A stretch of 64,000 nt of DNA from an uncultured bacterium (GTDB lineage Bacteria; Oederibacteriota; PGYV01; Palsa-1178). Below are positions 1 through 64,000 of this stretch, in pieces. The DNA lies in NCBI GenBank assembly GCA_937889595.1, contig CALAOR010000020.1:1-64000 (forward strand), written 5' to 3'. Below the pieces are notes generated by a model. The model saw only the letters and a list, made by a program, of their open reading frames with translations, did not search any database and was not told where the DNA came from. The translations under genes were made by a program, and so were the position numbers. Within the stretch, counting starts at the first letter, position 1. The number at the start of each line of letters is the position of its first letter.

Positions 1-133
1 TCCTTCTATAATACCTACCAAGCTTGCTAAATCTACTCTCGACTATCTACTCTCTAATGCCCTTCGCTCCACTTATAATATTGCAAGGGCGTGGTCATAA
101 GCGAAGCGAAATGACCAGCACGCAGCAATAGAC
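1..133. repeat. 133-bp direct repeat, copy 1
   Basis: Nearly identical to the sequence 215 bp downstream. The unit starts with a TATAATACCTACCAAGCTTG-like motif and contains two short inverted repeats: GCCCTT pairing with AAGGGC around positions 59-90, and GGTCAT pairing with ATGACC around 93-116. No open reading frame is evident. The opening motif recurs at 62571-62634 near tRNA-Leu, so this looks like a dispersed genomic repeat. Confidence 0.85.
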
Positions 134-171
134 ATTCAAACGGCTCGGCTGCTTTTCCCCCGTCCCTGCTT

Positions 172-195
172 AGAGGGGGCAAGCCCCCTCTCTAC
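172..195 (-). repeat. REP-like hairpin with GTAG foot
   Basis: A 9-bp perfect stem (AGAGGGGGC/GCCCCCTCT, loop AA) is followed by CTAC, which is GTAG on the minus strand. It lies between the two 133-bp repeats. Other hairpins in this window carry the same GTAG foot (17983, 31549, 35091, 43467, 45104), which is the hallmark of REP sequences moved by RAYT transposases. That mechanism is inferred: no RAYT gene is in the window. Confidence 0.55.
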
Positions 196-215
196 GAAAT
201 CTAAAGCGGCTTAAG

Positions 216-348
216 TCCTTTTATAATACCTACCCAGCTTGCTAAATCTACTCTCGACTATCTACTCTCTCATGCCCTTCGCTCCACTTATAATATTGCA
301 AGGGCGTGGTCATAAGCGAAGCAAAATGACCAGCCCGCGGCAATAGAC
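216..348. repeat. 133-bp direct repeat, copy 2
   Basis: Second copy of the repeat at 1-133, differing by only a few substitutions. It ends 7 bases before the stop codon of nfnB, and the sequence between (GTAGGGGCATGG on the minus strand) again begins with a GTAG foot whose TAG is the nfnB stop codon. Nothing else is seen in 1-355. Confidence 0.85.
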
Positions 349-355
349 CATGCCC

Positions 356-1789
356 CTACTCTTCCAATTTTTTCAAGTACTCATCCATCGCTTTTGCTGC
401 TTTTCTTCCCGCTCCCATGGCCGCGATCACTGTGGATGAACCTGTAGTAATATCCCCGCCCGCGTATATGCCAGCTAAAGATGTCGCGCCCGTTTCCGGG
501 TCCGCTTCAATATTACCCCACTTGGTGAGTTTTAAGCCCTGGACATCGGCCGTTAACAGTCTGTTTGCCTTGGTGCCAAGCGCGGGTATAACGGTATCAA
601 CCTCTATTTCAAATTCGGAATTTGGTACAGGAACCGGTTTTCGCCTGCCTGACGCGTCAGGTTCGCCTAATTCCATTTTTATGCATTTAATCGCCTTTAC
701 CCAGCCGTTTTCATCACCGATGACTTCCACTGGGTTTGTAAGCAGATCAAATATGATGCCTTCCTCGTGCGCCCTATCAATCTCTTCTTTCCTTGCCGGC
801 ATTTCAGCTTCAGAACGCCTGTAAACCACATGAACTTCTTCCACCCCTGGAAGCCTCTTACTCCAGCGTGCGGAGTCCATAGCCACGTTCCCGGCCCCCA
901 CAACCGCGACTTTTTTGCCTATTTTTACCGGTGTGTCATATTCCGGGAAAAGATATCCCTTCATCGCGTTTATTCTTGTGAGGTATTCATTCGCCGAATA
1001 TACCCCTTTTAAATTCTCACCGGGTATGCCTAAAAACATGGGAGTGCCCGCTCCAACGCCGATAAATACGGCTTTAAATCCCATTGTTTTAAGGTCATCA
1101 AGCGTGTAAGATTTACCGACTACCACATTCAACTGCATTTCTACACCGAGCAGTTTCAAATAATCAACTTCCCTTTGGACTATTTTTTTTGGCAGCCTGA
1201 ACTCCGGGATACCGTATATAAGCACGCCTCCGGCGATATGCATGGCTTCAAATACAACCGTTTCGTACCCCATTTTCACAAGGTCCCCGGCTATTGTGAG
1301 GCCTGCCGGTCCGGCTCCTGCGATGGCGACTTTAATAGGATTTCCGTCTTTGCCGGTTTTTTTCTTTATCTGGATCTTCTCAGGCTTCACGTTTTCCGCT
1401 TCCCAATCAGCTGCAAACCTTTCAAGCGCGCCTATATTTATCGGATTCTTTGTCTTCTGCATGACGCAAGCAAGCTCGCATTGTTCTTCCTGTGGGCAAA
1501 CCCTGCCGCATACAGCCGGCAGGCTGCTGTCGTTTTTTATAGTTTGGATCGAACCCTTAAAATCGGATGCCGTGATCTGCCTGATAAACTCCTTAATATT
1601 GATATTCACCGGGCAACCTGATATACATGTGGGATTTTTGCACTGCAGGCACCTTTCCGCTTCCTGTATAGCTTCTTCCCGGTTATAGCCGAAAGGCACT
1701 TCATTGAAATTTTTTATCCTGTCGCCGGGCAACTGCTGCCTAACGGGAACTTTTGGCCTTTTGCCCTTTGGTATCTTATTTTCTGCCAT
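356..1789 (-). CDS. nfnB: NfnB-type NAD(P)H:ferredoxin oxidoreductase beta subunit (GltD-like)
   Basis: 477 aa flavoprotein of the glutamate-synthase-small-subunit family. An N-terminal domain carries Cys ligands for two [4Fe-4S] clusters (C47, C50, C55, C59 and C94, C98, C104, C108). An FAD-binding GAGPAG follows at about 158-163, then an NADPH-binding fold with VVGAGNVAMDS, and a closing GIYAGGD motif near the C-terminus. It overlaps the upstream nfnA gene by 14 bases and has its own ribosome site (GGGAGG, 6 bases before ATG). The pairing with a 286-aa ferredoxin-NADP reductase-like subunit indicates NfnAB, which in other bacteria couples NADPH formation to oxidation of NADH and reduced ferredoxin. 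A sulfide dehydrogenase (SudAB) is the main alternative name. The stop codon falls in a GTAG repeat foot. Confidence 0.88.
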   Translation of the reverse strand: MAENKIPKGKRPKVPVRQQLPGDRIKNFNEVPFGYNREEAIQEAERCLQCKNPTCISGCPVNINIKEFIRQITASDFKGSIQTIKNDSSLPAVCGRVCPQEEQCELACVMQKTKNPINIGALERFAADWEAENVKPEKIQIKKKTGKDGNPIKVAIAGAGPAGLTIAGDLVKMGYETVVFEAMHIAGGVLIYGIPEFRLPKKIVQREVDYLKLLGVEMQLNVVVGKSYTLDDLKTMGFKAVFIGVGAGTPMFLGIPGENLKGVYSANEYLTRINAMKGYLFPEYDTPVKIGKKVAVVGAGNVAMDSARWSKRLPGVEEVHVVYRRSEAEMPARKEEIDRAHEEGIIFDLLTNPVEVIGDENGWVKAIKCIKMELGEPDASGRRKPVPVPNSEFEIEVDTVIPALGTKANRLLTADVQGLKLTKWGNIEADPETGATSLAGIYAGGDITTGSSTVIAAMGAGRKAAKAMDEYLKKLEE

Positions 1790-2636
1790 CGATGGCCTCC
1801 CTGATGCCTTTATTCATATTGCAGTTATGGTCAATTGAAAGTTTCTCATGCTCTTTGTAAGCGCCAAGCCTGCTGGTTAACTGGTTAAAATCCACCTTGT
1901 GCCCGTCAAAATCAGGGCCGTCAACGCAGGCGAATTTAACTTCTCCTCCCACAGTCACCCTGCAACCCCCGCACATTCCCGTGGCATCAACCATCATCGC
2001 GTTTAAACTTACTATGGTCTTAATATTATACTTCATGGTCAGTTCGGATACGGCCTTCATCATGACCACGGGGCCGACAGCGACTACGAGGTCTATTTTC
2101 CCGCCTTTATCTATCAATGACTGAAGCACATCGGTAACAAACCCTTTTTGCCCGTGCGAACCGTCATTTGTGGCCACTATACAAGGGTCGGAAACCGTCT
2201 TCATCTCGTCTTCAAGCACAACCATATCCTTTGTCCTGTATCCTATTATTGAAGTCACTTTATTGCCGTCTTTTCTTAACTGCCTGGCTATCGGGAATAT
2301 CGCGGGCACACCGACACCGCCGCCCACTACAACGGTGTTCCCGTACTTTTCAGAATGAAAAGGCTTTCCGAAAGGCCCTGCCACGGCAAATATTTCATCG
2401 CCTTCTTTTAACATGCCCAATTTTGTGGTGGACAACCCTATTTCCTGAAAAACCATGTACACTATGCCTTTTTCCCTGTTCCAATCGTATATTGTCAGGG
2501 GTATACGCTCGCCTTTTTCGTCGGGTATGACAATGATAAAATTACCGGCCTTTGCGTTAAAAGTAACGTGCGGCGCGATAACACCGAGAAGTTTTATGTC
2601 CTTTGACAGAACCTTTTTTTCAACTATTTTGTACAC
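1776..2636 (-). CDS. nfnA: NfnA-type ferredoxin-NADP reductase alpha subunit
   Basis: 286 aa, FAD/NAD-binding oxidoreductase of the sulfide-dehydrogenase/dihydroorotate-dehydrogenase electron-transfer family. An N-terminal FAD-binding barrel is followed by a nucleotide-binding fold (VVVGGGVGVPAIFPIAR, residues 102-118) and a C-terminal [2Fe-2S] site with D217, C222, C225 and C237, the unusual Asp plus three-Cys ligand pattern known from NfnA. Translation begins at a GTG preceded by AGGAGGCGG at good spacing. It lies 37 bases downstream of gltD and overlaps nfnB, so the two subunits are probably made together. Its position behind gltBD suggests that it supplies NADPH for glutamate synthesis. 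Confidence 0.88.
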   Translation of the reverse strand: MYKIVEKKVLSKDIKLLGVIAPHVTFNAKAGNFIIVIPDEKGERIPLTIYDWNREKGIVYMVFQEIGLSTTKLGMLKEGDEIFAVAGPFGKPFHSEKYGNTVVVGGGVGVPAIFPIARQLRKDGNKVTSIIGYRTKDMVVLEDEMKTVSDPCIVATNDGSHGQKGFVTDVLQSLIDKGGKIDLVVAVGPVVMMKAVSELTMKYNIKTIVSLNAMMVDATGMCGGCRVTVGGEVKFACVDGPDFDGHKVDFNQLTSRLGAYKEHEKLSIDHNCNMNKGIREAIDGRK

Positions 2637-2673
2637 TTAAAACCGCCTCCTGTTGTAAAATAATATAACTGTA

Positions 2674-4107
2674 TTATTTATTAGCGGCAGCCAGATACCT
2701 GCTGATGCCGTCGGCTGCTTTTCTTCCTTCGACGATCGCCCAAACAATCAAAGATGGCCCCCTGGATACGTCGCCCGCGGCGAACACTCCCGCAACGGAT
2801 GTCTGATGTGTTTTTAAGTCCCTTATTATATTCCCGCGCTCGTCAAGTTTCACCCCGAGGTTTTCAAGCAATCCTTCCTTGACAGGGTTGGTAAAGCCCA
2901 TTGAAAAAACAACAAGATCGGCGTCAAGCTCAAATTCAGAACCTTCAATTTCTTTCATTGACGGCCTTGAGTCGCCCGCATCTTTTGCCCAATGCACTTT
3001 CGCACATTTGACTTTTTTTACATTCCCGTCCATGCCAATAAATTCTTTTGTTGTGACGTTCCACTTCCTGTCAGAGCCTTCCTCGTGGCTTGATGTTGTC
3101 TTAAAAACAAACGGATATTTTGGCCATGGCTGGTCCAGCGGCCTTTCTTTCGGCGGTTCTGGAAGTATCTCTATCTGCATGACGCATTTTGCACCCTGCC
3201 TGTTCGCGGTGCCCACGCAGTCCGCGCCGGTGTCCCCGCCGCCTATTACAAGGACATTCTTGTCCTTTGCGTCTATAATTTCACCTTTGATCTTATCGCC
3301 CGCAACCCTGCGGTTTGACTGCGTTAAGTAGTCAATAGCCTGGCAAATACCTTTTAACTGCCTCCCGGGTATGTTCATATCGCGCGGAACCCGGCAACCG
3401 GCGGCCACACATACCGCGTCAAATTCTTTCAATAATTCCGATGCTGCGTAATCCACTCCGACATTCACCCCGTACTTGAACCTTATGCCTTCCTCTTCCC
3501 ACACCAACAGCCTGCGGTCAAGGATGGTCTTTTCAAGTTTGAAATCAGGAATGCCGTACCTCATGAAACCGCCGAGCCTGTCATCTTTTTCAAATACCGT
3601 TACCATGTGGCCCGCAAGGTTTAAAAATGCCGCGGCTGATAGCCCTGCCGGTCCCGAACCGATCACGGCAACTTTTTTTCCCGTCCTTTTTATGCCTGTC
3701 TGCGGTTTTACATACCCGTCCCTGAACGCCTTTTCTATTATCGCAAATTCATTTTCCCTTATAGTAACAGGATGGTCGTTTATCCCCAGGACGCACGCTG
3801 ATTCGCACGGGGCCGGGCATACCCTCCCGGTCACTTCAGGAAGCAAATTAGTGGACGAAAGCAGTTTATACGCGCCTTCCCACCTGTCGCGGTATACGTG
3901 GTCGTTCCACTCGGGTATATAGTTGCCAAGCGGGCACGCCCAGTTGCAGAAATCAGTGCCGCAATCCATGCATCTGGAAGCCTGTTCCTTCACCTTTTCA
4001 TCTGTTTTCGGCACGGCAACGTGCTTAAAATCTTTTACCCTGTCGCAGACCGGCCTGTATGTCATTGTTTCCCTTTTTACCTTCAAAAATCCCGTCGGGT
4101 TTCCCAT
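2674..4107 (-). CDS. gltD: Glutamate synthase small (beta) subunit
   Basis: 477 aa from the ATG chosen here, which gives the classic MGNPTGFLKV amino terminus and sits one base after the gltB stop with AAAGGCGG upstream; a longer frame reaching into gltB exists but lacks a ribosome site. The N-terminal iron-sulfur domain shows C46, C49, C54, C58 and C97, C101, C105. It is followed by FAD (VIGSGPAGLSAAA) and NADPH (VIGGGDTGADC) binding motifs and a terminal AAGDVSRG motif. The protein passes electrons from NADPH to the large subunit in 2-oxoglutarate amination. It resembles NfnB but is a separate branch, so the operon carries two GltD-like proteins. Confidence 0.93.
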   Translation of the reverse strand: MGNPTGFLKVKRETMTYRPVCDRVKDFKHVAVPKTDEKVKEQASRCMDCGTDFCNWACPLGNYIPEWNDHVYRDRWEGAYKLLSSTNLLPEVTGRVCPAPCESACVLGINDHPVTIRENEFAIIEKAFRDGYVKPQTGIKRTGKKVAVIGSGPAGLSAAAFLNLAGHMVTVFEKDDRLGGFMRYGIPDFKLEKTILDRRLLVWEEEGIRFKYGVNVGVDYAASELLKEFDAVCVAAGCRVPRDMNIPGRQLKGICQAIDYLTQSNRRVAGDKIKGEIIDAKDKNVLVIGGGDTGADCVGTANRQGAKCVMQIEILPEPPKERPLDQPWPKYPFVFKTTSSHEEGSDRKWNVTTKEFIGMDGNVKKVKCAKVHWAKDAGDSRPSMKEIEGSEFELDADLVVFSMGFTNPVKEGLLENLGVKLDERGNIIRDLKTHQTSVAGVFAAGDVSRGPSLIVWAIVEGRKAADGISRYLAAANK

Positions 4108-4108
4108 G

Positions 4109-7100
4109 TTATACCGCCTTTGTTTCGAACTTTTTCTTTTTTGCGAGTTCCAATACCTGTTTATATTCAATCGGCATGACTTTTACGAACCTTTTGAGTG
4201 TGTAATAAAAATTCTCCATCAGTTCGGCCGCCCTTGCGCTTGATGTGTATTTAATATGGTTTTCAAGCAGCATTCTTATGGTGCGTGCGTCTGCTTCGTC
4301 AATAGGCAGGAGTTCCACCATATCCGTGTTGCATTTTTCCCTAAATGTGACTGTGTCGTCATAAACATAAGCGATCCCGCCCGACATGCCTGCGGCAAAA
4401 TTCCTGCCTGTGTTTCCTATGACAACCACCCTGCCTCCGGTCATGTATTCGCATCCGTGGTCCCCGACGCCTTCCACCACGGCAAAAAGCCCGGAATTCC
4501 TTATGCAGAACCTCTCTCCGGCCGCGCCGCTGATGTAAGCTTCCCCTGATATTGCGCCGTAAAAAGCCGTATTGCCTATAATAGTGTTTTCCACCGCTTT
4601 ATACATGGATTTTCCGGACGGATATATGATAATACGGCCGCCTGATATGCCTTTCCCGACATAATCATTTGCCAGACCTTCAAGTTCAAAATTTATCCCT
4701 TTGGCAAGGAACACCCCGAAACTCTGTCCGGCTGTGCCCGTGAACTTGCAGTGTATGGTGTTTTCAGGCAGGTATTGTTCCCCGTATCTTTTACAAACCT
4801 CGCCTGACAGCATGGCCCCGCAGGACAGGTTCGTATTTTTTATATTTTTCTCCAGCTTAATCGGCGTCTTGTTGTCAAGGGCATGCGCGCAATCTGCTAT
4901 CAGTTCCCTGTCGAGCACTTTGTCAATCTCGTGGTTCTGCGCTGTAACGCAATATCGGGCCGTACCGGGCTTTACTTCCGGTTTATGAAGTATTCTTGAA
5001 AAATCTATTTTCTTCGCTTTCCATGGGAGTATGTCCTTGTCAACTTCGATCAGGTCGACTCTTCCTACAAGCTCATTTATTGTCTTGATCCCCAATCCGG
5101 ACATTATCTCCCTTAAATCCTGGGCCACAAACTTCATGAAATTTACAACATATTCCGGCTTGCCGGCGAAACGGCTCTGCAATAACTCGTCCTGCGTTGC
5201 AACACCCACTGAACAGGTATTCAGGTGGCAATGCCTGAGCATTACGCATCCTAAGGATATAAGGGCTATTGTGCCGAAACCAAATTCTTCAGCTCCCAAG
5301 CACGCGGCGATTGCAAGGTCCTTACCGGTCCTCATCTGTCCGTCGGCCTGCAAACGCACCCTGCCGCGCAGGTCATTTATTACAAGCGTTTGGTGTGTCT
5401 CGGAAATTCCGAGTTCCCATGGCAGCCCCGCATTCATTATGGAAGACTTGGGCGACGCGCCCGTGCCGCCGTCGCCGCCTGATATGAGTATCATATCGGC
5501 ATGGGCTTTCACCACACCGGCCGCGACCGTTCCAACTCCGGCTTCAGATACAAGCTTCACGCTTATCCTCGCCCTTGGATTGGCGTTTTTCAGATCAAAT
5601 ATAAGCTGTTTTAGGTCTTCTATGGAATAAATATCATGGTGCGGCGGAGGTGATATCAGGGTAACTCCCGGCGTTGTATACCTTGTCCTGGCGATGATCT
5701 CGCTTACTTTATGCCCCGGAAGCTGCCCGCCTTCGCCCGGTTTCGCGCCCTGCGCTATCTTTATCTGTATCTCATCCGCGTTGGTTAAATAATTAATGTT
5801 TACCCCGAACCTTCCGGACGCTACCTGTTTTATGGCGCTGCGCGCAAGGTCCCCGTTCGGATAAGGCTTAAACCTCACCGGATCCTCGCCGCCTTCGCCT
5901 GTATTTGATTTGCCCCCAAGGGAGTTCATGGCTATTGCTATGGCTTGATGCGCCGCACCGCTGATTGAGCCAAAACTCATGGCCCCGACCACAAACCTTT
6001 TCACTATTGAATCAACAGGTTCTACTTCAGAAAGTGGGACAGGCTGTTGTTTTTTGAATTTTAAAAGGCTTCTTAATGTCACCGGCTGATCTGCCTGGTT
6101 ATTTATCAATGCCGCAAAATCCTTGAACCTTTTTTCATTGTTGTTCCTGACCGCGTCCTGCAGGGCCGCTATGGTATCAGGGTTCCATAGGTGGGCTTCC
6201 CCATCTTTTTTCCACTGGTATAAGCCGCCGGTCGGCAGGATCTTCTCGGCAGCGCCTGTTCTTTTAAATGAATCCTTATGCGTCGTCATCACTTCCCTTG
6301 CTATTTCCTCAAATCCCACGCCGCCTATGCGCGACACCGCGCCGGTAAAACACCTGTCAATTACTTCATCGTGTATTCCGAAAGCCTCAAATATCTGCGC
6401 GCCCCTGTAGCTTTGTATGGTTGATATTCCCATCTTTGCCATGACCTTGCGTATGCCCTTATGGCACGTTTTCCTGTAGTTATAAACGGCTTTTTCATAA
6501 TTGCACCCGGTTCCTTCATTTTCAGTTATATATTTGATAGCGTCATAGGCCAGGTATGGGTTGATGACATCCACGCCAAACCCGAAAAGGGCGCAAAAAT
6601 GATGCACTTCCCTGGGTTCGCCGGACTCAAGTATAAGACCTATCTTTGACCTTAATGATTTTCTTACAAGTTCCTGATGAACAGCGCCGGATGCCAGCAG
6701 GGCCGGTATGGCAGTATATTCATCGCCGACGCCCTTGTCGCTTAATATTATGAATGAATAACCTTCATTTATCGTGTTAACCGCCTCTTCGCACACCCTG
6801 TCAAGTGCGCGCACAAAATCACCCGTGTCTCCGGGCATGAGCAGCAGGGAAATAGTTTTGGTCCTAAAACCGCCCGCCGATATATGCCTGATCTTTTCGA
6901 TCTCCGCGTTTGTCAGGATCGGCTCTAATACCTGCAATTTGCGCGTATGCTGGGCCGTTTCCTCGAATATGTTTTTTTGCGGCCCTATAAAACTGCGCAG
7001 GCTCATGACTATTTCCTCGCGCTCCGAGTCAATAGGCGGATTGGTTACCTGCGCAAAAAGCTGTTTAAAATAGGTATAAAGCAGCCTCGGCCTGATCGAA

Positions 7101-8641
7101 AGCACTGAATGGGGCGTGTCATTGCCCATGGAGCCGAGCGGGTCCCTGGCTTCGCAGGCCATGGGTGTTAAAATATCCTTTATGTCTTCCCTCGTATATC
7201 CAAATACCTTAAGCTGATCCATCAGATCAGCGGGATCGGAAGGTTTTATATCGGGCAAAGGAAGATCCTCCAGGTATAAGAGCTGTTCTTTTCTCCACTG
7301 CCTATAAGGAGCGCGCCTTGCCAGCTCTTCCTTTATCTCAGAATCGTTTATGATGAGGTTTTGTGCGGTATCTATGTAAAATATCTTTCCGGGTTCCAGC
7401 CTTCCGGACTTGATTATGTTTGCAGGGGGTATATCAAGTACGCCGACTTCGCTCGACATGACAACATAGCCGTCGTTGGTTATGATATACCTTGCCGGCC
7501 TGAGGCCGTTCCTGTCGAGCACTGCGCCGATCCTGATGCCGTCGGTAAAAGCAAGCGCGGCCGGTCCGTCCCACGGTTCCATGAAGCACGCGTGGTATTT
7601 ATAAAAGCTCCTTATTGAATTTGCCAGCAGACGGTTGTGTTCCCACGCTTCAGGGACAAGCATCATCATCGCGTGCGGCATTGTCCTGCCCGCCTTCGTA
7701 AGCATTTCAAAAACGTTGTCAAGGGACGCTGAATCACTCTGGCTTTCATCAAGTATCACAGGTTTCAGATGTTCGGTGCCACCGCCGAAAAGCGCGCTGT
7801 TAAAAAGCCCTTCGCGCGCTTTCATCCAGTTTATGTTGCCCCTTAACGTGTTTATCTCGCCGTTATGCGCGAGATAGCGGAACGGTTGGGCCAGCTTCCA
7901 TGTAGGGAACGTGTTTGTGGAGTAACGCGAATGCACGAGGCAGACTGCGCTTTTAACATCGCTGTCCTTTAGATCAATGAAAAAATTTGCCATTTCAGAC
8001 GGTATCATGAGGCCTTTGTAAATAATGACCCGGCTTGAGAGATTAGTGATATAAAAATGTGATTTCTGCTTTAAATCCGAACCTTTGATAACGTTCTCGC
8101 ATTTTTTCCTGATTATGTAAAGTTTGCGTTCAAATTCATCCCTGTCTTTCACTGAGCCGGATTTTTTAATAAAAACATGCTCAAACCCGGGTTCACTTTC
8201 CCTTCCGACAGGCCCTATGGCGTTATTGTCTACAGGCACGCGCCGCCAGCCCAGCAAAACCTGCCCATTTTCTTCAATTGCTTTTTTGATCACAGCCTTT
8301 ATTTTATTGCATTCATTTTCATCCCGCGGGAGGAATACCAAACCCGTGCCATAATCGCCTTCGGCAGGAAGGGTGATCCCGGCTTTTTTTGCGGCCTTTA
8401 TCATGAATTCATGTGGTATTTGTATGAGGATACCCGCGCCGTCACCGGTGCACGGGTCAGCGCCCGTGGCTCCCCTGTGTGTCATGCGGTCAAGTATCTG
8501 CATGCCATCCTGTATGACTTTATGCGACTGTATTCCACTTATATTGACAATAAACCCGACACCGCAGGAATCCTTTTCAAAAGCCGGATCATATAAACCC
8601 TGGGCCTTGGGGTTGCGGCCCTTGCTTAAGTTTTCTTTCAT
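4109..8641 (-). CDS. gltB: Glutamate synthase large (alpha) subunit
   Basis: 1510 aa, full length for bacterial GltB. Residues 1-25 are a propeptide, and C26 (DSCGVGF) becomes the N-terminal nucleophile of the class II glutamine amidotransferase domain. The central and FMN-binding TIM-barrel domains follow, with GEGGEDP and PGEGGQLPG loops and the [3Fe-4S] ligands in the CX5CX4C stretch around SLGCVMLRHCHLNTC. A C-terminal GXGXG beta-helix (for example GEAYISGAAGERF) ends the protein. The enzyme makes two glutamates from glutamine and 2-oxoglutarate, channelling ammonia between domains. AGGAGC precedes ATG. It is the first gene of the gltB-gltD-nfnA-nfnB operon. Confidence 0.96.
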   Translation of the reverse strand: MKENLSKGRNPKAQGLYDPAFEKDSCGVGFIVNISGIQSHKVIQDGMQILDRMTHRGATGADPCTGDGAGILIQIPHEFMIKAAKKAGITLPAEGDYGTGLVFLPRDENECNKIKAVIKKAIEENGQVLLGWRRVPVDNNAIGPVGRESEPGFEHVFIKKSGSVKDRDEFERKLYIIRKKCENVIKGSDLKQKSHFYITNLSSRVIIYKGLMIPSEMANFFIDLKDSDVKSAVCLVHSRYSTNTFPTWKLAQPFRYLAHNGEINTLRGNINWMKAREGLFNSALFGGGTEHLKPVILDESQSDSASLDNVFEMLTKAGRTMPHAMMMLVPEAWEHNRLLANSIRSFYKYHACFMEPWDGPAALAFTDGIRIGAVLDRNGLRPARYIITNDGYVVMSSEVGVLDIPPANIIKSGRLEPGKIFYIDTAQNLIINDSEIKEELARRAPYRQWRKEQLLYLEDLPLPDIKPSDPADLMDQLKVFGYTREDIKDILTPMACEARDPLGSMGNDTPHSVLSIRPRLLYTYFKQLFAQVTNPPIDSEREEIVMSLRSFIGPQKNIFEETAQHTRKLQVLEPILTNAEIEKIRHISAGGFRTKTISLLLMPGDTGDFVRALDRVCEEAVNTINEGYSFIILSDKGVGDEYTAIPALLASGAVHQELVRKSLRSKIGLILESGEPREVHHFCALFGFGVDVINPYLAYDAIKYITENEGTGCNYEKAVYNYRKTCHKGIRKVMAKMGISTIQSYRGAQIFEAFGIHDEVIDRCFTGAVSRIGGVGFEEIAREVMTTHKDSFKRTGAAEKILPTGGLYQWKKDGEAHLWNPDTIAALQDAVRNNNEKRFKDFAALINNQADQPVTLRSLLKFKKQQPVPLSEVEPVDSIVKRFVVGAMSFGSISGAAHQAIAIAMNSLGGKSNTGEGGEDPVRFKPYPNGDLARSAIKQVASGRFGVNINYLTNADEIQIKIAQGAKPGEGGQLPGHKVSEIIARTRYTTPGVTLISPPPHHDIYSIEDLKQLIFDLKNANPRARISVKLVSEAGVGTVAAGVVKAHADMILISGGDGGTGASPKSSIMNAGLPWELGISETHQTLVINDLRGRVRLQADGQMRTGKDLAIAACLGAEEFGFGTIALISLGCVMLRHCHLNTCSVGVATQDELLQSRFAGKPEYVVNFMKFVAQDLREIMSGLGIKTINELVGRVDLIEVDKDILPWKAKKIDFSRILHKPEVKPGTARYCVTAQNHEIDKVLDRELIADCAHALDNKTPIKLEKNIKNTNLSCGAMLSGEVCKRYGEQYLPENTIHCKFTGTAGQSFGVFLAKGINFELEGLANDYVGKGISGGRIIIYPSGKSMYKAVENTIIGNTAFYGAISGEAYISGAAGERFCIRNSGLFAVVEGVGDHGCEYMTGGRVVVIGNTGRNFAAGMSGGIAYVYDDTVTFREKCNTDMVELLPIDEADARTIRMLLENHIKYTSSARAAELMENFYYTLKRFVKVMPIEYKQVLELAKKKKFETKAV

Positions 8642-8725
8642 TTTAGCTCCTGTTTACTGCATATTTTAGTCTGTTTGATGTGCTGATATGCCCATATAAA
8701 TATACGCTTTTAAGTGATTGTACTG

Positions 8726-8745
8726 CTGTAAAGAAACGCTTACAG
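8726..8745. promoter_or_regulatory. Dyad in gltB leader
   Basis: A perfect 6-bp inverted repeat, CTGTAA-N8-TTACAG, lies in the 5' untranslated region about 25-45 bases downstream of the predicted transcription start. It may be a repressor operator or an RNA hairpin. The rest of 8642-8934 holds the promoter and no gene. Confidence 0.4.
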
Positions 8746-8774
8746 GCAGGCATCATCGCCGACAAAACATATAA

Positions 8775-8803
8775 AATATACATAAAATTCACGAACTTGT
8801 CAA
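8775..8803 (-). promoter_or_regulatory. Sigma-70 promoter of the gltB operon
   Basis: On the minus strand a perfect -35 TTGACA (8803-8798) is separated by 17 bases from -10 TATATT (8780-8775). The predicted start near 8768 gives a leader of about 127 nt before gltB. Confidence 0.75.
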
Positions 8804-8934
8804 TAGTGGTTTTCTTTGCAATTTTCTCAGCATTCCATAATTATCAAACTTGTTCTCCTGATTTTACGGCCTTAAACTTGTTGTTTTCCGGGATTACTGC
8901 CAACGATGCGGGCAGCCATAAATCAGCCGACTTT

Positions 8935-9708
8935 TTACCTTTTAAACATGTTATCCTCGAACGCTGACACATCACTATAATACGCTTTAGCCGTTTCAGC
9001 CGACGACGGGTTTGTGTATATTTCGGCTTTCGGGTTTTTTATCAGTTCATATAATATCTCCGCCACTTCCTGCGGGGTTTGGCCGTTCATTGGAGGGGCT
9101 CCGGGGGGCGGAGCAGGAGTGCCGTGAAGGGCGTTTTTCGCAAAATCCGTCAGTACCACGCCCGGCATGACCAGTGAAACCTTTATTTCCGGGTGTGTGC
9201 GCCTTAAATCCATGCGCAGGTTGGCTGTCAAAGAGTTTACCATGGCTTTGGACGCGCTGTATGCCGAACGGAAGCCCGCAAAAGGCACCCTTCCCAAGAA
9301 TGAGGACACATTGATTATATGACCCTTGCCTCCGGCTTTAAAATAATCAGCCGCTATCTGGCTCCCGAAAAACACAGATTTTACATTGACGCTTATCATC
9401 TCGTCAAGGTCGCTTTCGGTTAATTCCATGAAAGTCCTTCCTATACCCTGGCCTGCGTTGTTCACCCAGACATCGATCCTCCCGAACTTTTTAATGGCTT
9501 CTTTTTTGATCCTTTCCATGTCAGAGCGTTTTGTGACATCAGCCCTGACAACCAGCGCGTCCTTGCCCGAAAGTGCGGCTGTTTGCTCAAGCCTCCCTGC
9601 ATTTCTGGCCGCCAGCACGACACTATACCCTTCCGCGCCAAGCTTTTTGCACAGTTCCGCGCCTATGCCTGAACTCGCTCCGGTTACAACTATGACTTTT
9701 TTCTCCAT
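8935..9708 (-). CDS. Short-chain dehydrogenase/reductase
   Basis: 257 aa classical SDR. The cofactor motif TGASSGIG (9-16), NNAG (83-86), N109, S135/S136 and the catalytic Y150-X3-K154 (SAYSASK) are all present, so the enzyme should be an active NAD(P)-dependent alcohol/ketone oxidoreductase. A Pro-rich insert (about 199-209) is unremarkable for the family. The substrate cannot be read from sequence. GGGAGA lies 8 bases before ATG. It follows the PorV-TPR gene by 39 bases and may be cotranscribed with it, without obvious functional connection. Confidence 0.88.
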   Translation of the reverse strand: MEKKVIVVTGASSGIGAELCKKLGAEGYSVVLAARNAGRLEQTAALSGKDALVVRADVTKRSDMERIKKEAIKKFGRIDVWVNNAGQGIGRTFMELTESDLDEMISVNVKSVFFGSQIAADYFKAGGKGHIINVSSFLGRVPFAGFRSAYSASKAMVNSLTANLRMDLRRTHPEIKVSLVMPGVVLTDFAKNALHGTPAPPPGAPPMNGQTPQEVAEILYELIKNPKAEIYTNPSSAETAKAYYSDVSAFEDNMFKR

Positions 9709-9747
9709 GTCAGAATTCTCCCGTGTGTTTTATCACAACTGTAAGTT

Positions 9748-10986
9748 TTATTCCCTGCTATTTTTCTTCAACCATGATTTTACGGCGCTATCGTCCGGTT
9801 TTAATTTCAAATACGCCTGGAAACACCTGAATGCCTCGACGTTATTCTTTTTTTTCACCATCACCGCGCCGAGCCGCTTCCATGCTTCCGCGTAATTGAA
9901 GTCAGCATCGAGTATTTCCCTGTATTGCTTTTCAGCGGCGTCCAGATTTCCCGCATTCTCGTAACTGCCTCCCTGTGCCAGCATGGCAAAAAGTTCCTTT
10001 GTTGTTTTTTCCGGTTTTTTTGTCCTGCTGTCTGTCACGCGCCTGGCGGGTTTTAACATTTCAACTTCCTGGCTGGGCAATGAAAAATCCATATTTAAGG
10101 TCACGCGGTGCGTGGTTCCCAGTTCCCCAAAAGGCACATACGCGTAATCTATTGAGTAATCATTAAAAGCAACTCCCGCCCCGGCTGATAATCCGGTCAT
10201 GCCCCCGGTGTTATTTGTCCCGAATTTCAGCCTGTAGCCAGCGCGCAAAGAGAACATCTTAAGAAAAACATACTCGGCGCCGGCGCTGGCATAAGGCGCG
10301 TCCCTGAATATATAGTCCATATCCGCTGCAATTGTGAGTTTGTGTTCCCTGGTGCTTAATGCAAGCATGGATGCTCCGCCTCTAACTGCCATGGGCATGG
10401 AATATGATCCCGCCGTCCCTATATTTTGCAGGGTCAATCCGGCTGCAAATGCCTCGATTTTGTACAGCATAGCAAGATCAAGTCCAAGGCCTGTATACGA
10501 AAAAGTGTCTATAACCTGCGTGGAGAACTTCACTGACATGCCCGCTGATAATTCCCGGCCTAACGGCATACCGTAGCCTCCAAGCACTGTCAGGTCATAA
10601 GGATTAATGGAACCGCCGGGTAATCCTCCGGATTCGTTAACCCTGTTAAAAGTCCCGTAATTCATAAAAAAAATATCAAATCCGATAACACCGGGCCCCG
10701 AAGGAAAAGCAGCCAAAATGTTCTGATAAGACGAATCCATGAACCACTTGTCAAAAGCCGCGCTTACCTTTATTTTATTTATCCGGGATAAACCCGCGGG
10801 GTTCCAATAAACAGCGCTTGCGTCGTCAGCTACGGCGGTAAAAGCGCCTGCCATAGCCTCGGCCCTGGCTCCGACTCCCGAAGTAAGCTCGGGAAATATG
10901 ATGCCCGCGCTGTTATTTACCGCCGCAAAAGACGCGGCTATGGGAATTGACATTATCATGGATATCATCAATAAATGTTTTTTCAT
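9748..10986 (-). CDS. PorV/UPF0164-family outer-membrane protein with C-terminal TPR
   Basis: 412 aa. A signal peptide (about residues 1-21) precedes a beta-barrel of the PorV/PorQ (UPF0164) type, recognisable by GVGARAEAMAGAFTAVADDA and VYWNPAGL near the mature N-terminus. Roughly the last 75 residues form TPR-like helices (DAAEKQYREIL, AEAWKRLGAVMV). The start codon overlaps the stop of the giant stalk protein in an ATGA, so the two are translationally coupled. PorV proteins shuttle or anchor C-terminal-domain cargo in type IX secretion. That role here is inferred from the pairing, because no core type IX genes are in the window. The second such pair is at 54139-55676. Confidence 0.82.
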   Translation of the reverse strand: MKKHLLMISMIMSIPIAASFAAVNNSAGIIFPELTSGVGARAEAMAGAFTAVADDASAVYWNPAGLSRINKIKVSAAFDKWFMDSSYQNILAAFPSGPGVIGFDIFFMNYGTFNRVNESGGLPGGSINPYDLTVLGGYGMPLGRELSAGMSVKFSTQVIDTFSYTGLGLDLAMLYKIEAFAAGLTLQNIGTAGSYSMPMAVRGGASMLALSTREHKLTIAADMDYIFRDAPYASAGAEYVFLKMFSLRAGYRLKFGTNNTGGMTGLSAGAGVAFNDYSIDYAYVPFGELGTTHRVTLNMDFSLPSQEVEMLKPARRVTDSRTKKPEKTTKELFAMLAQGGSYENAGNLDAAEKQYREILDADFNYAEAWKRLGAVMVKKKNNVEAFRCFQAYLKLKPDDSAVKSWLKKNSRE

Positions 10987-13900
10987 TTTGATTTTACCAC
11001 CAGGAACTTATTGACATTAAATTTAATGTCCGCGCCCGACGTTGTTTTTGCCCTGATCAGGTAATAATAAACTCCGGGCGAAAATTTGTCCAGGCCGATC
11101 GTAAACCTGTTATAATCCGAAACCGCTCCCTGCTGGTTAAATGTAGCAACCTGCATGCCTGCGGTGTTATAAATGTAAATATATACCTGCGCGTCTTCAG
11201 TAAGTGAATACGCTATGCTCACCGATATCACGGCAGGTTGGGGGAAAACATAGGATTCGCCCGTGTTTGCCTTTTTATAATAATACGTTTCCGTGGGCGT
11301 TATGGTATGCGTCAATGTCGCAGTTGTGGTTATGGTCGCTATGAGCGTCAGTGTGATTGTAGCGGTTATAGTGAAGGTGGGCGTAAATGTGGCCGTAACA
11401 GTGGAAGTGTCTGTTATGGTGGACGTATATGTACCGGTTGCGGTATAAGTCGGGGTAAAAGTCGCGCTGGCCGTGCTTGTCTGCGTGACCGTATAAGTCG
11501 GGGAGATGGTTATTGTCCGCGTGGCTGTAAAGGTACCAGTTGCTGAAAGCGTATCTGTGGCCGTAAAAGTCAGTGTGCTTGTCATGGTTCCCGTGAAGGT
11601 CGGCGTAAATGTGTTTGTAACGGTCGACGTGTTTGTATTAGTGAATGAATATGTCTGTGTCACGGTGAAAGTCGGGGTAAAAGTCGGGCTGGACGAACTT
11701 GTCAGAGTGGCTGTATAAGTCGGAGAGTTTGTATACGTCACAGTAAAAGTCTGGGTTGGGGTAAATGTCGGTGAATCGGTCCATGTTTGGGTTATTGTTG
11801 GAGTAGCGGTAAATGTGGGGGAAACTGTCCACGTTTTTGAGATCGTTGATGTCTGCGTTATGGTATATGTCCGGGTGATCGTGGCGGTTATGGTGCTGGT
11901 AGTAGTAATTGACGAAGTCGTTGTCCGGGTAAATGTGGGCGAAGCAGTATGGGTCTGCGTCACAGTGCGGGTATAGGTATTTGTCCCCGTTTGTGTAACT
12001 GTCGGGGTCACTGTATATGTCGGCGACGGTGTGCGTGTCGGGGTGATGGTCCTTGTGGGCGAAATCGTGGGAGTTGGAGTCGGATTTAAAAACATTATAA
12101 TAGTGTTGCTGATACCCTTTATGGACGGCTGCGACGCATCTGTAACCATTATTGTCTGCGCCTGCGGGTTTGATGTGCCGAATGTTACGCTGAAAGTCCT
12201 TATGCCGGCATCGGATAACGTAAACGCGGAATCAACGGGCAGTATGGCAAGCGGGTCGGATGAAGTAAAATGCACCGTGCCTGTATAATTGGCCATTGTC
12301 TCGCCATAAGCGTCTTTTGCCCTGACTATGGCGTTAACAGGCGTATTTATACTTGCCGTAGATGGTATTGAAACCGCAAAAGAAATTACAGGCAGTCCGG
12401 TAATGGCGGCAGATGTGGAAACCGCGTCCGGATTCGTCACTGTCGCGGTCACAAAATGCTGCAGATATGCCCCGAGGGCGAGCGTAAGATATGTGGTTGC
12501 CAATCCGTTTGCATCCGTGTATACGGTAACCGGCGACATGGAACCGCGGTTAACGGAAAAATCCACCCGCTTGTTGACAAGTAAAGCTGGAGCGCCGTTC
12601 TGATCCACTATCTGCGCGGAAACTGTGACTGATGAACCTGCGGCGGCGTTGACGGCGGCCAAAGGTGAAACACTTACATAGTAAGCTGTGGAGACTGTCA
12701 GTGTGGCGCTTGCAGGTCCAAGCGGCGCTACAGCGCTGGTATCCATGCCTCTTAAAATATATGTATTGGGGAAATGTGATTTTACGTCAACCTGGGCCGC
12801 TCCGCTTGAGTCAAGGGTGGCAGTGACGCTGTTATACCAGTTTATCCCGCCATTTACCGAGAAAAATACATTACTTGTCCCCGCAGGCTGGGTTACATAT
12901 ACATAAACATGGTCATGCCCAACCGGCGCCGGCGCGTTGTAGTTCCCTGCGTCTTTCGCGTTCAGGAAGATTGAAACTGATTTATCGGCGCCTGATGCGA
13001 CCGGATTCGGAAGGATTGAATATGAAGCGGCGACCGCCGAGCCGGCAATTGTAATTGTCTTGCCGAGCAGCCCTGTGGAATTAAGTATGCAGTAATTCAG
13101 TGCAGCCGAAGTGCTCTTTGTCCTGAAAACAACCGTGACCTGCCCGGATGAATTCGTGCTATTGCCTGTTGGAGTGATTGCGCTGTCGCCCAAGCCGCCT
13201 TCAACCTGCGCGGTAAACGTGATAAATTTATTGGAAACTGCATTTCCGTATATGTCCGTTATCACGGCCGTAATCGTGACTGATTGCCCGGCAGTCACAG
13301 CATATTTATTGGAAAAACCATCAAGGATCGCCGGGTCATTTGGTATTGTGGTAACGGAAGCTTTTCCCGGGGTCAACCCAGCGCTTAAAGCCGTGATGGT
13401 CACATTGGCTGCCGCAACTGTCTCAAGGCAGTAAATGTCAGCCCTACCGTCGGTCATTCCCGCGTCAAGAACCTGCGTGTAATTCAAACCGTCGGACGAG
13501 AACTTCATGGTTGAAGAAAGCGAACTTATTTGGACGCTGCCCGACTGATATGTATTGTTGCCTGATGAATCCTTTGACTGAACCGTATATATTACGGCAA
13601 TTCCTGCTTTGGCTGTAGAAGAAACGGGCGTAAACCCAAGCGCTGTTGCAGGGGCGTTATTCACATATACCTGCGCAAACGCAGTGGTTATTCCGGCGGC
13701 TGTTGCCTGCACAGTTACGGTTTCCGCGGTCGTGTCGATTATGAGTATGTTTCTTTGAACGGCGCCGGTAAACGCGATTGCGGACAGCCATGTGGCCCCG
13801 TTATCAGACGAAAATTTAAGCGTACCCGACCCGGAAGTCAGGTTGATCGTCCTGCCGTCGGGCACAAAATTAGCGTAAGCATCTTCTATATTGACTATCA

Positions 13901-15869
13901 TGGAACCCTGGACATTGGTTTCCGTCGACAACCATCCCGGAATAATTCCCAGCTTTGCTGACGGCCCCGCCACGAAATTTACCGCTATAATTTTGCTTAA
14001 ATTCCCGGACCGTACCGTTATATCCGCGACCCCCGCTTTTGTTGATGAAATGACGGTTTTTGCATTTCCAGCGCCGTCTGTAATAGCCTTCACATTCAGG
14101 CTGACCGCGACAGGCGCTATCACATCCTCGGCCCTGTCCGATATAAAATCCGTCAGCGCGTATGAAACCGGCACGCTGCCCGGAGCGAATAAATTGGCGG
14201 TAATTGTGCAGGAATTTATTCCGTTGGCAATTATACTGCCTGAAGGGTTCGCGGACAGATTCATGTCCTTTATTATCCAGATGTAATTATTAAGAGGTGG
14301 AGGCGCGCTGATACCGCCGCTGCCCTGATTAGCCGCGACCGAGCCGTCAAGACTGACCGCATTTGTGAAAGGTATGACGTTATTGTTGGAGAAAAAATTC
14401 TTAAGTATGTTGCCGCTTGAATCTTTAATCGCTATATTGTCATAAAGGGCGTTGAAAGTCCCGGCGCTGTTTGATGGCGCGCCGTTTTGTCCCGCGTTTC
14501 CCGTATCCTGGGCCAAATTGAGCTGATTATATGTGCTTCCTGACAATACCCCTATGTCAAATTTTCTGTGATACCACGTCCCGCCGGCATATGCCGACAG
14601 ATCCATAGAAGGATGGCACCTGATCGCGTTCTGGTCCTTTATGTAGCTTTGCGTTGCCTGTCCGTAATCCCTTAATGTACCGAAAACAGCGCCGGCCATA
14701 TCAGCGCCGGTAAAAAAATCCGCGTTATATGAAGGCATGAAAACATCATATTCGAGATACGCGTTCGCAGGTATTGCGGTATTTGCCGGAGCTGATACCC
14801 TCAGGTAAATATACTGGTACAGATTTGCCGACGGCAGATAAGAAGTTAAAAGCAGGGGCTGATTATACGAGTTAAAATTGCTGTTCACGGCTATCAAATG
14901 GCTTACCGCGTTAATCGTAGGAGCGGATACGTCATTTACGGTTATTGTCTGTGTTCCCGCGGTATTTAATGTAACCGGAAATATCCTATTGCCGTAATCG
15001 CCCGGTAAAAATGCGGAATTAGAAGGCAGAACAGCGCCCGCGTCAGTCGACGCAAAATGAACGGTTCCCGTGTAATTATCAACTATATTATTATACAGGT
15101 CCTGGGCGGTAACAGCTATGTTAAAACCCGTGCCCGGGTTTGCAGTGGACGGGGAATCCACGGTGAATTTTGAAATTATGCCGCTTGATACCGCGATCGC
15201 GTTGCTCGAACCGGATATTGAAGGATTAACGAGGTCCGCCGCACTGACAACCTGTGTGCCTTTTGTCTTGAGTATAACGGCCAGTACTTTGCTGCCATTG
15301 TCATCCCTTTGAAAGGCAGTGTCGGGAGGAATCACCGATAAAGCGTCGGTCGACTGAAATGACGCTGTCCCCGCGTAAAGCACGGTAAGGTTGTTAAAAT
15401 CATCCTTGGCTGTCACCGTGATATAAAAAACCTGGCCCGCGCTCACCACAGAAGGCGCGGAAATGGAAAAAAACGAAGTTGATGCGGCTGAAACCGTCAG
15501 CACATTGGAACCGCTGACAGAAGGCGTATTTAAGTCAAAAGCCGTTATTGACTGATCCCCCGCGCCCATGATCTGTACCGGAAAAACATGCACTCCCCCG
15601 TCTATAGGCTGAAATATATATGATGAAGGCAGGTATGAAAGTGTTGAAGAACTAAAATCTATCTCGCCGGCATAATCCGTGACAGTCGTTCCGGAAATTG
15701 ATTTTGCCGTGACTGTTATATAAAATATATTACCGGCTGTCGCGGATGGGGGGACAATAACTTCAAGATAAACGGCCGTATCACCGTATGAAAAGGCGGC
15801 AACAGCCGATAATAAAACACAAATTGTAATAAATTTAATAATAACAAACCTTAATGTCCTAAAATTCAA
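10983..15869 (-). CDS. Giant exported surface protein with Ig-like repeats, Thr-X stalk and C-terminal sorting-like domain
   Basis: 1628 aa from a TTG start, chosen because GAGGTG lies 5 bases upstream and the protein then begins with a typical signal peptide (NFRTLRFVIIKFITICVLLS). The body has many immunoglobulin/invasin-like beta domains; ITVTAK, VHFASTDA and VSAQIVDQNG phrases recur, including three N-terminal copies of about 95 residues. Next comes a tract of about 265 residues in which nearly every second residue is Thr (11290-12088). The last 90 residues (starting YVFPQPA, ending KFLVVKSK) form a FlgD-Ig/type-A-sorting-like domain with the SPGVYYYLI turn typical of type IX cargo. It is probably a surface adhesin or matrix protein; ligand unknown. 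It is coupled to the PorV-TPR gene. Confidence 0.85.
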   Translation of the reverse strand: MNFRTLRFVIIKFITICVLLSAVAAFSYGDTAVYLEVIVPPSATAGNIFYITVTAKSISGTTVTDYAGEIDFSSSTLSYLPSSYIFQPIDGGVHVFPVQIMGAGDQSITAFDLNTPSVSGSNVLTVSAASTSFFSISAPSVVSAGQVFYITVTAKDDFNNLTVLYAGTASFQSTDALSVIPPDTAFQRDDNGSKVLAVILKTKGTQVVSAADLVNPSISGSSNAIAVSSGIISKFTVDSPSTANPGTGFNIAVTAQDLYNNIVDNYTGTVHFASTDAGAVLPSNSAFLPGDYGNRIFPVTLNTAGTQTITVNDVSAPTINAVSHLIAVNSNFNSYNQPLLLTSYLPSANLYQYIYLRVSAPANTAIPANAYLEYDVFMPSYNADFFTGADMAGAVFGTLRDYGQATQSYIKDQNAIRCHPSMDLSAYAGGTWYHRKFDIGVLSGSTYNQLNLAQDTGNAGQNGAPSNSAGTFNALYDNIAIKDSSGNILKNFFSNNNVIPFTNAVSLDGSVAANQGSGGISAPPPLNNYIWIIKDMNLSANPSGSIIANGINSCTITANLFAPGSVPVSYALTDFISDRAEDVIAPVAVSLNVKAITDGAGNAKTVISSTKAGVADITVRSGNLSKIIAVNFVAGPSAKLGIIPGWLSTETNVQGSMIVNIEDAYANFVPDGRTINLTSGSGTLKFSSDNGATWLSAIAFTGAVQRNILIIDTTAETVTVQATAAGITTAFAQVYVNNAPATALGFTPVSSTAKAGIAVIYTVQSKDSSGNNTYQSGSVQISSLSSTMKFSSDGLNYTQVLDAGMTDGRADIYCLETVAAANVTITALSAGLTPGKASVTTIPNDPAILDGFSNKYAVTAGQSVTITAVITDIYGNAVSNKFITFTAQVEGGLGDSAITPTGNSTNSSGQVTVVFRTKSTSAALNYCILNSTGLLGKTITIAGSAVAASYSILPNPVASGADKSVSIFLNAKDAGNYNAPAPVGHDHVYVYVTQPAGTSNVFFSVNGGINWYNSVTATLDSSGAAQVDVKSHFPNTYILRGMDTSAVAPLGPASATLTVSTAYYVSVSPLAAVNAAAGSSVTVSAQIVDQNGAPALLVNKRVDFSVNRGSMSPVTVYTDANGLATTYLTLALGAYLQHFVTATVTNPDAVSTSAAITGLPVISFAVSIPSTASINTPVNAIVRAKDAYGETMANYTGTVHFTSSDPLAILPVDSAFTLSDAGIRTFSVTFGTSNPQAQTIMVTDASQPSIKGISNTIIMFLNPTPTPTISPTRTITPTRTPSPTYTVTPTVTQTGTNTYTRTVTQTHTASPTFTRTTTSSITTTSTITATITRTYTITQTSTISKTWTVSPTFTATPTITQTWTDSPTFTPTQTFTVTYTNSPTYTATLTSSSSPTFTPTFTVTQTYSFTNTNTSTVTNTFTPTFTGTMTSTLTFTATDTLSATGTFTATRTITISPTYTVTQTSTASATFTPTYTATGTYTSTITDTSTVTATFTPTFTITATITLTLIATITTTATLTHTITPTETYYYKKANTGESYVFPQPAVISVSIAYSLTEDAQVYIYIYNTAGMQVATFNQQGAVSDYNRFTIGLDKFSPGVYYYLIRAKTTSGADIKFNVNKFLVVKSK
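11290..12088 (-). repeat. Low-complexity Thr-X coding tract
   Basis: About 800 bases encode an alternating Thr-X stalk (X mostly Pro, Val, Ile, Phe, Ala or Ser, with phrases such as SPTFTPTFTVTQT). The DNA shows related, imperfect units but no fixed-length tandem period, so slippage within the gene is likely. The same composition occurs at about 54211-54411 and 34516-34650. Confidence 0.85.
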
Positions 15870-15899
15870 TTTATCACCTCTATATTTTGCCTCATTATA

Positions 15900-15927
15900 A
15901 TTATAGCAAATTATCGGCAATATTCAA
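15900..15927 (-). promoter_or_regulatory. Sigma-70 promoter of the stalk/PorV operon
   Basis: -35 TTGAAT (15927-15922), 16-base spacer, and a perfect -10 TATAAT (15905-15900) lie just upstream of the TTG start, giving a leader of roughly 24 nt that contains the GAGGTG ribosome site. The long upstream frame that begins at 15920 would start inside this promoter, which supports the TTG start. Confidence 0.7.
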
Positions 15928-16016
15928 GAAAAACATGGCAAAAATGTGACAAAATATCTATGTGGTAAAACGTTTGTTTTTAATGATGGGACTTCATGGA
16001 AGTCATGACAAAACAA

Positions 16017-16329
16017 TTATTTAATGGTATTTTCTCCAAGATAACGTTCAACTTCAGCGATCATATTGTAGACATCGTGAAGTTTGGACCTGTCCCTTGT
16101 TTTAGCAAGCAGTGTTGCGATTTCGACCTTTTTTTTGGCCGGTGTCCCAAGTAATGAGTCGCACATGCCAAAAGCCGCTGCGATCTTCATCATTCCCATT
16201 TCCCACTTCACTTCATTTTCCTGTGCGGCAGGAGGATATATAAGTTCCGGATCCCTGGCACTGCGGTATATTTCAAGCCAGCTCTTTATATTTTCGAGGA
16301 AATCCTGTGTGTCGATTGTACAACTCCAT
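16017..16329 (-). CDS. Small unrecognised protein, paralogue of the 22246-22557 gene, apparent frameshift at its start
   Basis: About 100 aa. The intact part shares a clear pattern with the gene at 22246-22557: DFxExI..W..IY, then W..G..K...A....D.L.GTP, then V+.++..VE.YL. No standard start codon fits the full conserved frame. An ATG GAG at 16329 opens in another frame and stops after 18 codons. Removing one T of the TT at 16322-16323 would give MECTIDTQDF, matching MECVVMDKNDF of the paralogue. Alternatives are initiation at ATC (16316), which aligns with an internal Met of the paralogue behind GGAG, or at GTG (16211), which would lose the N-terminal third. Function unknown; predicted all-helical. 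It follows the thioredoxin-like gene by 6 bases. Confidence 0.6.
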
Positions 16330-16335
16330 AATTTT

Positions 16336-16752
16336 TTATTTTGCCGCCGCAGGCACTGTAACGTCCACGGCGGCTGGCCGGGTCAAAGATGCCGGCACTC
16401 CTATGCCTTTCATTTTAAGGACATCTTTGATGGACCGGACGTCCAAAAGGCCTTCATACCTGAAAAAAACAGCGTCTTTGTCATCAAGGAAGATATTTGC
16501 CGGGAACTTTTTGATGTTATATTTTTTTATAAGATCTTCGCCGCCGTCCGATTTACCCGAATATGTGCTTATATCGACTTCGCTGCCGTATTCACTTTCA
16601 ATTTCATTGATTATGGGTTCCATACGCTGGCATATGTAACATTCCTTTGTGCTTATCTCCATGTATCTTACTTTCTTGCCGGTCATGCTTGCGCATCCCT
16701 GAAGAAGAAAAAGCACGGATAAAATAACCGCAATACTTCCCGCTTTGCCCAT
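16336..16752 (-). CDS. Thioredoxin-like lipoprotein
   Basis: 138 aa from the ATG that has GGGGGGA three bases upstream. A lipoprotein signal peptide ends in LLQGC. A thioredoxin-fold domain follows with the redox pair CYIC (in TKECYICQRM), a cis-Pro region (KKFPANIFLD) and a typical final strand and helix. The protein probably acts in the periplasm, anchored by lipid, either reducing disulfides or carrying electrons. A short Ala/Val/Pro tail ends it. It lies 13 bases after the glycosyltransferase gene and 6 before the small paralogous gene, so the three probably form an operon. Confidence 0.82.
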   Translation of the reverse strand: MGKAGSIAVILSVLFLLQGCASMTGKKVRYMEISTKECYICQRMEPIINEIESEYGSEVDISTYSGKSDGGEDLIKKYNIKKFPANIFLDDKDAVFFRYEGLLDVRSIKDVLKMKGIGVPASLTRPAAVDVTVPAAAK

Positions 16753-16765
16753 TAATCCCCCCAAA

Positions 16766-17962
16766 CTATTTTTCAGCATGTTTCTTATCCTCTATGACTT
16801 TTTCAAATTTGGCCAGAAGTTTCTTTGCCATGGATTCCGCGGACCATTCCTGTGCGTACGCCAAGGCTTCTTTTTTCTTTGCCGCATACAGGTTCCTGTC
16901 ATCGAGCATTTTTATTACAGCTTCGGTAAAATGATCCACATTCAGGTCCACGAGCAGCCCGCCTTTATCGCCGGCCATGACTTCGGCCACGCCCATTTGA
17001 CCCACCGCCACTACGGGGGTTCCGACAGCCATGGCTTCGGTTACAACCAAGCCCTGCGTTTCCGTCACTGACGCGAATGTAAAAAGATCGGCGGCCGCGT
17101 AACAGTTTACCCAGTCCTGAGGCTCAAAATATCCGAACCATAGTATGTCATTTTCAACGCTTTTTTCTTTTGCTGCGGCATGAACCGCATCTTCAGCGGG
17201 CCCCTTGCCCGCGACCATAAGCTTTATTTCTTTCCCGGGCTTTAAAGCTTTGACTTTCTTTAACACGTCAAAAAGAAAAGGGATGTTTTTTTCCTGGCCT
17301 ATCCTTCCCATGAAAAGGAATAAAATGGTGTCTTCCGGTATATTGTTCTTTTTCCTGAAGTCATTGCCGTCAAATTTCCTGAATTTATCCATCTTAATGC
17401 CCGTGGGATTGACAAGCACGGGTTTGGTCACGTTGTAGGTCATTAACAGGTCGTGCATCTGCGTCGACGGTGTTATATTCAGGTCCATTTTATTACAGTA
17501 CCACCTGGAGAACCATTTCGAGAAACTCCGCCCTATCGGAGCGGGTATAAACTTCAAATAATGCACATATGATTCAAACATCGTATGATATGTGTGTACT
17601 ATGGGGCAATTCATCTGTTTTGCCCATTTGACGGCTTCAATCCCCAGGGTAAAAGGCGTCTGTGTATGGATAATATCAAACTTGTGCACGAGTAACTCTT
17701 CCCTGATTTTCTTCCTCATTGACGGCGTCCACGGATCAGGAAACCTGTCTTCGGGGTCAAAAAACAGATAATGGGACTTCATCCTTATCACAAACTTTTC
17801 ATTTTCCTGGTCCTTAAAATCCTTCTGTTCAACCGGGAATTCAGGGGCCACGATTTTAACTTCGTGTCCGAGTTTCCTGTATTCATTCGCAAAAGTATCT
17901 ATTGAAGTCACAACCCCGTTAATGCGCGGCCTGTACGTATCTGTAACAATCGCTATTTTCAT
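16766..17962 (-). CDS. Glycosyltransferase family 4 (GT-B)
   Basis: 398 aa; ATG chosen because GGAGG lies 6 bases upstream (two TTG codons precede it). The N-terminal fold opens with MKIAIVTDTYRPRINGVVTS, typical of GT4 enzymes that build glycolipids or cell-surface polysaccharides. The C-terminal nucleotide-sugar domain has LFMGRIGQEKN and the E-X7-E type motif in ETQGLVVTEAMAVGTPVVA. No signal or membrane span is seen, so it is cytoplasmic or peripheral. The closest described relatives by pattern are diacylglycerol glucosyl- or mannosyltransferases, but the acceptor cannot be fixed. Confidence 0.88.
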   Translation of the reverse strand: MKIAIVTDTYRPRINGVVTSIDTFANEYRKLGHEVKIVAPEFPVEQKDFKDQENEKFVIRMKSHYLFFDPEDRFPDPWTPSMRKKIREELLVHKFDIIHTQTPFTLGIEAVKWAKQMNCPIVHTYHTMFESYVHYLKFIPAPIGRSFSKWFSRWYCNKMDLNITPSTQMHDLLMTYNVTKPVLVNPTGIKMDKFRKFDGNDFRKKNNIPEDTILFLFMGRIGQEKNIPFLFDVLKKVKALKPGKEIKLMVAGKGPAEDAVHAAAKEKSVENDILWFGYFEPQDWVNCYAAADLFTFASVTETQGLVVTEAMAVGTPVVAVGQMGVAEVMAGDKGGLLVDLNVDHFTEAVIKMLDDRNLYAAKKKEALAYAQEWSAESMAKKLLAKFEKVIEDKKHAEK

Positions 17963-17982
17963 CAACAACCTCCGTCTGTATA

Positions 17983-18051
17983 GTAGGGGCGGGACGAAAA
18001 CGCGCCCGTCCTTGGTTTGCCGCGTTGGGCGGGCTTTCGTCCCGCCCCTAC
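17983..18051. repeat. Inverted pair of GTAG-footed repeats (BIME-like)
   Basis: Perfect 17-bp arms (GTAGGGGCGGGACGAAA and its complement at 18035-18051) enclose a GC-rich core with further pairing. Both ends carry GTAG reading inward, as in paired REP units. It lies between the DUF2225 and glycosyltransferase genes and could also act as a transcription barrier, but there is no U tract. Confidence 0.7.
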
Positions 18052-18076
18052 AATAATCAAAACCATGTCCGCCGGG

Positions 18077-18775
18077 CTATTCTTTCTTGTGTTTTTCTTC
18101 GGTTATCTTTTCCCACGCGTCGCGGGCCAGGTGCTCGATGTTCGGGAAGTTGGAGATCTGGTCGTATTTTACAACCCGCGAAAACCATAAAACAGCGTCA
18201 TTATAGTTCCCAAGCATCCTGTTTAACTCGCCGGCGAGATACATGATACCGGGTACGCCTATTTTTTCCGGTATATGCGTTCCTTTTTCAAATGTTTTTA
18301 CGTAATATTCAAGGGCAAGTTTTATGTATTCAATGTCTTTATCCTTATCTCCCATTTCCCTGTACATCCAGGATATGTGCATATAAAGCCCCGCAATGGT
18401 CAGGGGATCTTCGGGTTTATAATGTTTGGCGAAAGTAATTGCCAGCAAATGTTTTCTGACCGCAGTTTCCACGTCAAGCTCTTTTACCTGCTGGAAATTG
18501 ATGTTTTTCTTTGAGTCTTTTATGGCCCCTGCGAGTTTGACTATTTCAGGATGATACTCAAGGGTTTTGTCGTCAAAATCATCATTTCTTGCGCCATAGT
18601 TGCACTCCGGGCACACTGTTACAGCATATAATAAAGGGTTTAAATCCTCATATACTTTATGAAAATCCGGCTCAGACGCTTTTACTTTGAGTGCGGAAGG
18701 CCTGACCCTGGGTGTGTTAAAAACCGCATTACACGCCGGGCATTTTACTTCCTTTAACCATATTGGTTCGTTCAT
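18077..18775 (-). CDS. DUF2225 family protein
   Basis: 232 aa. The N-terminus has two zinc-ribbon-like Cys pairs (CPAC near residue 12 and CPEC near 55, in YAVTVCPECNYGA), followed by an all-helical, TPR-like region (HISWMYREMGDKDKD, ELNRMLGNYNDAVLWFSRV). This arrangement is diagnostic of DUF2225, a cytoplasmic family of unknown function. The gene has AAGGAGC before ATG, lies 19 bases downstream of the aminotransferase gene, and is probably the last gene of the PfkB-aminotransferase run. Confidence 0.82.
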   Translation of the reverse strand: MNEPIWLKEVKCPACNAVFNTPRVRPSALKVKASEPDFHKVYEDLNPLLYAVTVCPECNYGARNDDFDDKTLEYHPEIVKLAGAIKDSKKNINFQQVKELDVETAVRKHLLAITFAKHYKPEDPLTIAGLYMHISWMYREMGDKDKDIEYIKLALEYYVKTFEKGTHIPEKIGVPGIMYLAGELNRMLGNYNDAVLWFSRVVKYDQISNFPNIEHLARDAWEKITEEKHKKE

Positions 18776-18794
18776 ACAGCTCCTTCTATTGATT

Positions 18795-19979
18795 TTATTT
18801 CAAGAACTCTTTTATCCGGTCCAGCCCTTTATCGATATTCGCAAGCGAAGTGGCGTATGAAAGCCTGAAGTGTACATCGCTTCCAAAAGCTATTCCGGGA
18901 ACTACGGCCACTTTTGCTTCGGTTAAAAGCATGTCGGCCAGTGTCATGGAACCGTCTATTTTCCGCCCTTTTATTTCTTTTCCTATTAATTTTTTAAAGT
19001 TGGGAAAAACATAAAAAGCGCCGTCTGGCTCCACACAAGTCATGCCCGGGATATCAAGCACCCTCTTTAAAATGTGCTTTCTGCGTTTGTCAAACTCGGC
19101 AACCATGTCAGAAACAACTTTTTCATCGGTCTTCATGGCCTCAATTGCCGCATACTGCGATATGGTAGCGGGGTTCGATGTGGAGTGGGACTGCATGTTG
19201 TCCATTGCTTTTACCAGTTCCATATCGTCACAGGCTGCGTATCCTATCCTCCAGCCCGTCATGGCGTGTGATTTTGACACTCCGTTTACCACTATGGTTT
19301 TTGCCTTGATTGCCGGTGAAAGTGAAGCTATGGATATGTGTTTTTTTCCGTTATAAAGGTCCTTTTCATAAATTTCATCGGAAATGATGAGAATATTATG
19401 TTTTAAACATATATCGGCTATCTGTTTGAGGGACTCAAGCGACATTACGCAGCCCGTGGGGTTTGAAGGCGAGTTAAGGACCAGCATTTTGGTTTTTGAG
19501 GTTATCTTTGATGCCAGAAGTTCCATATTAACTTCAAATTTCTTTGATTCGTCAAGTTCAACAAGCACAGGCACAGCATCGGCCATCTTCACCATCTCCA
19601 CATAGGAAACCCAGAACGGCGAGAAGATTATTACCTCGTCCCCGGGATTGATTCCGGCCATGAAAATATTGAACAAAGAATGTTTTGCCCCGCATGAAAC
19701 AATGATATTGGATGCCTTGTAATCCAGCCCGTTGTCTTTTTTAAGCTTTGCCGCTATAAGATTTTTCAGGTCAGGCAGTCCTGATGCGGGCGTGTATCTT
19801 GTCTTATTTTCATTTATGGCCCTGATCCCGGCCTGCTTTATGTTCTCAGGCGTGTTAAAATCAGGTTCTCCCGCCCCGAAACCAACCAGGTCAATGCCGT
19901 CGGCTATCATTTGTTTTGCTTTTGCGTCAATGGCAAGTGTGATTGAAGCCGATACTTTTTTCATCCGATTCGCTATCAT
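18795..19979 (-). CDS. PLP-dependent aspartate-type aminotransferase
   Basis: 394 aa, fold-type I aminotransferase of the I-gamma (thermostable AspC) group. The cofactor lysine is K236 in VNGVSKSHAMTGWRIGY; N173 (SNPTG), D201 and Y204 complete the PLP pocket, and R244 is conserved nearby. It should transfer amino groups between aspartate (or a related acid) and 2-oxoglutarate, linking to glutamate made by GltBD. GGAGG lies 7 bases before ATG. It is tandem with a second aminotransferase of a different branch. Confidence 0.9.
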   Translation of the reverse strand: MIANRMKKVSASITLAIDAKAKQMIADGIDLVGFGAGEPDFNTPENIKQAGIRAINENKTRYTPASGLPDLKNLIAAKLKKDNGLDYKASNIIVSCGAKHSLFNIFMAGINPGDEVIIFSPFWVSYVEMVKMADAVPVLVELDESKKFEVNMELLASKITSKTKMLVLNSPSNPTGCVMSLESLKQIADICLKHNILIISDEIYEKDLYNGKKHISIASLSPAIKAKTIVVNGVSKSHAMTGWRIGYAACDDMELVKAMDNMQSHSTSNPATISQYAAIEAMKTDEKVVSDMVAEFDKRRKHILKRVLDIPGMTCVEPDGAFYVFPNFKKLIGKEIKGRKIDGSMTLADMLLTEAKVAVVPGIAFGSDVHFRLSYATSLANIDKGLDRIKEFLK

Positions 19980-20012
19980 TTCAAAACCTCCATATGTAAT
20001 ATAATTTAATTA

Positions 20013-21230
20013 CTATTTTGCCATCATATCCTTGATATTTCTCAGCGCTTGTTTGGTCCTCTGCTCATTTTCAATCAGGGAAAAACGCACGAAGCCCTCC
20101 CCGCCTACGCCAAAACCTGTTCCCGGGGATACGGCCGTGTCGGCTTCCCTCAGGAGTTTCACCGCAAAATCAACAGACCTTAATGCCCCGTATTTTTCCG
20201 GTATCTTTGCCCATACAAACATGGTTGCCTTGGGTTTATCAGCTTCCCATCCGAGTTTTTGAAGGCCGTCCACAAGCACATCCCGTCTGACCCTGTAGAT
20301 TTCGCGTATATCCTTGACGCAGTCGTCCCTGGAGTTTAAAGCGTGTATGGCGGCTATCTGGATAGGCTGGAACATGCCGTAATCAAGGTAACTTTTTATT
20401 TTCTCAAGCGCTTTTACTATGTATTTGTTGCCCACCAGAAAACCCACCCTCCAGCCGGGCATGTTGAAAGTCTTGGACAGCGTATAAAATTCGGCCCCTA
20501 TTTCCTTGGCTCCGGGCACCTGTAAAAAACTTGGCGGCAGATATCCGTCAAAATACAGCTCGGCGTACGCATTGTCATGAAGCACTATGATATTGTTCTT
20601 CTTGGCGAATGCGACAACCTTTTCAAAAAAACTTAAATCCACGACTTCCGCGGTAGGATTATGCGGATAGTTAAGCACAAGTATCTTTGGTTTTGGCCAC
20701 GTGTTCTCTACGACCTTCACCATGTCTTCAAAAAAGTCCCTGCCTTTTACTATGGGCACGGATATCACATTGCCGCCGGCAAGCGTGACCGCTATCGAAT
20801 GTATGGGATAGCAGGGCGTGGGGACAATCACATTATCCCCTCTGTTTATAACCGCGTACATCAGATGCGAAATGCCTTCTTTTGATCCTATGGTGGCTAT
20901 GCATTCGGTCGCCGGGTCGAGTTCAACCCCGAAACGCCTCTTATAATAATCAGCTACCGCAAGGTTGAGCTTAAATATGCCCCTTGACGCTGAATACCTG
21001 TGGTTTTTGGAATTCTGCGCGGCCTCGATCAGTTTATCGACAATATGCCTTGGTGTTGCGCCGTCCGGATTACCCATGGAAAAATCAATGATGTCATGGC
21101 CCGCCTTCCTTAATGAGGCAAGTTCTTTTTTTACAACGCCAAAAACATACGGCGGAAGATTTTTAAGTTTTTCGCCTTCAAGGTCCTGCAAAACTTTTAA
21201 AAGGTCGCCTTCAATATTTTCTATGCCCAT
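20013..21230 (-). CDS. PLP-dependent aminotransferase, AlaC-like
   Basis: 405 aa, fold-type I, closest in pattern to AlaC/YfdZ glutamate-pyruvate aminotransferases and to LL-diaminopimelate aminotransferases. PLP residues are N191 (PHNPT), D219, Y222 and K253 (YTLSKTFNMPGWRVGF), with R261 following. The C-terminal AVSPGTGFGVGGEGFVRFSL is also typical of AlaC. It has GGGGAG before ATG and lies 18 bases after the PfkB kinase gene. It may make alanine from pyruvate and glutamate; a role in lysine synthesis is less likely but not excluded. Confidence 0.87.
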   Translation of the reverse strand: MGIENIEGDLLKVLQDLEGEKLKNLPPYVFGVVKKELASLRKAGHDIIDFSMGNPDGATPRHIVDKLIEAAQNSKNHRYSASRGIFKLNLAVADYYKRRFGVELDPATECIATIGSKEGISHLMYAVINRGDNVIVPTPCYPIHSIAVTLAGGNVISVPIVKGRDFFEDMVKVVENTWPKPKILVLNYPHNPTAEVVDLSFFEKVVAFAKKNNIIVLHDNAYAELYFDGYLPPSFLQVPGAKEIGAEFYTLSKTFNMPGWRVGFLVGNKYIVKALEKIKSYLDYGMFQPIQIAAIHALNSRDDCVKDIREIYRVRRDVLVDGLQKLGWEADKPKATMFVWAKIPEKYGALRSVDFAVKLLREADTAVSPGTGFGVGGEGFVRFSLIENEQRTKQALRNIKDMMAK

Positions 21231-21248
21231 AATTAACTCCCCGGATAA

Positions 21249-22148
21249 TCAAAAATTCACCATCTTTTTTATTTCATTCATCCTGTTCTCTATGTCTTTT
21301 GTCCTTATCTTAAGCAGCCCGTCTATGGAAAAATCCTCGACTGTAAATGACGCGACTGTGTTCCCGTACGCAATCGCCCTTTTCAGCGTGGCTGCGTCGG
21401 TCTTACCGGTCTTGGCCAGATAGCCTGTAAACGCGCCGGCAAATGAGTCCCCTGCGCCTGTTGGATCCACCACATTGTCAACCGGGTATGAAGGCAGCGA
21501 AAAATAAATTCCCTGCCCCGAAAGGCACGAACCGTGCTCGCCCTTTTTTATTATCACGTATTTGGGCCCGAGCTTTTGGATTTCCGCGGCGCCGTGCATA
21601 ACATTGTCTTTGCCTGTAAAAAGCCTTATTTCCTCGTCATTTAAAACAACACAATCGACCCGTTTGAAGACTTCAGTCAATTCCTGCTTTTTAATGTTGA
21701 TCCAGAGGTCCATGGTGTCGCATACGGTAAACTTAAGCCTGCGCATCGAGTTTAACACTTTCATCTGAAGCTTGGGATCGATATTCGCGAGAAATAAAAA
21801 CGGTATATCCCTGTACTTCTCCGGCAATTCAGGCTCAAACTTTTCAAATACGTTAAGTTCCGTCGTGATAGTCTCGCGTGTTTTCATATCCTGGTTATAC
21901 TTTCCGGCCCAGAAAAATGATTTGCCGGGTGATTTTTTTACGCCTGAAGTGTCGATCTTGCGTTCCTCTAATATATTCATGTGCTCCTGGGTAAAATCAT
22001 CCCCCACGACCCCCACTATATGGGCGGTGTCAAAATTGGAAGCCGCCAACGACGCGTAGACACAGGCCCCGCCTATTACCCTCTCGCGCTTTGCAAAAGG
22101 TGTTTCTATGGTATCAAAAGCCATTGAGCCCACGATAACTAACGGCAT
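21249..22148 (-). CDS. PfkB-family sugar kinase
   Basis: 299 aa ribokinase-fold kinase. The N-terminal GG of IGGACVYASLA (26-27), the NDEE motif (169-172) and the signature DPTGAGDSFAG (227 on, D233 as catalytic base) are all present. It is short for ribokinase and lacks features that would name a single substrate; adenosine, fructose and ribose kinases all share this layout. GGAG lies 6 bases before ATG. It heads the run PfkB kinase, AlaC-like, AspC-like, DUF2225. Confidence 0.87.
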   Translation of the reverse strand: MPLVIVGSMAFDTIETPFAKRERVIGGACVYASLAASNFDTAHIVGVVGDDFTQEHMNILEERKIDTSGVKKSPGKSFFWAGKYNQDMKTRETITTELNVFEKFEPELPEKYRDIPFLFLANIDPKLQMKVLNSMRRLKFTVCDTMDLWINIKKQELTEVFKRVDCVVLNDEEIRLFTGKDNVMHGAAEIQKLGPKYVIIKKGEHGSCLSGQGIYFSLPSYPVDNVVDPTGAGDSFAGAFTGYLAKTGKTDAATLKRAIAYGNTVASFTVEDFSIDGLLKIRTKDIENRMNEIKKMVNF

Positions 22149-22181
22149 TATTATCTCCTTGGATATTATTCTTTGACAATG

Positions 22182-22209
22182 AATATAACATTTACGGCTA
22201 TAAAATCAA
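22182..22209 (-). promoter_or_regulatory. Probable sigma-70 promoter of the PfkB kinase operon
   Basis: -35 TTGATT (22209-22204), 16-base spacer, -10 TATATT (22187-22182), about 35-40 bases before the start codon, on the minus strand. Confidence 0.5.
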
Positions 22210-22245
22210 CAGTTTTTTAAAACGGGTATTTGCAGGAAAAAAATG

Positions 22246-22557
22246 TCAGGAAAAATCGCTTTCCTGATCAAGATAATTCTCAACAGTATGCAGAAGTTCG
22301 TGCACTTCCCTGATCATCGATACATCGGAATGCTTTGAATAATCAATGGCCCTTCTTATCATTGACTCGACGGGCGTACCCTTTAAATCGTCGATTATAG
22401 AAAGTGCTGAAATAACTTTTAACAATCCCTTTTTCCAGTTAATCTCGCATTTCCCCCTGCGCTGTATGTCATATTTCATAAAATTAGAAACGTATATAGA
22501 ATTCCATGTGCTGATTACTTCCACAAAATCATTTTTGTCCATAACCACACACTCCAT
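22246..22557 (-). CDS. Small unrecognised protein, paralogue of the 16017-16329 gene
   Basis: 103 aa, not recognised. It shares the DFxExI..W..IY, W..G..K...AL..D.L.GTP and V..LL..VE.YL pattern with the gene at 16017-16329. The sequence looks all-helical and soluble, with an acidic C-terminus and no signal peptide. GGAG lies 9 bases before ATG; a second Met (residue 6) is a possible start. It stands alone behind a consensus promoter with a palindrome beside the -35 box, so it is probably strongly expressed under some condition. Nothing in the neighbours indicates a job. Confidence 0.72.
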   Translation of the reverse strand: MECVVMDKNDFVEVISTWNSIYVSNFMKYDIQRRGKCEINWKKGLLKVISALSIIDDLKGTPVESMIRRAIDYSKHSDVSMIREVHELLHTVENYLDQESDFS

Positions 22558-22603
22558 ATTGTTTTGCTCCTTTAATCAGGCAGTATTTACTTAACATTAT
22601 TAA

Positions 22604-22632
22604 ATTATACATAAAAACAGCGTATGTGTCAA
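22604..22632 (-). promoter_or_regulatory. Consensus sigma-70 promoter
   Basis: Perfect TTGACA (22632-22627), 17-base spacer and perfect TATAAT (22609-22604) on the minus strand, about 47 bases upstream of the small paralogous gene. This is the best match to consensus in the window. Confidence 0.8.
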
Positions 22633-22636
22633 GCGA

Positions 22637-22652
22637 CAATGTCTTGACATTG
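22637..22652. promoter_or_regulatory. Palindromic operator candidate
   Basis: CAATGTCTTGACATTG is a perfect 16-bp palindrome just upstream of the -35 box, flanked by outer arms CGTATGT (22621-22627) and ACATACG (22655-22661). The nested symmetry suggests a dimeric or tetrameric regulator site. The rest of 22662-22812 is AT-rich with no gene. Confidence 0.5.
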
Positions 22653-22812
22653 GTACATACGATTAGGTGATTCTGATAATCGCTTTAAAAATATAATGTT
22701 TTATAGGAGATGCAAAATAAATATATTTTACAATCTTACATAATATCTATTATTATAATAGAGGTATTTTAATAGGTTTATTTTGCGGGGATATACAGGA
22801 CAAAATAATCTA

Positions 22813-23415
22813 TCATTTATTATTTTTTTTTAAAAAGTAATTTATCTTATATGCGTCGCCGAGCACAAATGGAGCGCCGTGCCCGGGATAAACATTAAGA
22901 CTTTTGTCAAAGGAATCAAAAAGTTTCAGGCTTTTTTGGAGGATTTTTGGGTCCCCGGACGGCAGGTCCGTCCTTCCGACCGTATCATAAAATAATGTAT
23001 CGCCCGAAAAAAGGCTGTTCCCCATCTTAATTACAACGCAACCAGCGGTATGCCCGGGCGTATGGGTTATTTCAATGCCGTCAATCATATACCTGCCGCC
23101 GCTATAGTAATTAATTCCATTGATTGAGAAAGGAGTTCCCGTGAATTCCGAAAGGTTCTGCGCCGCATCATTAAGCAGTCCTTTTTCATCAGCGTGGGCA
23201 TATATGATCGATTTGTCGAAGTTTTTTACTGAAAAGGTGTGGTCATAGTGCCCGTGGGTTAAAAATACGTATTTAACCGGCAATTGGCATTTGTCGATTG
23301 CGGCTTTAATACCGTCATAATCAACACCCGGATCTATTACATACAGGCAGCCATTATCGGCGACAACATAACAATTCTCGCCGAATTCCCCGTCTGTTAT
23401 TGTAGCTATCTCCAT
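22813..23415 (-). CDS. Metallo-beta-lactamase-fold hydrolase, glyoxalase II-like
   Basis: 200 aa. The HXHXDH motif (H54, H56, D58, H59 in LTHGHYDHTF), the second metal His in HTPGHTAG, the bridging Asp in SGDTLFYDTVGR and the final His in VYPGHGAP are all present, so it should be a two-metal hydrolase. Size and motif spacing match YcbL/GloB-like enzymes acting on thioesters such as lactoylglutathione or similar. It lies 33 bases after the lipoprotein gene and has no clear ribosome site, so it may be read through from the glycan locus. Confidence 0.87.
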   Translation of the reverse strand: MEIATITDGEFGENCYVVADNGCLYVIDPGVDYDGIKAAIDKCQLPVKYVFLTHGHYDHTFSVKNFDKSIIYAHADEKGLLNDAAQNLSEFTGTPFSINGINYYSGGRYMIDGIEITHTPGHTAGCVVIKMGNSLFSGDTLFYDTVGRTDLPSGDPKILQKSLKLFDSFDKSLNVYPGHGAPFVLGDAYKINYFLKKNNK

Positions 23416-23448
23416 GATTTATTGCGCAATCGGCGGCATGATGGCGGT

Positions 23449-24153
23449 CTATTGTATGTTTATGGAGTCAATATATATGTAACCCGTATAGCCGGTCGAT
23501 GCCGCGTCTCCGCTCTGGCCAACAACAATGCCGAGTTTCACGGGGAGGCTTGTCGACACGCTGTTTTGAGAAAGAGTATTGCCGTTCAGGTGCCCGGCTT
23601 GGCCGTTCCCATTTTGCAGCGTCATGGCGCTGTCGACATTTACCGCAAGGGCATTCCATTGTCCCTTTATGGCGCCGGTTGGAGCCGAAAGATTCTGCCA
23701 GGTTGACTGGTACCAGTCACTATTATTGGAAGAGTCAAACTGCATGTAGAAAAAACATCCATAAGGCACGCTGGAAGCGAACATGCCGTTTGGCACCCAT
23801 ATATGTCCGGAGATGACCTTACCCGTAAGCGTGGAAAGTGTAATACCGGCCCTGTCAAGCCTTCCCTGCTTATTCGGCGCGTCAAATAACACAGTTATTT
23901 TTACCGAGGCGCTTCCCATATACGCTTTAACTGTCGATATGGAAGTGTCGGTAAACCCTCCCCCGCTTAAGGTAATACCCGCAAGGTCAGAGTCTGTTTC
24001 AAAAGGGTATGTGGAATTATCTACCCCGCCCGGCGCTCCCTCATTCGGATTTGCGGGGTTGTTCGGGCTTGTGCCTGTGTCCTTTATCTTTCCGCACGAA
24101 GCAAGAAATAGAGCAGCTATTACAACCGCTGAAAATATAATTGTTCTTTTCAT
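23449..24153 (-). CDS. Lipoprotein with carbohydrate-binding-like beta domain
   Basis: 234 aa. The signal peptide ends with a lipobox (FLASCGK), followed by a linker rich in Asn, Pro and Gly (about 26-50). The remaining 180 residues are beta-rich with Trp/Tyr-containing strands (ISGHIWVPNG, WYQSTWQNLSAP) and end GYIYIDSINIQ, the calcium/strand ending common in carbohydrate-binding modules. I cannot assign a CBM family. It follows the tandem GH5 gene by 13 bases with AAAGGAGG before ATG, which supports a surface glycan-binding role in that locus. Confidence 0.72.
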   Translation of the reverse strand: MKRTIIFSAVVIAALFLASCGKIKDTGTSPNNPANPNEGAPGGVDNSTYPFETDSDLAGITLSGGGFTDTSISTVKAYMGSASVKITVLFDAPNKQGRLDRAGITLSTLTGKVISGHIWVPNGMFASSVPYGCFFYMQFDSSNNSDWYQSTWQNLSAPTGAIKGQWNALAVNVDSAMTLQNGNGQAGHLNGNTLSQNSVSTSLPVKLGIVVGQSGDAASTGYTGYIYIDSINIQ

Positions 24154-24166
24154 TTAAAACCTCCTT

Positions 24167-26587
24167 TTAATATCCGGCCTTATTTACTTCATTGGCGTAT
24201 TTTGTGAATATATTCATATACACAGGGTTTGCGTATGACACTTCATTGCCGTCGCCAAAGCTGTATGACGGGTCAATGAGCATCCAGTAATTCATGCCGT
24301 TACCGCCTGCCGCGAAGAACTCGCCTGTCATCGCGTCTATCCACTGCGGCTTGGGGTATTCTTCGAGGTTATTCGGTATGCCGTATTCTTCCATAACGAC
24401 CGGCTTATTCACCTTTTCATGCCCCTGTTTTATGTAATCCTCTATTATCCATTTCGTAGTACTGGCGGAAAAGTGGTTGTAAGGGCTGGCCGGATAAATA
24501 TGGAACGTACAGAAATCTATGGAAGCCGGTTTATGGGAACCTATAAAATCCGTGCCCGAGTAGTGCGTGCCGTCTTCCTTCAGGAAAAAGCCTTCCATAC
24601 CTGTCGTGACCATGTGATTCGTGTCGATTGTCTTGATATAGGACGACATTTCCGCGACCCAATCGTTCATTTGTTTTGATGTCTGGTCATTTTCGTTCCT
24701 TGGCTCGTTCATCAGGTCAAAAGCGAATATTGTCGGGTCGTTTTTATATAAAACGCCGCTTACCGTGTTCTTCCTGTTCACATACGCGTCAATAGTCTGC
24801 TTAAAAAGCTTTTTGCATTCGGCGTTGACCCAGAAATCATTCTTCTGGACGCCCGCCCACTTCGCGTAGACCGCAACTCCGCCGTAATATTCCCAGTTGT
24901 CGGTAAAGTGTATGATCAGCCTTATGTTATGCCTTTTTGCCGAATCAAGGACATAATCCATGGATTTATATGCCGTCTCATTGAATTTATCCGGCCCGAT
25001 CCTGAAATCGTGGGTTGGGTCGTCCTTGTTTGTCAGCGTTTCATTTAAGGCTTCCCCGTTTGACCCGACCCTGATGACCTTAAAACCCGCTTTTGCGGCT
25101 TCCGCGAATATTACATCTATCTTATCCCTGTTCTTTGCACCGTCTTTTTTGCTCAGGTAATAACTGCGTATATAATAGTTGTTTGTTCCGACATACTTGT
25201 ATACATTTTTGCCGTCATAAAAATCAGCGCCTTTTGCTTTTATAAAATTGGAACTCATGGTGAATTTGACTGCCTGAGCCCTTTTCACGGGTTTTGTTTT
25301 GAAACTCATTACTTTTGAAATGCCGCTTTTATCCGCACCGGAGGCCATCACGCAGTATAAATATTGTGTTTCAGGTTTCAGGCCCGCGATCTTTAACTCA
25401 TTGCCGCCCGCTTTGGCGCCTTTAAGTTCCACGCTCTGCAAAAGCGGCGTTTTTTCCCCGTATACTATCTTAATGTCTGTTTTAGAGTCGATTATCGCGC
25501 TTACGACCGCGGAATCAACCCCGGCCTCCGCCTTGATCCCGGTTATCTTTATTGATATGAATTTTTCCTTTAACGACGCCGCAAGTTCCAGCGATTTCTT
25601 AAGTTCCCCGGCCAGCGGCTCCGAACCAAAATCCATGGAGCCTTCGGCCCCCGCATATTTGCCAAAGCCTTCGTAATCATAGATTAAAATGGAGCCTTTG
25701 GAGCCCAAAAATGATTTTGCCGCTTCAAAAACGGTCGAAGTTATTGCCCGGGCGGCGCATGAAAAAGATGCGGCGATAGGCTTGTTAACAGCCGCGTACA
25801 ACCCCGCCGTGTTGTCTGAAAGCGCCTGCAAACCCTGTTCCACACTGTCCTTTTGGCCGATTGAAACCGTGAAAAACGAAATGTCAATTGCCGGCAGCTT
25901 GAATATTTCATCCGCATTATTGTGCGAGCTTAATCCCAATATGACCATATGCCTTTTGTCGAGCGATTTTACATATGAAGACATTTCATCCGCCCATGCG
26001 TACATAACTGCGCCATCCCGGTCGCTTGCGTCATCCGCGCCCGCGCAAAGGTCCCAGCCGAGGATAGCCGGCTCTTCAGAATAAGAAAAACCCGACTTTA
26101 CATTTTTTCTTGCGAGCAGGTGATTTACGTATTTTTTAAAATAGTCCCTGCTTATGATATCCTTGAAAAACACATCGTCATTTGAACCGCCGTTCCATTT
26201 TCTGTATGCTTCCTTGCCTCCGAATACGGCGGAATTGTCGGCAAGCGCTATGATTAATTGTATGCCGTACTTTCCGGCCATGACAATTGTATCATCAAGT
26301 TTTTCAAACTGTTTTTCATTATAAACCCCGGGTTCTTTCTGGAAGGTGTAGTCAGTGTCGCCGCAGTACGACGCGTATATCCTGGCAACAGCCACTCCCT
26401 GCTTTTTTATTCCGGAAAAAGCCTTATCAATCTCATCATTGCCGAGGGTCAGCAAATACGGCATGTTAACGGCAACGATCCTCAGGCCTTTGCCGTTTTC
26501 GCCTGTAATTGACGGGCCGTCAATTACAGCGGCAAATACCGCCAGGGGAGCCAGGATGATCATTATTGCAAACAATAATTTTTTCAT
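24167..26587 (-). CDS. Secreted tandem GH5-like protein, mannanase/cellulase type, N-terminal copy degenerate
   Basis: 806 aa from the ATG with GGAGG four bases upstream; residues 1-19 form a signal peptide. Two GH5 TIM-barrel modules flank a fibronectin-like region (about 335-425). In the C-terminal module the acid/base lies in FAFDLMNEPRNE (about E628) and the nucleophile in KPVVMEEYGIPN (about E733), the pattern of beta-mannanases and cellulases. The N-terminal module keeps the fold phrases (VARIYASYCGD, EPAILGWDLCAGADD, MSSYVKSLDKRHMV), but the NEP motif is replaced by CAGADD and no nucleophile strand is seen, so it is probably a binding or structural copy. Middle gene of the glycan locus. 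Exact substrate unproven. Confidence 0.84.
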   Translation of the reverse strand: MKKLLFAIMIILAPLAVFAAVIDGPSITGENGKGLRIVAVNMPYLLTLGNDEIDKAFSGIKKQGVAVARIYASYCGDTDYTFQKEPGVYNEKQFEKLDDTIVMAGKYGIQLIIALADNSAVFGGKEAYRKWNGGSNDDVFFKDIISRDYFKKYVNHLLARKNVKSGFSYSEEPAILGWDLCAGADDASDRDGAVMYAWADEMSSYVKSLDKRHMVILGLSSHNNADEIFKLPAIDISFFTVSIGQKDSVEQGLQALSDNTAGLYAAVNKPIAASFSCAARAITSTVFEAAKSFLGSKGSILIYDYEGFGKYAGAEGSMDFGSEPLAGELKKSLELAASLKEKFISIKITGIKAEAGVDSAVVSAIIDSKTDIKIVYGEKTPLLQSVELKGAKAGGNELKIAGLKPETQYLYCVMASGADKSGISKVMSFKTKPVKRAQAVKFTMSSNFIKAKGADFYDGKNVYKYVGTNNYYIRSYYLSKKDGAKNRDKIDVIFAEAAKAGFKVIRVGSNGEALNETLTNKDDPTHDFRIGPDKFNETAYKSMDYVLDSAKRHNIRLIIHFTDNWEYYGGVAVYAKWAGVQKNDFWVNAECKKLFKQTIDAYVNRKNTVSGVLYKNDPTIFAFDLMNEPRNENDQTSKQMNDWVAEMSSYIKTIDTNHMVTTGMEGFFLKEDGTHYSGTDFIGSHKPASIDFCTFHIYPASPYNHFSASTTKWIIEDYIKQGHEKVNKPVVMEEYGIPNNLEEYPKPQWIDAMTGEFFAAGGNGMNYWMLIDPSYSFGDGNEVSYANPVYMNIFTKYANEVNKAGY

Positions 26588-26613
26588 AAAACCTCCGTTT
26601 TTCATGTTTATAT

Positions 26614-29600
26614 TTAGAAATATCCTTTAAATGCCAGCGTGAACCTCGTCAATGTATCGTCATTGTTGTCGTCGAGCCAGTATCCTGTGAAAGGCTGCAC
26701 GCCATAGCCCAATATGATATTAAATGACCCGACCAGGTTTGCTTCAAGTTCGGCGTACCAGTTGCCGTGCGGGGTTGTATCCGAAGAAAGGAATTTATAA
26801 CTGCCGGTGAACTTGATCTGTTTGCTGAGTTTCAGACTTGCTTCAACAAATCCCGTCACCTTGGCATAATCCATCAGCGAATACGACCCTGCTTCATACA
26901 GGTTGCCGCGCAGGGCTTCATACCTGCCGAGCAGCCTGAAAGTAAGCATATCGCCGGCAAGTATCTTTGTAACACCGGATATTGAAGTATTCGGGAATGG
27001 GGTTGGATCGCCCTCGTTATTATACTTCCACCATATGTGATAATTGTAAAGCGCAAGCGACTCATCGTTTTTAAGGTCTATAGTATATGTGTCCCTCTTG
27101 TATGTCGACGCTATGGAATGGTTGGTGCCGTACTCAACCATAAGCTGTGTATAGTGGACAAATGTCGAGAAACCGGAATTGATATTGCCGATGACATTGA
27201 ACGGGAATACCGTATCCATGATATATGTGGCTTTCGCGTCGATTTCCCTGTTCCCCACACCATAATCCGGGTTTGCGTACGCAGCCGCAAAGTTCGCACC
27301 TATATCTCTGTAAAAAGCAGATACTGTGAGATACCCGAAATGTATACCTGTTTCCCCGTATATAAGCAGGTTTTTCGACGTGTCGGAAAGGTCCTGGCTT
27401 ATGGGCACCAGGGTTGGTGTGTACATGATATATACAGGCGCGGCTGTCGCGTACTGTGAGTATAACACCTCGCCTTTCAGCGTCATATCAAGCACGCCCT
27501 GCCACGGCAGGTATATGGCGGTATCGCCGCCGTAAATATTTGCCGACTGCTCCACTTCGCCGGTGAAAGGATTTGCGTTTGCGTCATACCCGCGCCTGTT
27601 GTTCATAAAAATAGCGCCCAGGTAATCTTTGTCGAGGAAGTACGTCTTTAACCTCGCGCCCGAAACAAATGTGGTGCCGAGTTTCCACGGTTCTGCCGCG
27701 TCCATGCTCATCCCCATCAGCATATAAGATGTGTTTATGGGATAAAGCGTGCCGGCAAGCGATACTCCCATGACATTTGAGCCTTGCGAGGCCGGGTCTA
27801 TCAGGCCGAATACATCGTCAAAGGGTTTTGTATTTTCCCCGGCAAAAGCGGTAAATTCATTACCCAGGCCGCGTAGTATTACATGCCCTGACTGCACCGA
27901 CAATTCATTATTCTGCCCGTTATAATAAGCAGCCCTTAAGGTTACTTTGCCTTCCACATTGTCGTTGGGAGTAAAGTACAGGTTCACATCCTGCTCGACA
28001 TTAAAATCAGTTATGCCATTGCCTGTGTTAAAATTGCCCTGTGAATCATGCCCTAATGCGGCCGTATCCTTGTATCCCCATCTTACATTATCCATATATA
28101 CCGAACCCTCAATGCCGTTATAGAACATGAAAGTTATCATATGCACGAGGGTTTTGTTCTTGATAGTATCAGAATTAACCCAGCCGTTCGCCGCGTCTTT
28201 CCACTCCGGAGAATCCAGGTTCATCTTTATATTCTTGTTCCATCCCGGCTTAATTATTATCTGCTTTGACTCATACCACGAATTATTGGCGTCGGCAGTC
28301 TTGAAAGCAACCGCGAGTTTCATGACCTTGCCCGGATTATACAGGTCAAAAGCCAGGAAGCTTTTATTGCTGATGTCAAATACATCGGTTGTATTCGGGC
28401 CCCTTACGTATTCAACCCCGAACTTGTTGCCCGCGTCTTTATAATCAAGCCTTAATGATTTCTTGCCTTTGCTCGCGAACTTGTCGGATATGGAAACATT
28501 GACAGGCCCCCATCCAGCCATGTCGGTTGAGTCAAATTTCCAGTAGTTAAGCGCTGCTGCGGTTTCAAACGTGCCCTCGCTGCTGCCTTCGTCCCAGGTC
28601 TTGTAAACCACCGGTTCCGCAGTTACCACGGTATTATTCGCGAAAGTCGCCCCTATTATATTACCGATAGGGCCGATAAAATTTCTCCTGGCAAGTTTGA
28701 AATCCGTAAAATCCAGCGAACTCGCCACCTTGGCATCCGGGTAAACCTGTATTATAAACTCTCTTACATCGTTCCTGTTCGAGAAATAATCCGTGAAATT
28801 CCAGTTGGAAGTTGCGGACTTAAAGGAAGGCGTGATAAAATCAAAAAGCACGCCCTTGTTCCATCCCGGCGCGATACCCACCTGTTTTGATTCGATCCAC
28901 ACCTGGTTGCTGCCTGTTTTAAACGCTATGGAGATTTTCACCCCGAAAGCCGCGGGGTTGTAGATGTCGAATTTCACGCCGGCCGCGTCGGAGAAATCCA
29001 TCCTGCCAAAAAAGGAATATGACGCCTTATCGACGTTATTCTGCATCGAGTACTTTATTTCCATTCCCTTGTTTTTTTCCCCGCCGAAATCGCTTATGGG
29101 GTTTACAGCCATGGCGCCCGACGCGTCGGAATCAGGCTGCCAGCCTATGCCTTTTTCAAAACTGTTCCATACACGGTATGACAGTTCCCCAAGGTCGGCA
29201 GGCACCAGGTTGTCCAGTTTGTCGGGATTCGTTGTTTCCATTGTAATATCATCTATGAGAGCGTATCCTTCGCCCATGTCCGGAGGGTATAATAATATGG
29301 AAATCCTTTTTACCTGTGTTATATCCGCGGGTGTGATCACGGACCGCCAACCGCTCAACTCGCTTTTCCATTCCTTTTTCTTTAAATTGAATTTAACGCC
29401 CCTGTTCCAGCCTTTGTTGACCTTGACTGTCGGGCCTTCCTGCCATGTCCATTTATCGCCGGTTGAAAGCGCCAGCGACGCGTTCATGGAAAAATCATTG
29501 GGGTTGTAAATATCAAGCTTGAAATAATAAACATCCGACAGGTCAAACGAGCCTTCCGTCACAAATGCAGCATTCTGGCCCGGTTTGTTCATATTGAATT

Positions 29601-30354
29601 TTGCTTTCATTACCCCTTTGCCGTCCGTGTCCTTGACCATTTCCACGCCCGAAGCGCATGTCCAGCCTGCGGCGGCGGACCACTTGTTGAATCCTTTTTC
29701 GAAGTGATCTATCAGAACCTCTTTTAAGTTTTTCGGCGCTTCTTCAGGAAGCAGTGCCTGTATTCCCGCGTCGCCTCTTATGCGGATATTATCCATGGCT
29801 ATAAAACCCTGCGCCGCGCCTGTCGGCTTAAAAAGCAAGCCGAGCCTGCGCACATTATCTTTTCCGGAAATCGGATTATTGAATTCGCCTGAATTATTGA
29901 GCTGGTAGCCGTTGTCAAAATTAATCGTAATGTCCCTGTTCCAGCCCGGCTTGACTTCCACCGGTACAGTCTGCTGCAGGAGCCAGTTCGCGCCTGTCTT
30001 GACCATAAGCTGGACTTTCATGCCGGAGAGCGTGGAGTTATACAGGTCAATTTTTATTTCCTTTACCGGTCTCAGATCGCCGCTGTCAAAAAGCTGTATC
30101 ATTCCTTCCTGGTTTTTACTGCGGGCATTGCATTTGAATTCAAGCGACTGCTTTCCTTCGGAAACAAAATCCGTCGAGACGGCCGGCTCGAAAAACATAT
30201 TATCCTTCCAGTCCTCAACCGACCAGCCTGATGTATCGCTTTCAAACCCGTGCCATACATAGAATTTATCAGGGTCGATCTGTGGTTTGTCGGCTGAAAA
30301 AACAAAGATTGGAATAATCAACAGGAAAAGAAGAATGGATATTTTTTTGGCCAT
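26614..30354 (-). CDS. Outer-membrane beta-barrel with four N-terminal carbohydrate-binding-like modules
   Basis: 1246 aa from the ATG with GGAGGG upstream; a signal peptide ends near FVFSADKP. Four homologous jelly-roll-like modules of about 165-180 residues occupy roughly 25-770. Each starts with a HxFE or W.FD phrase, contains DLYNP or DIYNP and PGWN(R/K), and ends with DN+R or similar; this resembles CBM4/11-type modules. The final 450 or so residues alternate polar and aromatic as in a porin barrel (LMVEYGTNHSI, SYMLMGMSMDA) and end TLAFKGYF, the terminal Phe expected for barrel assembly. No TonB box or plug is seen. It heads the glycan locus and probably captures and admits oligosaccharides. 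The fusion is unusual. Confidence 0.75.
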   Translation of the reverse strand: MAKKISILLFLLIIPIFVFSADKPQIDPDKFYVWHGFESDTSGWSVEDWKDNMFFEPAVSTDFVSEGKQSLEFKCNARSKNQEGMIQLFDSGDLRPVKEIKIDLYNSTLSGMKVQLMVKTGANWLLQQTVPVEVKPGWNRDITINFDNGYQLNNSGEFNNPISGKDNVRRLGLLFKPTGAAQGFIAMDNIRIRGDAGIQALLPEEAPKNLKEVLIDHFEKGFNKWSAAAGWTCASGVEMVKDTDGKGVMKAKFNMNKPGQNAAFVTEGSFDLSDVYYFKLDIYNPNDFSMNASLALSTGDKWTWQEGPTVKVNKGWNRGVKFNLKKKEWKSELSGWRSVITPADITQVKRISILLYPPDMGEGYALIDDITMETTNPDKLDNLVPADLGELSYRVWNSFEKGIGWQPDSDASGAMAVNPISDFGGEKNKGMEIKYSMQNNVDKASYSFFGRMDFSDAAGVKFDIYNPAAFGVKISIAFKTGSNQVWIESKQVGIAPGWNKGVLFDFITPSFKSATSNWNFTDYFSNRNDVREFIIQVYPDAKVASSLDFTDFKLARRNFIGPIGNIIGATFANNTVVTAEPVVYKTWDEGSSEGTFETAAALNYWKFDSTDMAGWGPVNVSISDKFASKGKKSLRLDYKDAGNKFGVEYVRGPNTTDVFDISNKSFLAFDLYNPGKVMKLAVAFKTADANNSWYESKQIIIKPGWNKNIKMNLDSPEWKDAANGWVNSDTIKNKTLVHMITFMFYNGIEGSVYMDNVRWGYKDTAALGHDSQGNFNTGNGITDFNVEQDVNLYFTPNDNVEGKVTLRAAYYNGQNNELSVQSGHVILRGLGNEFTAFAGENTKPFDDVFGLIDPASQGSNVMGVSLAGTLYPINTSYMLMGMSMDAAEPWKLGTTFVSGARLKTYFLDKDYLGAIFMNNRRGYDANANPFTGEVEQSANIYGGDTAIYLPWQGVLDMTLKGEVLYSQYATAAPVYIMYTPTLVPISQDLSDTSKNLLIYGETGIHFGYLTVSAFYRDIGANFAAAYANPDYGVGNREIDAKATYIMDTVFPFNVIGNINSGFSTFVHYTQLMVEYGTNHSIASTYKRDTYTIDLKNDESLALYNYHIWWKYNNEGDPTPFPNTSISGVTKILAGDMLTFRLLGRYEALRGNLYEAGSYSLMDYAKVTGFVEASLKLSKQIKFTGSYKFLSSDTTPHGNWYAELEANLVGSFNIILGYGVQPFTGYWLDDNNDDTLTRFTLAFKGYF

Positions 30355-30377
30355 TACACCCTCCGAAGTTTTTACGC

Positions 30378-30391
30378 GCAAACGCGTTTTG
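30378..30391. promoter_or_regulatory. LacI-type operator, downstream site
   Basis: GCAAACGCGTTTTG, with the perfect palindrome AAACGCGTTT at its core, lies in the leader just downstream of the predicted start of transcription. It has the CG-centred, A/T-flanked form of LacI/CcpA-family operators and matches the site in the promoter spacer. Confidence 0.6.
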
Positions 30392-30410
30392 TCTCCTAGT
30401 AACGGATAAA

Positions 30411-30439
30411 AATATATCACGAAAACGCTTTTGCGTCAA
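30411..30439 (-). promoter_or_regulatory. Promoter of the glycan locus with LacI-type operator in its spacer
   Basis: -35 TTGACG (30439-30434), 17-base spacer, -10 TATATT (30416-30411). The spacer contains GAAAACGCTTTTGCG (plus strand, 30421-30435), a LacI-family-like operator that would block RNA polymerase directly. With the second site downstream, this layout suits repression relieved by a sugar. No LacI regulator gene is in the window. Confidence 0.65.
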
Positions 30440-30448
30440 TCGTATAAA

Positions 30449-31453
30449 TTATATCTGCCCCGATAATTTCTGGACTGCCACGCTCACCACGGCCACAACC
30501 ACCCAAACGATCAGCCCCAACAGCATCGGCTTATACCCTGTCTTTAGCATCTGTTTAAGATCAGAATGCAGGCCTATCGCGGATAACGCAAGGATAATTA
30601 AAAACTTGCCGGTTTCCGTACAGATTGTTGAAATTTGCGGGGTTATGATGCCGGCTGTATTTAAAAGCGACGCTGCCAGGAATCCCAGTATGAACCATGG
30701 GAATATTTTTAAGAAACTGTAATGCTCATGTTTTTGCGTTGATTCTTTTTCTTTCTTAAATACCATTATGACCGTAAAAATCAGCGATATTGGTATTATC
30801 ATTACCGTGCGCGTGAGTTTTACTATCGTGGCGTAAACCCCGGCGTCATTACCGTAACTAAAAGCAGCGGCGACTACCGAAGAAGTATCGTTTATCGCGG
30901 TGCCTGCCCATAGCCCGAAACCATGCTGAGAAAACCCGATTATATGCCCGATAACCGGAAATACAACAACAGCAATTACATTGAACATAAACACCGTTGA
31001 AATGGAATACGCGATATCCTTGTCTTCCGCTTCTATTATAGGCGCGATTGCCGCGATAGCAGAACCTCCGCATATTGCGGTCCCCATGCCGATCAGGGTG
31101 GTTATTTTAAACGGTAATTTCAATAGCCTGCCGAATAAATAAGCCGCTATGAACGCGGCGGATAAAGTGAATATCATTACAAATAATGAAGACATCCCGG
31201 TCTGATATACCTGTTTGAGGCTCAATCCCCCGCCGAGAACTATTATGGCCCATTGGAGGATGGTCTTGGACGTGAATTTTATACCGTGGCTCGTGCCTTC
31301 GGGCCGCCCGATAATATTGCCGAAAATGATGCCTATAATAATGCCAAAAACCGCTCCGCCGACGATCGGTATTATTTTTCCGAGATAAGCCGCAGTGACG
31401 GCTACTATAGATGAAAGAAGTATCCCTTTTATGTTTTCTTTTATCCAGTTCAA
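30449..31453 (-). CDS. YeiH/UPF0324-family membrane transporter
   Basis: 334 aa, about ten hydrophobic segments. The family phrases GGAVFGIIIGIIFGN, AIIVLGGGLSLKQV, GMGTAICGGSAIAA and WAGTAINDTSSVVAAAF are present. UPF0324/YeiH proteins are predicted inner-membrane anion exporters (sulfate has been proposed), but direct evidence is thin. Translation starts at TTG with AAAGGTG five bases upstream. It ends 95 bases before the glycan-locus start, and nothing links it functionally to that locus. Confidence 0.87.
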   Translation of the reverse strand: MNWIKENIKGILLSSIVAVTAAYLGKIIPIVGGAVFGIIIGIIFGNIIGRPEGTSHGIKFTSKTILQWAIIVLGGGLSLKQVYQTGMSSLFVMIFTLSAAFIAAYLFGRLLKLPFKITTLIGMGTAICGGSAIAAIAPIIEAEDKDIAYSISTVFMFNVIAVVVFPVIGHIIGFSQHGFGLWAGTAINDTSSVVAAAFSYGNDAGVYATIVKLTRTVMIIPISLIFTVIMVFKKEKESTQKHEHYSFLKIFPWFILGFLAASLLNTAGIITPQISTICTETGKFLIILALSAIGLHSDLKQMLKTGYKPMLLGLIVWVVVAVVSVAVQKLSGQI

Positions 31454-31488
31454 CGCGACACCTTTTGTATTTTATATTTTATTACGGG

Positions 31489-31619
31489 GATACTGTCGGC
31501 CCCCCCCCTAAAAACCAACGTTGTGGGCCGAATAATATTCGGCCCCTACAAATATCTGCCTGTATTTGTAGGAGCAGCATATCATGCTGCCCGCCCTTAC
31601 GGACTTTTCCGACAGCATC
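31489..31619. mobile_element. MITE-like element with GATACTGTCGG ends, copy A
   Basis: Terminal repeats GATACTGTCGG (31489-31499) and, inverted, GATGCTGTCGG (31609-31619). Inside are two GTAG-footed hairpins: GGGCCGAATA/TATTCGGCCC around 31526-31545, and GCAGCAT/ATGCTGC around 31574-31590. The right half (31562-31620) matches 43414-43473 over about 60 bases with few differences. No coding capacity. Confidence 0.7.
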
Positions 31620-31620
31620 T

Positions 31621-31660
31621 AATTAATAATTTGTAATTGGTAATTAGTAATTGCTATTAG
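31621..31660. repeat. AT-rich TAATTAGTAATT repeat
   Basis: Short degenerate repeats of TAATTNGTAATT directly after the element above and just downstream of the propeller-like gene. The same family is found at 46965-47060 and 51793-51836. Confidence 0.5.
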
Positions 31661-31662
31661 AA

Positions 31663-32901
31663 CTACCAGATCTGTTCCCCGTCTTTACCCACCTTCATTA
31701 TCAGCAGATCGCTTTTGCCGTTTCCGCTGGAGGTGGTGGTGCCGCAGATTATGTAATTGCCGTCTTTGTCTTTTATCATGGAATTGAACGTGTCATTGCC
31801 CGGCCCGGAATAAATGCGGATCAAAGACGTATTTCCTTTGGAATCCACGCGTTCCAGGCACATATCCGTATCGCAGATGCCATAGCATCGCTTGGTGGCG
31901 CCTATCATATACTGGTTATCGCCTTCAATGATGATCGACTTTCCCGCATCAGTGTCTGCTGCGGGTATAAAATTAGTCCATAAACTGTTCCCTTTTGCGT
32001 CTATTTTAAACGCCATCATGTCCCAACCCACGCCTTTGGATATATAAGATGTTGTTTTGGCTGCTATGACATATCCGCCGTCCTTATCGGGAAGGGCGTA
32101 ATAACCGCGGTTTTCCCGTGCGCCGCCGTATGTTCTCGTCCATACGCAGTCGCCTTCGGCATCTATTTTTACAAGATAGATCAAAGACGCCGCGTTTACA
32201 GTGGATGTAGTATAGCCGCAAATTATGTAACCGCTGTCATTATCCTGGACAGCCGAGTATGCCACTTCCCATCCGTAATCGCCGTATGTTTTCTCCCACT
32301 GTGTTTTCCCGTTCTTATCTGTCTTTATCACATACATATCGGAACGCTCGTCCGCGCTTTTGTAACCGGCTACTATGAAACCATGGTCACGCGTGTTCCT
32401 GACCGAGTAGGCATACTCATAATTTTTGCCGCCTATGGTCCTTGACCAGACACAATCGCCGTCTGAATCGATTTTCATAAGGTATACGTCTGTCTCGCCC
32501 GCGCCATAAGACCTGGTCCCGCCCGCAAACACATATCCTCCGTCGTCCGTGCCCGTGATTGACAGAGCCGCTTCATCAGAGTCGCCCCCAAAAGTCCTGG
32601 CCCATTCCATATCGCCTTTATTATCGGTTTTTACTATGTAAGCATCGGACCCGCCCGCGCCAAATGAACGCGTATCCCCGCATATAACATACCCGCCGTC
32701 CTTTGCCTGTGTTATATCCCAGGCTATATCCGCAGCCGGCCCGCCGAATGTTTTGAAAGTTGATTTCCTGAAATACGCCTTTACCTGGGGAGGTATCTTT
32801 TTCGGTGATAAAAGCGTGGCAAGGATGGCGATGGCAAAGACGATCGAGAATATAAACATGACGATAATGCTGTTCCGTTTTATTTTTTCAGCCTGGCTCA
32901 T
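31663..32901 (-). CDS. Membrane-anchored repeat protein, probable beta-propeller
   Basis: 412 aa from the ATG with GGAGG seven bases upstream. One membrane span lies at about residues 12-34, then about eight repeats of 45 residues with the consensus GG..D.A..I....DGGY+..G.T.S.GAG..D.Y++K.D..G...W..T+GG. This is the pattern of delta-60/PQQ-like propeller repeats found in exported proteins. The N-terminal span suggests an inner-membrane-anchored, periplasmic propeller of one domain; function unknown. The last repeat ends at the C-terminus without a sorting domain. Confidence 0.72.
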   Translation of the reverse strand: MSQAEKIKRNSIIVMFIFSIVFAIAILATLLSPKKIPPQVKAYFRKSTFKTFGGPAADIAWDITQAKDGGYVICGDTRSFGAGGSDAYIVKTDNKGDMEWARTFGGDSDEAALSITGTDDGGYVFAGGTRSYGAGETDVYLMKIDSDGDCVWSRTIGGKNYEYAYSVRNTRDHGFIVAGYKSADERSDMYVIKTDKNGKTQWEKTYGDYGWEVAYSAVQDNDSGYIICGYTTSTVNAASLIYLVKIDAEGDCVWTRTYGGARENRGYYALPDKDGGYVIAAKTTSYISKGVGWDMMAFKIDAKGNSLWTNFIPAADTDAGKSIIIEGDNQYMIGATKRCYGICDTDMCLERVDSKGNTSLIRIYSGPGNDTFNSMIKDKDGNYIICGTTTSSGNGKSDLLIMKVGKDGEQIW

Positions 32902-33106
32902 GCTAAAACCTCCGGTAATATATTCATAAACTTTCACACAGCACGCTTTAACAATGATAAAAGTTGGTCCATATAAGTTGCGGATTTTAAGGATATGTTT
33001 TAATAAACCTGAGCCATGATATAACAATATTATATATTTTTCAATGATTTTTTATACAAAACCCAATGCTTGGATGGTTCGTATAATTTATATTGGATTT
33101 TAAGCC

Positions 33107-33241
33107 TTAGCGTACTATTTCCTCCGAATTCTGCGTTGCCCCATATAACGTCGCAGGTTCTTTGCTTAATATGATGCGGCCCCGACCGGCATTTTTGGCG
33201 TCCAGCATGGCGGTGTCGGCGGTTTTTATTATCCGGCACAT
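33107..33241 (-). pseudogene. Remnant of a GGDEF (diguanylate cyclase) domain C-terminus
   Basis: A 44-codon frame reads ...IIKTADTAMLDAKNAGRGRI..., which is the conserved last helix and strand of GGDEF domains (AD.AMY.AK..GRN+). The catalytic GGDEF loop and everything upstream are missing, and a stop codon closes the frame about 18 codons before the conserved part. A longer 69-codon frame over the same DNA is out of register with this homology. I read it as a decayed gene end. 32902-33106 holds nothing recognisable. Confidence 0.6.
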
Positions 33242-33261
33242 CCGGACTTTTACTTGCTTAC

Positions 33262-33528
33262 TTACATTGCATGTGGCTGTTTAATCAAATCCAGGCTCGC
33301 AACCATCTTTGACGGCTGGCCGGAGAACTTCACGGGTAGTTTGAAACAAAGCTCAATCCTGTCTTTTTCATTATTATAGACCATGCCGCTTATGTCATTT
33401 TTTATGGCATAAATCGGGAATTCTTTTCCTTTATTTTCACCCATGCTGACCTTAAAATTTCTGCCTGTAAATTCATACCCGCCTGCTTTCAGTTCGTCCA
33501 ACTTGGTCGTTTCGGCATCTTGTTTCAT
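33262..33528 (-). CDS. Small hypothetical protein
   Basis: 88 aa, not recognised. ATG chosen because GGAGG lies six bases upstream. Residues 15-85 look like a small beta-rich domain (GYEFTGRNFKVSM, EFPIYAIKNDISGMVY, RIELCFKLPVKFSG), with no signal peptide or membrane span. It sits between the GGDEF remnant and a STAS gene, so a signalling connection is possible but unsupported. Confidence 0.55.
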   Translation of the reverse strand: MKQDAETTKLDELKAGGYEFTGRNFKVSMGENKGKEFPIYAIKNDISGMVYNNEKDRIELCFKLPVKFSGQPSKMVASLDLIKQPHAM

Positions 33529-33867
33529 GAACAACCTCCATCAATCTTTGTAAACCAAGCATACGCGGGTAGATTAAAATAACATACAGCTTTGTTCCGT
33601 TTTTAATAGACCTTTATCCTGCCGGAAAGTAGGCGCTGAAGCCCAACTCACTGAGATCGGTGGGCTCAATATGGATGAAAAATGAGCGCTTTTGTTTGAT
33701 TTTAACCCTTAGCATATAATTTTGTTCAAATTATGTGGTGGCTCTTATATAATTGGTATATTTGTTTGTAATTATTAAAGCTAAATACCTTACCCTGGCT
33801 GTTTTTCAATATATAATTATATTATTTTTGCAAGGAAAAAATATAAAGTTCCGCTCAGGTTTGCTTT
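33529..33867. other. Non-coding spacer, 339 bp
   Basis: AT-rich, no convincing gene. A GC-richer patch at about 33620-33690 can pair (GCCCA with TGGGC around 33641-33665), and a 33-codon frame crosses it on the minus strand without a ribosome site. The phrase GCTAAGG(G/C)TTAAAATC on the minus strand occurs both here (about 33710) and at the end of the GGDEF remnant, hinting at a shared decayed repeat. Confidence 0.4.
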
Positions 33868-34227
33868 TTAGTTAAAGTATGACGCTTCTTGAACGGTTTT
33901 AAATTCCAGCATAAGGTTGTTCAGTTCAAGAAGTTTGTACACTTCCTTTACGCTTTGCTGCATGCCAGCGAGGTGTATATCACCGCCGCCGCGAGTGGCT
34001 TTTCTTAAATTTCCCAAAAATATTCCCCATCCCGCGCTGCTTATGTATTTGACAGCCGACAGGTCAATCACTATCTTGAAAAATCCTGATTTAAAAATAC
34101 CGTTTACTATCTCTGAAAGCAGTATAGAGTTGTCGGAATCTATGTGGCCTGAACACTTTATCGTTTTTACGCGGTCCTGTTCGGATATATCAAATGCCAG
34201 ACCTTCAGTAAAATTTACGTTTTCCAT
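33868..34227 (-). CDS. STAS-domain protein (anti-anti-sigma-like)
   Basis: 119 aa from the ATG with AGGAG seven bases upstream. A single STAS domain: KTIKCSGHIDSDNS, IVIDLSAVKYISSAGWGIF and GGGDIHLAGMQQSVKEVYKLLEL are the family signatures. The Ser of YISSAGW is the residue phosphorylated by anti-sigma kinases in SpoIIAA/RsbV relatives. No partner kinase or sigma factor gene is nearby. 34228-34468 holds no gene. Confidence 0.85.
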   Translation of the reverse strand: MENVNFTEGLAFDISEQDRVKTIKCSGHIDSDNSILLSEIVNGIFKSGFFKIVIDLSAVKYISSAGWGIFLGNLRKATRGGGDIHLAGMQQSVKEVYKLLELNNLMLEFKTVQEASYFN

Positions 34228-34468
34228 CACCCTGCTCCTTATCATTTTTAGTTTCATAACAAATATAGCATATCCGGGACGGTAAAAACAGGGTGTTTTT
34301 CCGCTTTTTCATGCTATTATTCCACTATCCGGTTTTCCAAGTATCAAAGGAGGTATTATCGCTGCCCTTTTTGACAACATCGATAATTTCATACTTAATC
34401 TTACAGGTGATTATGTTTGACGGTACAGACCAAAGATAAAAAAGGATAAATTTCGTTCTTTAAGGACT

Positions 34469-34750
34469 TTAAATAACCAAAATCGGGGCAAAAAAAACTG
34501 TTTTTATCCTTTTCAGAGATAAAACAGGATAAATAGGCGTAAATGTTGGCGTAATAGTCGATGTCGGCGTTATTGTAAATGTAGGTGTTATCGTCCCGGT
34601 AATAGTACTAGTCTCAGATATAGTAGGGGAAAGTGTAGGCGAATTAATAATATTCGGTTGTGTCAGAGTATCTTTTTTCTTGCAAGCAAATAACACGAAA
34701 ACGAAAACTAAAACCAAAGCCAGGATAAATATAATTTTTGAATTTTTCAA
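34469..34750 (-). CDS. Short lipoprotein with Thr-X tract, probably truncated
   Basis: 93 aa from a TTG start preceded by GAAGGTGG. The signal peptide ends in VLFACKKKD, a lipobox. The rest is a Thr-X tract (SPTLSPTISETSTITGT...) as in the large stalk protein, followed by only about 18 residues (PVLSLKRIKTVFFAPILVI) instead of the usual FPxPA sorting-like domain. The C-terminus looks out of frame or cut off, so this may be a decayed member of the stalk family. Confidence 0.55.
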   Translation of the reverse strand: MKNSKIIFILALVLVFVFVLFACKKKDTLTQPNIINSPTLSPTISETSTITGTITPTFTITPTSTITPTFTPIYPVLSLKRIKTVFFAPILVI

Positions 34751-34962
34751 TTTCCCACCTTCCCTCATGACGTTAATCATCAATTTAATCATACCTTTTA
34801 AAAAATTTAGAATCAATATGTATTTTTTTACTGTCAATACAAAACTGAACGTCGGGCGTGCATTCCGGTTTCGGGGTTCCTCATATTTGTTGACTTTATT
34901 TTATTTTTTTTTCATATTTTCTTTTATAATTTAAAATTGGGAGGGTGATCAATGGGTGGTTC

Positions 34963-35044
34963 GGGGTCAAACCCTGCTTACAGCATTGATATTTTTTGCT
35001 GCTTAACTTAAACTTAGTCAAGTCTGTAAACAAGGTTTGGCCCC
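34963..35044. repeat. Imperfect long inverted repeat
   Basis: Arms of about 21 bp, starting GGGGTCAAACC and ending GGTTTGGCCCC, match at 17 of 21 positions around an AT-rich loop. It is MITE-like, in the 471-bp spacer 34751-35221, which holds no gene. Confidence 0.5.
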
Positions 35045-35052
35045 TACCCTAT

Positions 35053-35091
35053 AAAAAGCCTGCCGTGAGCGGCAGCAAGCAGCCGCTCTAC
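35053..35091 (-). repeat. REP-like hairpin with GTAG foot
   Basis: On the minus strand GTAGAGCGGCTGC leads into a hairpin (CTGCCG/CGGCAG). The same core, AAAGCCTGCCGTRAGCGGCAG, recurs at about 37820-37845. Confidence 0.5.
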
Positions 35092-35221
35092 ACATAAATC
35101 AAATTTAGTGCCAGACCCTATATTTGCAATATCCTATTTATTTCAGTAGTACTCAAATATCACTGTTTTGCCAGTTTCATGCGGCCAACGCCGATTTCCC
35201 CGGCTACAGCAGACTTGGACT

Positions 35222-35740
35222 TTAAGGAGTTGTAACTTCTATATCATAAGTAAAGTTTGCCCCGTATCCACCGCAAGTGTAATTCTTGACCAACACATAA
35301 TATACGCCGGTGGACGGCGCGATCCATGTCAACTTGCTTTCCAGGTTTGGTGAATTATAATCGTCATTTTCACTGATGTATGTCGTCCCATCTGTCGAAT
35401 AAAGCGTTATAACGGTATCAACATGCGCCGCTACATTAAGGTTGAGCGTCTGGATGGTGTAAGAAGTCCCGGCCACGGCCGAAAATTTGATATAATCCTG
35501 GTCGCAGTAATCATGGAAAGTATGGTGCTGTACCGCCCCGTTGACCGTTATTGTTTTCGCGTTCAGATATGTATCATCGTCCTCATACGCGTCCCCTGCG
35601 GCGCCGACCGGGGTGGCGGTGGCTGCCGGCGTCGGGGAATTTGCCGGAAACGCCGGGTTTAATGTGGTTGTTTTTGTGCACGAAAACACAGACAATAAAA
35701 TCATAAATAAAAACGTTGAAAACAAAAATTTTAGCCTCAT
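35222..35740 (-). CDS. Lipoprotein with PPC-like domain
   Basis: 172 aa from the ATG with GAGGTG six bases upstream (a GTG three codons earlier is less likely). The signal peptide ends in SVFSCTK. After an Ala/Thr/Pro linker the DAYEDDDTYLNAKTI start, then DQDYIKFSAVAGTSYTIQT and TGVYYVLVKNY, are the signature of the bacterial pre-peptidase C-terminal (PPC) beta domain. It starts 5 bases after the barrel-TPR gene, so the two are cotranscribed. Probable surface or periplasmic lipoprotein. Confidence 0.82.
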   Translation of the reverse strand: MRLKFLFSTFLFMILLSVFSCTKTTTLNPAFPANSPTPAATATPVGAAGDAYEDDDTYLNAKTITVNGAVQHHTFHDYCDQDYIKFSAVAGTSYTIQTLNLNVAAHVDTVITLYSTDGTTYISENDDYNSPNLESKLTWIAPSTGVYYVLVKNYTCGGYGANFTYDIEVTTP

Positions 35741-35745
35741 CTTTG

Positions 35746-36732
35746 TCACCTCACCTTATCTGCGTAATCATAGTATATCCTGGCCTTGTCGGCCATGCCG
35801 ATCGAATTAAAACAATTCCCGATCTTCATGTAAATTATGGAGCTTTTTTCCATTTTTGCGGCGGTTGAATAATACGTGTAAGCCTGCTTAAAATCTCCTG
35901 ACGCGTAAAGCTTGTCGCCGTACGCCTCATAGCGGGACGCTTTCGGGTCTTTGCTTCCCATGCCGGACGGATCCAACGACCCTCCCTTACCGCCTCCTTT
36001 TGCGGGATTGCCGTCAAGATCGAGCCCTATTCCTATGGAGGAATTAAAACTCATGCCTATCCCGCTGAAACCCGCGCTTGCGTTGAGGAAAAACTGGTCC
36101 GAAAAATAATATTTGGCGCCCGCTCCCACGTTAAAACCCAGGCCTCCGAACCCCTGCGACCCGCTCAAAGTGTCTACCTTTACATAAGAATCCGTCGGAG
36201 CGTCATATGATTCCATGAGTATATCACCTGAGATTGACATATAACCCACATCGCCCATGAAATAAACGCAAAAACTTTCCGCCGGAAAAAGCTGGTACTT
36301 AAACCCAAGCCCCGCGTATATCAAGGACGCCGAAGTTACCATCTTAATAAGCGGCTTGTCATACCCGGCAATGGTAAAATCCACGTTATACTTTAATCCG
36401 GGGAAATATGAAACTCTGGTGATGGCCAAAAAGCTGTCCTTGTTCAGCCTCTTGCCTATGACAGCGTCGAAACCCGCGGCAGACTGGGATTCCTCGACCT
36501 TTGCCGTATAACCCGAAAGTACCAGCAGGTCGGTGAATGCACGCAATGAGTACTTCGTGTTTGTGGACGGATTTTCGAAGTAAAAACCGTAATTATTCAT
36601 ATTGGATATGCCTACAATCCCCAGGTTGACATCTGCGTCATATGCAAAAACCCCGGCAGAAAAAAGACAGGTGAAAATAATAACGACAAGTACGCATTTT
36701 TTTAAAAACAGTATCTTTTCATTTCGCGGCAT
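35746..36732 (-). CDS. Outer-membrane beta-barrel protein with C-terminal TPR-like tail
   Basis: 328 aa from the ATG with AAGGGAG upstream. The signal peptide ends near GVFAYDADV. About 220 residues of alternating strands follow (LGFKYQLFPAESFCVYFMGDVGY, GFGGLGFNVGAGAKYYFSDQFF), typical of an eight- to ten-stranded barrel. After a Gly/Lys linker, the last 65 residues (ASRYEAYGDKLYASGDFKQAYTYYSTA) form one or two TPR hairpins. The same barrel plus TPR plan is used by the genes at 9748 and 41120. Followed by the PPC lipoprotein. Function unknown. Confidence 0.74.
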   Translation of the reverse strand: MPRNEKILFLKKCVLVVIIFTCLFSAGVFAYDADVNLGIVGISNMNNYGFYFENPSTNTKYSLRAFTDLLVLSGYTAKVEESQSAAGFDAVIGKRLNKDSFLAITRVSYFPGLKYNVDFTIAGYDKPLIKMVTSASLIYAGLGFKYQLFPAESFCVYFMGDVGYMSISGDILMESYDAPTDSYVKVDTLSGSQGFGGLGFNVGAGAKYYFSDQFFLNASAGFSGIGMSFNSSIGIGLDLDGNPAKGGGKGGSLDPSGMGSKDPKASRYEAYGDKLYASGDFKQAYTYYSTAAKMEKSSIIYMKIGNCFNSIGMADKARIYYDYADKVR

Positions 36733-36887
36733 TGTTGACTCCCTTATTTTTTTACCCTCAATTTTGGCAGCGAAAAGCCGCTGCAGTCCAAGCAAAAATA
36801 TTGTGCGCCCCATAAGTACAATATATATTGTACAATAATCCGCAGGATTTTGCACGAAAAAAATCCGGTTTGACGCAGATGAAATGA

Positions 36888-37328
36888 TTAGTCAACACCT
36901 TCGTTTTTTTCCACAACCACAAAACTCTTGGTTGTTTTCGTGACCTCAATACCAAAAATGGCAGGATGGCAAATTTGAGGCCTAGGACTGCCATTATCGC
37001 ATGGAATCCCGAGCGTTACTACGATAGTGTTGCTGTCTGAAGGGTCATTGCCTACGTCTGCCAGGTAAGGCCAGACTGCGCAGTAACTTTTATTTATAAT
37101 AAAATAAGTTTTATTTGTAAAATCCCATGCTGTCGGAGTTGCGCCGCCCGGGCAGTATAGATCAAAATCCGCTATAGAATTAACTGTGAAAGTTCCTGCA
37201 GTACAATCGGGAGGAGATACTGAATTATATGAAACATCATTTGGTCCGGATACCTTAGTACAATTACGATGACACGCATTAAAAGCAAAGATGAGCAATG
37301 CAAAGAGAATAAAAACAAAATTTTTCAT
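36888..37328 (-). CDS. Cys-containing lipoprotein, hypothetical
   Basis: 146 aa. The signal peptide ends in FAFNACHRNC, a lipobox. The mature part has six further cysteines (for example SPPDCTAGTF, DLYCPGGATP, GIPCDNG, PQICHPA) that could form disulfides, and beta-rich segments. Not recognised as a known family. It stands alone between barrel-TPR and a repeat-rich spacer. Confidence 0.68.
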   Translation of the reverse strand: MKNFVFILFALLIFAFNACHRNCTKVSGPNDVSYNSVSPPDCTAGTFTVNSIADFDLYCPGGATPTAWDFTNKTYFIINKSYCAVWPYLADVGNDPSDSNTIVVTLGIPCDNGSPRPQICHPAIFGIEVTKTTKSFVVVEKNEGVD

Positions 37329-37917
37329 ATTATAATGTTACCTCATTTATCGATAATAAGTATTCCCCATGTTTCGCAAACTGTCAATTTGGCAGCATGA
37401 AACAAGTATTCGTTAATTGCTGGGATCAGACCTCGGATTGAGCGTTTAGAATTATCCTTGTCTAACCCGCTGCCCGTCGGTTCCTCACCCTTTGTTGCCC
37501 GCAAATATTTCATCCGCCTTTAAAAGAACGGAATATATGGTTTCATCCCCCGCTGTTCAGTGGCAACCCCGCATTGTTGCGTATTATTTTGTTGTCAGCC
37601 TTAATGTGTTTATTATACTACAATCCACTATTGCCGCAATACTTAATCAGCGGATTATTTTATTAAATGAGACTCCCTCTATAGAACGATTTTATTATTT
37701 TATTTGAAGTTGCCAAACACATTAACACCAGGGGGCGCGTGGACAATCTCAAGGTGGGAGTGCATTCGTATCTTATCCAGGCGCAGGCCGGTGGGGCGCA
37801 GGCCTGCGACTACAAAATCAAAAGCCTGCCGTAAGCGGCAGCAACATTCGACAAGCTCATGTTTCAGCGGCCGCTTTACACATCAATTTATGGCAGAGTC
37901 GCCCTGTATTATTGCGT
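37329..37917. other. Repeat-bearing spacer, 589 bp
   Basis: No convincing gene on either strand. Around 37780-37812 a GC-rich direct/inverted repeat (GGCGCAGGCC...GGCGCAGGCCTGCG) ends with CTAC, i.e. a GTAG foot on the minus strand. Around 37820-37900 lies a second copy of the AAAGCCTGCCGTRAGCGGCAG element seen at 35053. The AT-rich first half shows nothing. Confidence 0.5.
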
Positions 37918-38328
37918 TTATTCCGCAGGCAGGTTTTTGCGGACAAACTCCACAAACTTTTCCGCATTTTTCAGCACTGCCTCGGAATCCGTCTTAAAGA
38001 CCAGCCTCGCCTCATATTCAGCCAGACTTTTTACAGCCAGCACCCTGCTGAACCTCGCCGCATTGCCGGTGAACTCTTCCGTGTTTTTAACCGATTTTAT
38101 CAGGTTTACCGCGTCGGAGTGTTTTTCGCCCGCCGCCCTTTTGCCCAGGTGCCTGGCACAAAGCGCGTCAGCCGCAGATATGCAGGCATGAACCGCATTT
38201 GCCGCAGAAACATTATAGTCCCCGGAGTCAAACATCTGCTTCGCCGCTTTTAAGAACTGTTCCGACTTGCTCATGAAAACATGGCTCAGGTTCCTGCTGA
38301 CTTCGATCGTCCTGATTTTCAGCGTCAT
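37918..38328 (-). CDS. HEPN-domain protein, toxin-like partner of HTH-MNT protein
   Basis: 136 aa, four-helix HEPN fold: SKSEQFLKAAKQMFDSGDYNVSA is the typical first helix pair, and R64-X5-H70 (KRAAGEKH) fits the RX4-6H motif of HEPN RNases. The Tyr that follows in HepT toxins (HXY) is absent here (HSD), so AMP-transfer control as in HepT/MntA may differ. It begins 13 bases after the nucleotidyltransferase gene. Likely a toxin-antitoxin pair, or a regulator of nucleic acids. Confidence 0.8.
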   Translation of the reverse strand: MTLKIRTIEVSRNLSHVFMSKSEQFLKAAKQMFDSGDYNVSAANAVHACISAADALCARHLGKRAAGEKHSDAVNLIKSVKNTEEFTGNAARFSRVLAVKSLAEYEARLVFKTDSEAVLKNAEKFVEFVRKNLPAE

Positions 38329-38341
38329 TCAAAGCTACCCT

Positions 38342-38926
38342 CTATATTATTTTTATGCCTTTTCCAGCCGCTTTTATAACTTCCAGTCCCTGCCTGGCCG
38401 CGTAATCCCTTTCGGACAGTATGTGCGCCGAAAGCGGGTTCCCGTACAGGGTTATACACTCTTTTTCCAGCTTAAAGATCGCGGGTTCGATCGCTTTAAC
38501 CAGTTTATCCTTAACAACCACCAGCAGATCTATGTCGCTTCCCGGTTTTTCTCTGCCCGCGGATATGGAGCCATAAATCACCGCTTTTATCACGCCCCTG
38601 CTTTTAAGTCCGTTCTTCAGTGTCCTTTTCAAATGTTCCAGCGGCCGAACCGCCCCGGGGAATTCCTTCATCATCCTCGCGAGTTCCGCATGCGCAAAGC
38701 TTCCCTCGTTTTGCTCCCACAGGTTCACATTTCCCGCGCGTGAAACCCTGAGAAAATTCATCGCGAACAGTTCGTTCACCGCCCTGTTTACCGACATATG
38801 GGATATTTTCAGTTCTGCCGCGATCTCACGCTCGCTCATTTTCGGCGGGCCGGACAGAAAATGCCGCACAATGCTGGCCTTTATTTCCGTGGAAAGAGCC
38901 TTTAAGACAGATTCATTGAATATCAT
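38342..38926 (-). CDS. Winged-helix/minimal nucleotidyltransferase fusion (MNT antitoxin-like)
   Basis: 194 aa. Residues 1-75 form a helix-turn-helix domain (MSEREIAAELKISHMSVNRA); residues 110-194 are a minimal nucleotidyltransferase with the GSX10DXD motif complete (G119, S120, D131, D133 in YGSISAGREKPGSDIDLL). MNT proteins such as MntA add AMP to a HEPN toxin. The extra HTH could give DNA-binding autoregulation in the same polypeptide. AAAGGAGG lies before ATG and a set of repeated half-sites lies directly upstream. Confidence 0.83.
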   Translation of the reverse strand: MIFNESVLKALSTEIKASIVRHFLSGPPKMSEREIAAELKISHMSVNRAVNELFAMNFLRVSRAGNVNLWEQNEGSFAHAELARMMKEFPGAVRPLEHLKRTLKNGLKSRGVIKAVIYGSISAGREKPGSDIDLLVVVKDKLVKAIEPAIFKLEKECITLYGNPLSAHILSERDYAARQGLEVIKAAGKGIKII

Positions 38927-38935
38927 ATGTCCTCC

Positions 38936-38984
38936 TTTGTAACTATCTTAGTTACAAGTGTAACATAAATAGTTACAAAGTCAA
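38936..38984 (-). promoter_or_regulatory. Operator/promoter of the MNT-HEPN pair
   Basis: Four GTAAC/GTTAC half-sites in alternating orientation: outer arms TTTGTAACTAT (38936-38946) and ATAGTTACAAA (38969-38979), and a central GTTAC-N4-GTAAC (38951-38964). A -35-like TTGACT (38984-38979) overlaps the distal arm on the minus strand. This suits autorepression by the HTH domain of the downstream protein. Confidence 0.68.
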
Positions 38985-39080
38985 GGCTGAATTCATATCC
39001 CCGCGGTTTATGGCCGGATATCATCCGGCCATATGCGGCTTTCTTTCTAATTTCCGACTTGCTTTTTAAACATCTGTATC

Positions 39081-39815
39081 TTATTCCGTCGTATAATACC
39101 ACACCTTAAGCATGGGCCTGTTTGACGGCGTTACTGCGTTTGAGGAGTAAATCTCGCTGTAATTAAAAGTACTCTCGTTTGTGCACTTAAAAAACATGCC
39201 ATAGTTTGTCAGGGGATTCATCATCCAACCCTGCACTACTGCCGTATCAAGAGGTATTGTAAGTGCGCTGCTTGGAGGCAGGTTATAAGACGCGCTTGCC
39301 GTCATTGTATGCGAATCAAAATCGCCGCCGTATATATTCCAGTCCGTTGTATTTGTATTAAGACCCCACCCTGCTTGAAAAACAGTCCATGTATTAGTAA
39401 CTTTATGTACTGTGACGTTTTGCGCGCCTCCGTTATTACTGACACCATTTGTATTAATTGTAAGTTCTGCTTTATCAACTATTATTTTTGAAGAAGGCAG
39501 ACTACTTAGATCAAATTTAAGAATTGCCCTTGTAGTCATACTTATATCGTTGTATCCGACAGCTATCGGATTATTTGCGTCAGTATAATGCGCAAAACTA
39601 TAACTATTATTAATCGAAGCCTGCACCTGACCGCTATATGTGCCTGAATACACCCCGCCCTGCTGAAAAATTCTCATGTAATAAAGCCCTGGTTGTACGG
39701 GCCCCGCAGTACCTGTCTGGCCTTGTGGGCCCGTAGGGCCTGCCTTTCCAGTGCAGGAAACTAAAACTAAAACAAGAGTAACTGCTAATAATACTGCTGT
39801 AACAAATTTTTTCAT
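39081..39815 (-). CDS. Lipoprotein with DNRLRE-like domain and short collagen-like stretch
   Basis: 244 aa. The signal peptide ends in VLVLVSCTGK (lipobox). A short GXX tract (AGPTGPQGQTGTAGP) follows, then a beta domain with ILKFDLSSLPSSKIIVDKAEL, VHKVTNTWTV and AVVQGWMMNP, the signature of the DNRLRE (disaggregatase-related) fold that occurs in surface and spore-coat proteins. It starts 13 bases after the next lipoprotein gene, as part of the run 42745-39081. Probably surface exposed. Confidence 0.8.
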   Translation of the reverse strand: MKKFVTAVLLAVTLVLVLVSCTGKAGPTGPQGQTGTAGPVQPGLYYMRIFQQGGVYSGTYSGQVQASINNSYSFAHYTDANNPIAVGYNDISMTTRAILKFDLSSLPSSKIIVDKAELTINTNGVSNNGGAQNVTVHKVTNTWTVFQAGWGLNTNTTDWNIYGGDFDSHTMTASASYNLPPSSALTIPLDTAVVQGWMMNPLTNYGMFFKCTNESTFNYSEIYSSNAVTPSNRPMLKVWYYTTE

Positions 39816-39828
39816 GTTTTTCCTCCGT

Positions 39829-41109
39829 TTATTTTGTAATTGATATAGTCTGCACTCTTTCCATCGTTGAATCAGCTACTGCAAAATGATCCCATATGTA
39901 AGTACAAATACCTAAAGGCGGCATTTTATTACTGATACAATTTGAATTTGCCCTTGTAGTATCCCTTGATGTACAGCACCAGTGGTAGCACATCTTGTCA
40001 CTCCAATTATTTGTGATGCTGAAAGTCCTTTTCACATCAACTTTAACGCCGTCATAAAATCTGACTGTTATCCACCCGCTATTGTCCGGCCTAAGGGTAT
40101 TATTTTTATTATTTAAAGACGAGTTTGTTGGTATTTTTACCAGGGCATTATAACACCCATAACTTGTAAAGTTTGGCATGCATGTTCCGGGATTTTGCGG
40201 GGTCCCTGTTCCATCGCTTCCAACATTTGCTGCGTCAATAATTTCACATGACAGCCAGTCATTAGTTGTAATATATCCGGACACGTTGTCGTCAAGCGTG
40301 CTATGGACATTGTTTATCCCACCATAATAACAGATATTCCCGTTATTATCATGAAAATCATATAATTGTATGTAATGAAAATCTAAAGATATGGTTAAAT
40401 CCCAGTTCTTTGTCAGAATTCTTTCATTTGAATTTGTATTTGTGACATTGTTGTAACTGCAAACCGCCTTAAAATGCAAATATTTGTCTTCAAGATCATA
40501 CCCTTCAAAACTATTTGGAATATTAATCGTGCATATTACATTATCTCCTTCTTTCGAAACTGTGTTTGGGCTGGAATATATTGGATATAAGATACCATCT
40601 TTGTCAATTTTAACAGTTTCACCCCTCTCAAACTTCGTATGATAAACCGCTTTATACACCAGCGTGCTGTCCTGAACGTGAATTGTTTCGTTTCCGCTGA
40701 CGAGCTGCAAGTCCAAAGTCGGTATTCCGTAGTTCACCGCGTAAAACGTGTTTGACAGTGGCTCGACCTGGAAATTCTGGAATTTAAAACCGTTAAAACT
40801 ATCCACTGCCAGGGTCCACTGGCCGTTAGTGTGCACTGGAAAACTGGCTTTTCCGTCAGTACCGGTCTTGCCATTAAGTATAATACCGTCTTCATTTCGG
40901 GTCAGCGTCAGTATCACGTTTGCCGCGGGCGTGGCTTCCTGGTGTATGTAAACCGTGTAACTTACATCAGGCGTGCATGTGGGCGTTTCTGTCAGCTTTA
41001 TTTTGTTTATACACAGCGGGCCGTTGGGGTTGTTTTTCGCGCATGATATGACCAATAAAACTGCGAATACAACCATTACCAAAACAAAAAATACTTTATT
41101 TCTTTTCAT
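39829..41109 (-). CDS. Large lipoprotein with carboxypeptidase-regulatory-like domain
   Basis: 426 aa from the ATG with GAGGGGGA upstream. The lipobox is VLLVISCAK. Residues 45-120 look like a carboxypeptidase-regulatory (CnaB-like) beta sandwich (VYIHQEATPAANVILTLTRNEDGIILNGKTGTDGKASF). The C-terminal 300 residues are beta-rich with six clustered Cys near the end (MCYHWCCTSRD, NSNCIS, GICTYIW); no family is recognised there. It lies 10 bases after the barrel-TPR gene. Confidence 0.7.
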   Translation of the reverse strand: MKRNKVFFVLVMVVFAVLLVISCAKNNPNGPLCINKIKLTETPTCTPDVSYTVYIHQEATPAANVILTLTRNEDGIILNGKTGTDGKASFPVHTNGQWTLAVDSFNGFKFQNFQVEPLSNTFYAVNYGIPTLDLQLVSGNETIHVQDSTLVYKAVYHTKFERGETVKIDKDGILYPIYSSPNTVSKEGDNVICTINIPNSFEGYDLEDKYLHFKAVCSYNNVTNTNSNERILTKNWDLTISLDFHYIQLYDFHDNNGNICYYGGINNVHSTLDDNVSGYITTNDWLSCEIIDAANVGSDGTGTPQNPGTCMPNFTSYGCYNALVKIPTNSSLNNKNNTLRPDNSGWITVRFYDGVKVDVKRTFSITNNWSDKMCYHWCCTSRDTTRANSNCISNKMPPLGICTYIWDHFAVADSTMERVQTISITK

Positions 41110-41119
41110 ATATCCCCCT

Positions 41120-42745
41120 CTATCTTTTCTGTATAACATCCTGATTGTCTGTGTTCTGCGCTTTCTTTATGTCTTCCATCATTTTCTTGCATTCTTCATT
41201 ATCCGGGTTCAGCCTAAGCACATACTGGCATTTTATCAAAGCCTCGTCGAGTTTGCCTATTTCATAGAGTTTTTTTGCCTCTTCAAAAACTTTTTTTTGA
41301 ATTTCTTTTTCTCCGCCGTCCGATTCTTCCATTTTCTTTTTTGCCTTTTCCATGTTTACCGCGGCTTCTTTATCTTCGGGATTTAAATTTACAACTTCAG
41401 TCCATGATTCATACGCTTTTTTATAATCCCCCTTGCGATAAGAGTCCACGCCTTCGTTAAACAGGCTGTTTATTGCCCCCTTTTTATCCGTTAACAGCCT
41501 TAATTCCTTTATGAAGTCATTTATACCGGCATCATTGCCGTATTCATCCGCCTGCACGGCTTTTTTAAGGGATTCGCTTAATTTATTACCGGTTTTGAGC
41601 GACTTTGCATCTTCAAACAGCTCCTTTGAACGGGAATCAAAATCAGCAAGGAAATATTTTGCCGTTTCATTTCCGCTGTCTTCGGACAATATCTCGGCGT
41701 ATCTCATCCGCGCTTTTTTAAAATTCTTTTTCTGCCTGAATCCGTCCGCTTCCTTTAAAAGTTTTTTGACCTTTCCTGCGGAATCTTCCTCTTCAAGCTT
41801 TGAATCCGCTTTTTCCTTTAGCCCGTTTATAACGACGCTCTCCGGGGCGACCTTTTGCGCTTCCATTAATTTTTCCTGGGCCTGCCTGTACATGCCGTCA
41901 TTATATAGTTCCTCGGCTTCCGTATAAAGCTTTCCCGCTATCTCAGGGAACTGCCCGCCTTTACCAGGGTTTTGTTCCTTTTTTACGCCCCCGCTGGTAT
42001 CGTCAAATTTTATCAATATGCCCGCATTGACAAAAAAGCCCGTGTATTCCACATTATCCTCAGCCTGCGCAGGGCCGGTCCATCCGTATATATTCGTGGT
42101 TTTTACCATTACTTTTCCCTGAACCAGCCTGTAACCGCCTTTAATACTTAAGCCCATATTATTGCTTACCCACCAGTTTACCCCGCATTCCATATCCAGC
42201 GCGGGTATTGCAGTGGACCAGTCTTTTTTTATTTTATATGACCAGCTTCCGTCGATCTTATAGCCTTCTTCCGACATGGTGTTCCAGTAATAGTGGCACA
42301 GCCCCGCGCCCACTCCGGCAAATCCGGTCAGCGAAGGGTTGTTTTCAGCCGCGATGTTATACCGCAATCCGAGCGCGCTGTAAAAGACGCTGAAATCGCT
42401 CCTGCTTGACTGCGCGAGCATGCCGTTATCCCAGTGAGCCGTGCTTGATGCATCCCTCAGTATTATCAGGCTGTTCTTAAAATATATCCCCAGGCTGCTT
42501 AAAATCCCGCCAAGATCATAAGACGCGGTTATTTCCGGTATTATTCCGAGGTCGATCTTTTTCAGCGCTGAATTTATCCCTATAGAAGCGTTATACGCGT
42601 TTGCGCCGTTTATCGAATTATTTTGTTCGGTCATGCGCACGTTTCCCGCGCCCCCGTACACCCCGAAACTCAATCCCTGCGCCGCGTCCATAACAGGTCC
42701 CAGAAGTAATACAAATAAAAATACAAAAGCATACCTTGTGGACAA
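41120..42745 (-). CDS. Outer-membrane beta-barrel with multi-TPR C-terminal half
   Basis: 541 aa from a TTG start chosen because CGGAGG lies six bases upstream; it then opens with a signal peptide (STRYAFVFLFVLLLGPVMDA). Residues about 25-250 look like a barrel (LGLRYNIAAENNPSLTGFAGVGAGL, GLSIKGGYRLVQGKVMV). Residues 270-530 are charged helical TPR repeats (AEELYNDGMYRQAQEKLMEAQKV, DSYRKGDYKKAYESWTEVVNLNPED, KLYEIGKLDEALIKCQYVLRLNPDNEE). It is the first gene of a barrel plus two-lipoprotein operon, the same logic as 36732-35222. Confidence 0.77.
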   Translation of the reverse strand: MSTRYAFVFLFVLLLGPVMDAAQGLSFGVYGGAGNVRMTEQNNSINGANAYNASIGINSALKKIDLGIIPEITASYDLGGILSSLGIYFKNSLIILRDASSTAHWDNGMLAQSSRSDFSVFYSALGLRYNIAAENNPSLTGFAGVGAGLCHYYWNTMSEEGYKIDGSWSYKIKKDWSTAIPALDMECGVNWWVSNNMGLSIKGGYRLVQGKVMVKTTNIYGWTGPAQAEDNVEYTGFFVNAGILIKFDDTSGGVKKEQNPGKGGQFPEIAGKLYTEAEELYNDGMYRQAQEKLMEAQKVAPESVVINGLKEKADSKLEEEDSAGKVKKLLKEADGFRQKKNFKKARMRYAEILSEDSGNETAKYFLADFDSRSKELFEDAKSLKTGNKLSESLKKAVQADEYGNDAGINDFIKELRLLTDKKGAINSLFNEGVDSYRKGDYKKAYESWTEVVNLNPEDKEAAVNMEKAKKKMEESDGGEKEIQKKVFEEAKKLYEIGKLDEALIKCQYVLRLNPDNEECKKMMEDIKKAQNTDNQDVIQKR

Positions 42746-42885
42746 AATAATCCTCCGGATATTTTCAGGCAATTAAAGCTCTTGCCCCTCTATATGGCGG
42801 GATTATATAATATTTTCAAAATATGTCAATGGTTTTTTTGATTTTTGGGTTTTTTTGCAGGGCTGGAAATAAGGCTTATTTGAAA

Positions 42886-43395
42886 CTACTTTATAAACCT
42901 TCCGCCCATCCAGTATCTTTCCCGCCAGTACGGCCTGTCGAGCGAGTCTTCCGTTATTGTCTTTCCTATGCCGGGCGCGTGTATGAACCTGCCGTTCCCT
43001 ATATATATACCGACATGGTTTACACCGTAACCCCGGGTGTTGAAAAATACAAGGTCACCCTTTTTTAAGGCGGATTCTTCCATTTTAATTGATGCTTCGT
43101 ATTGTTCTATGGCGCGCCTCGGGATGTTTATCCCTGCCTTTGAATAGGCGTACTGGGTGAAACCCGAGCAGTCGTATCCATAGTCGCTGTCCTGTCCGCC
43201 CGGCCAGTAATCCACGCCTATGAGCGAGTATGCTATCTCAATTATGATGTCCCTTTTTGTTTTCTTTTTTACTTTTACGGGCTTGACTACGGGGGTTAGT
43301 TCGAGCATGGTCTGTTTATTGTAGAGCTCGGCCGTGAAGATAAAGAAGGACGCTGCGGCAAAGAACACGGCTAAAAGAAATCTGGGAAATTTCAT
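42886..43395 (-). CDS. NlpC/P60 peptidoglycan peptidase
   Basis: 169 aa. A membrane or signal segment (residues 5-22) precedes a basic linker and a catalytic domain with Cys76 (YDCSGFTQYAY), His127 (VNHVGIYIG) and His139 (FIHAPG), the complete NlpC/P60 set. It should cut the stem peptide (gamma-D-Glu to diamino acid) in the periplasm. The closest relative in the window is the adjacent gene upstream, from which it is separated by a mobile repeat. Confidence 0.87.
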   Translation of the reverse strand: MKFPRFLLAVFFAAASFFIFTAELYNKQTMLELTPVVKPVKVKKKTKRDIIIEIAYSLIGVDYWPGGQDSDYGYDCSGFTQYAYSKAGINIPRRAIEQYEASIKMEESALKKGDLVFFNTRGYGVNHVGIYIGNGRFIHAPGIGKTITEDSLDRPYWRERYWMGGRFIK

Positions 43396-43413
43396 TTATT
43401 TAGGCTCCTATTT

Positions 43414-43473
43414 AGATACTGTCGAAAAAGCCCGCAAGGGGCGGGCAGCATGATATGCTGCCCCTACAAATAC
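43414..43473 (+). mobile_element. MITE-like element, half copy B
   Basis: Starts AGATACTGTCGAAAAAG and continues through a GGGCAGCATGATATGCTGCC hairpin to a CTAC (GTAG on minus) foot. It matches the right half of copy A (31562-31620, opposite strand) over about 60 bases. It lies between the two NlpC genes, 5 bases after the stop of the upstream one. Confidence 0.7.
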
Positions 43474-43478
43474 CGGCA

Positions 43479-43955
43479 TCATTTACCGGGGAAAAACGTT
43501 GCCGCCCCGTAGAAATTTTTCTTCCAATAATTCCTTTCCACATCGACTATCTGCACTTTTTTGCCCTCTGACGGCGAATGTATGAACTTGCCGCCGCCTA
43601 TATATATGCCCACGTGCGTGGGGCCGGGCGCGTATGTGGAAAAAAACAAAAGGTCGCCTTCCTGCGCGTCCTTCAGCTCTATTTTCCCGGCCTTCTTGTA
43701 CTGCGCTCCTGCGGTCCTCGGGACAATCATTCCCGCCTCTTTATACGCGTAAAAAACCAGGCCCGAGCAGTCAAAACCTTTTGAAGGGTCGTTTTCCCCG
43801 TACGCGTAATTTTTATTCATCATGTTCCTCGCGAACCTTACTATGGTCTCACGTTCATTGTAACCGGCCGTCCTCATGGACGCGCATGACGTAAAGAACA
43901 TGGAAAGAACGATAATAACCAGTCCGGCCGGCAGAACCTTATTTTTTCTGGTCAT
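43479..43955 (-). CDS. NlpC/P60 lipoprotein peptidase
   Basis: 158 aa. The signal peptide ends in MFFTSCASM (lipobox Cys24). The catalytic domain has Cys63 (FDCSGLVFYAY), His114 (PTHVGIYIG) and His126 (FIHSPSEG). It is the lipid-anchored counterpart of the gene at 42886. It overlaps the end of recO by 17 bases and has only a weak ribosome site, so its translation may be coupled to recO. Confidence 0.88.
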   Translation of the reverse strand: MTRKNKVLPAGLVIIVLSMFFTSCASMRTAGYNERETIVRFARNMMNKNYAYGENDPSKGFDCSGLVFYAYKEAGMIVPRTAGAQYKKAGKIELKDAQEGDLLFFSTYAPGPTHVGIYIGGGKFIHSPSEGKKVQIVDVERNYWKKNFYGAATFFPGK

Positions 43956-44616
43956 TGCGCAGCCCGTCTATGAATTTTGTGCTGAACACATCCTCGCCGA
44001 GTATGTGTATTACATACGCGTCTATGGCCATGTTTATTTCCCTTATAACGTCATACTCCACATCAAGCTTTGCCGCGTCGGGGGACGACAGTATCATAAC
44101 GAACAGCTTTATGATCTCCCTGCTTATATGGTTGTCTTTTATATATTGCGCGTCCTTTACAAGGTCATAACCCGCGTATTTGAGTATCATGAGCTTGAAA
44201 TAACTCTCAATGTTCTCTATGTTCGAATACGTATTGGATTCGACTATATCCAGGATCTGCTTTGCCGCGTCATATAGTTCTTCGTGCGGGTCCTCTATCT
44301 CTGTGAATTTATTCAGCAGTTCCACAACCAGGTAGCAAAAACCGATCTTGCGTAGCGAGTTGCGCATGTTCTGGAACATTTTCACGGGTTTGGCGGCGAT
44401 TAAGGTGAAATATTTTGAGTCTTTTTTTGATTTTATAAGATGGTATTCATTAACGGAAAAAAGTTCAAGCATCGTATTCAGTTTGCTCTCAAGTTTCCTT
44501 GTCCCTTTGGAAGTGACCATCACCTTGCCAAGACCGCGCGTGAAAATGTAAGTGATGTCGTTTTTCTCGCCCGACCTTTGCTTTTTTAATACTATGCCTT
44601 CTGTTTTAAGTTCCAT
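43939..44616 (-). CDS. recO: DNA repair protein RecO
   Basis: 225 aa. The N-terminal OB fold (LKTEGIVLKKQRSGEKNDITYIFTRGLGKVMVTSKG) and helical C-terminal domain (CYLVVELLNKFTEIEDPHEELY) are typical of RecO, which loads RecA on SSB-coated DNA with RecF and RecR. The protein is a little short and the four-Cys zinc site present in many RecO proteins is missing. It is upstream of the NlpC lipoprotein gene and 15 bases downstream of a small membrane protein gene. Confidence 0.86.
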   Translation of the reverse strand: MELKTEGIVLKKQRSGEKNDITYIFTRGLGKVMVTSKGTRKLESKLNTMLELFSVNEYHLIKSKKDSKYFTLIAAKPVKMFQNMRNSLRKIGFCYLVVELLNKFTEIEDPHEELYDAAKQILDIVESNTYSNIENIESYFKLMILKYAGYDLVKDAQYIKDNHISREIIKLFVMILSSPDAAKLDVEYDVIREINMAIDAYVIHILGEDVFSTKFIDGLRNDQKK

Positions 44617-44631
44617 TATAAACTCCGGTTT

Positions 44632-45036
44632 TTAATAATATCCCTCACCCAGGTTAAGTCCTCCCGCAGCGCCGCCTATGGCCGCGCCGGTTATCAGGAC
44701 AAGAACAAAAAACAGCAACATAACCGCAATGCCTATGAACATCATGATAAAACATTTTTTTCCGAAATTTTTGGCAGCAGGTTCGGATTGGGAGTAAAAA
44801 ATAACGCCAAACAGAAAACCCGCTATGGGTGTCAGCGAAACCAGATAGCTGAGTATCTTAAGCAGGCCTGAAGGCGGCAATATAGACGGCTTTGCGGCCA
44901 CCGGAGTTAAAATGGCGCAGTTCTCGCAATAATGCCTGTTTTCACGGACCAGGCCCTTATTTTCCGGTATGAATACCCCGCAGTTAACGCATACAGCCGT
45001 GTACTTGATCTGTGGTTCTACAATTTTTTTTGCCAT
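44632..45036 (-). CDS. Small zinc-ribbon membrane protein
   Basis: 134 aa from the ATG with AAGGGAG upstream. Two Cys pairs (CVNCG and CENCA) form a probable zinc ribbon near the N-terminus, followed by three hydrophobic segments (ILSYLVSLTPIAGFLFGVIF, then a long one around IMMFIGIAVMLLFFVLVL, with a Gly/Ala-rich tail GAAIGGAAGGLNLGEGYY). Function unknown; such ribbon plus membrane proteins are common and poorly studied. Confidence 0.72.
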   Translation of the reverse strand: MAKKIVEPQIKYTAVCVNCGVFIPENKGLVRENRHYCENCAILTPVAAKPSILPPSGLLKILSYLVSLTPIAGFLFGVIFYSQSEPAAKNFGKKCFIMMFIGIAVMLLFFVLVLITGAAIGGAAGGLNLGEGYY

Positions 45037-45068
45037 TTTAATACTCCCTTCACAATTTAAGGTTCCAA

Positions 45069-45104
45069 ACCCCGCGGCGGGCGGACACATAGGTCCGCCC
45101 CTAC
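45069..45104 (-). repeat. REP-like hairpin with GTAG foot
   Basis: On the minus strand GTAGGGGCGGACC opens a hairpin whose arms GGGCGGAC/GTCCGCCC pair around ACATAG. It lies between the alkyltransferase and zinc-ribbon genes. Confidence 0.6.
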
Positions 45105-45137
45105 GGAATACAACACTTACGGCATTCAGATTCCAGC

Positions 45138-45635
45138 TTAAACAGTTTCCTTTATGCAGCTATTTTTTTCCAATTCCAGCAATTTCTTTTTCCATTTAAC
45201 CCCGTACCCAAACCCGCCAATACTCTTATCCGACTTTATTACCCTGTGGCACGGTATAATCACCGGTATTGGGTTGGATCCTAATGCATTGCCTGCCGCC
45301 CTTGACTTGCCTTGGCCCACCCATTTATATGAGTTTGTCTCACCGTAGGGTATTTTGCAGGTTCTTTTAAGCACCATGCGGGTAAAAGGCTTTAAAGAAC
45401 TTATGTCGCAATTAACGCCTGAAAAACTTACTTTTTCACCGTCAAAATATCTCTGTAAAATTTTTGCCGCTTTGGCCAGGACTTTTGAATTGGCGGGCCT
45501 GGCGCCGGGATATTTACCGCGTATGCCATTTAATACCCCGGATCTCTTATTAGGCAGGAACAGCGCTATAATGCCGGTTTTTTCAGAAACCAGGCCCGCG
45601 TACCCGTTGCCCGCCTTGAAAATATAATAAAACAT
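45138..45635 (-). CDS. ogt: Methylated-DNA-[protein]-cysteine S-methyltransferase
   Basis: 165 aa. The C-terminal domain contains the acceptor Cys129 in VIIPCHRVI, the helix-turn-helix phrase IPYGETNSYKWVGQG and SRAAGNALGSNPIP, all diagnostic of O6-alkylguanine-DNA alkyltransferases. The N-terminal domain is divergent, as usual. It repairs O6-methylguanine by a one-time transfer to itself. The start is 5 bases after the lemA stop, with a GAGG sequence inside lemA as the nearest ribosome site. Confidence 0.92.
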   Translation of the reverse strand: MFYYIFKAGNGYAGLVSEKTGIIALFLPNKRSGVLNGIRGKYPGARPANSKVLAKAAKILQRYFDGEKVSFSGVNCDISSLKPFTRMVLKRTCKIPYGETNSYKWVGQGKSRAAGNALGSNPIPVIIPCHRVIKSDKSIGGFGYGVKWKKKLLELEKNSCIKETV

Positions 45636-45640
45636 TTTAC

Positions 45641-46207
45641 TTAAAACTTTACCTCGGGCACTGTTTTTGCCTTTTCTTCCGCCTTGAAGTAAACTTCTTT
45701 CTGCTTGAACCCGTACATACCGGCTATCATGTTCGCCGGGAATCTCCTGACAGTGATGTTATATGCCTGAACCACTTCGTTGTATCTCATTCTTTCCACG
45801 GCTATCCTGTTCTCGGTTCCCGCGAGCTCGTCCTGCAGGGCCATGAAGTTCTCATTCGCCTTAAGCTGCGGGTAGTTCTCGGCTATCGCGAGCAGCCTTC
45901 CTATTGCCGTGTCCATGGCTCCGGCCGCTTTTGCCTTGTCGTCTATGGTTTTGGCCCCGAGCAATGCAGCGCGCGCGTTTGCCACATTCTCAAATATCTC
46001 TTTTTCATGTTTGGCGTACCCTTTTACAGTGTTTACCAGGTTGGGGATCAGGTCTGACCTGCGCTGCAGAACGTTCTCAACCTGCGCCCATGACGCCTTT
46101 ATGCTTTCATCAAAGTTGACCAGCTTGTTGTAAGTGGAAATAAAAACTCCGGCAATAAGCAAAACCAATATCCCTATCCCGATCAGTACTTTCATTCCGG
46201 TTTTCAT
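45641..46207 (-). CDS. lemA: LemA family protein
   Basis: 188 aa. An N-terminal membrane span (VLIGIGILVLLIAGVFISTY) leads into helical LemA repeats with the family phrases SWAQVENVLQRRSDLIPNLVNTVKGYA, IAENYPQLKANENFMALQDEL, and YNEVVQAYN. LemA proteins are membrane-anchored helical bundles, often genetically linked to TPM-domain proteins, as here. AGGAGG lies before ATG. Role likely in envelope maintenance; no enzyme activity expected. Confidence 0.92.
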   Translation of the reverse strand: MKTGMKVLIGIGILVLLIAGVFISTYNKLVNFDESIKASWAQVENVLQRRSDLIPNLVNTVKGYAKHEKEIFENVANARAALLGAKTIDDKAKAAGAMDTAIGRLLAIAENYPQLKANENFMALQDELAGTENRIAVERMRYNEVVQAYNITVRRFPANMIAGMYGFKQKEVYFKAEEKAKTVPEVKF

Positions 46208-46241
46208 CTTTCTCTTCCTCCTGTTTTATTTTAAATTTATT

Positions 46242-46943
46242 TTACTTTTTATCTATTATATCAGCCATGCGGTCTATCTCACCCATGTACCTCGTAAAAA
46301 CGCCCTCGATCTCGGAATTTTTTATGTCCGCTCTCTGCTCTTTTACCGACAGTATCAGCCTGAACAGGTCCTTGTCCAGTTTTAAAGCCGCCGGGGCCGC
46401 GTCAAATATTTCACTCTTTCTTGCAGGGGCGCGTTTGCCGTATAAACGGATGACCCCTTTCAAAAGAGCGGAAAAAGTCGATATTGAACGGATGAGCAGG
46501 CGCTTTATCTTCCCGGGATTACCGCCCGTCAATATGAACGACTGCCTTAAACGGATAAGCTTGCTTTTAAGCTCCCTTTCGATTTCCAGCCTCAGGTTCT
46601 TAGGCGAGATTTTCATGTTCTTAAAAACATCCGTGCCAAAGAGCATCACGTGGTTTTCTTTTATGTCAAGGAACTCCAGGGGAAACACATCCTGGGACGC
46701 CATCATGCTGTCGAGGGTAAATATCATGGGTATTGGCTGCCCCTTTTTAACCCAGGCATCCACCGGTCTGGTTATCATTTTAAGGGTCCCGGCATCTATG
46801 GCTCCCATGACCATAAGCGTGTTATAATCCGAATATTTGTAAACTTCCCCGGTGGCTCCTGAACCATATACGATGAATGATTTAAGGTTATCACCCAGGG
46901 CCTTTTTTATCTGTTCCATAAACCGCACTACGTTTTTATCCAT
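46242..46943 (-). CDS. Nucleotidyltransferase-fold protein with altered catalytic motif
   Basis: 233 aa. The N-terminus is a nucleotidyltransferase-like fold (YGSGATGEVYKYSDYNTLMVM), but the GSX10DXD motif reads D39-X-N41, so one metal ligand is changed and activity is doubtful. The C-terminal half is helical (LRLEIERELKSKLIRLRQSFILTGG, ALLKGVIRLYGK), as in families with a HEPN-like or kanamycin-nucleotidyltransferase C-domain. AAGGAGG lies before ATG. It lies between the LemA and TPM genes and probably acts with them, function unknown. Confidence 0.72.
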   Translation of the reverse strand: MDKNVVRFMEQIKKALGDNLKSFIVYGSGATGEVYKYSDYNTLMVMGAIDAGTLKMITRPVDAWVKKGQPIPMIFTLDSMMASQDVFPLEFLDIKENHVMLFGTDVFKNMKISPKNLRLEIERELKSKLIRLRQSFILTGGNPGKIKRLLIRSISTFSALLKGVIRLYGKRAPARKSEIFDAAPAALKLDKDLFRLILSVKEQRADIKNSEIEGVFTRYMGEIDRMADIIDKK

Positions 46944-46964
46944 AGAACCTCCTTGAGTTCTTTA

Positions 46965-47060
46965 ATTACTAATTACTAATGACTAATTAAAAATTACTTC
47001 AAAACGCGTACTGTTGTCTAATGTTTAATTAGTCATTGGTAATTAGCAATTAGTAATTTC
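46965..47060. repeat. AT-rich inverted repeat of the TAATTAGT family
   Basis: Left arm (about 46968-46992) and right arm (about 47023-47055) are imperfect complements built of TAATTAGT/ACTAATTA units. The right arm TAATTAGTCATTGGTAATT closely matches 51801-51836. It fills the gap between the TPM and nucleotidyltransferase genes. Confidence 0.6.
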
Positions 47061-47073
47061 GCCCTATTAAGAC

Positions 47074-47838
47074 CTACCAACTGCCGCCTGCCCCGCCGCC
47101 GCCGCTGGAGCCGCCGCCAAAACCTCCGAATCCGCCGCCGCCGCCAAAACCGCCGCCGCCTCTGCCGCAGCCCCTTGAGCCCATTAATAAAAGCAGGAAC
47201 AGCCACGGATTTTTTATGAACAAAATAATCATGGCTATCATGAATATTGCCGAAAGTATCTTTTGTAAAAGCGTTGCTTTTCCCGGATACTGCGCGTCAG
47301 GCGGCGTGTATCCGCCTGTCAATTGCACCTTGTATTCCGCGGCTATCCTGTTTGCGACAGCGTATGTTCCGGCAAGTATGCCGCCGCCCATGTCGCCACT
47401 GCGGAAACGCGGCGCCATCTCATCCCGAAAAATAGCGCCCGCGACGCTGTCGGGAATTATTCCTTCGATCCCGTAGCCTGTTTCTATCCATATTTTACGC
47501 TCGTTTTTGGCTATAAGGATCATAACGCCGTTGTCTTTTCCCTTTTTGCCCACGCCCCAACTGGCAAACAGCCTGTTCGTAAAATCCCCGATATTCTCTT
47601 CCTCAAGGGACGTAATGGTAACAACCGCTATCTCAGCCGTGGTCTTTTCCTGAAGCTCGCCTATTATCGAAATGATCTTCTGCTTATTTGCGTCATCTAT
47701 GACCCCGGCAAAGTCGTTAACCCAGCCCGAGGGTTTAAACGAATCAACGGATAAGGCAAAAAGGTTAAATGCAACTGCGGTAAAAACCGTTGCAAACAAA
47801 GAAAATATGAATATCCTGTTAATTTTATGTTTAATCAT
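47074..47838 (-). CDS. TPM-domain protein (YgcG/TPM_phosphatase family)
   Basis: 254 aa. A signal peptide (about residues 1-29) precedes the TPM domain (VNDFAGVIDDANKQKIISIIGELQEKTTAEIAVVTI, DNGVMILIAKNERKIWIETGYGIEG, MAPRFRSGDMGGGILAG). A membrane span follows (ILSAIFMIAMIILFI), then a Gly-rich tail of about 40 residues ending GGGGAGGSW. TPM/YgcG proteins are periplasmic and partner with LemA, whose gene is downstream. The -10 box is so close to ATG that the transcript may lack a leader. Confidence 0.9.
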   Translation of the reverse strand: MIKHKINRIFIFSLFATVFTAVAFNLFALSVDSFKPSGWVNDFAGVIDDANKQKIISIIGELQEKTTAEIAVVTITSLEEENIGDFTNRLFASWGVGKKGKDNGVMILIAKNERKIWIETGYGIEGIIPDSVAGAIFRDEMAPRFRSGDMGGGILAGTYAVANRIAAEYKVQLTGGYTPPDAQYPGKATLLQKILSAIFMIAMIILFIKNPWLFLLLLMGSRGCGRGGGGFGGGGGFGGFGGGSSGGGGAGGSW

Positions 47839-47844
47839 GCGGAT

Positions 47845-47850
47845 ATTATA
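47845..47850 (-). promoter_or_regulatory. Extended -10 promoter immediately upstream of the TPM gene
   Basis: TATGCTATAAT on the minus strand (TGN-TATAAT extended -10) lies six bases before the ATG, and no ribosome site is present. The predicted start of transcription falls at or near the A of ATG. The rest of 47851-47984 shows nothing. Confidence 0.55.
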
Positions 47851-47984
47851 GCATAAATTGACGATTAATGAATATTAGTTTTTGTGAACAGTTTTTTGTC
47901 GCAACGGATTAATTTGATAATGTGGTTTTAAATGCGGGATTGTAAAGGGTGTTGGACCGCGGACCGACAGATATGTGCATGTTC

Positions 47985-49580
47985 TTACGCGTACGCTGTC
48001 CAGTCAATGTCAGGGAATAAGTTGTCTTTCCATTCCATCTCACTGAGGTAGACCGTGTCTATATTTCCCGACTTCAGCATCTCATAGAGCCTTGTAAAGC
48101 GGAATATGTGCTGGAGCGTTCTTTTCACGGCATACTCCACCATGGTCTTGGTCTGCATGATAAAGGCCCAGTCCGAGGACTGCGCCAGGAGTATTTCCCT
48201 TGCGGCCTGCTTTAAGGCCCGCTCTTCATCGGAAGTCCGCGGCTTGTACATGTATATGCCCGTCAGTTCCTTCATACGCGAATATGTCTTGTGCAGGTGC
48301 TTGTAGACCCAGTCATTTGACGCATTGAGCCAGTACTCGGCATAGCCTTTATATCCCCAGCTTGAAAACGTGGGGGTCACAACCTGGTTCTTCGGGAATT
48401 TTTCCAGGTACTCCGAAGGTGTGATCATCTTGAAAACGTTCTGGTCATAGAAAGTTTTTCTCATGAGATAATCTATAAATGAAGGGCCCTCGTACCACCA
48501 GTGCCCGAAAAGTTCCGCGTCATAAGGCGCGATGATTATGGGCTCGCGTTTCATGAGCCCCTTTAAGTGCTTGACCTGTTTTTCCCTGTTAAACATGAAA
48601 TTACCGGCGTGGGAAGCCGCTACCTGAATGGCTGCCTGCGGGTCATAAGGTTGCTTTGCCGACATGTCCGTTTTTCCGGTAATCCTGTAATACTTCAACC
48701 CGGTATTCATCCTGATGCCGCTTTCATGTATATAAGGTTTTATATAATCGTAATCCAGGTCATATCCGATATCCCGGTAGAATTCCCTGTAGTTGACGTC
48801 GCCCGGGTATCCTTCTTCGGCGCTCCATACCTGCTTGGAGGACTCCATGTCGCGCGCGAACGCAGCAACTCCGGAACGGCAGTAAACAGGCGCAAACACG
48901 CCGTACTTTGGCCTGGGTTTGCCGTATAATATGCCGTGGGTATCGACAAAGAAATATCTTATGCCGTATTTCCTCAGTATTTCATCATCTCCCGGATTAT
49001 ATCCGCACTCGGGGAGCCATATGCCGCGCGGCTTCCTTCCGATGTGCTGTGTGTAATGGTCGACCGCGATTTTTACCTGCGCATTCAGCGCGTTACGGTC
49101 CGGGGACAAAGGAAAAAATCCGTGTGTGGCGCCGCATGTTATTATTTCGAGCTTGCCCTGTTCCTGCACCTGCTTAAAGCCTTCCACCAGGTCTTTATTG
49201 TATTTTTCGCCGAATACATACCTGGCATTATAAAACTTCTCGCGGTACATGACGGCAGTGCGGTTAAAATGCGGTTCAAACTTAGTCCTTTGAACTTCCT
49301 TTTCGGCAAGTTCGATCATTTTATTGATATGCCTCATGTACCTGTCCTGAAGGAGCGGGTCCTTTAGCATGGACATGAGCGGCGGGGTGATCGACATGGT
49401 GATCCTGAAATCCACGCCGTCTTCTATGAGTTTATTATACACGTTAAGCAGCGGGATGTAGGTTTCTGTAATGGCCTCATACAGCCAGTATTCTTCCATG
49501 GGGTCGTTATATTCCGGGTGCCTTACAAATGGAAGATGAGCGTGCAGTACAAGCGCCAGATAGCCGTCAGGTTGATTCAT
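47985..49580 (-). CDS. GH57 1,4-alpha-glucan branching enzyme
   Basis: 531 aa. The GH57 barrel opens with LALVLHAHLPFVRHPEY (H13, H15). The nucleophile is Glu191 in GIWLPECGYNPG, and the acid/base Asp is in APYDAELFGHWWYEGP (about 353). A C-terminal DUF1957 helical domain completes the enzyme, which is the usual size for the family. It forms alpha-1,6 branches in glycogen-like glucan in the cytoplasm. The DUF4912 gene upstream ends 6 bases before its ATG, which lacks a strong ribosome site; translational coupling is likely. Confidence 0.93.
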   Translation of the reverse strand: MNQPDGYLALVLHAHLPFVRHPEYNDPMEEYWLYEAITETYIPLLNVYNKLIEDGVDFRITMSITPPLMSMLKDPLLQDRYMRHINKMIELAEKEVQRTKFEPHFNRTAVMYREKFYNARYVFGEKYNKDLVEGFKQVQEQGKLEIITCGATHGFFPLSPDRNALNAQVKIAVDHYTQHIGRKPRGIWLPECGYNPGDDEILRKYGIRYFFVDTHGILYGKPRPKYGVFAPVYCRSGVAAFARDMESSKQVWSAEEGYPGDVNYREFYRDIGYDLDYDYIKPYIHESGIRMNTGLKYYRITGKTDMSAKQPYDPQAAIQVAASHAGNFMFNREKQVKHLKGLMKREPIIIAPYDAELFGHWWYEGPSFIDYLMRKTFYDQNVFKMITPSEYLEKFPKNQVVTPTFSSWGYKGYAEYWLNASNDWVYKHLHKTYSRMKELTGIYMYKPRTSDEERALKQAAREILLAQSSDWAFIMQTKTMVEYAVKRTLQHIFRFTRLYEMLKSGNIDTVYLSEMEWKDNLFPDIDWTAYA

Positions 49581-49586
49581 ATATAT

Positions 49587-50735
49587 TTATTCCGTCTTCC
49601 TCTCCACGCTGATTTTGATGGTGATCGTTTCCGCCTTGTCGGATGATATTGCTTCAACAGGCAGGTTCATGACTCCGTTCGGAAGATGAAACCTCAGGGA
49701 AAACGACCCGTCCGGCCTTAAATCAACTTTCTCGCCTTTTACGGTCAGGCTCGCGTCGCTTTCCGTGTTTCCGTAAAGTATCAGTTCCGTGTCGGCATTA
49801 AGAAAAAACCCGCGTTTCTTTGCCGGTCCTCCGCCTGCGGGGCTTGAAAAACTGCTTACGCCGCCGGAAGACAGGTCGGACTGGAGCCTGTTTCTTACAC
49901 CCTCGGAACCTCCGATGCCTGTGCGGCCCCCTCCTCCGGATAACCTGAACAGTTCCTCAAAATCCTCGTCCACTATCATCCATTCTTCGTCGGTAAGCTG
50001 GGAAACATCATCGCTTGGGGCTATAACAACGTTGGACCTCGCGAGGAGGATGAATTTTCCCGATACGGTTTTGTAACCTATGTCAACTATATAGGACCTT
50101 CCTGCATCCCATACATTGATATACCAGTTTCCGGCCTCTCCGTTCACCTGTATGTCCATAAACTTGTGTGAATTGGAACCGTTAAAATTAACGTCTGTAA
50201 TGTCATAAACCCTCAGGATGAGGTCGTATTTTTCATTGATCGCTTTTGCCTTTGACTCCATGAGGCTTAAGGACATATCCCAGTATACATAGCACCAGTG
50301 CGGGTCGCGCGTCATGAGCACTATCTTATCGTCTGCGTATTTCTCGGGTATGGTCGTTTCATGCCTTACCTGGGGTATTTCGGGTTTCACTTTCACTTCA
50401 GTGTCTTCAGCTTCAACTTTTACGAATTTGGAAGCCACTATCTCTGTTTCGTCGGCATCGTCTTCCATGTTATGCACGGCCATATCTTTTATTTTTTTAA
50501 TTGCGGCCTTTTTTACAACTCTTTCCTTAACTGATGCCGAAGGTTCATAAGAAGCTGGTTTTCCGGTTTTAGGTATTATTTTTTTGACTTTTGCCGCTTT
50601 TTCAGGCTTGTCAACAGCGATTTTTTTGTCAACAGTCTTTTTTACAGCCGTCTTTTTCACTACCGCCTTCTTAACCTTAGGTTCCGTGTTCGGCGCCTTC
50701 TTGACGGATTTCTTTTTGGAATCTTTATCTGCCAC
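49587..50735 (-). CDS. DUF4912 protein with Lys-rich histone-like N-terminus
   Basis: 382 aa from a GTG with GGGG seven bases upstream. Residues 1-100 are an extremely basic low-complexity tail (VKKAVVKKTAVKKTVDKK and similar), like eukaryotic H1 or bacterial histone-like tails. Residues about 125-270 are DUF4912 (YADDKIVLMTRDPHWCYVYWDMS, VNGEAGNWYINVWDAGRSYIVDIGY). The C-terminal 80 form a beta sandwich (LNADTELILYGNTESDASLTVKG). DUF4912 often neighbours GH57 enzymes and is thought to bind glycans, so this may tether glycogen enzymes. The tail could bind DNA or polyphosphate, or simply be disordered. Confidence 0.82.
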   Translation of the reverse strand: MADKDSKKKSVKKAPNTEPKVKKAVVKKTAVKKTVDKKIAVDKPEKAAKVKKIIPKTGKPASYEPSASVKERVVKKAAIKKIKDMAVHNMEDDADETEIVASKFVKVEAEDTEVKVKPEIPQVRHETTIPEKYADDKIVLMTRDPHWCYVYWDMSLSLMESKAKAINEKYDLILRVYDITDVNFNGSNSHKFMDIQVNGEAGNWYINVWDAGRSYIVDIGYKTVSGKFILLARSNVVIAPSDDVSQLTDEEWMIVDEDFEELFRLSGGGGRTGIGGSEGVRNRLQSDLSSGGVSSFSSPAGGGPAKKRGFFLNADTELILYGNTESDASLTVKGEKVDLRPDGSFSLRFHLPNGVMNLPVEAISSDKAETITIKISVERKTE

Positions 50736-50840
50736 TTTAAATCCCCGCCTTTCAAAAATGAAATATTTATTTTGTATTGTAAAATCGTCATAATAAAACA
50801 ACAAAACCATTAAATTAAAATCGTATTAAAAATTGGCTGA

Positions 50841-51143
50841 TTACTGAGCAGGTCCTGTTCCTGGCATGGAATCGGCAAGGATCTGTATGAGGTCTTTGCC
50901 CGGCTTGAATTTTACGACTTTTTTAGGCGGTACGTCCACTTTTTCTCCGGTTTTAGGGTTGCGTGCAATCCTGCCTTTTCTTTCTTTGATGGAAAAAGAG
51001 CCAAGGCCGGTCAACGAAACTTTCTCGCTTGCTTTTAAAGCATCCTGCGAGATTTTAACAAAATGATCCAGTACTTTTTCAATGTCTTTTTTCGGTAATG
51101 CTACATTTTCTCCGATTTTGTCAACCATTTCGATTTTAGTCAT
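50841..51143 (-). CDS. HU-family DNA-binding protein
   Basis: 100 aa. KIEMVDKIGENVALPKKDIEKVLDHFV gives the helical dimer part, followed by the DNA-binding beta arm with GRIARNPKTGEKVDVPPKKVVKFKPGKDL, where the conserved RNP sits at the arm tip. A short tail (MPGTGPAQ) extends beyond the usual end. It is probably a main nucleoid protein. AAGGAGGG lies 11 bases before ATG and a good promoter lies upstream. Confidence 0.95.
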   Translation of the reverse strand: MTKIEMVDKIGENVALPKKDIEKVLDHFVKISQDALKASEKVSLTGLGSFSIKERKGRIARNPKTGEKVDVPPKKVVKFKPGKDLIQILADSMPGTGPAQ

Positions 51144-51177
51144 AGTTTTAAAATCCCTCCTTCATCATTTTTGTTAT

Positions 51178-51205
51178 ATTTTACAGGAAAATAATGAAAT
51201 GTCAA
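51178..51205 (-). promoter_or_regulatory. Sigma-70 promoter of the HU gene
   Basis: Perfect -35 TTGACA (51205-51200), 16-base spacer, -10 TAAAAT (51183-51178), on the minus strand, about 35 bases before the start codon. Confidence 0.65.
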
Positions 51206-51268
51206 GGTCATTTTTCCAAAAACGGCAAAAAACACAAGGAGTTGATAAATTAAAGCTGAATTATAAAT

Positions 51269-51757
51269 TCATAATTTTTTGTACCTTTTTTTTATTAATC
51301 CCGCCACATATGGCGGAACAAACTGGCCCACATTACCCCCATGAACAGCTATTTCCTTTACCGCGGAGGATGAAATATACAGGTATTTTTCGTCAGGCAT
51401 CATATATATAAGTTCTATATCATCGCCCATCATCTTCTTATTAAGCAGGGCAAGCTGGAACTCGTATTCAAAATCGGAAATGGCGCGCAGCCCTCTTATA
51501 ACCAGCCTTTTCTTTGCCTGTTTCATATAATCAACCAGCAGCCCGCTGTAGCAGTCAACTTTGACGCCTTTTAAACCTTTTATAACCTGCCTTATCATAT
51601 CCATACGTTCTTCAACGGAGAAAAACGGCGTTTTATGAAAACTTTCAGCAACCGCGACCGTCACTTCATCATACATTTTCGACGCGCGTTCGATAATATC
51701 CAGGTGTCCCTTAGTTATCGGGTCAAAAGTTCCCGGGTATACAACTTTGCGTTTCAT
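51269..51757 (-). CDS. coaD: Phosphopantetheine adenylyltransferase
   Basis: 162 aa, standard length. VYPGTFDPITKGHLDII contains the nucleotidyl-transfer TXXH-type motif; GLRAISDFEYEFQLALLN and YLYISSSAVKEIAVHGG are the other family signatures. It converts 4'-phosphopantetheine and ATP to dephospho-CoA. AGGAGG lies before ATG. It is usually next to rsmD; here rsmD is 12 kb away at the right edge. Confidence 0.96.
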   Translation of the reverse strand: MKRKVVYPGTFDPITKGHLDIIERASKMYDEVTVAVAESFHKTPFFSVEERMDMIRQVIKGLKGVKVDCYSGLLVDYMKQAKKRLVIRGLRAISDFEYEFQLALLNKKMMGDDIELIYMMPDEKYLYISSSAVKEIAVHGGNVGQFVPPYVAGLIKKRYKKL

Positions 51758-51792
51758 TTAAACCTCCTGATTTTGTGACTTTCAAACTGTGC

Positions 51793-51835
51793 CAATTGGC
51801 CGTAATTAGTCATTTGTAATTTGTAATCAGTAATT
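51793..51835. repeat. AT-rich TAATTAGT-family repeat
   Basis: TAATTAGTCATTTGTAATTTG and following bases match the right arm of the repeat at 46965-47060. It occupies the gap between folD and coaD, ending at the folD stop. Confidence 0.5.
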
Positions 51836-52684
51836 TTACTTCGCTTCCTGCTGCATTAAATACGCCTCATACGTGTTGCTCATCAGCATTGCCCTTGTCA
51901 TGAGGCCCACGCCGCCTGGTACGGGTGTGATAAACGATGCCTTTTCCTTAACCTCATCAAAATCAACATCACCGCAAAGTTTCCCGTTTTCATCCCTGTT
52001 CATTCCCACATCCACGACTATAGCGCCTTCCTTGACCATGCCTGCTTTTACAAACCTGGTTTTTCCTATGGCCGCCACCAATATGTCCGCCTGCCTGGTT
52101 ATGGACGGCAGGTCCTTTGTGCGCGAATGGCATATGGTTACAGTCGCGTGTTCCGCCAGCAGCAAAATTGCCATGGGCTTGCCCACAATGTTGCTTCTGC
52201 CTATAACAACGGCATTCTTTCCTTTCATATCAACCCCTGTGGCTCTTATCATTTCAATGCATCCTTTCGGAGTGCAGGCAACGAGCCCCTTACTGCCGGT
52301 AAAAAGCCTTCCAGCGCTGTTATAGGTAAAACCATCCACATCTTTCACAGGTTCTATGGAATTTGTTATCAGTTCCTCGTTAAGATGTTTTGGCAGCGGC
52401 AGCTGCACCAATATTCCGTTTATATCTTTTCTTAAATTAAGTTCCTTTACAAGTTTTAAAACGTCTTCCTGCGCAGCATCCCCCGGCAGCCTGAACATCT
52501 CGGACAAGTATCCGACTTCAAGCGCGTCTTTTTCCTTTCCGCCCACGTAAATTTTGGAAGCGGGATCCTCGCCGACAAGTATCACAGCCAGGCCCGGTTT
52601 TATTCCCTGCTTTGTGATTTTATCCTTTAAAGATGCTTTAATTGCGGCGGCCATTGCTTTCCCGTCCAGTATTTTCGCTGTCAT
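51836..52684 (-). CDS. folD: Bifunctional methylenetetrahydrofolate dehydrogenase/cyclohydrolase
   Basis: 282 aa from the ATG with AGAGG upstream. The catalytic YXXXK lies in KIYVGGKEKDALEVGY; GILVQLPLPKHL, KDVDGFTYNSAGRL, VIGRSNIVGKP and FITPVPGGVGLMTRAMLM are hallmark motifs. It interconverts 5,10-methylene- and 10-formyl-tetrahydrofolate with NADP(H), supplying one-carbon units for purines. It is the first gene after the terminator of the FkbM gene. Confidence 0.96.
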   Translation of the reverse strand: MTAKILDGKAMAAAIKASLKDKITKQGIKPGLAVILVGEDPASKIYVGGKEKDALEVGYLSEMFRLPGDAAQEDVLKLVKELNLRKDINGILVQLPLPKHLNEELITNSIEPVKDVDGFTYNSAGRLFTGSKGLVACTPKGCIEMIRATGVDMKGKNAVVIGRSNIVGKPMAILLLAEHATVTICHSRTKDLPSITRQADILVAAIGKTRFVKAGMVKEGAIVVDVGMNRDENGKLCGDVDFDEVKEKASFITPVPGGVGLMTRAMLMSNTYEAYLMQQEAK

Positions 52685-52761
52685 GGAATTCCTCTCATTT
52701 ATCGGCATTTGCCTTCTTTTATCCGCATTATTATAAAACAAAATGACCGCCGTGTAAATAC

Positions 52762-52790
52762 AAAAGGCCGGTTATAAGACACGGCCTTTT
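52762..52790 (-). terminator. Rho-independent terminator after the FkbM gene
   Basis: A 9-bp stem AAAAGGCCG/CGGCCTTTT with an 11-base loop and T runs on both sides can act in either direction, but only minus-strand genes flank it. Confidence 0.75.
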
Positions 52791-52840
52791 TAAAATCAGA
52801 TCATTTGTATTCGGCTTTTTTTTTGCTTTTTGACCGGGCG

Positions 52841-53719
52841 TTATGGCAGGACTGCCGATTTATTTCTTACCGCAAAAATGTTTGTAAACCTGTCGTTTTC
52901 CGGCGTGTACGCGGAAAGCATCCTGGAAAAATCAGCCGGCTGCCACAGCTTATTTTGGGTGCATTCGATTATGTCATAAACTAAAAAACCGGCTTTTTCA
53001 AGGAACCGCAGCAAATCAGCCGGATCATCGCCGGCCTTTACCAGGCCCGACGGCCAGAACTCAATCTGGATCATCACACCGGGATTATTTTCAAGGGTGG
53101 CTGCCATTCCTTTTAGGGCCTTAAAATCCGCGCCCTGTATGTCTGTTTTTATGTAATCAACTTCGGCTGTTTTGCCTTTAAGGTAATCATCTATTGTTGT
53201 TGCATCCACTTCCTGCCATGGTTTTGCATTTTCTCCGCCCGAAATGCGGTGATCTCCTGCGTTGTCGTCCGAAAGAAAAAGTTTTATCCTGCCATTTTCA
53301 TCAGACACGGCGCTGTGTTCGGTTATTATATTGTCATAGCCGTTGACCCTGACATTTTCAACCAGCAGGTCATAATTCTTTTTTTCAGGTTCAAAAGCAT
53401 AAACCCTGCCTTTGGGCCCCGCCAATTTTGAAAAAAGCAGGGAATAATATCCGGCATTCGCGCCAATATCAAGGCATGTAAAACCCGGCTTTATCATGCG
53501 CTTTACAAGCGCGGTCTCGAATGGCTCATAATGGCCGTCTTCGTTTATAGTCATGCCGAAAAATTCATCAATATGCATCCTGTGGCCCTCGATATTTACG
53601 ATATTCCAGCCGGCAAGCCTGATCCCCAGCCTGTATAAACCCCGCAAAACAGGGATTTTTGTCAGTCCGCGGCCCGACAGCCGGCTTTTTTTCCATAATT
53701 CAAGAAGTTTTTTAAACAA
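52841..53719 (-). CDS. FkbM-family methyltransferase
   Basis: 292 aa; TTG start with GGAG seven bases upstream. The S-adenosylmethionine fold is clear: MIKPGFTCLDIGANAGYYSLLFSKLAGPKGRVYAFEPEKKNYDLLVENV, then VDYIKTDIQGADFKALKGM. FkbM enzymes O-methylate sugars or other hydroxyl groups, often in surface glycans. It stands between a terminator and a repeat-rich spacer, thus as a single-gene unit. Confidence 0.87.
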   Translation of the reverse strand: MFKKLLELWKKSRLSGRGLTKIPVLRGLYRLGIRLAGWNIVNIEGHRMHIDEFFGMTINEDGHYEPFETALVKRMIKPGFTCLDIGANAGYYSLLFSKLAGPKGRVYAFEPEKKNYDLLVENVRVNGYDNIITEHSAVSDENGRIKLFLSDDNAGDHRISGGENAKPWQEVDATTIDDYLKGKTAEVDYIKTDIQGADFKALKGMAATLENNPGVMIQIEFWPSGLVKAGDDPADLLRFLEKAGFLVYDIIECTQNKLWQPADFSRMLSAYTPENDRFTNIFAVRNKSAVLP

Positions 53720-53789
53720 GTATATTCTCCATGGTAAATTTTTTCAAGGATTGGAACGGTTGGGAATTTATAGCCGAAAAAATACTCAG

Positions 53790-53895
53790 CCTTTAAGGGT
53801 TAAGGATTAAGAGTTTAGAATTAAGGAAATTTTCTGACCCGTTTGCGAGTATTCAACCGGTCTCCTTAATCCTCAACCCTTAATTCTTAATCCTC
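53790..53895. repeat. Low-complexity AAGGATTAAG inverted repeats
   Basis: About 53798-53830 (AAGGGTTAAGGATTAAGAG) and 53860-53892 (TTAATCCTCAACCCTTAATTC) are rough complements, giving an imperfect hairpin between the FkbM gene and tRNA-Gln. No gene is seen in 53720-53916. Confidence 0.5.
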
Positions 53896-53919
53896 CCAAA
53901 TTTTCATCAGAAAATTTGG
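53896..53919. repeat. Palindrome sharing the 3' CCA of tRNA-Gln
   Basis: CCAAATTTTC-ATCA-GAAAATTTGG has perfect 10-bp arms. Its right end overlaps the encoded CCA of the tRNA (complement of TGG at 53917-53919). There is no T tract, so it is not a typical terminator. A similar palindrome ends tRNA-Leu at 62811-62839. Confidence 0.75.
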
Positions 53920-53992
53920 CTGCCGGGGTAGGACTCGAACCTACAACCGCCTGAGTCAGAGTCAGGTGTCCTACCAATTAGACGACCCGGCA
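53917..53992 (-). tRNA. tRNA-Gln (CUG anticodon)
   Basis: 76 nt with encoded CCA. The acceptor stem TGCCGGG/CCCGGCA, the D arm, the anticodon stem CCTGA/TCAGG with loop CTCTGAC, and the T arm with GGTTCGAGTCC are all present. Anticodon CTG reads CAG. The discriminator base is G. Confidence 0.95.
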
Positions 53993-54057
53993 ACATAAAG
54001 TGTTTATATATATAACATTATATTATTTTATAGTCAACTGTTTTTAGCGATTCTTGC

Positions 54058-54085
54058 TTGACATATATGTTATACATGTTATTAT
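54058..54085 (+). promoter_or_regulatory. Sigma-70 promoter of the plus-strand stalk/PorV pair
   Basis: Perfect TTGACA (54058-54063), 16-base spacer, -10 TATTAT (54080-54085), about 45 bases before the ribosome site of the stalk gene. It is the only clear plus-strand promoter in the window. Confidence 0.7.
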
Positions 54086-54138
54086 TATAAAGATTTTGAG
54101 GCAATTAAAACATAAATAAAATTTGGAGGTTTTGAATA

Positions 54139-54711
54139 ATGAAGAAGCTAATTATTGTTTTTGCTTGTCTTTTGTCAGCGGGCCTGGTTTTAGCGGTTTC
54201 GGCTTCTGAAACTGTTACGCCCACAACCACTGAGACTGTTACCGCGACGTCCACAGCCACATTTACCGTCACACCTACCACCACCGAGACTATTGTGGCT
54301 TCAGAGACTATGACGTCCACGATTACAGACACAAATACTCAGACCTTCACAAACTCACCCACCAGCACTATTACCCCGACATTTACCGTTACGCCGACTC
54401 CTCAAGGCAAGGCTTTTGCCTTCCCTAACCCGGCAAAAAATACCAAAGAGATCGGTTTTGCTTATCCGTTATATGAAAACAATATAGAAAATCCCGACAA
54501 GAAAGTCCAGTTTGTCACTATTATTGTTAAGGCTGTTAACGGCGAAGAAGCGGGGCGCGCCTATGACCCGTCGCCAAACGGTTACACTTACGTGGACATT
54601 TCAAAATATGCACGCGGTATTTATTTGTACCAAATAATCCTGCGCTATCCAGACGGCACTGAAAAGAAATTCCCGCTTGATAAGTTCGGCAAATTCGCGG
54701 TAATAAAATGA
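54139..54711 (+). CDS. Small exported Thr-X stalk protein with C-terminal sorting-like domain
   Basis: 190 aa. A signal peptide (about 1-23) is followed by a Thr-X tract of roughly 70 residues (ETVTPTTTETVTATS...), then a C-terminal domain of about 95 residues that begins FAFPNPAKN and ends KFGKFAVIK with an ARGIYLYQIILRYPDG turn. This is the same module that ends the 1628-aa stalk protein, without the Ig-like body, so it may be a minimal or accessory stalk. GGAGG lies nine bases before ATG. It overlaps the next frame at the stop codon (ATGA). Confidence 0.82.
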   Translation: MKKLIIVFACLLSAGLVLAVSASETVTPTTTETVTATSTATFTVTPTTTETIVASETMTSTITDTNTQTFTNSPTSTITPTFTVTPTPQGKAFAFPNPAKNTKEIGFAYPLYENNIENPDKKVQFVTIIVKAVNGEEAGRAYDPSPNGYTYVDISKYARGIYLYQIILRYPDGTEKKFPLDKFGKFAVIK

Positions 54712-54722
54712 GGAGCGCCAAC

Positions 54723-55676
54723 ATGAAGAAACTTACATTATCACTGATTTTGATCGCAGCTTTTTCCACGGCCGTATCAGCCTCAAACGTGACGAACATA
54801 CCTGATGTTTCATCCGGCGTTTCAGGGAAGTTTTCGACCATAAATACGGGCGCTGCGGCTTCCGGCATGGGAAACGCTTACATTGGCGCGTCAATAGACG
54901 CCGTTTCGATATTTTGGAACCCTGCAGGGCTTGAAAACATGAAGAAAAAAGAGGATGAATGGAGCATGTATTTCTCACATAATATGTGGCTGAATACAAT
55001 TACCATTGACTCTTTGAGCGTGGCAAAAAGCGTCAAAAATATCGGTGTTTTTGCCGCGGCTATTTCTTACTTTGGCGCCGGCGATATGGAGAATTACGGC
55101 ATTGATTACGCTTCAAATCCCGTTGATCTAAACCGGACGTTTTCGTCTTACACCATTATAGGCAGCATAGCGTACGCGAACAACCTCGATAATAATATTG
55201 ATTTCGGAGTTGTCATGAACTATTTTTATGACAGCATAGCCTCTTCCCCCGCAAACGCAGTTTCTTTTGACCTGGGGCTCCGTTATTTCTTCACACCCTT
55301 AAAAGGGCTGTCTTTCAACCTTGTCGCTAAAAATTGGGGCGGGCAGCTTGGCGGCGACACTATGGATAAGGAAGTCTCTTTCGGCGCATTATACACAACT
55401 GAAATAGAAAAGTGGGTTATCTCCGCCGAGTATGACCTTGTCGGGAAGATCAGGAATACGGCCCTTCAGAACTTCGGCCTCGAATTCAAAACGCCGTATT
55501 TATTTACATTCCGTACCGGTTACTTCACGGATAACAACATTGTTGACGCGGGATTCAAGCACATCTCTTTCGGCGTCGGCCTGAATGTCAACCAAAAATA
55601 CACTATTGACTTCTCATTTGAGCCGTACGGGGAGTTGGGAAACGTTTACAAGTCTTCTTTTGGAGCTGATTTTTAG
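54723..55676 (+). CDS. PorV/UPF0164-family outer-membrane protein
   Basis: 317 aa from the ATG with AGGAG seven bases upstream, 11 bases after the stalk stop (an ATG overlapping that stop is an alternative). The signal peptide ends near STAVSAS; the PorV signature follows (NTGAAASGMGNAYIGASIDAV, IFWNPAGLENM) with a barrel to the C-terminus (HISFGVGLNVNQKYTIDFSFEPYGELG). Unlike the paralogue at 9748 it has no TPR tail. The pairing with a stalk protein is conserved. Confidence 0.85.
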   Translation: MKKLTLSLILIAAFSTAVSASNVTNIPDVSSGVSGKFSTINTGAAASGMGNAYIGASIDAVSIFWNPAGLENMKKKEDEWSMYFSHNMWLNTITIDSLSVAKSVKNIGVFAAAISYFGAGDMENYGIDYASNPVDLNRTFSSYTIIGSIAYANNLDNNIDFGVVMNYFYDSIASSPANAVSFDLGLRYFFTPLKGLSFNLVAKNWGGQLGGDTMDKEVSFGALYTTEIEKWVISAEYDLVGKIRNTALQNFGLEFKTPYLFTFRTGYFTDNNIVDAGFKHISFGVGLNVNQKYTIDFSFEPYGELGNVYKSSFGADF

Positions 55677-55692
55677 GACTTTTATATAAAAT

Positions 55693-55723
55693 AAAAAAGG
55701 CGCGGGAAAACCGCGCCTTTTTT
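55693..55723 (+). terminator. Rho-independent terminator of the stalk/PorV pair
   Basis: A strong stem, AAAAAAGGCGCGG/CCGCGCCTTTTTT with loop GAAAA, ends in a T run, 16 bases after the PorV stop codon. Confidence 0.9.
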
Positions 55724-55773
55724 ATTTTAATCCGCCTTCAAAAAAATAACATGTTGAAAATTACCGTTTATAT

Positions 55774-55946
55774 GATACTGTCGGAAAACCATATAAAACC
55801 ATGAAATTCTTTATCGTGTCAGGTGCCGATTAATTATTTCTATGGCCTGTGCGCTACTAAAACCCTTATAATACAGGCGCACAATCCATAGAAATAATTA
55901 ATCGACGCCTGACACGACCTATCATAAAGGTTTTTCCGACAGTATC
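55774..55946. mobile_element. MITE-like element with GATACTGTCGG ends, copy C
   Basis: 173 bp with terminal inverted repeats GATACTGTCGGAAAA and its complement, and a nested 40-bp imperfect inverted repeat (starting CGTGTCAGG, ending CCTGACACG, about four mismatches). It shares ends with 31489-31619 and 43414-43473 but has a different core. Its last base is the first base (on the plus strand) of the CTA that encodes the stop codon of the NtrC-type gene. Confidence 0.78.
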
Positions 55947-57319
55947 TATATATTTATCCCGTATTCCTTCATCTTCCTCCACAGTGTTGACCTTGATACG
56001 CCAAGCACATCCGCGACTTTCGTGTGGTTTTTTCCGAATTTTGAAAAGGCCTTAAGTATTGTATTCTTTTCAACTTCGGTCAGCAGCAGGTCCGGATGCT
56101 CGACTGTTTTGCCTTTAAACCCGGGCTTTTCATTTTCATGCGCCGTAAGCTGGAAATACGGGGTTAAGTTATGCATGTACACCGGCATGTCTTCCACGCT
56201 TATCAAATCACCCTGGCACATGGCAAAAGAATGCTGGATAATATTGTCAAGCTCCCTTACATTCCCGGGATAGTCATAATACATGAGAATTGCTTTTGCC
56301 TTTGAGTCCATGCCCACGATGCTGCGGTTGTGTGTTTTATTATATTTTTCGATATAAAACCTGAGCAGCAGGGGGATGTCCTCTTTTCGTTCCTTAAGCG
56401 CGGGTATATGTATATTAATTACGTTAAGCCTGTAAAACAGATCTTCCCTGAATTTTTTATATTTTATCAGTTCCTTTAAATCCTGATTTGTTGCCGCTAT
56501 GATCCTTATGTTTACTTTACTGGTCGATTCATCCCCAAGCCGCCTTAATTCCTTGTCATCCAGGACACGCAGCAGCTTGGCCTGCAGGCCCGGTGGCAGA
56601 TCCCCTATTTCATCCAGAAAAAGCGTTCCTGTATCGGCAAGTTCTATTAACCCTTTTTTATCCGAAACGGCTCCGGTAAAAGCACCTTTTTTGTACCCGA
56701 ACAATTCCGATTCGAGGAGGTTTTCAGGTATGGCCGCGCAGTTAACGGCTATAAATGGCCTGGCGGCCCTGCTGGAAAGCTCGTGAATGGCCCTTGATAT
56801 CAGTTCCTTGCCCGTACCGGTCTCTCCTGTCACCATGATGTTGCTGTCGCTCTTGGCGACTTTCCGGGCAAGAGCCATGACCTTTTTTATTTTTTCGCTC
56901 TTGCCTATAAAAATATTGTTGAAATATTCATCCGGAGCGGTGGCAGGGTCGTCTTTGACGGCGCGTAATCCGGATTTATCAATTATGAATTCAAGCGCAT
57001 GGATATTCACAGGCTTGGAAGTATAATTAAAGTCTTCCCTGCGCGCTATGGCGATCGCATTATCTATTTTTTCTTTGCTTGACGCGAGTATTACCGTCAT
57101 CTGGGGGTTTCTTTCTTTTACAAACTTAACTATGTTAAGTTCAAGCTCGGGGATTATATCCGTATCCAGTATAAGGATCTTAAATTCCTGTTTGCTTATT
57201 TTATCCAAAAGGGACGATGAATCTGTGGCGATATACGGGGTGTCGCCCCTGTCTTCAAGGGCATTATTGATCTTTATCGCGTCATCGCGGTCCGTGAGGG
57301 CTATCAGTACTTTTGCCAT
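55946..57319 (-). CDS. NtrC-family sigma-54 response regulator
   Basis: 457 aa. A receiver domain (D12/D13 acid pair, phosphoacceptor D52, S80, K102) is followed by an AAA+ domain with Walker A GETGTGKE (165-172), the sigma-54 contact loop GAFTGA (212-217) and Walker B GTLFLDEIGD (231-240). A Fis-type helix-turn-helix ends the protein (HTKVADVLGVSRSTLWRKMKEYG). It activates sigma-54 promoters when phosphorylated; no sensor kinase is adjacent. It overlaps the DUF2723 gene by 38 bases, and its TAG stop lies at the end of a mobile repeat, so the present C-terminus may have been set by that insertion. Confidence 0.93.
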   Translation of the reverse strand: MAKVLIALTDRDDAIKINNALEDRGDTPYIATDSSSLLDKISKQEFKILILDTDIIPELELNIVKFVKERNPQMTVILASSKEKIDNAIAIARREDFNYTSKPVNIHALEFIIDKSGLRAVKDDPATAPDEYFNNIFIGKSEKIKKVMALARKVAKSDSNIMVTGETGTGKELISRAIHELSSRAARPFIAVNCAAIPENLLESELFGYKKGAFTGAVSDKKGLIELADTGTLFLDEIGDLPPGLQAKLLRVLDDKELRRLGDESTSKVNIRIIAATNQDLKELIKYKKFREDLFYRLNVINIHIPALKERKEDIPLLLRFYIEKYNKTHNRSIVGMDSKAKAILMYYDYPGNVRELDNIIQHSFAMCQGDLISVEDMPVYMHNLTPYFQLTAHENEKPGFKGKTVEHPDLLLTEVEKNTILKAFSKFGKNHTKVADVLGVSRSTLWRKMKEYGINI

Positions 57320-59702
57320 TGTCCTGTGACTCCTTTATGGCCCTGAACAAATCTTTTAAACCTTTATCATTTGGATATAATTTCATAGCTTCGCTCAGTT
57401 TTTCAACGGCCTTTTCATGATCTCCAAGCTTTTCATATGCGTACGCTGTGTACAAAAAAGTTCCCGGGTCCTTTGTTTCATTTTCAGACAGTAAAAACTG
57501 TTTCAAAGCAGCTTTATAATCGCCTGTCTTAAAATGGTACACTCCCATATTTTTATAAATTATATCATTTTTATAGTGTTTTTCAAGCAAATAATCATAT
57601 ATCTGCTGCGCAGCAACAATATCATTTGCAATCAACTTTTCATTGGCCTTGATTAATGCTATTTCAAGCCGTTCCTGTTTGCCAAACCCTTCAATTACTG
57701 TTTTGCCTTTCGCAACATAATCGGCTTTGCTACCCCGCTTTAAAGCCTCGTTAAATATTGGAAGAGCCTTATCCAACAGCCCGTAATTATAGTACAGGAG
57801 GCCAAGTCTTTCATATACAGCAGTTATATCAGCGCCCTTGTCAACAGCCCGGCTTAAGTACTGCATTTCGCTGGCGTTATCCCCGAGCTTATTATAGGCG
57901 AAAGCTATGTTATAAAGTATATTGCCATCGGGTTTATTCACAGGGAACTGTAATGCCATTTTGTTCAATACAGTTGATTCCAGGTACCTGTTTTCTTCCA
58001 TAAGCGCATTGGCGGCGTTAACCATACATACGGGATACCATGTTACAAGCGACCTGTTCGCGTTATTGTTTAACGCGCTTCTTTCAAATATTCCCCTGTA
58101 ATTGTAAAGATAAAACAATTCCGGTGCTGTTCTTTCTTTGACAGCATTTATTTTCATTAGAATACCGTACTGCTGTTCCGTAAACTTTGACGGGTCAAGC
58201 TGAACCGGATTTTCCCAGAAGTAATTACGGTATACACCCGCTCTGCCGCTGTACGAACTTATGATATTCCTGATGTTTGAATCGCGTTTATAAGGCGCAA
58301 GTGACGCATCAGAACCCGTTTGTTTTATGAAATCATCTATCCCCCATTTAAAGATCAGGAAAGAATCCGTGGCGAATTTAATGTCCCTGCGCTTTTTTTC
58401 AATTTCCCGTATATAGTAAACAGGCATGGCGTTGTAATCGCCGGACGCAAGGTAAACGCTTCCTTTCGGGATACTGACAAGCAGGTTATATCCGTAGTCA
58501 TATGAGATATAATCGAAGCGGGAGTTATTCTTTTTATAATCCGTATAAGCCAGGAATATAAGGATTATAACAAACGCTGACGCGGTCAAATAAACGGCAC
58601 GTTTTTTCCTTAAATAACCGTATATGAACAATATCCCCGGCCCAAGCAAAAGCAGGACAATGTATTCTGCCGGCATCAGGAATATGTCCATAAGATATAT
58701 CAAATCTTTTGTGGTCCTGTTATAAAATACAACAGCCAATACAACTGCGGCAAAAATGGCGGCCAGAAAATATAAATGCTTTTTTGACTTTTTGTACAAA
58801 GCGTAACCGCCGATCGCAGCAACAGCGGAGAACAACGAATAATTGACCGCAAACAGCCTGAAAAACTCCTGCAGCTGGGTTAAATACAGTCCAAAAGAAG
58901 CTTTTATAGGATATACATACCCCTTCCTCAGTATTACCCACATCATATCCCTAAAACCAACCGGGTTTCCCCAGTTTAAAGCCGGAACATTGTGCGCCCT
59001 GATCGGCAGATACAGATAAGCGCTGATGCCTGCCAGAAAGAAAATAACAACATAAAAGCACCTTAAGGCCTTAAGCCTTTTAAAATATATGACAAAAAAG
59101 TACGCCGCAGCCGGCGCGAGTATGATGGTGCTTGGCCAGTGGTTTGTAAGCGCCAGGCCGAAACAAAAAGACAAAAGGTATATATATTTTACATGAAACC
59201 TGTCCAGCAGGATCATGGATATGCAGATAATCGCTGCCAGAAAAAACAGGTTTAATATGTATATTCCGCCTTTTGCATCGAGTGCCTGGTTCCAGAATAT
59301 GAAGCTTACGGCAAGAACCGCGCAGGTAAATGCCGAGACCAGTGAATTTTTGAATATTCCCCCGGATTCGTCCTGCCCCGGCCCATTAAACATCTGCAAA
59401 GTCCTCATTGATATTATGTAGGTCATGGCAAGCACAAGCATGGAAAGAAGCACCGCAAACATGTTCACCCTGAATGAAGGGTTTGCCAGCGGCACAAGGG
59501 TAATAATCTTTGCAGCCATGGTATAAAGCGGATAGCCAGGCGGATGGCCTATGCCAAGCGTATATGCCGCAGCCGTAGTTTCAGGGGAGTCGTTATTTTT
59601 GAATACAGGCGGCATGGTATGGATGTACAATGCCAAAATCCCGAAAAACAGCAAAAATTTAAGGCACCGGTCAATAAGTTTTGTTTTGTTCATGCCGATC
59701 AC
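57282..59702 (-). CDS. DUF2723 (GT-C, GT117-like) membrane protein with TPR tail
   Basis: 806 aa; GTG start overlapping the upstream stop (GTGA), with AGGACGGG upstream; the ATG three codons on is an alternative. About eleven membrane spans form a GT-C-type domain (NNDSPETTAAAYTLGIGHPPGYPLYTMAAKI with acidic residues in the first loop, as in DUF2723/GT117). The last 230 residues are TPR repeats (AFAYNKLGDNASEMQYLSRA, YYNYGLLDKALPIFNEAL, AYAYEKLGDHEKAVEKLSEAM). GT-C enzymes use lipid-linked sugars outside the inner membrane. Here the target could be protein or glycan. Operon with ligase and ROK kinase genes. Confidence 0.83.
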   Translation of the reverse strand: MIGMNKTKLIDRCLKFLLFFGILALYIHTMPPVFKNNDSPETTAAAYTLGIGHPPGYPLYTMAAKIITLVPLANPSFRVNMFAVLLSMLVLAMTYIISMRTLQMFNGPGQDESGGIFKNSLVSAFTCAVLAVSFIFWNQALDAKGGIYILNLFFLAAIICISMILLDRFHVKYIYLLSFCFGLALTNHWPSTIILAPAAAYFFVIYFKRLKALRCFYVVIFFLAGISAYLYLPIRAHNVPALNWGNPVGFRDMMWVILRKGYVYPIKASFGLYLTQLQEFFRLFAVNYSLFSAVAAIGGYALYKKSKKHLYFLAAIFAAVVLAVVFYNRTTKDLIYLMDIFLMPAEYIVLLLLGPGILFIYGYLRKKRAVYLTASAFVIILIFLAYTDYKKNNSRFDYISYDYGYNLLVSIPKGSVYLASGDYNAMPVYYIREIEKKRRDIKFATDSFLIFKWGIDDFIKQTGSDASLAPYKRDSNIRNIISSYSGRAGVYRNYFWENPVQLDPSKFTEQQYGILMKINAVKERTAPELFYLYNYRGIFERSALNNNANRSLVTWYPVCMVNAANALMEENRYLESTVLNKMALQFPVNKPDGNILYNIAFAYNKLGDNASEMQYLSRAVDKGADITAVYERLGLLYYNYGLLDKALPIFNEALKRGSKADYVAKGKTVIEGFGKQERLEIALIKANEKLIANDIVAAQQIYDYLLEKHYKNDIIYKNMGVYHFKTGDYKAALKQFLLSENETKDPGTFLYTAYAYEKLGDHEKAVEKLSEAMKLYPNDKGLKDLFRAIKESQDNGKSTDSPHGPR

Positions 59703-61540
59703 TTTCCCGTCCTGTCTAAAGCTTCAACTGCCTTTAACAGATTTTCAAACTCGGGTTTGGCCCCGTTTTTTTCCATGAACTTGTTTAATGTGCGCCTGGC
59801 GCCTTCATAATCCTTTTTTGCCACATATGCGGTCGCGAGATTGGTATATGCCGCATCATAATGCGGAGCCGCAAAGATGGACATTTCAAGTCGTTTTATG
59901 GATTCATCAAGGCTGCCTAACTGTCCGCTGACCGCTCCCAGCATGTTATTTACCTCGGGGCAAAATGGGTTCAGTTTCAGGTCCATCCTGTAATACTGCT
60001 CTGCCTTGGCCAGGTTCCCTGTCTTTCTGTAGGCTTCTGCCGCATAATAATACTGCGCCACATCTGTCTGGGGGCACAGTTCCACTGCTTTTAACCCTAT
60101 GACACGCTCGTAGTATTCAATAGCCTGAGGCATTAAATCTCTTTTGGAATATGATTCAGCTTTTTTCAGGTACATATTGGCCGCCAGCGTCCTTCCATCG
60201 CCGTTTATAAGGAATAACAGCGCTATGCAGGCTGAAATCAATAACGGCGCGGCAATATCCTTCTTTAAGACGTAAGCGGTCCGGTTTAAGGCAAATAATT
60301 GCTGCGAGAAAAGCATCAAAAAGAAAATGAAAGTTGTCGCCGGTATATTGTAAAAAGTATTAAAAAATGAGGCACCAAGCAGGGCCGTGACAGACGACGC
60401 AAACCCAACGGCTTTAAAATCAGCGCGCTTTTCCCTTATCAAACCCGCCGTAACGCGGTAAAAAACAAAAATAGCCAGCAGGAATAATCCAAGTCCCAGA
60501 ATCCCCGACTCGGACGCTATCAAAAGATACTGTTCGTGCGGCATCCAGGTCACAACATAATCATAACCATAATTTTTCGGGTCGTTTAAGAGTATGCCCT
60601 GATAGTACGGGTAATTCATCCTGAAACTTCCTATTCCCTTGCCAAGCACAGGAGACTCCCTGACCATGAGCAGGCTCGACTCCCACATAATGAGCCGGTG
60701 CTTTAGCGAACGGCCTTTTTCATTGACAAAACTTTTGTATTTGGATGATGCAACCGGCGTAATGACGATAAGTGCGGCAACAATAATGAAAATACCTGCG
60801 ATCATCTTTTTCCTGTTTTTCATTATCAGCTCCCACAGGAAATCGCGCTTAATGATCGCGGCAAATATTGAAAATGAAAGTGAACCAAGCGCCATCCCAA
60901 TAAAGGCCCCCGCCACGCGGGTATAATAGATGCATAAAACGTGGATGAAAAGCGATACACCGGCTAAAACCCTGAATTTTTTTTCAAAAAAAACATACGA
61001 CAGGACAATAAAAAAAGACAATAACAATTCCCCCGCAAGGAAATCGGGATTGCCTATCGTGCCAAGCGGCCTTCCCGCAAAATTCGTGCTCCACTTAAAC
61101 GGGTCCGCATCAAAATGCTGGGCGATGCCGTATGCCGCCATCAGCGTGTGCGACAATACTATCATAAAAACCACACGCTTTATGCCGGAAATTCCCGATA
61201 TGTCATATACAATATACGCGCCAAGCACCATAACAGCCAGCTCAAGAAAATACTTCATGCTGATTTCCTTATTGACGGACATTAAGACCGATGCAAATAC
61301 CGCCAGTAGGTATCCGGCAAGTGGAAGCAGGACTGGGTTGGTTTTAAATGAAAGCCTGCCGTTGCGCATTGAACGTATGATATAAAGTATCAACAGCAAC
61401 GGAAGAAATACGCGCGCCACCATCATTTGCGGGGGGCCGAACGGGTCAAGCGACGGCTGGAAAAAAACTACGGGGATACAAAAAACAATAAAGTTAATTA
61501 CATTGTTGATTAAGAGATCAAGTATCCTCTTTTGATTCAT
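59699..61540 (-). CDS. O-antigen ligase-like membrane protein with TPR tail
   Basis: 613 aa, about ten to twelve membrane spans with the Wzy_C/O-antigen-ligase core (GRPLGTIGNPDFLAGELLLSFFIVL, KGRSLKHRLIMWESSLLMVRESPVLGKGIGSFRMNYPYY, MPHEQYLLIASESGILGLGLF). The final 150 residues are TPRs (AIEYYERVIGLKAV, AYRKTGNLAKAEQYYRMDLKLNP). Family members move lipid-linked glycans to lipid A or, in related enzymes, to proteins. ATG overlaps the ROK stop (4 bases), and its stop overlaps the DUF2723 start. Both operon enzymes carry TPR tails, suggesting a shared scaffold. Confidence 0.87.
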   Translation of the reverse strand: MNQKRILDLLINNVINFIVFCIPVVFFQPSLDPFGPPQMMVARVFLPLLLILYIIRSMRNGRLSFKTNPVLLPLAGYLLAVFASVLMSVNKEISMKYFLELAVMVLGAYIVYDISGISGIKRVVFMIVLSHTLMAAYGIAQHFDADPFKWSTNFAGRPLGTIGNPDFLAGELLLSFFIVLSYVFFEKKFRVLAGVSLFIHVLCIYYTRVAGAFIGMALGSLSFSIFAAIIKRDFLWELIMKNRKKMIAGIFIIVAALIVITPVASSKYKSFVNEKGRSLKHRLIMWESSLLMVRESPVLGKGIGSFRMNYPYYQGILLNDPKNYGYDYVVTWMPHEQYLLIASESGILGLGLFLLAIFVFYRVTAGLIREKRADFKAVGFASSVTALLGASFFNTFYNIPATTFIFFLMLFSQQLFALNRTAYVLKKDIAAPLLISACIALLFLINGDGRTLAANMYLKKAESYSKRDLMPQAIEYYERVIGLKAVELCPQTDVAQYYYAAEAYRKTGNLAKAEQYYRMDLKLNPFCPEVNNMLGAVSGQLGSLDESIKRLEMSIFAAPHYDAAYTNLATAYVAKKDYEGARRTLNKFMEKNGAKPEFENLLKAVEALDRTGK

Positions 61541-62535
61541 TTAAGGTTATAAAATTCGCCTTCGTTTATGACAACTCCGGCCGCGCCTATTGCCCCCGCA
61601 AGCTCCCCGAGCTTGGCGGGGACTATTTTTGCGGCTGAGAATGTCAGGGCGAATGTCTGTTTTCTTACTGCTTCTTTGAGGGGCTTAAACAGCCTGTCAC
61701 CGGCGTTTATAACACCGCCTGCAATTACAACCACTTCGGGGTTTAACCCGTTGATCTGGTTTGCCACGCCTGCCGCCAGGTACTTTATAAATTCATCCCA
61801 GACCACAACGGCGGTTTTGTCATTTTGGACCATGGCCTCATACACTGTTTTTGATGTTATTTTGGAAATATCGCCTTTTACAAATTCTGTCATCATGGAA
61901 CTTGCGCCTTTTCTTATTGCCTCGCGTGCTGATTCGGCTATGGCCGAAGCGGAGGCATACTGCTCAAGACAGCCCTTTGCCCCGCATTTACATAACCTGC
62001 CGTCAGGATTAAGCGATGTATGGCCTATCTCTGCCGCGTTATAGTTGGCTCCCCTGACCAGCTTATTATCTATTATTATACCTCCTCCAACACCTGTTCC
62101 AAGGGTAATCCCGACCACATTGGACGCCCCTTTGGCCGCGCCCACCCATTGTTCACCGTATGCCGCGCAATTGGCGTCATTATCCACGCCCACCCCTACG
62201 CCAAGCTGTTTTTCAAGGCTGGCTTTGAGCAATACACGGGTCCATCCGGGCAGGTTAACAGCCCCCATTATAATCCCTTTTTTTGAATCAAGCGGGCCCG
62301 GCGAGCCTATACCGGCGCGCCATATATCTTTCATGGCAAGGCCTGATTTTTTTACAAGAGCCTTTACGTTATCAGCGATGTTCCTTATGACATGCTCCGG
62401 CCCCTTTGCCGATTCGTTCGGAAAATGAACGTATGATTTTACTTTACCGGAAGTATCCACAAGAACTGCAACGACATTGGTACCGCCAAGATCGATGCCG
62501 ATTACGAGTTTTTTTGACTTTGACTTTTTAGCCAT
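61537..62535 (-). CDS. ROK-family sugar kinase (glucokinase-like)
   Basis: 332 aa. VIGIDLGGTNVVAVLVD is the ATP-binding strand-turn; GIGSPGPLDSKKGIIMGAVNLPGW and NDANCAAYGEQ with the catalytic Asp are present; the ROK zinc site is GHTSLNPDGRLCKCGAKGCLEQYAS. This is the pattern of bacterial glucokinases of the ROK group, though other hexoses or N-acetyl sugars are possible. A Lys/Ser-rich amino terminus extends it slightly. GGGAGA lies before ATG. First gene of the envelope-glycan operon. Confidence 0.9.
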   Translation of the reverse strand: MAKKSKSKKLVIGIDLGGTNVVAVLVDTSGKVKSYVHFPNESAKGPEHVIRNIADNVKALVKKSGLAMKDIWRAGIGSPGPLDSKKGIIMGAVNLPGWTRVLLKASLEKQLGVGVGVDNDANCAAYGEQWVGAAKGASNVVGITLGTGVGGGIIIDNKLVRGANYNAAEIGHTSLNPDGRLCKCGAKGCLEQYASASAIAESAREAIRKGASSMMTEFVKGDISKITSKTVYEAMVQNDKTAVVVWDEFIKYLAAGVANQINGLNPEVVVIAGGVINAGDRLFKPLKEAVRKQTFALTFSAAKIVPAKLGELAGAIGAAGVVINEGEFYNLK

Positions 62536-62570
62536 TATTTATCTCCCGTTAAATTTATTCCCGCCATAAA

Positions 62571-62634
62571 CTATAATACCTTCCAAGCTTGCTGATCTGA
62601 TGACCTTCTATAATATCCTCCAAGCTTGCTGATC
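62571..62634. repeat. Two direct copies of the TATAATACC-AAGCTTGCT motif
   Basis: CTATAATACCTTCCAAGCTTG (62571 on) and a close copy from 62608 are direct repeats, 37 bases apart. The same motif opens the 133-bp repeats at 1 and 216. Confidence 0.7.
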
Positions 62635-62760
62635 AAATCTCGATTTTCGAATCTCGGACGCAGCGAGAAAGATAACAGCTTGGTTCAACCTGGGATCAAG
62701 GACAAAAACTGCCTTTGGCGAGGCTAACCAAGCGTTCAAGATTCGAAAATCGAGATTTGA
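62633..62760. repeat. Inverted repeat with 22-bp perfect arms
   Basis: Arms 62633-62654 (starting TCAAATCTCG) and 62739-62760 (ending CGAGATTTGA) match perfectly. Inside, AGCTTGGTT (62678-62686) and AACCAAGC (62726-62733) pair as well. Together they can form a hairpin of 128 nt. No gene. Confidence 0.85.
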
Positions 62761-62762
62761 CC

Positions 62763-62807
62763 GTATTACCTCTCTATAATATTTATAATATTATAGAGAG
62801 GTAATAC
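62763..62807. repeat. Palindrome with 21-bp perfect arms
   Basis: Perfect complementary arms of 21 bases (left begins GTATTACCTCTC, right ends GAGAGGTAATAC) with a three-base loop. It lies two bases after the 128-nt hairpin. Confidence 0.88.
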
Positions 62808-62810
62808 TAG

Positions 62811-62839
62811 ACCAAAATTTTCCCCGGGAAAATTTTGGT
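62811..62839. repeat. Palindrome sharing the 3' ACCA of tRNA-Leu
   Basis: Perfect 14-bp arms (ACCAAAATTTTCCC and complement) around one central base. The right end coincides with the discriminator and CCA of tRNA-Leu. Without a T tract it is not a usual terminator. Confidence 0.85.
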
Positions 62840-62920
62840 GCGAGGAGGGAGACTTGAACTCCCATGGTGTTACCCGCTAGCACCTCAAGCTAGTGCGTCT
62901 ACCAATTTCGCCATCCTCGC
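62836..62920 (-). tRNA. tRNA-Leu (GAG anticodon)
   Basis: 85 nt with encoded CCA and a long variable arm, as expected for class II tRNA-Leu. The acceptor stem is GCGAGGA/TCCTCGC, the anticodon stem CTAGC/GCTAG with loop TTGAGGT (anticodon GAG), and the T arm contains GTTCAAGTC. Its 5' end lies two bases after the stop of the upstream membrane protein gene, so it is probably cut from a joint transcript. Confidence 0.95.
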
Positions 62921-62922
62921 AT

Positions 62923-63351
62923 TTATTTATTTATTACTTTATATTCAGCCCTTATGTCCGCCTGGCCGGACTGTTCCGGCCTCATAAAAAATCCGGTGAG
63001 CATCGTAATTATTGAAAAAAGCAGCGAACCTATCATGGCGCCCCAAAGGCTTTTGACTTCAAAACCCTTGACTAACCATCCTGTAGCGAAGAACACAACC
63101 GCGTTTATCACCAAAGTGAACAGCCCAAATGATAATATATTTATCGGTAAAGTCAACAAAATAATCAGCGGCCTGATAAAAGTATTAATCAAAGCAATAA
63201 CCGCTGCTGCTGCCGCGAGTATCAAAACGCCGCGCAAGCCCGGCTCGCTTACATTCAGCCCCTTGACGGTCTTAACAATGACAAAAAGCACCGCCGTATT
63301 TATCAGCCACTTGGCAATTAAAGGCACAAAATCAAAGCGCGCCGATGCCAT
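62923..63351 (-). CDS. Phage-holin-family IV-like small membrane protein
   Basis: 142 aa from the ATG with AAAGGA upstream, overlapping the cyclic-nucleotide-binding gene by 20 bases; a longer frame to 63420 lacks support. Four membrane spans (LIAKWLINTAVLFVIVKTV, GVLILAAAAAVIALINTFI, ILLTLPINILSFGLFTLVINAVVFFATGWLV, MIGSLLFSIITMLTGFFM) match the mycobacterial-type four-span holin family (DUF360), which is common in chromosomes outside phages. No other phage genes are near. Function unknown. Confidence 0.87.
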   Translation of the reverse strand: MASARFDFVPLIAKWLINTAVLFVIVKTVKGLNVSEPGLRGVLILAAAAAVIALINTFIRPLIILLTLPINILSFGLFTLVINAVVFFATGWLVKGFEVKSLWGAMIGSLLFSIITMLTGFFMRPEQSGQADIRAEYKVINK

Positions 63352-63796
63352 ATCCGTCCTTTGCCAGCTTCTTATCGGCGTCCCTAAGGCGCGCAACAAG
63401 GGTTTTAATGAATATTTCATTCAATTTCATCACTATTGACGGCTGGGTTTTCTTAAAGTCGTTGTAATCCCTGTCGGTAAAACGAATCAGTTTGCATGGT
63501 TTTATGGTAACTGCGGATGCCGACCTTGGAGCCGGATAAAGCATGGACATCTCGCCGAACCATTCGCCAGCCTGCAGGTTGGCTATAAATGTTTCCTCTG
63601 TTTTATTCTTTTTGACGATTTTAACCGCTCCCTCAACAACTATGTACATGGAGTCATCGCCTATCTGATTCTCGTTAAATACCGTAAACTGCGCCACATA
63701 ATCATCCAGCAGGAGCCTCTCTGAAAAAACCTTGAGTTCCGCATCGCTGAATGTTTTAAAAAAAGGCTGTTTCTTCAGCACAGATATATCAACCAT
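63332..63796 (-). CDS. Cyclic nucleotide-binding domain protein
   Basis: 154 aa, a single Crp/PKA-type cyclic-nucleotide-binding domain (FKTFSDAELKVFSERLLLDDY at the start). The phosphate-binding cassette GEWFGEMSMLYPAPRSASA keeps the Glu and Arg that contact the ribose and phosphate. The C-terminal helices (VMKLNEIFIKTLVARLRDADK) follow, with no DNA-binding domain. It is a sensor or adaptor subunit rather than a Crp regulator. Start overlaps the rsmD stop by 8 bases. Confidence 0.88.
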   Translation of the reverse strand: MVDISVLKKQPFFKTFSDAELKVFSERLLLDDYVAQFTVFNENQIGDDSMYIVVEGAVKIVKKNKTEETFIANLQAGEWFGEMSMLYPAPRSASAVTIKPCKLIRFTDRDYNDFKKTQPSIVMKLNEIFIKTLVARLRDADKKLAKDGYGIGAL

Positions 63797-64000
63797 TCGG
63801 CACCTCCGCCCTTTTCAGGCATAAAATAAAAGTATCGCCGTACTTTTTTTCCCTGATTATAGTCCAGCACTGCAACTTGGTTTCCATCTCTTTTTTTTCG
63901 TCAAGGTGGAGTTCAATAACAACCAGGCCGTCATCACTTAAAATATCATTATACAGTAAACTTTGCAAGAGTATATTTATATAACCTTTATTATAAGGCG
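63789..64000 (-). CDS. rsmD: 16S rRNA (guanine(966)-N(2))-methyltransferase RsmD, C-terminal part
   Basis: Partial: the 5' end lies beyond the window. The visible 69 residues read PYNKGYINILLQSLL, where (D)PPY is the adenine/guanine N-methyltransferase motif IV, then ILSDDGLVVIELHLDE and REKKYGDTFILCLKR, all matching the C-terminus of RsmD, which methylates G966 of 16S rRNA. It ends in the overlap with the cyclic-nucleotide-binding gene. Confidence 0.8.
   Translation of the reverse strand, partial: PYNKGYINILLQSLLYNDILSDDGLVVIELHLDEKKEMETKLQCWTIIREKKYGDTFILCLKRAEVPNG

Follow-up and report, generated by a model that had tools for sequence, protein, structure and literature searches.

Gene organization of the locus

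The window, i.e. the first 64,000 nt of one contig, belongs to a 3.4 Mb genome (99% complete) of an uncultured soil bacterium from the candidate phylum FCPU426/Goldbacteria; FCPU426 sequences have been assigned to Goldbacteria, a cellulose-degrading candidate phylum (PMC7031533). Three genes follow one another on the minus strand: a gene for a 1246 aa protein that joins CBM-like modules to a predicted outer-membrane barrel (26614–30354, ribosome site cGGAGGgtgtaATG), a gene for a secreted double GH5 protein (ORF 24167–26605, likely start codon at 26587, GGAGGttttATG) and a lipoprotein gene (23449–24153, ribosome site AAGGAGGttttaaATG). All three genes are preceded by ribosome sites of the GGAGG type, with gaps of 8–13 bp between the ORFs as listed, in agreement with an initial annotation of this DNA that described three closely spaced genes with strong ribosome sites. 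The operon includes neither an inner-membrane sugar transporter nor exo-enzymes, and no linked regulator gene was found.

Two neighbouring genes were considered as further members of the operon and rejected. The first one (22813–23415, minus strand) encodes a glyoxalase-II-like hydrolase of the MBL fold, which often adjoins the cassette in relatives but not at L026; for this reason, and because it has no strong ribosome site, it is probably not in the system and was not retained as an essential fourth member. The second one, an upstream YeiH-type gene (30449–31453), does not adjoin the barrel gene in relatives. A palindromic element, gtaggggccgaatattattcggccc, is present at 31510–31600 upstream of the YeiH-type gene, and a similar one, tgtaggggcaattcatgaattgccc, precedes the operon in L018; the two may represent small mobile repeats of this phylum.

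The cassette is conserved within the order

Full-length or near-full-length homologues of the 1246 aa protein (45–76% identity) occur in 8 of the 14 genomes of the order, a count that includes the genome of the window; among these eight carriers, the contig of G007 is cut and the gene of G011 has one in-frame stop, a TAA (L026:3457–3495) resulting from either sequencing error or decay. The order barrel–GH5–lipoprotein is kept at L009, L022, L023, L024, L025 and L026, and the cassette recurs in five genomes besides that of the window; the search for the same fusion next to GH5 genes, which the initial annotation had proposed as a check, thus revealed conserved synteny. L009 is a homologous contig with about 75% protein identity, on which one frame break divides the GH5 gene. 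The flanks differ in L024 and L026, hence conservation of the cassette exceeds general synteny.

The barrel domain was detected in none of the remaining genomes of the phylum (45 searched), and the fusion is absent elsewhere among the 384 genomes searched, the exception being a divergent form encoded by two family f9 genomes. About 340 of the genomes lie outside the phylum, a subset of known genomes, and these lack the fusion; just one of them gave a CBM-like match. Separately, a Spirochaetes contig (L010:1658–7399) encodes CBM proteins of that same kind, including a fusion with DUF5060, followed by a LacI-type regulator gene.

Family f9 belongs to the same phylum, and its two genomes encode three proteins in which CBM-like modules precede a predicted barrel-like region. 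Two of the three genes lie directly behind a glycosidase-like gene, GH5-like for L027:449–5670 (G022) and GH129-like for L028:5036–11730 (G016). Profile comparison between f9 and the window protein gave a probability of 98.7% over 627 columns, which include the CBM modules and part of the barrel, while the barrel only gave a weak match (hhalign probability 16%). Because of this last value, a shared origin of the f9 and window barrels is likely but not secure; the CBM-barrel architecture seems to have been re-used with different glycosidases in the phylum.

The operon promoter carries a LacI-type operator

The operon promoter, TTGACG-17-TATATT (30411–30439, minus strand), was recognized from the sequence and by scanning, and the same design is present in all eight operon genomes. 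It contains a LacI-type palindromic operator, ACGCAAAAGCGTTTTCGT (core AAAnCGnTTTCG; 30419–30436, minus strand), whose sequence overlaps the -35 box at its end and takes up most of the -35/-10 spacer. As in a LacI-family regulon, a palindromic operator with a central CG lies within the promoter in 8 of 8 genomes. The composite TTGAC-N2-4-AAANCGNTTTCG occurs once per genome in each of the eight carriers, always at the operon promoter, and is absent from the six non-carrier genomes of the order as well as from the reversed control. The annotation of LacI-type operators, in the plural, stands for this conserved site only: another LacI-like palindrome, located in the 5' leader (30377–30392, two mismatches), is absent in relatives and was rejected as probably a chance or local occurrence.

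When two mismatches were allowed, the operator gave 45 matches genome-wide versus 39 in the reversed control, which is mostly chance level; one match on C75 was rejected as a further target as it falls inside a gene. At about position 26955 of G000:C8 in the source genome (L199:2925–2970), a TTGACA-TATAAT promoter is directly followed by ACGAAAGCGTTTTTGT; a short fragment of a secreted protein lies downstream, near a GH5 cluster, and the regulator of the operon may have a second target here.

In a comparison of the LacI proteins recovered in 13 genomes of the order, just two of the source genome (G000:C35 and G000:C76) were reciprocal best matches with a protein of every other operon carrier. 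Both also occur in the five non-carriers examined, making a general LacI-type regulator the likelier partner of the operator. Co-occurrence was abandoned as a means to designate the regulator, with no LacI protein being specific to carriers and two occurring throughout the order except in one genome that gave no LacI match. The source genome also encodes LacI-family sugar-sensor domains apparently devoid of a DNA-binding domain (L069:5378–6220, L197:260–1108 and L199:4503–5330), one of which lies within a few genes of a complete LacI regulator conserved across the order.

The GH5 protein points to beta-mannan as the probable target

The GH5 protein is composed of an N-terminal GH5 copy, a fibronectin-III-like linker (weak Pfam match) and a C-terminal GH5 domain. 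Profile searches of the PDB matched the C-terminal domain with endo-beta-mannanases (3pz9, E 1.4e-62). Of the 16 best matches, 15 carry the name of a mannanase or mannosidase, and the other, 1uuq, is also called MAN5A. This domain keeps the NEP and EEYG catalytic motifs of an endo-beta-mannanase, and Glu634 and Glu740 (812 aa ORF numbering) are assigned from the sequence as putative catalytic residues; membership of subfamily GH5_7 is suggested by the PDB matches. The N-terminal copy does not share these features. Its nucleophile Glu is missing in all six aligned proteins and its acid/base Glu is retained only in L024 and L026, with neither catalytic glutamate in the window's copy, so that this domain is, judging by these residues, a pseudo-enzyme and perhaps a binding domain. 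Hence the tandem GH5 initially proposed does consist of two GH5 domains, of which one is active-looking and the other a pseudo-GH5. The second domain and its catalytic motifs are shared with GH5 endo-beta-1,4-mannanases of the subfamily 7 type such as 3pz9, whereas the degenerate GH5 copy and the linker that precede it distinguish the present protein. Beta-mannan or beta-glucan had earlier been inferred as the target; the homology of the GH5 domain and of the CBM modules narrows the choice to beta-mannan, which is probably the glycan concerned, and the match of the second domain to endo-beta-mannanases (E about 1e-62) now gives this target a basis in evidence.

The 23449–24153 protein has a lipobox, LASC-GKIK, and a CGKIK-type start is found in several relatives. 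It ends in YIDSI and matches the CBM array weakly in a profile comparison. The lipoprotein with a CBM-like domain described earlier is therefore upheld as to its lipobox, while the weak match and the YIDSI end suggest that it carries a CBM-like beta-sandwich. We regard it as a candidate surface glycan-binding protein.

Four CBM modules precede a predicted outer-membrane barrel

The 1246 aa protein starts with a signal peptide (residues about 1–23), followed by four CBM11/CBM27-like modules (residues about 30–765) and by the predicted barrel (residues 785–1246, 462 aa), which ends in F. AlphaFold2 (AF2) modelling with six homologues gave four similar beta-sandwich repeats, mostly at pLDDT 70–90; the whole-chain pTM is low (0.40) and leaves the arrangement of the modules undefined despite their beta-sandwich folds. 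Module 1 matches the Pfam family Mann_GBD_bact (PF21253, E 9e-17) and a GWN motif is present in every one of the four modules. Foldseek comparison with the PDB retrieved CBM11 (1v0a, TM 0.69 over 175 columns), and further matches were with CBM28, the mannan-binding CBM27 (1oh4/1pmj) and the CBM of the Bacillus mannanase JAMB-602 (1wky). The beta-sandwich fold resembles that of solved CBMs, so the four CBM-like modules first recognized from the sequence are borne out: their CBM folds are supported with moderate confidence and glycan binding is predicted. CBM11, CBM27, CBM28 and PF21253, a mannanase galactose-binding domain-like family, share this fold and usually sit on glycoside hydrolases, whereas here it sits on a predicted barrel.

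For the barrel region, AF2 with eight sequences predicted 23–24 strands in a low-confidence model (pLDDT 47, pTM 0.40). Its Foldseek matches are mainly outer-membrane barrels, namely ushers, AlgE, LamB, ScrY and FadL, with OprB as another weak match; this is a hint only, since the best E is 4.5e-3, with nothing below E 0.001, and TM-scores are near 0.2. A PDB profile search with the CBM-barrel protein gave no sequence match, and Pfam no porin family. The poor model, and a hydrophobic alternation that fails to separate the barrel from the CBM region, would suit a secreted binding protein with a soluble, beta-rich C-terminal domain. We consider this quite improbable, given that in its composition, with 7.8% Tyr, no Cys, a net acidic character and a terminal Phe, the region is like OmpF, FadL and LamB and unlike MalE and the GH5 protein, and that the best fold matches are mostly membrane barrels. 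Moreover, the region displays a TPnDN hairpin pattern, much of the low-confidence model has short turns (DN, LG, FG, AGD) in alternation with long loops, the inter-strand alignment gaps fall mostly in the loops of one side, and a C-terminal LxFxGxF is conserved.

The genome also encodes an Omp85 protein (BamA-type), so that the cell should have an outer membrane. With a signal peptide, a terminal aromatic residue, a porin-like composition and BAM in the genome, residues 785–1246 are taken provisionally as an outer-membrane barrel, which may be a closed one. A type V autotransporter does not fit, as the region spans 462 aa versus about 280 aa for a 12-strand barrel and has no PF03797 match. The Pfam search revealed no plug/TonB domain (PF07715) in the 1246 aa protein, and four plug-type TonB-dependent barrels (PF07715) are encoded elsewhere in the genome. 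The predicted barrel is, on this domain search, plug-less and apparently TonB-independent, consistent with the missing TonB box reported at the outset. Altogether, the structure prediction that had been suggested as a check supports the four CBM folds; the earlier barrel claim gains from the C-terminal F and the porin-like composition, while 23–24 strands at pLDDT 47 are no proof of it and provide no confident model of closure.

Topology, export and anchoring

Barrels with an even number of strands normally have both ends in the periplasm, and the CBM modules would be periplasmic if the barrel were an ordinary one. Turns and indels in the low-confidence model would rather put the start of strand 1, hence the N-terminus, outside; their pattern is compatible with an odd number of strands and an external CBM array. 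A periplasmic array would be in keeping with a reverse system, in which the cell exports or trims in the periplasm its own mannan-like polysaccharide, as with AlgE/AlgL or BcsC/BcsZ. Polysaccharide exporters are often paired with a glycanase, and AlgE is among the weak Foldseek matches. However, the cassette contains no glycosyltransferase, synthase or polysaccharide ABC exporter, LacI-type control is typical of sugar catabolism, and the closest solved homologues of the GH5 domain hydrolyse beta-mannans, which makes export highly improbable.

An N-terminus placed outside by the loop lengths and indels of the model would also suit a C-terminal domain that only anchors and displays the CBM array, tethering the cell or the mannanase to the plant cell wall with no passage of sugar. 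A large four-module binding array is appropriate for adhesion, and in one Goldbacteria genome CBM11 is the commonest CBM with 24 copies (PMC7031533), which fits adhesion to fibres. Nevertheless, 462 aa and 23–24 strands are large for a mere anchor, the composition is porin-like, and the strict operon pairing with an endo-enzyme together with sugar-type control resembles uptake systems; we thus view pure anchoring as unlikely.

A putative beta-mannan utilization operon

We favour uptake and propose that the locus is, with fair probability, a dedicated LacI-repressed beta-mannan utilization operon of FCPU426/Goldbacteria, in which uptake would occur via a plug-less CBM-porin. A LacI-family repressor bound to the operator between -35 and -10 would block RNA polymerase, and a manno-oligosaccharide or related sugar would act as the inducer that lifts the block. 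Mannan would be held at the outer membrane by the lipoprotein together with the four CBM modules of the 1246 aa protein, and the GH5 endo-mannanase, perhaps aided by binding through the pseudo-GH5 domain, would cut it. The oligosaccharides would then pass inward through the plug-less barrel on the chain that bears these modules.

In Bacteroidota, separate SusC and SusD proteins share the job that is here fused in one chain. As in the Sus loci (SusC/SusD/SusE and an endo-GH), an outer-membrane barrel, predicted in the present case, is combined with glycan binding, a binding lipoprotein and an endo-glycanase in one regulated operon. Unlike them, the present genome has no SusD (PF07980, 0 matches, with a positive Bacteroides control), the protein has no PF07715 plug or TonB-dependent-receptor domain, the binding modules are fused to the barrel, and a LacI-type operator replaces HTCS, SusR or ECF control. 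The view of a SusCD-independent glycan-use locus is thereby sustained, as is that of binding modules and predicted barrel on one chain, an arrangement recurring in 8 of 14 genomes. The porin-like composition, beta strands and terminal Phe are shared with the sugar porins LamB, ScrY and OprB and with TonB-dependent sugar receptors; sugar porins have 16–18 strands, whereas 23–24 are predicted here, together with four N-terminal CBM modules and no Pfam porin match.

No description of a CBM-porin fusion was found in the literature searched. More tentatively, the CBM-porin could form a class of its own among outer-membrane proteins for glycan import, so far limited to this phylum, in which one chain unites a multi-module receptor and a plug-less channel and is deployed alongside various glycosidases; it would then be an answer separate from SusCD to the same import problem. 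How large plant polysaccharides enter through the outer membrane outside Bacteroidota is poorly known, and the operon offers a compact, testable system with a precise regulatory site in an uncultured phylum. Channel function and CBM exposure, if shown, would raise its standing.
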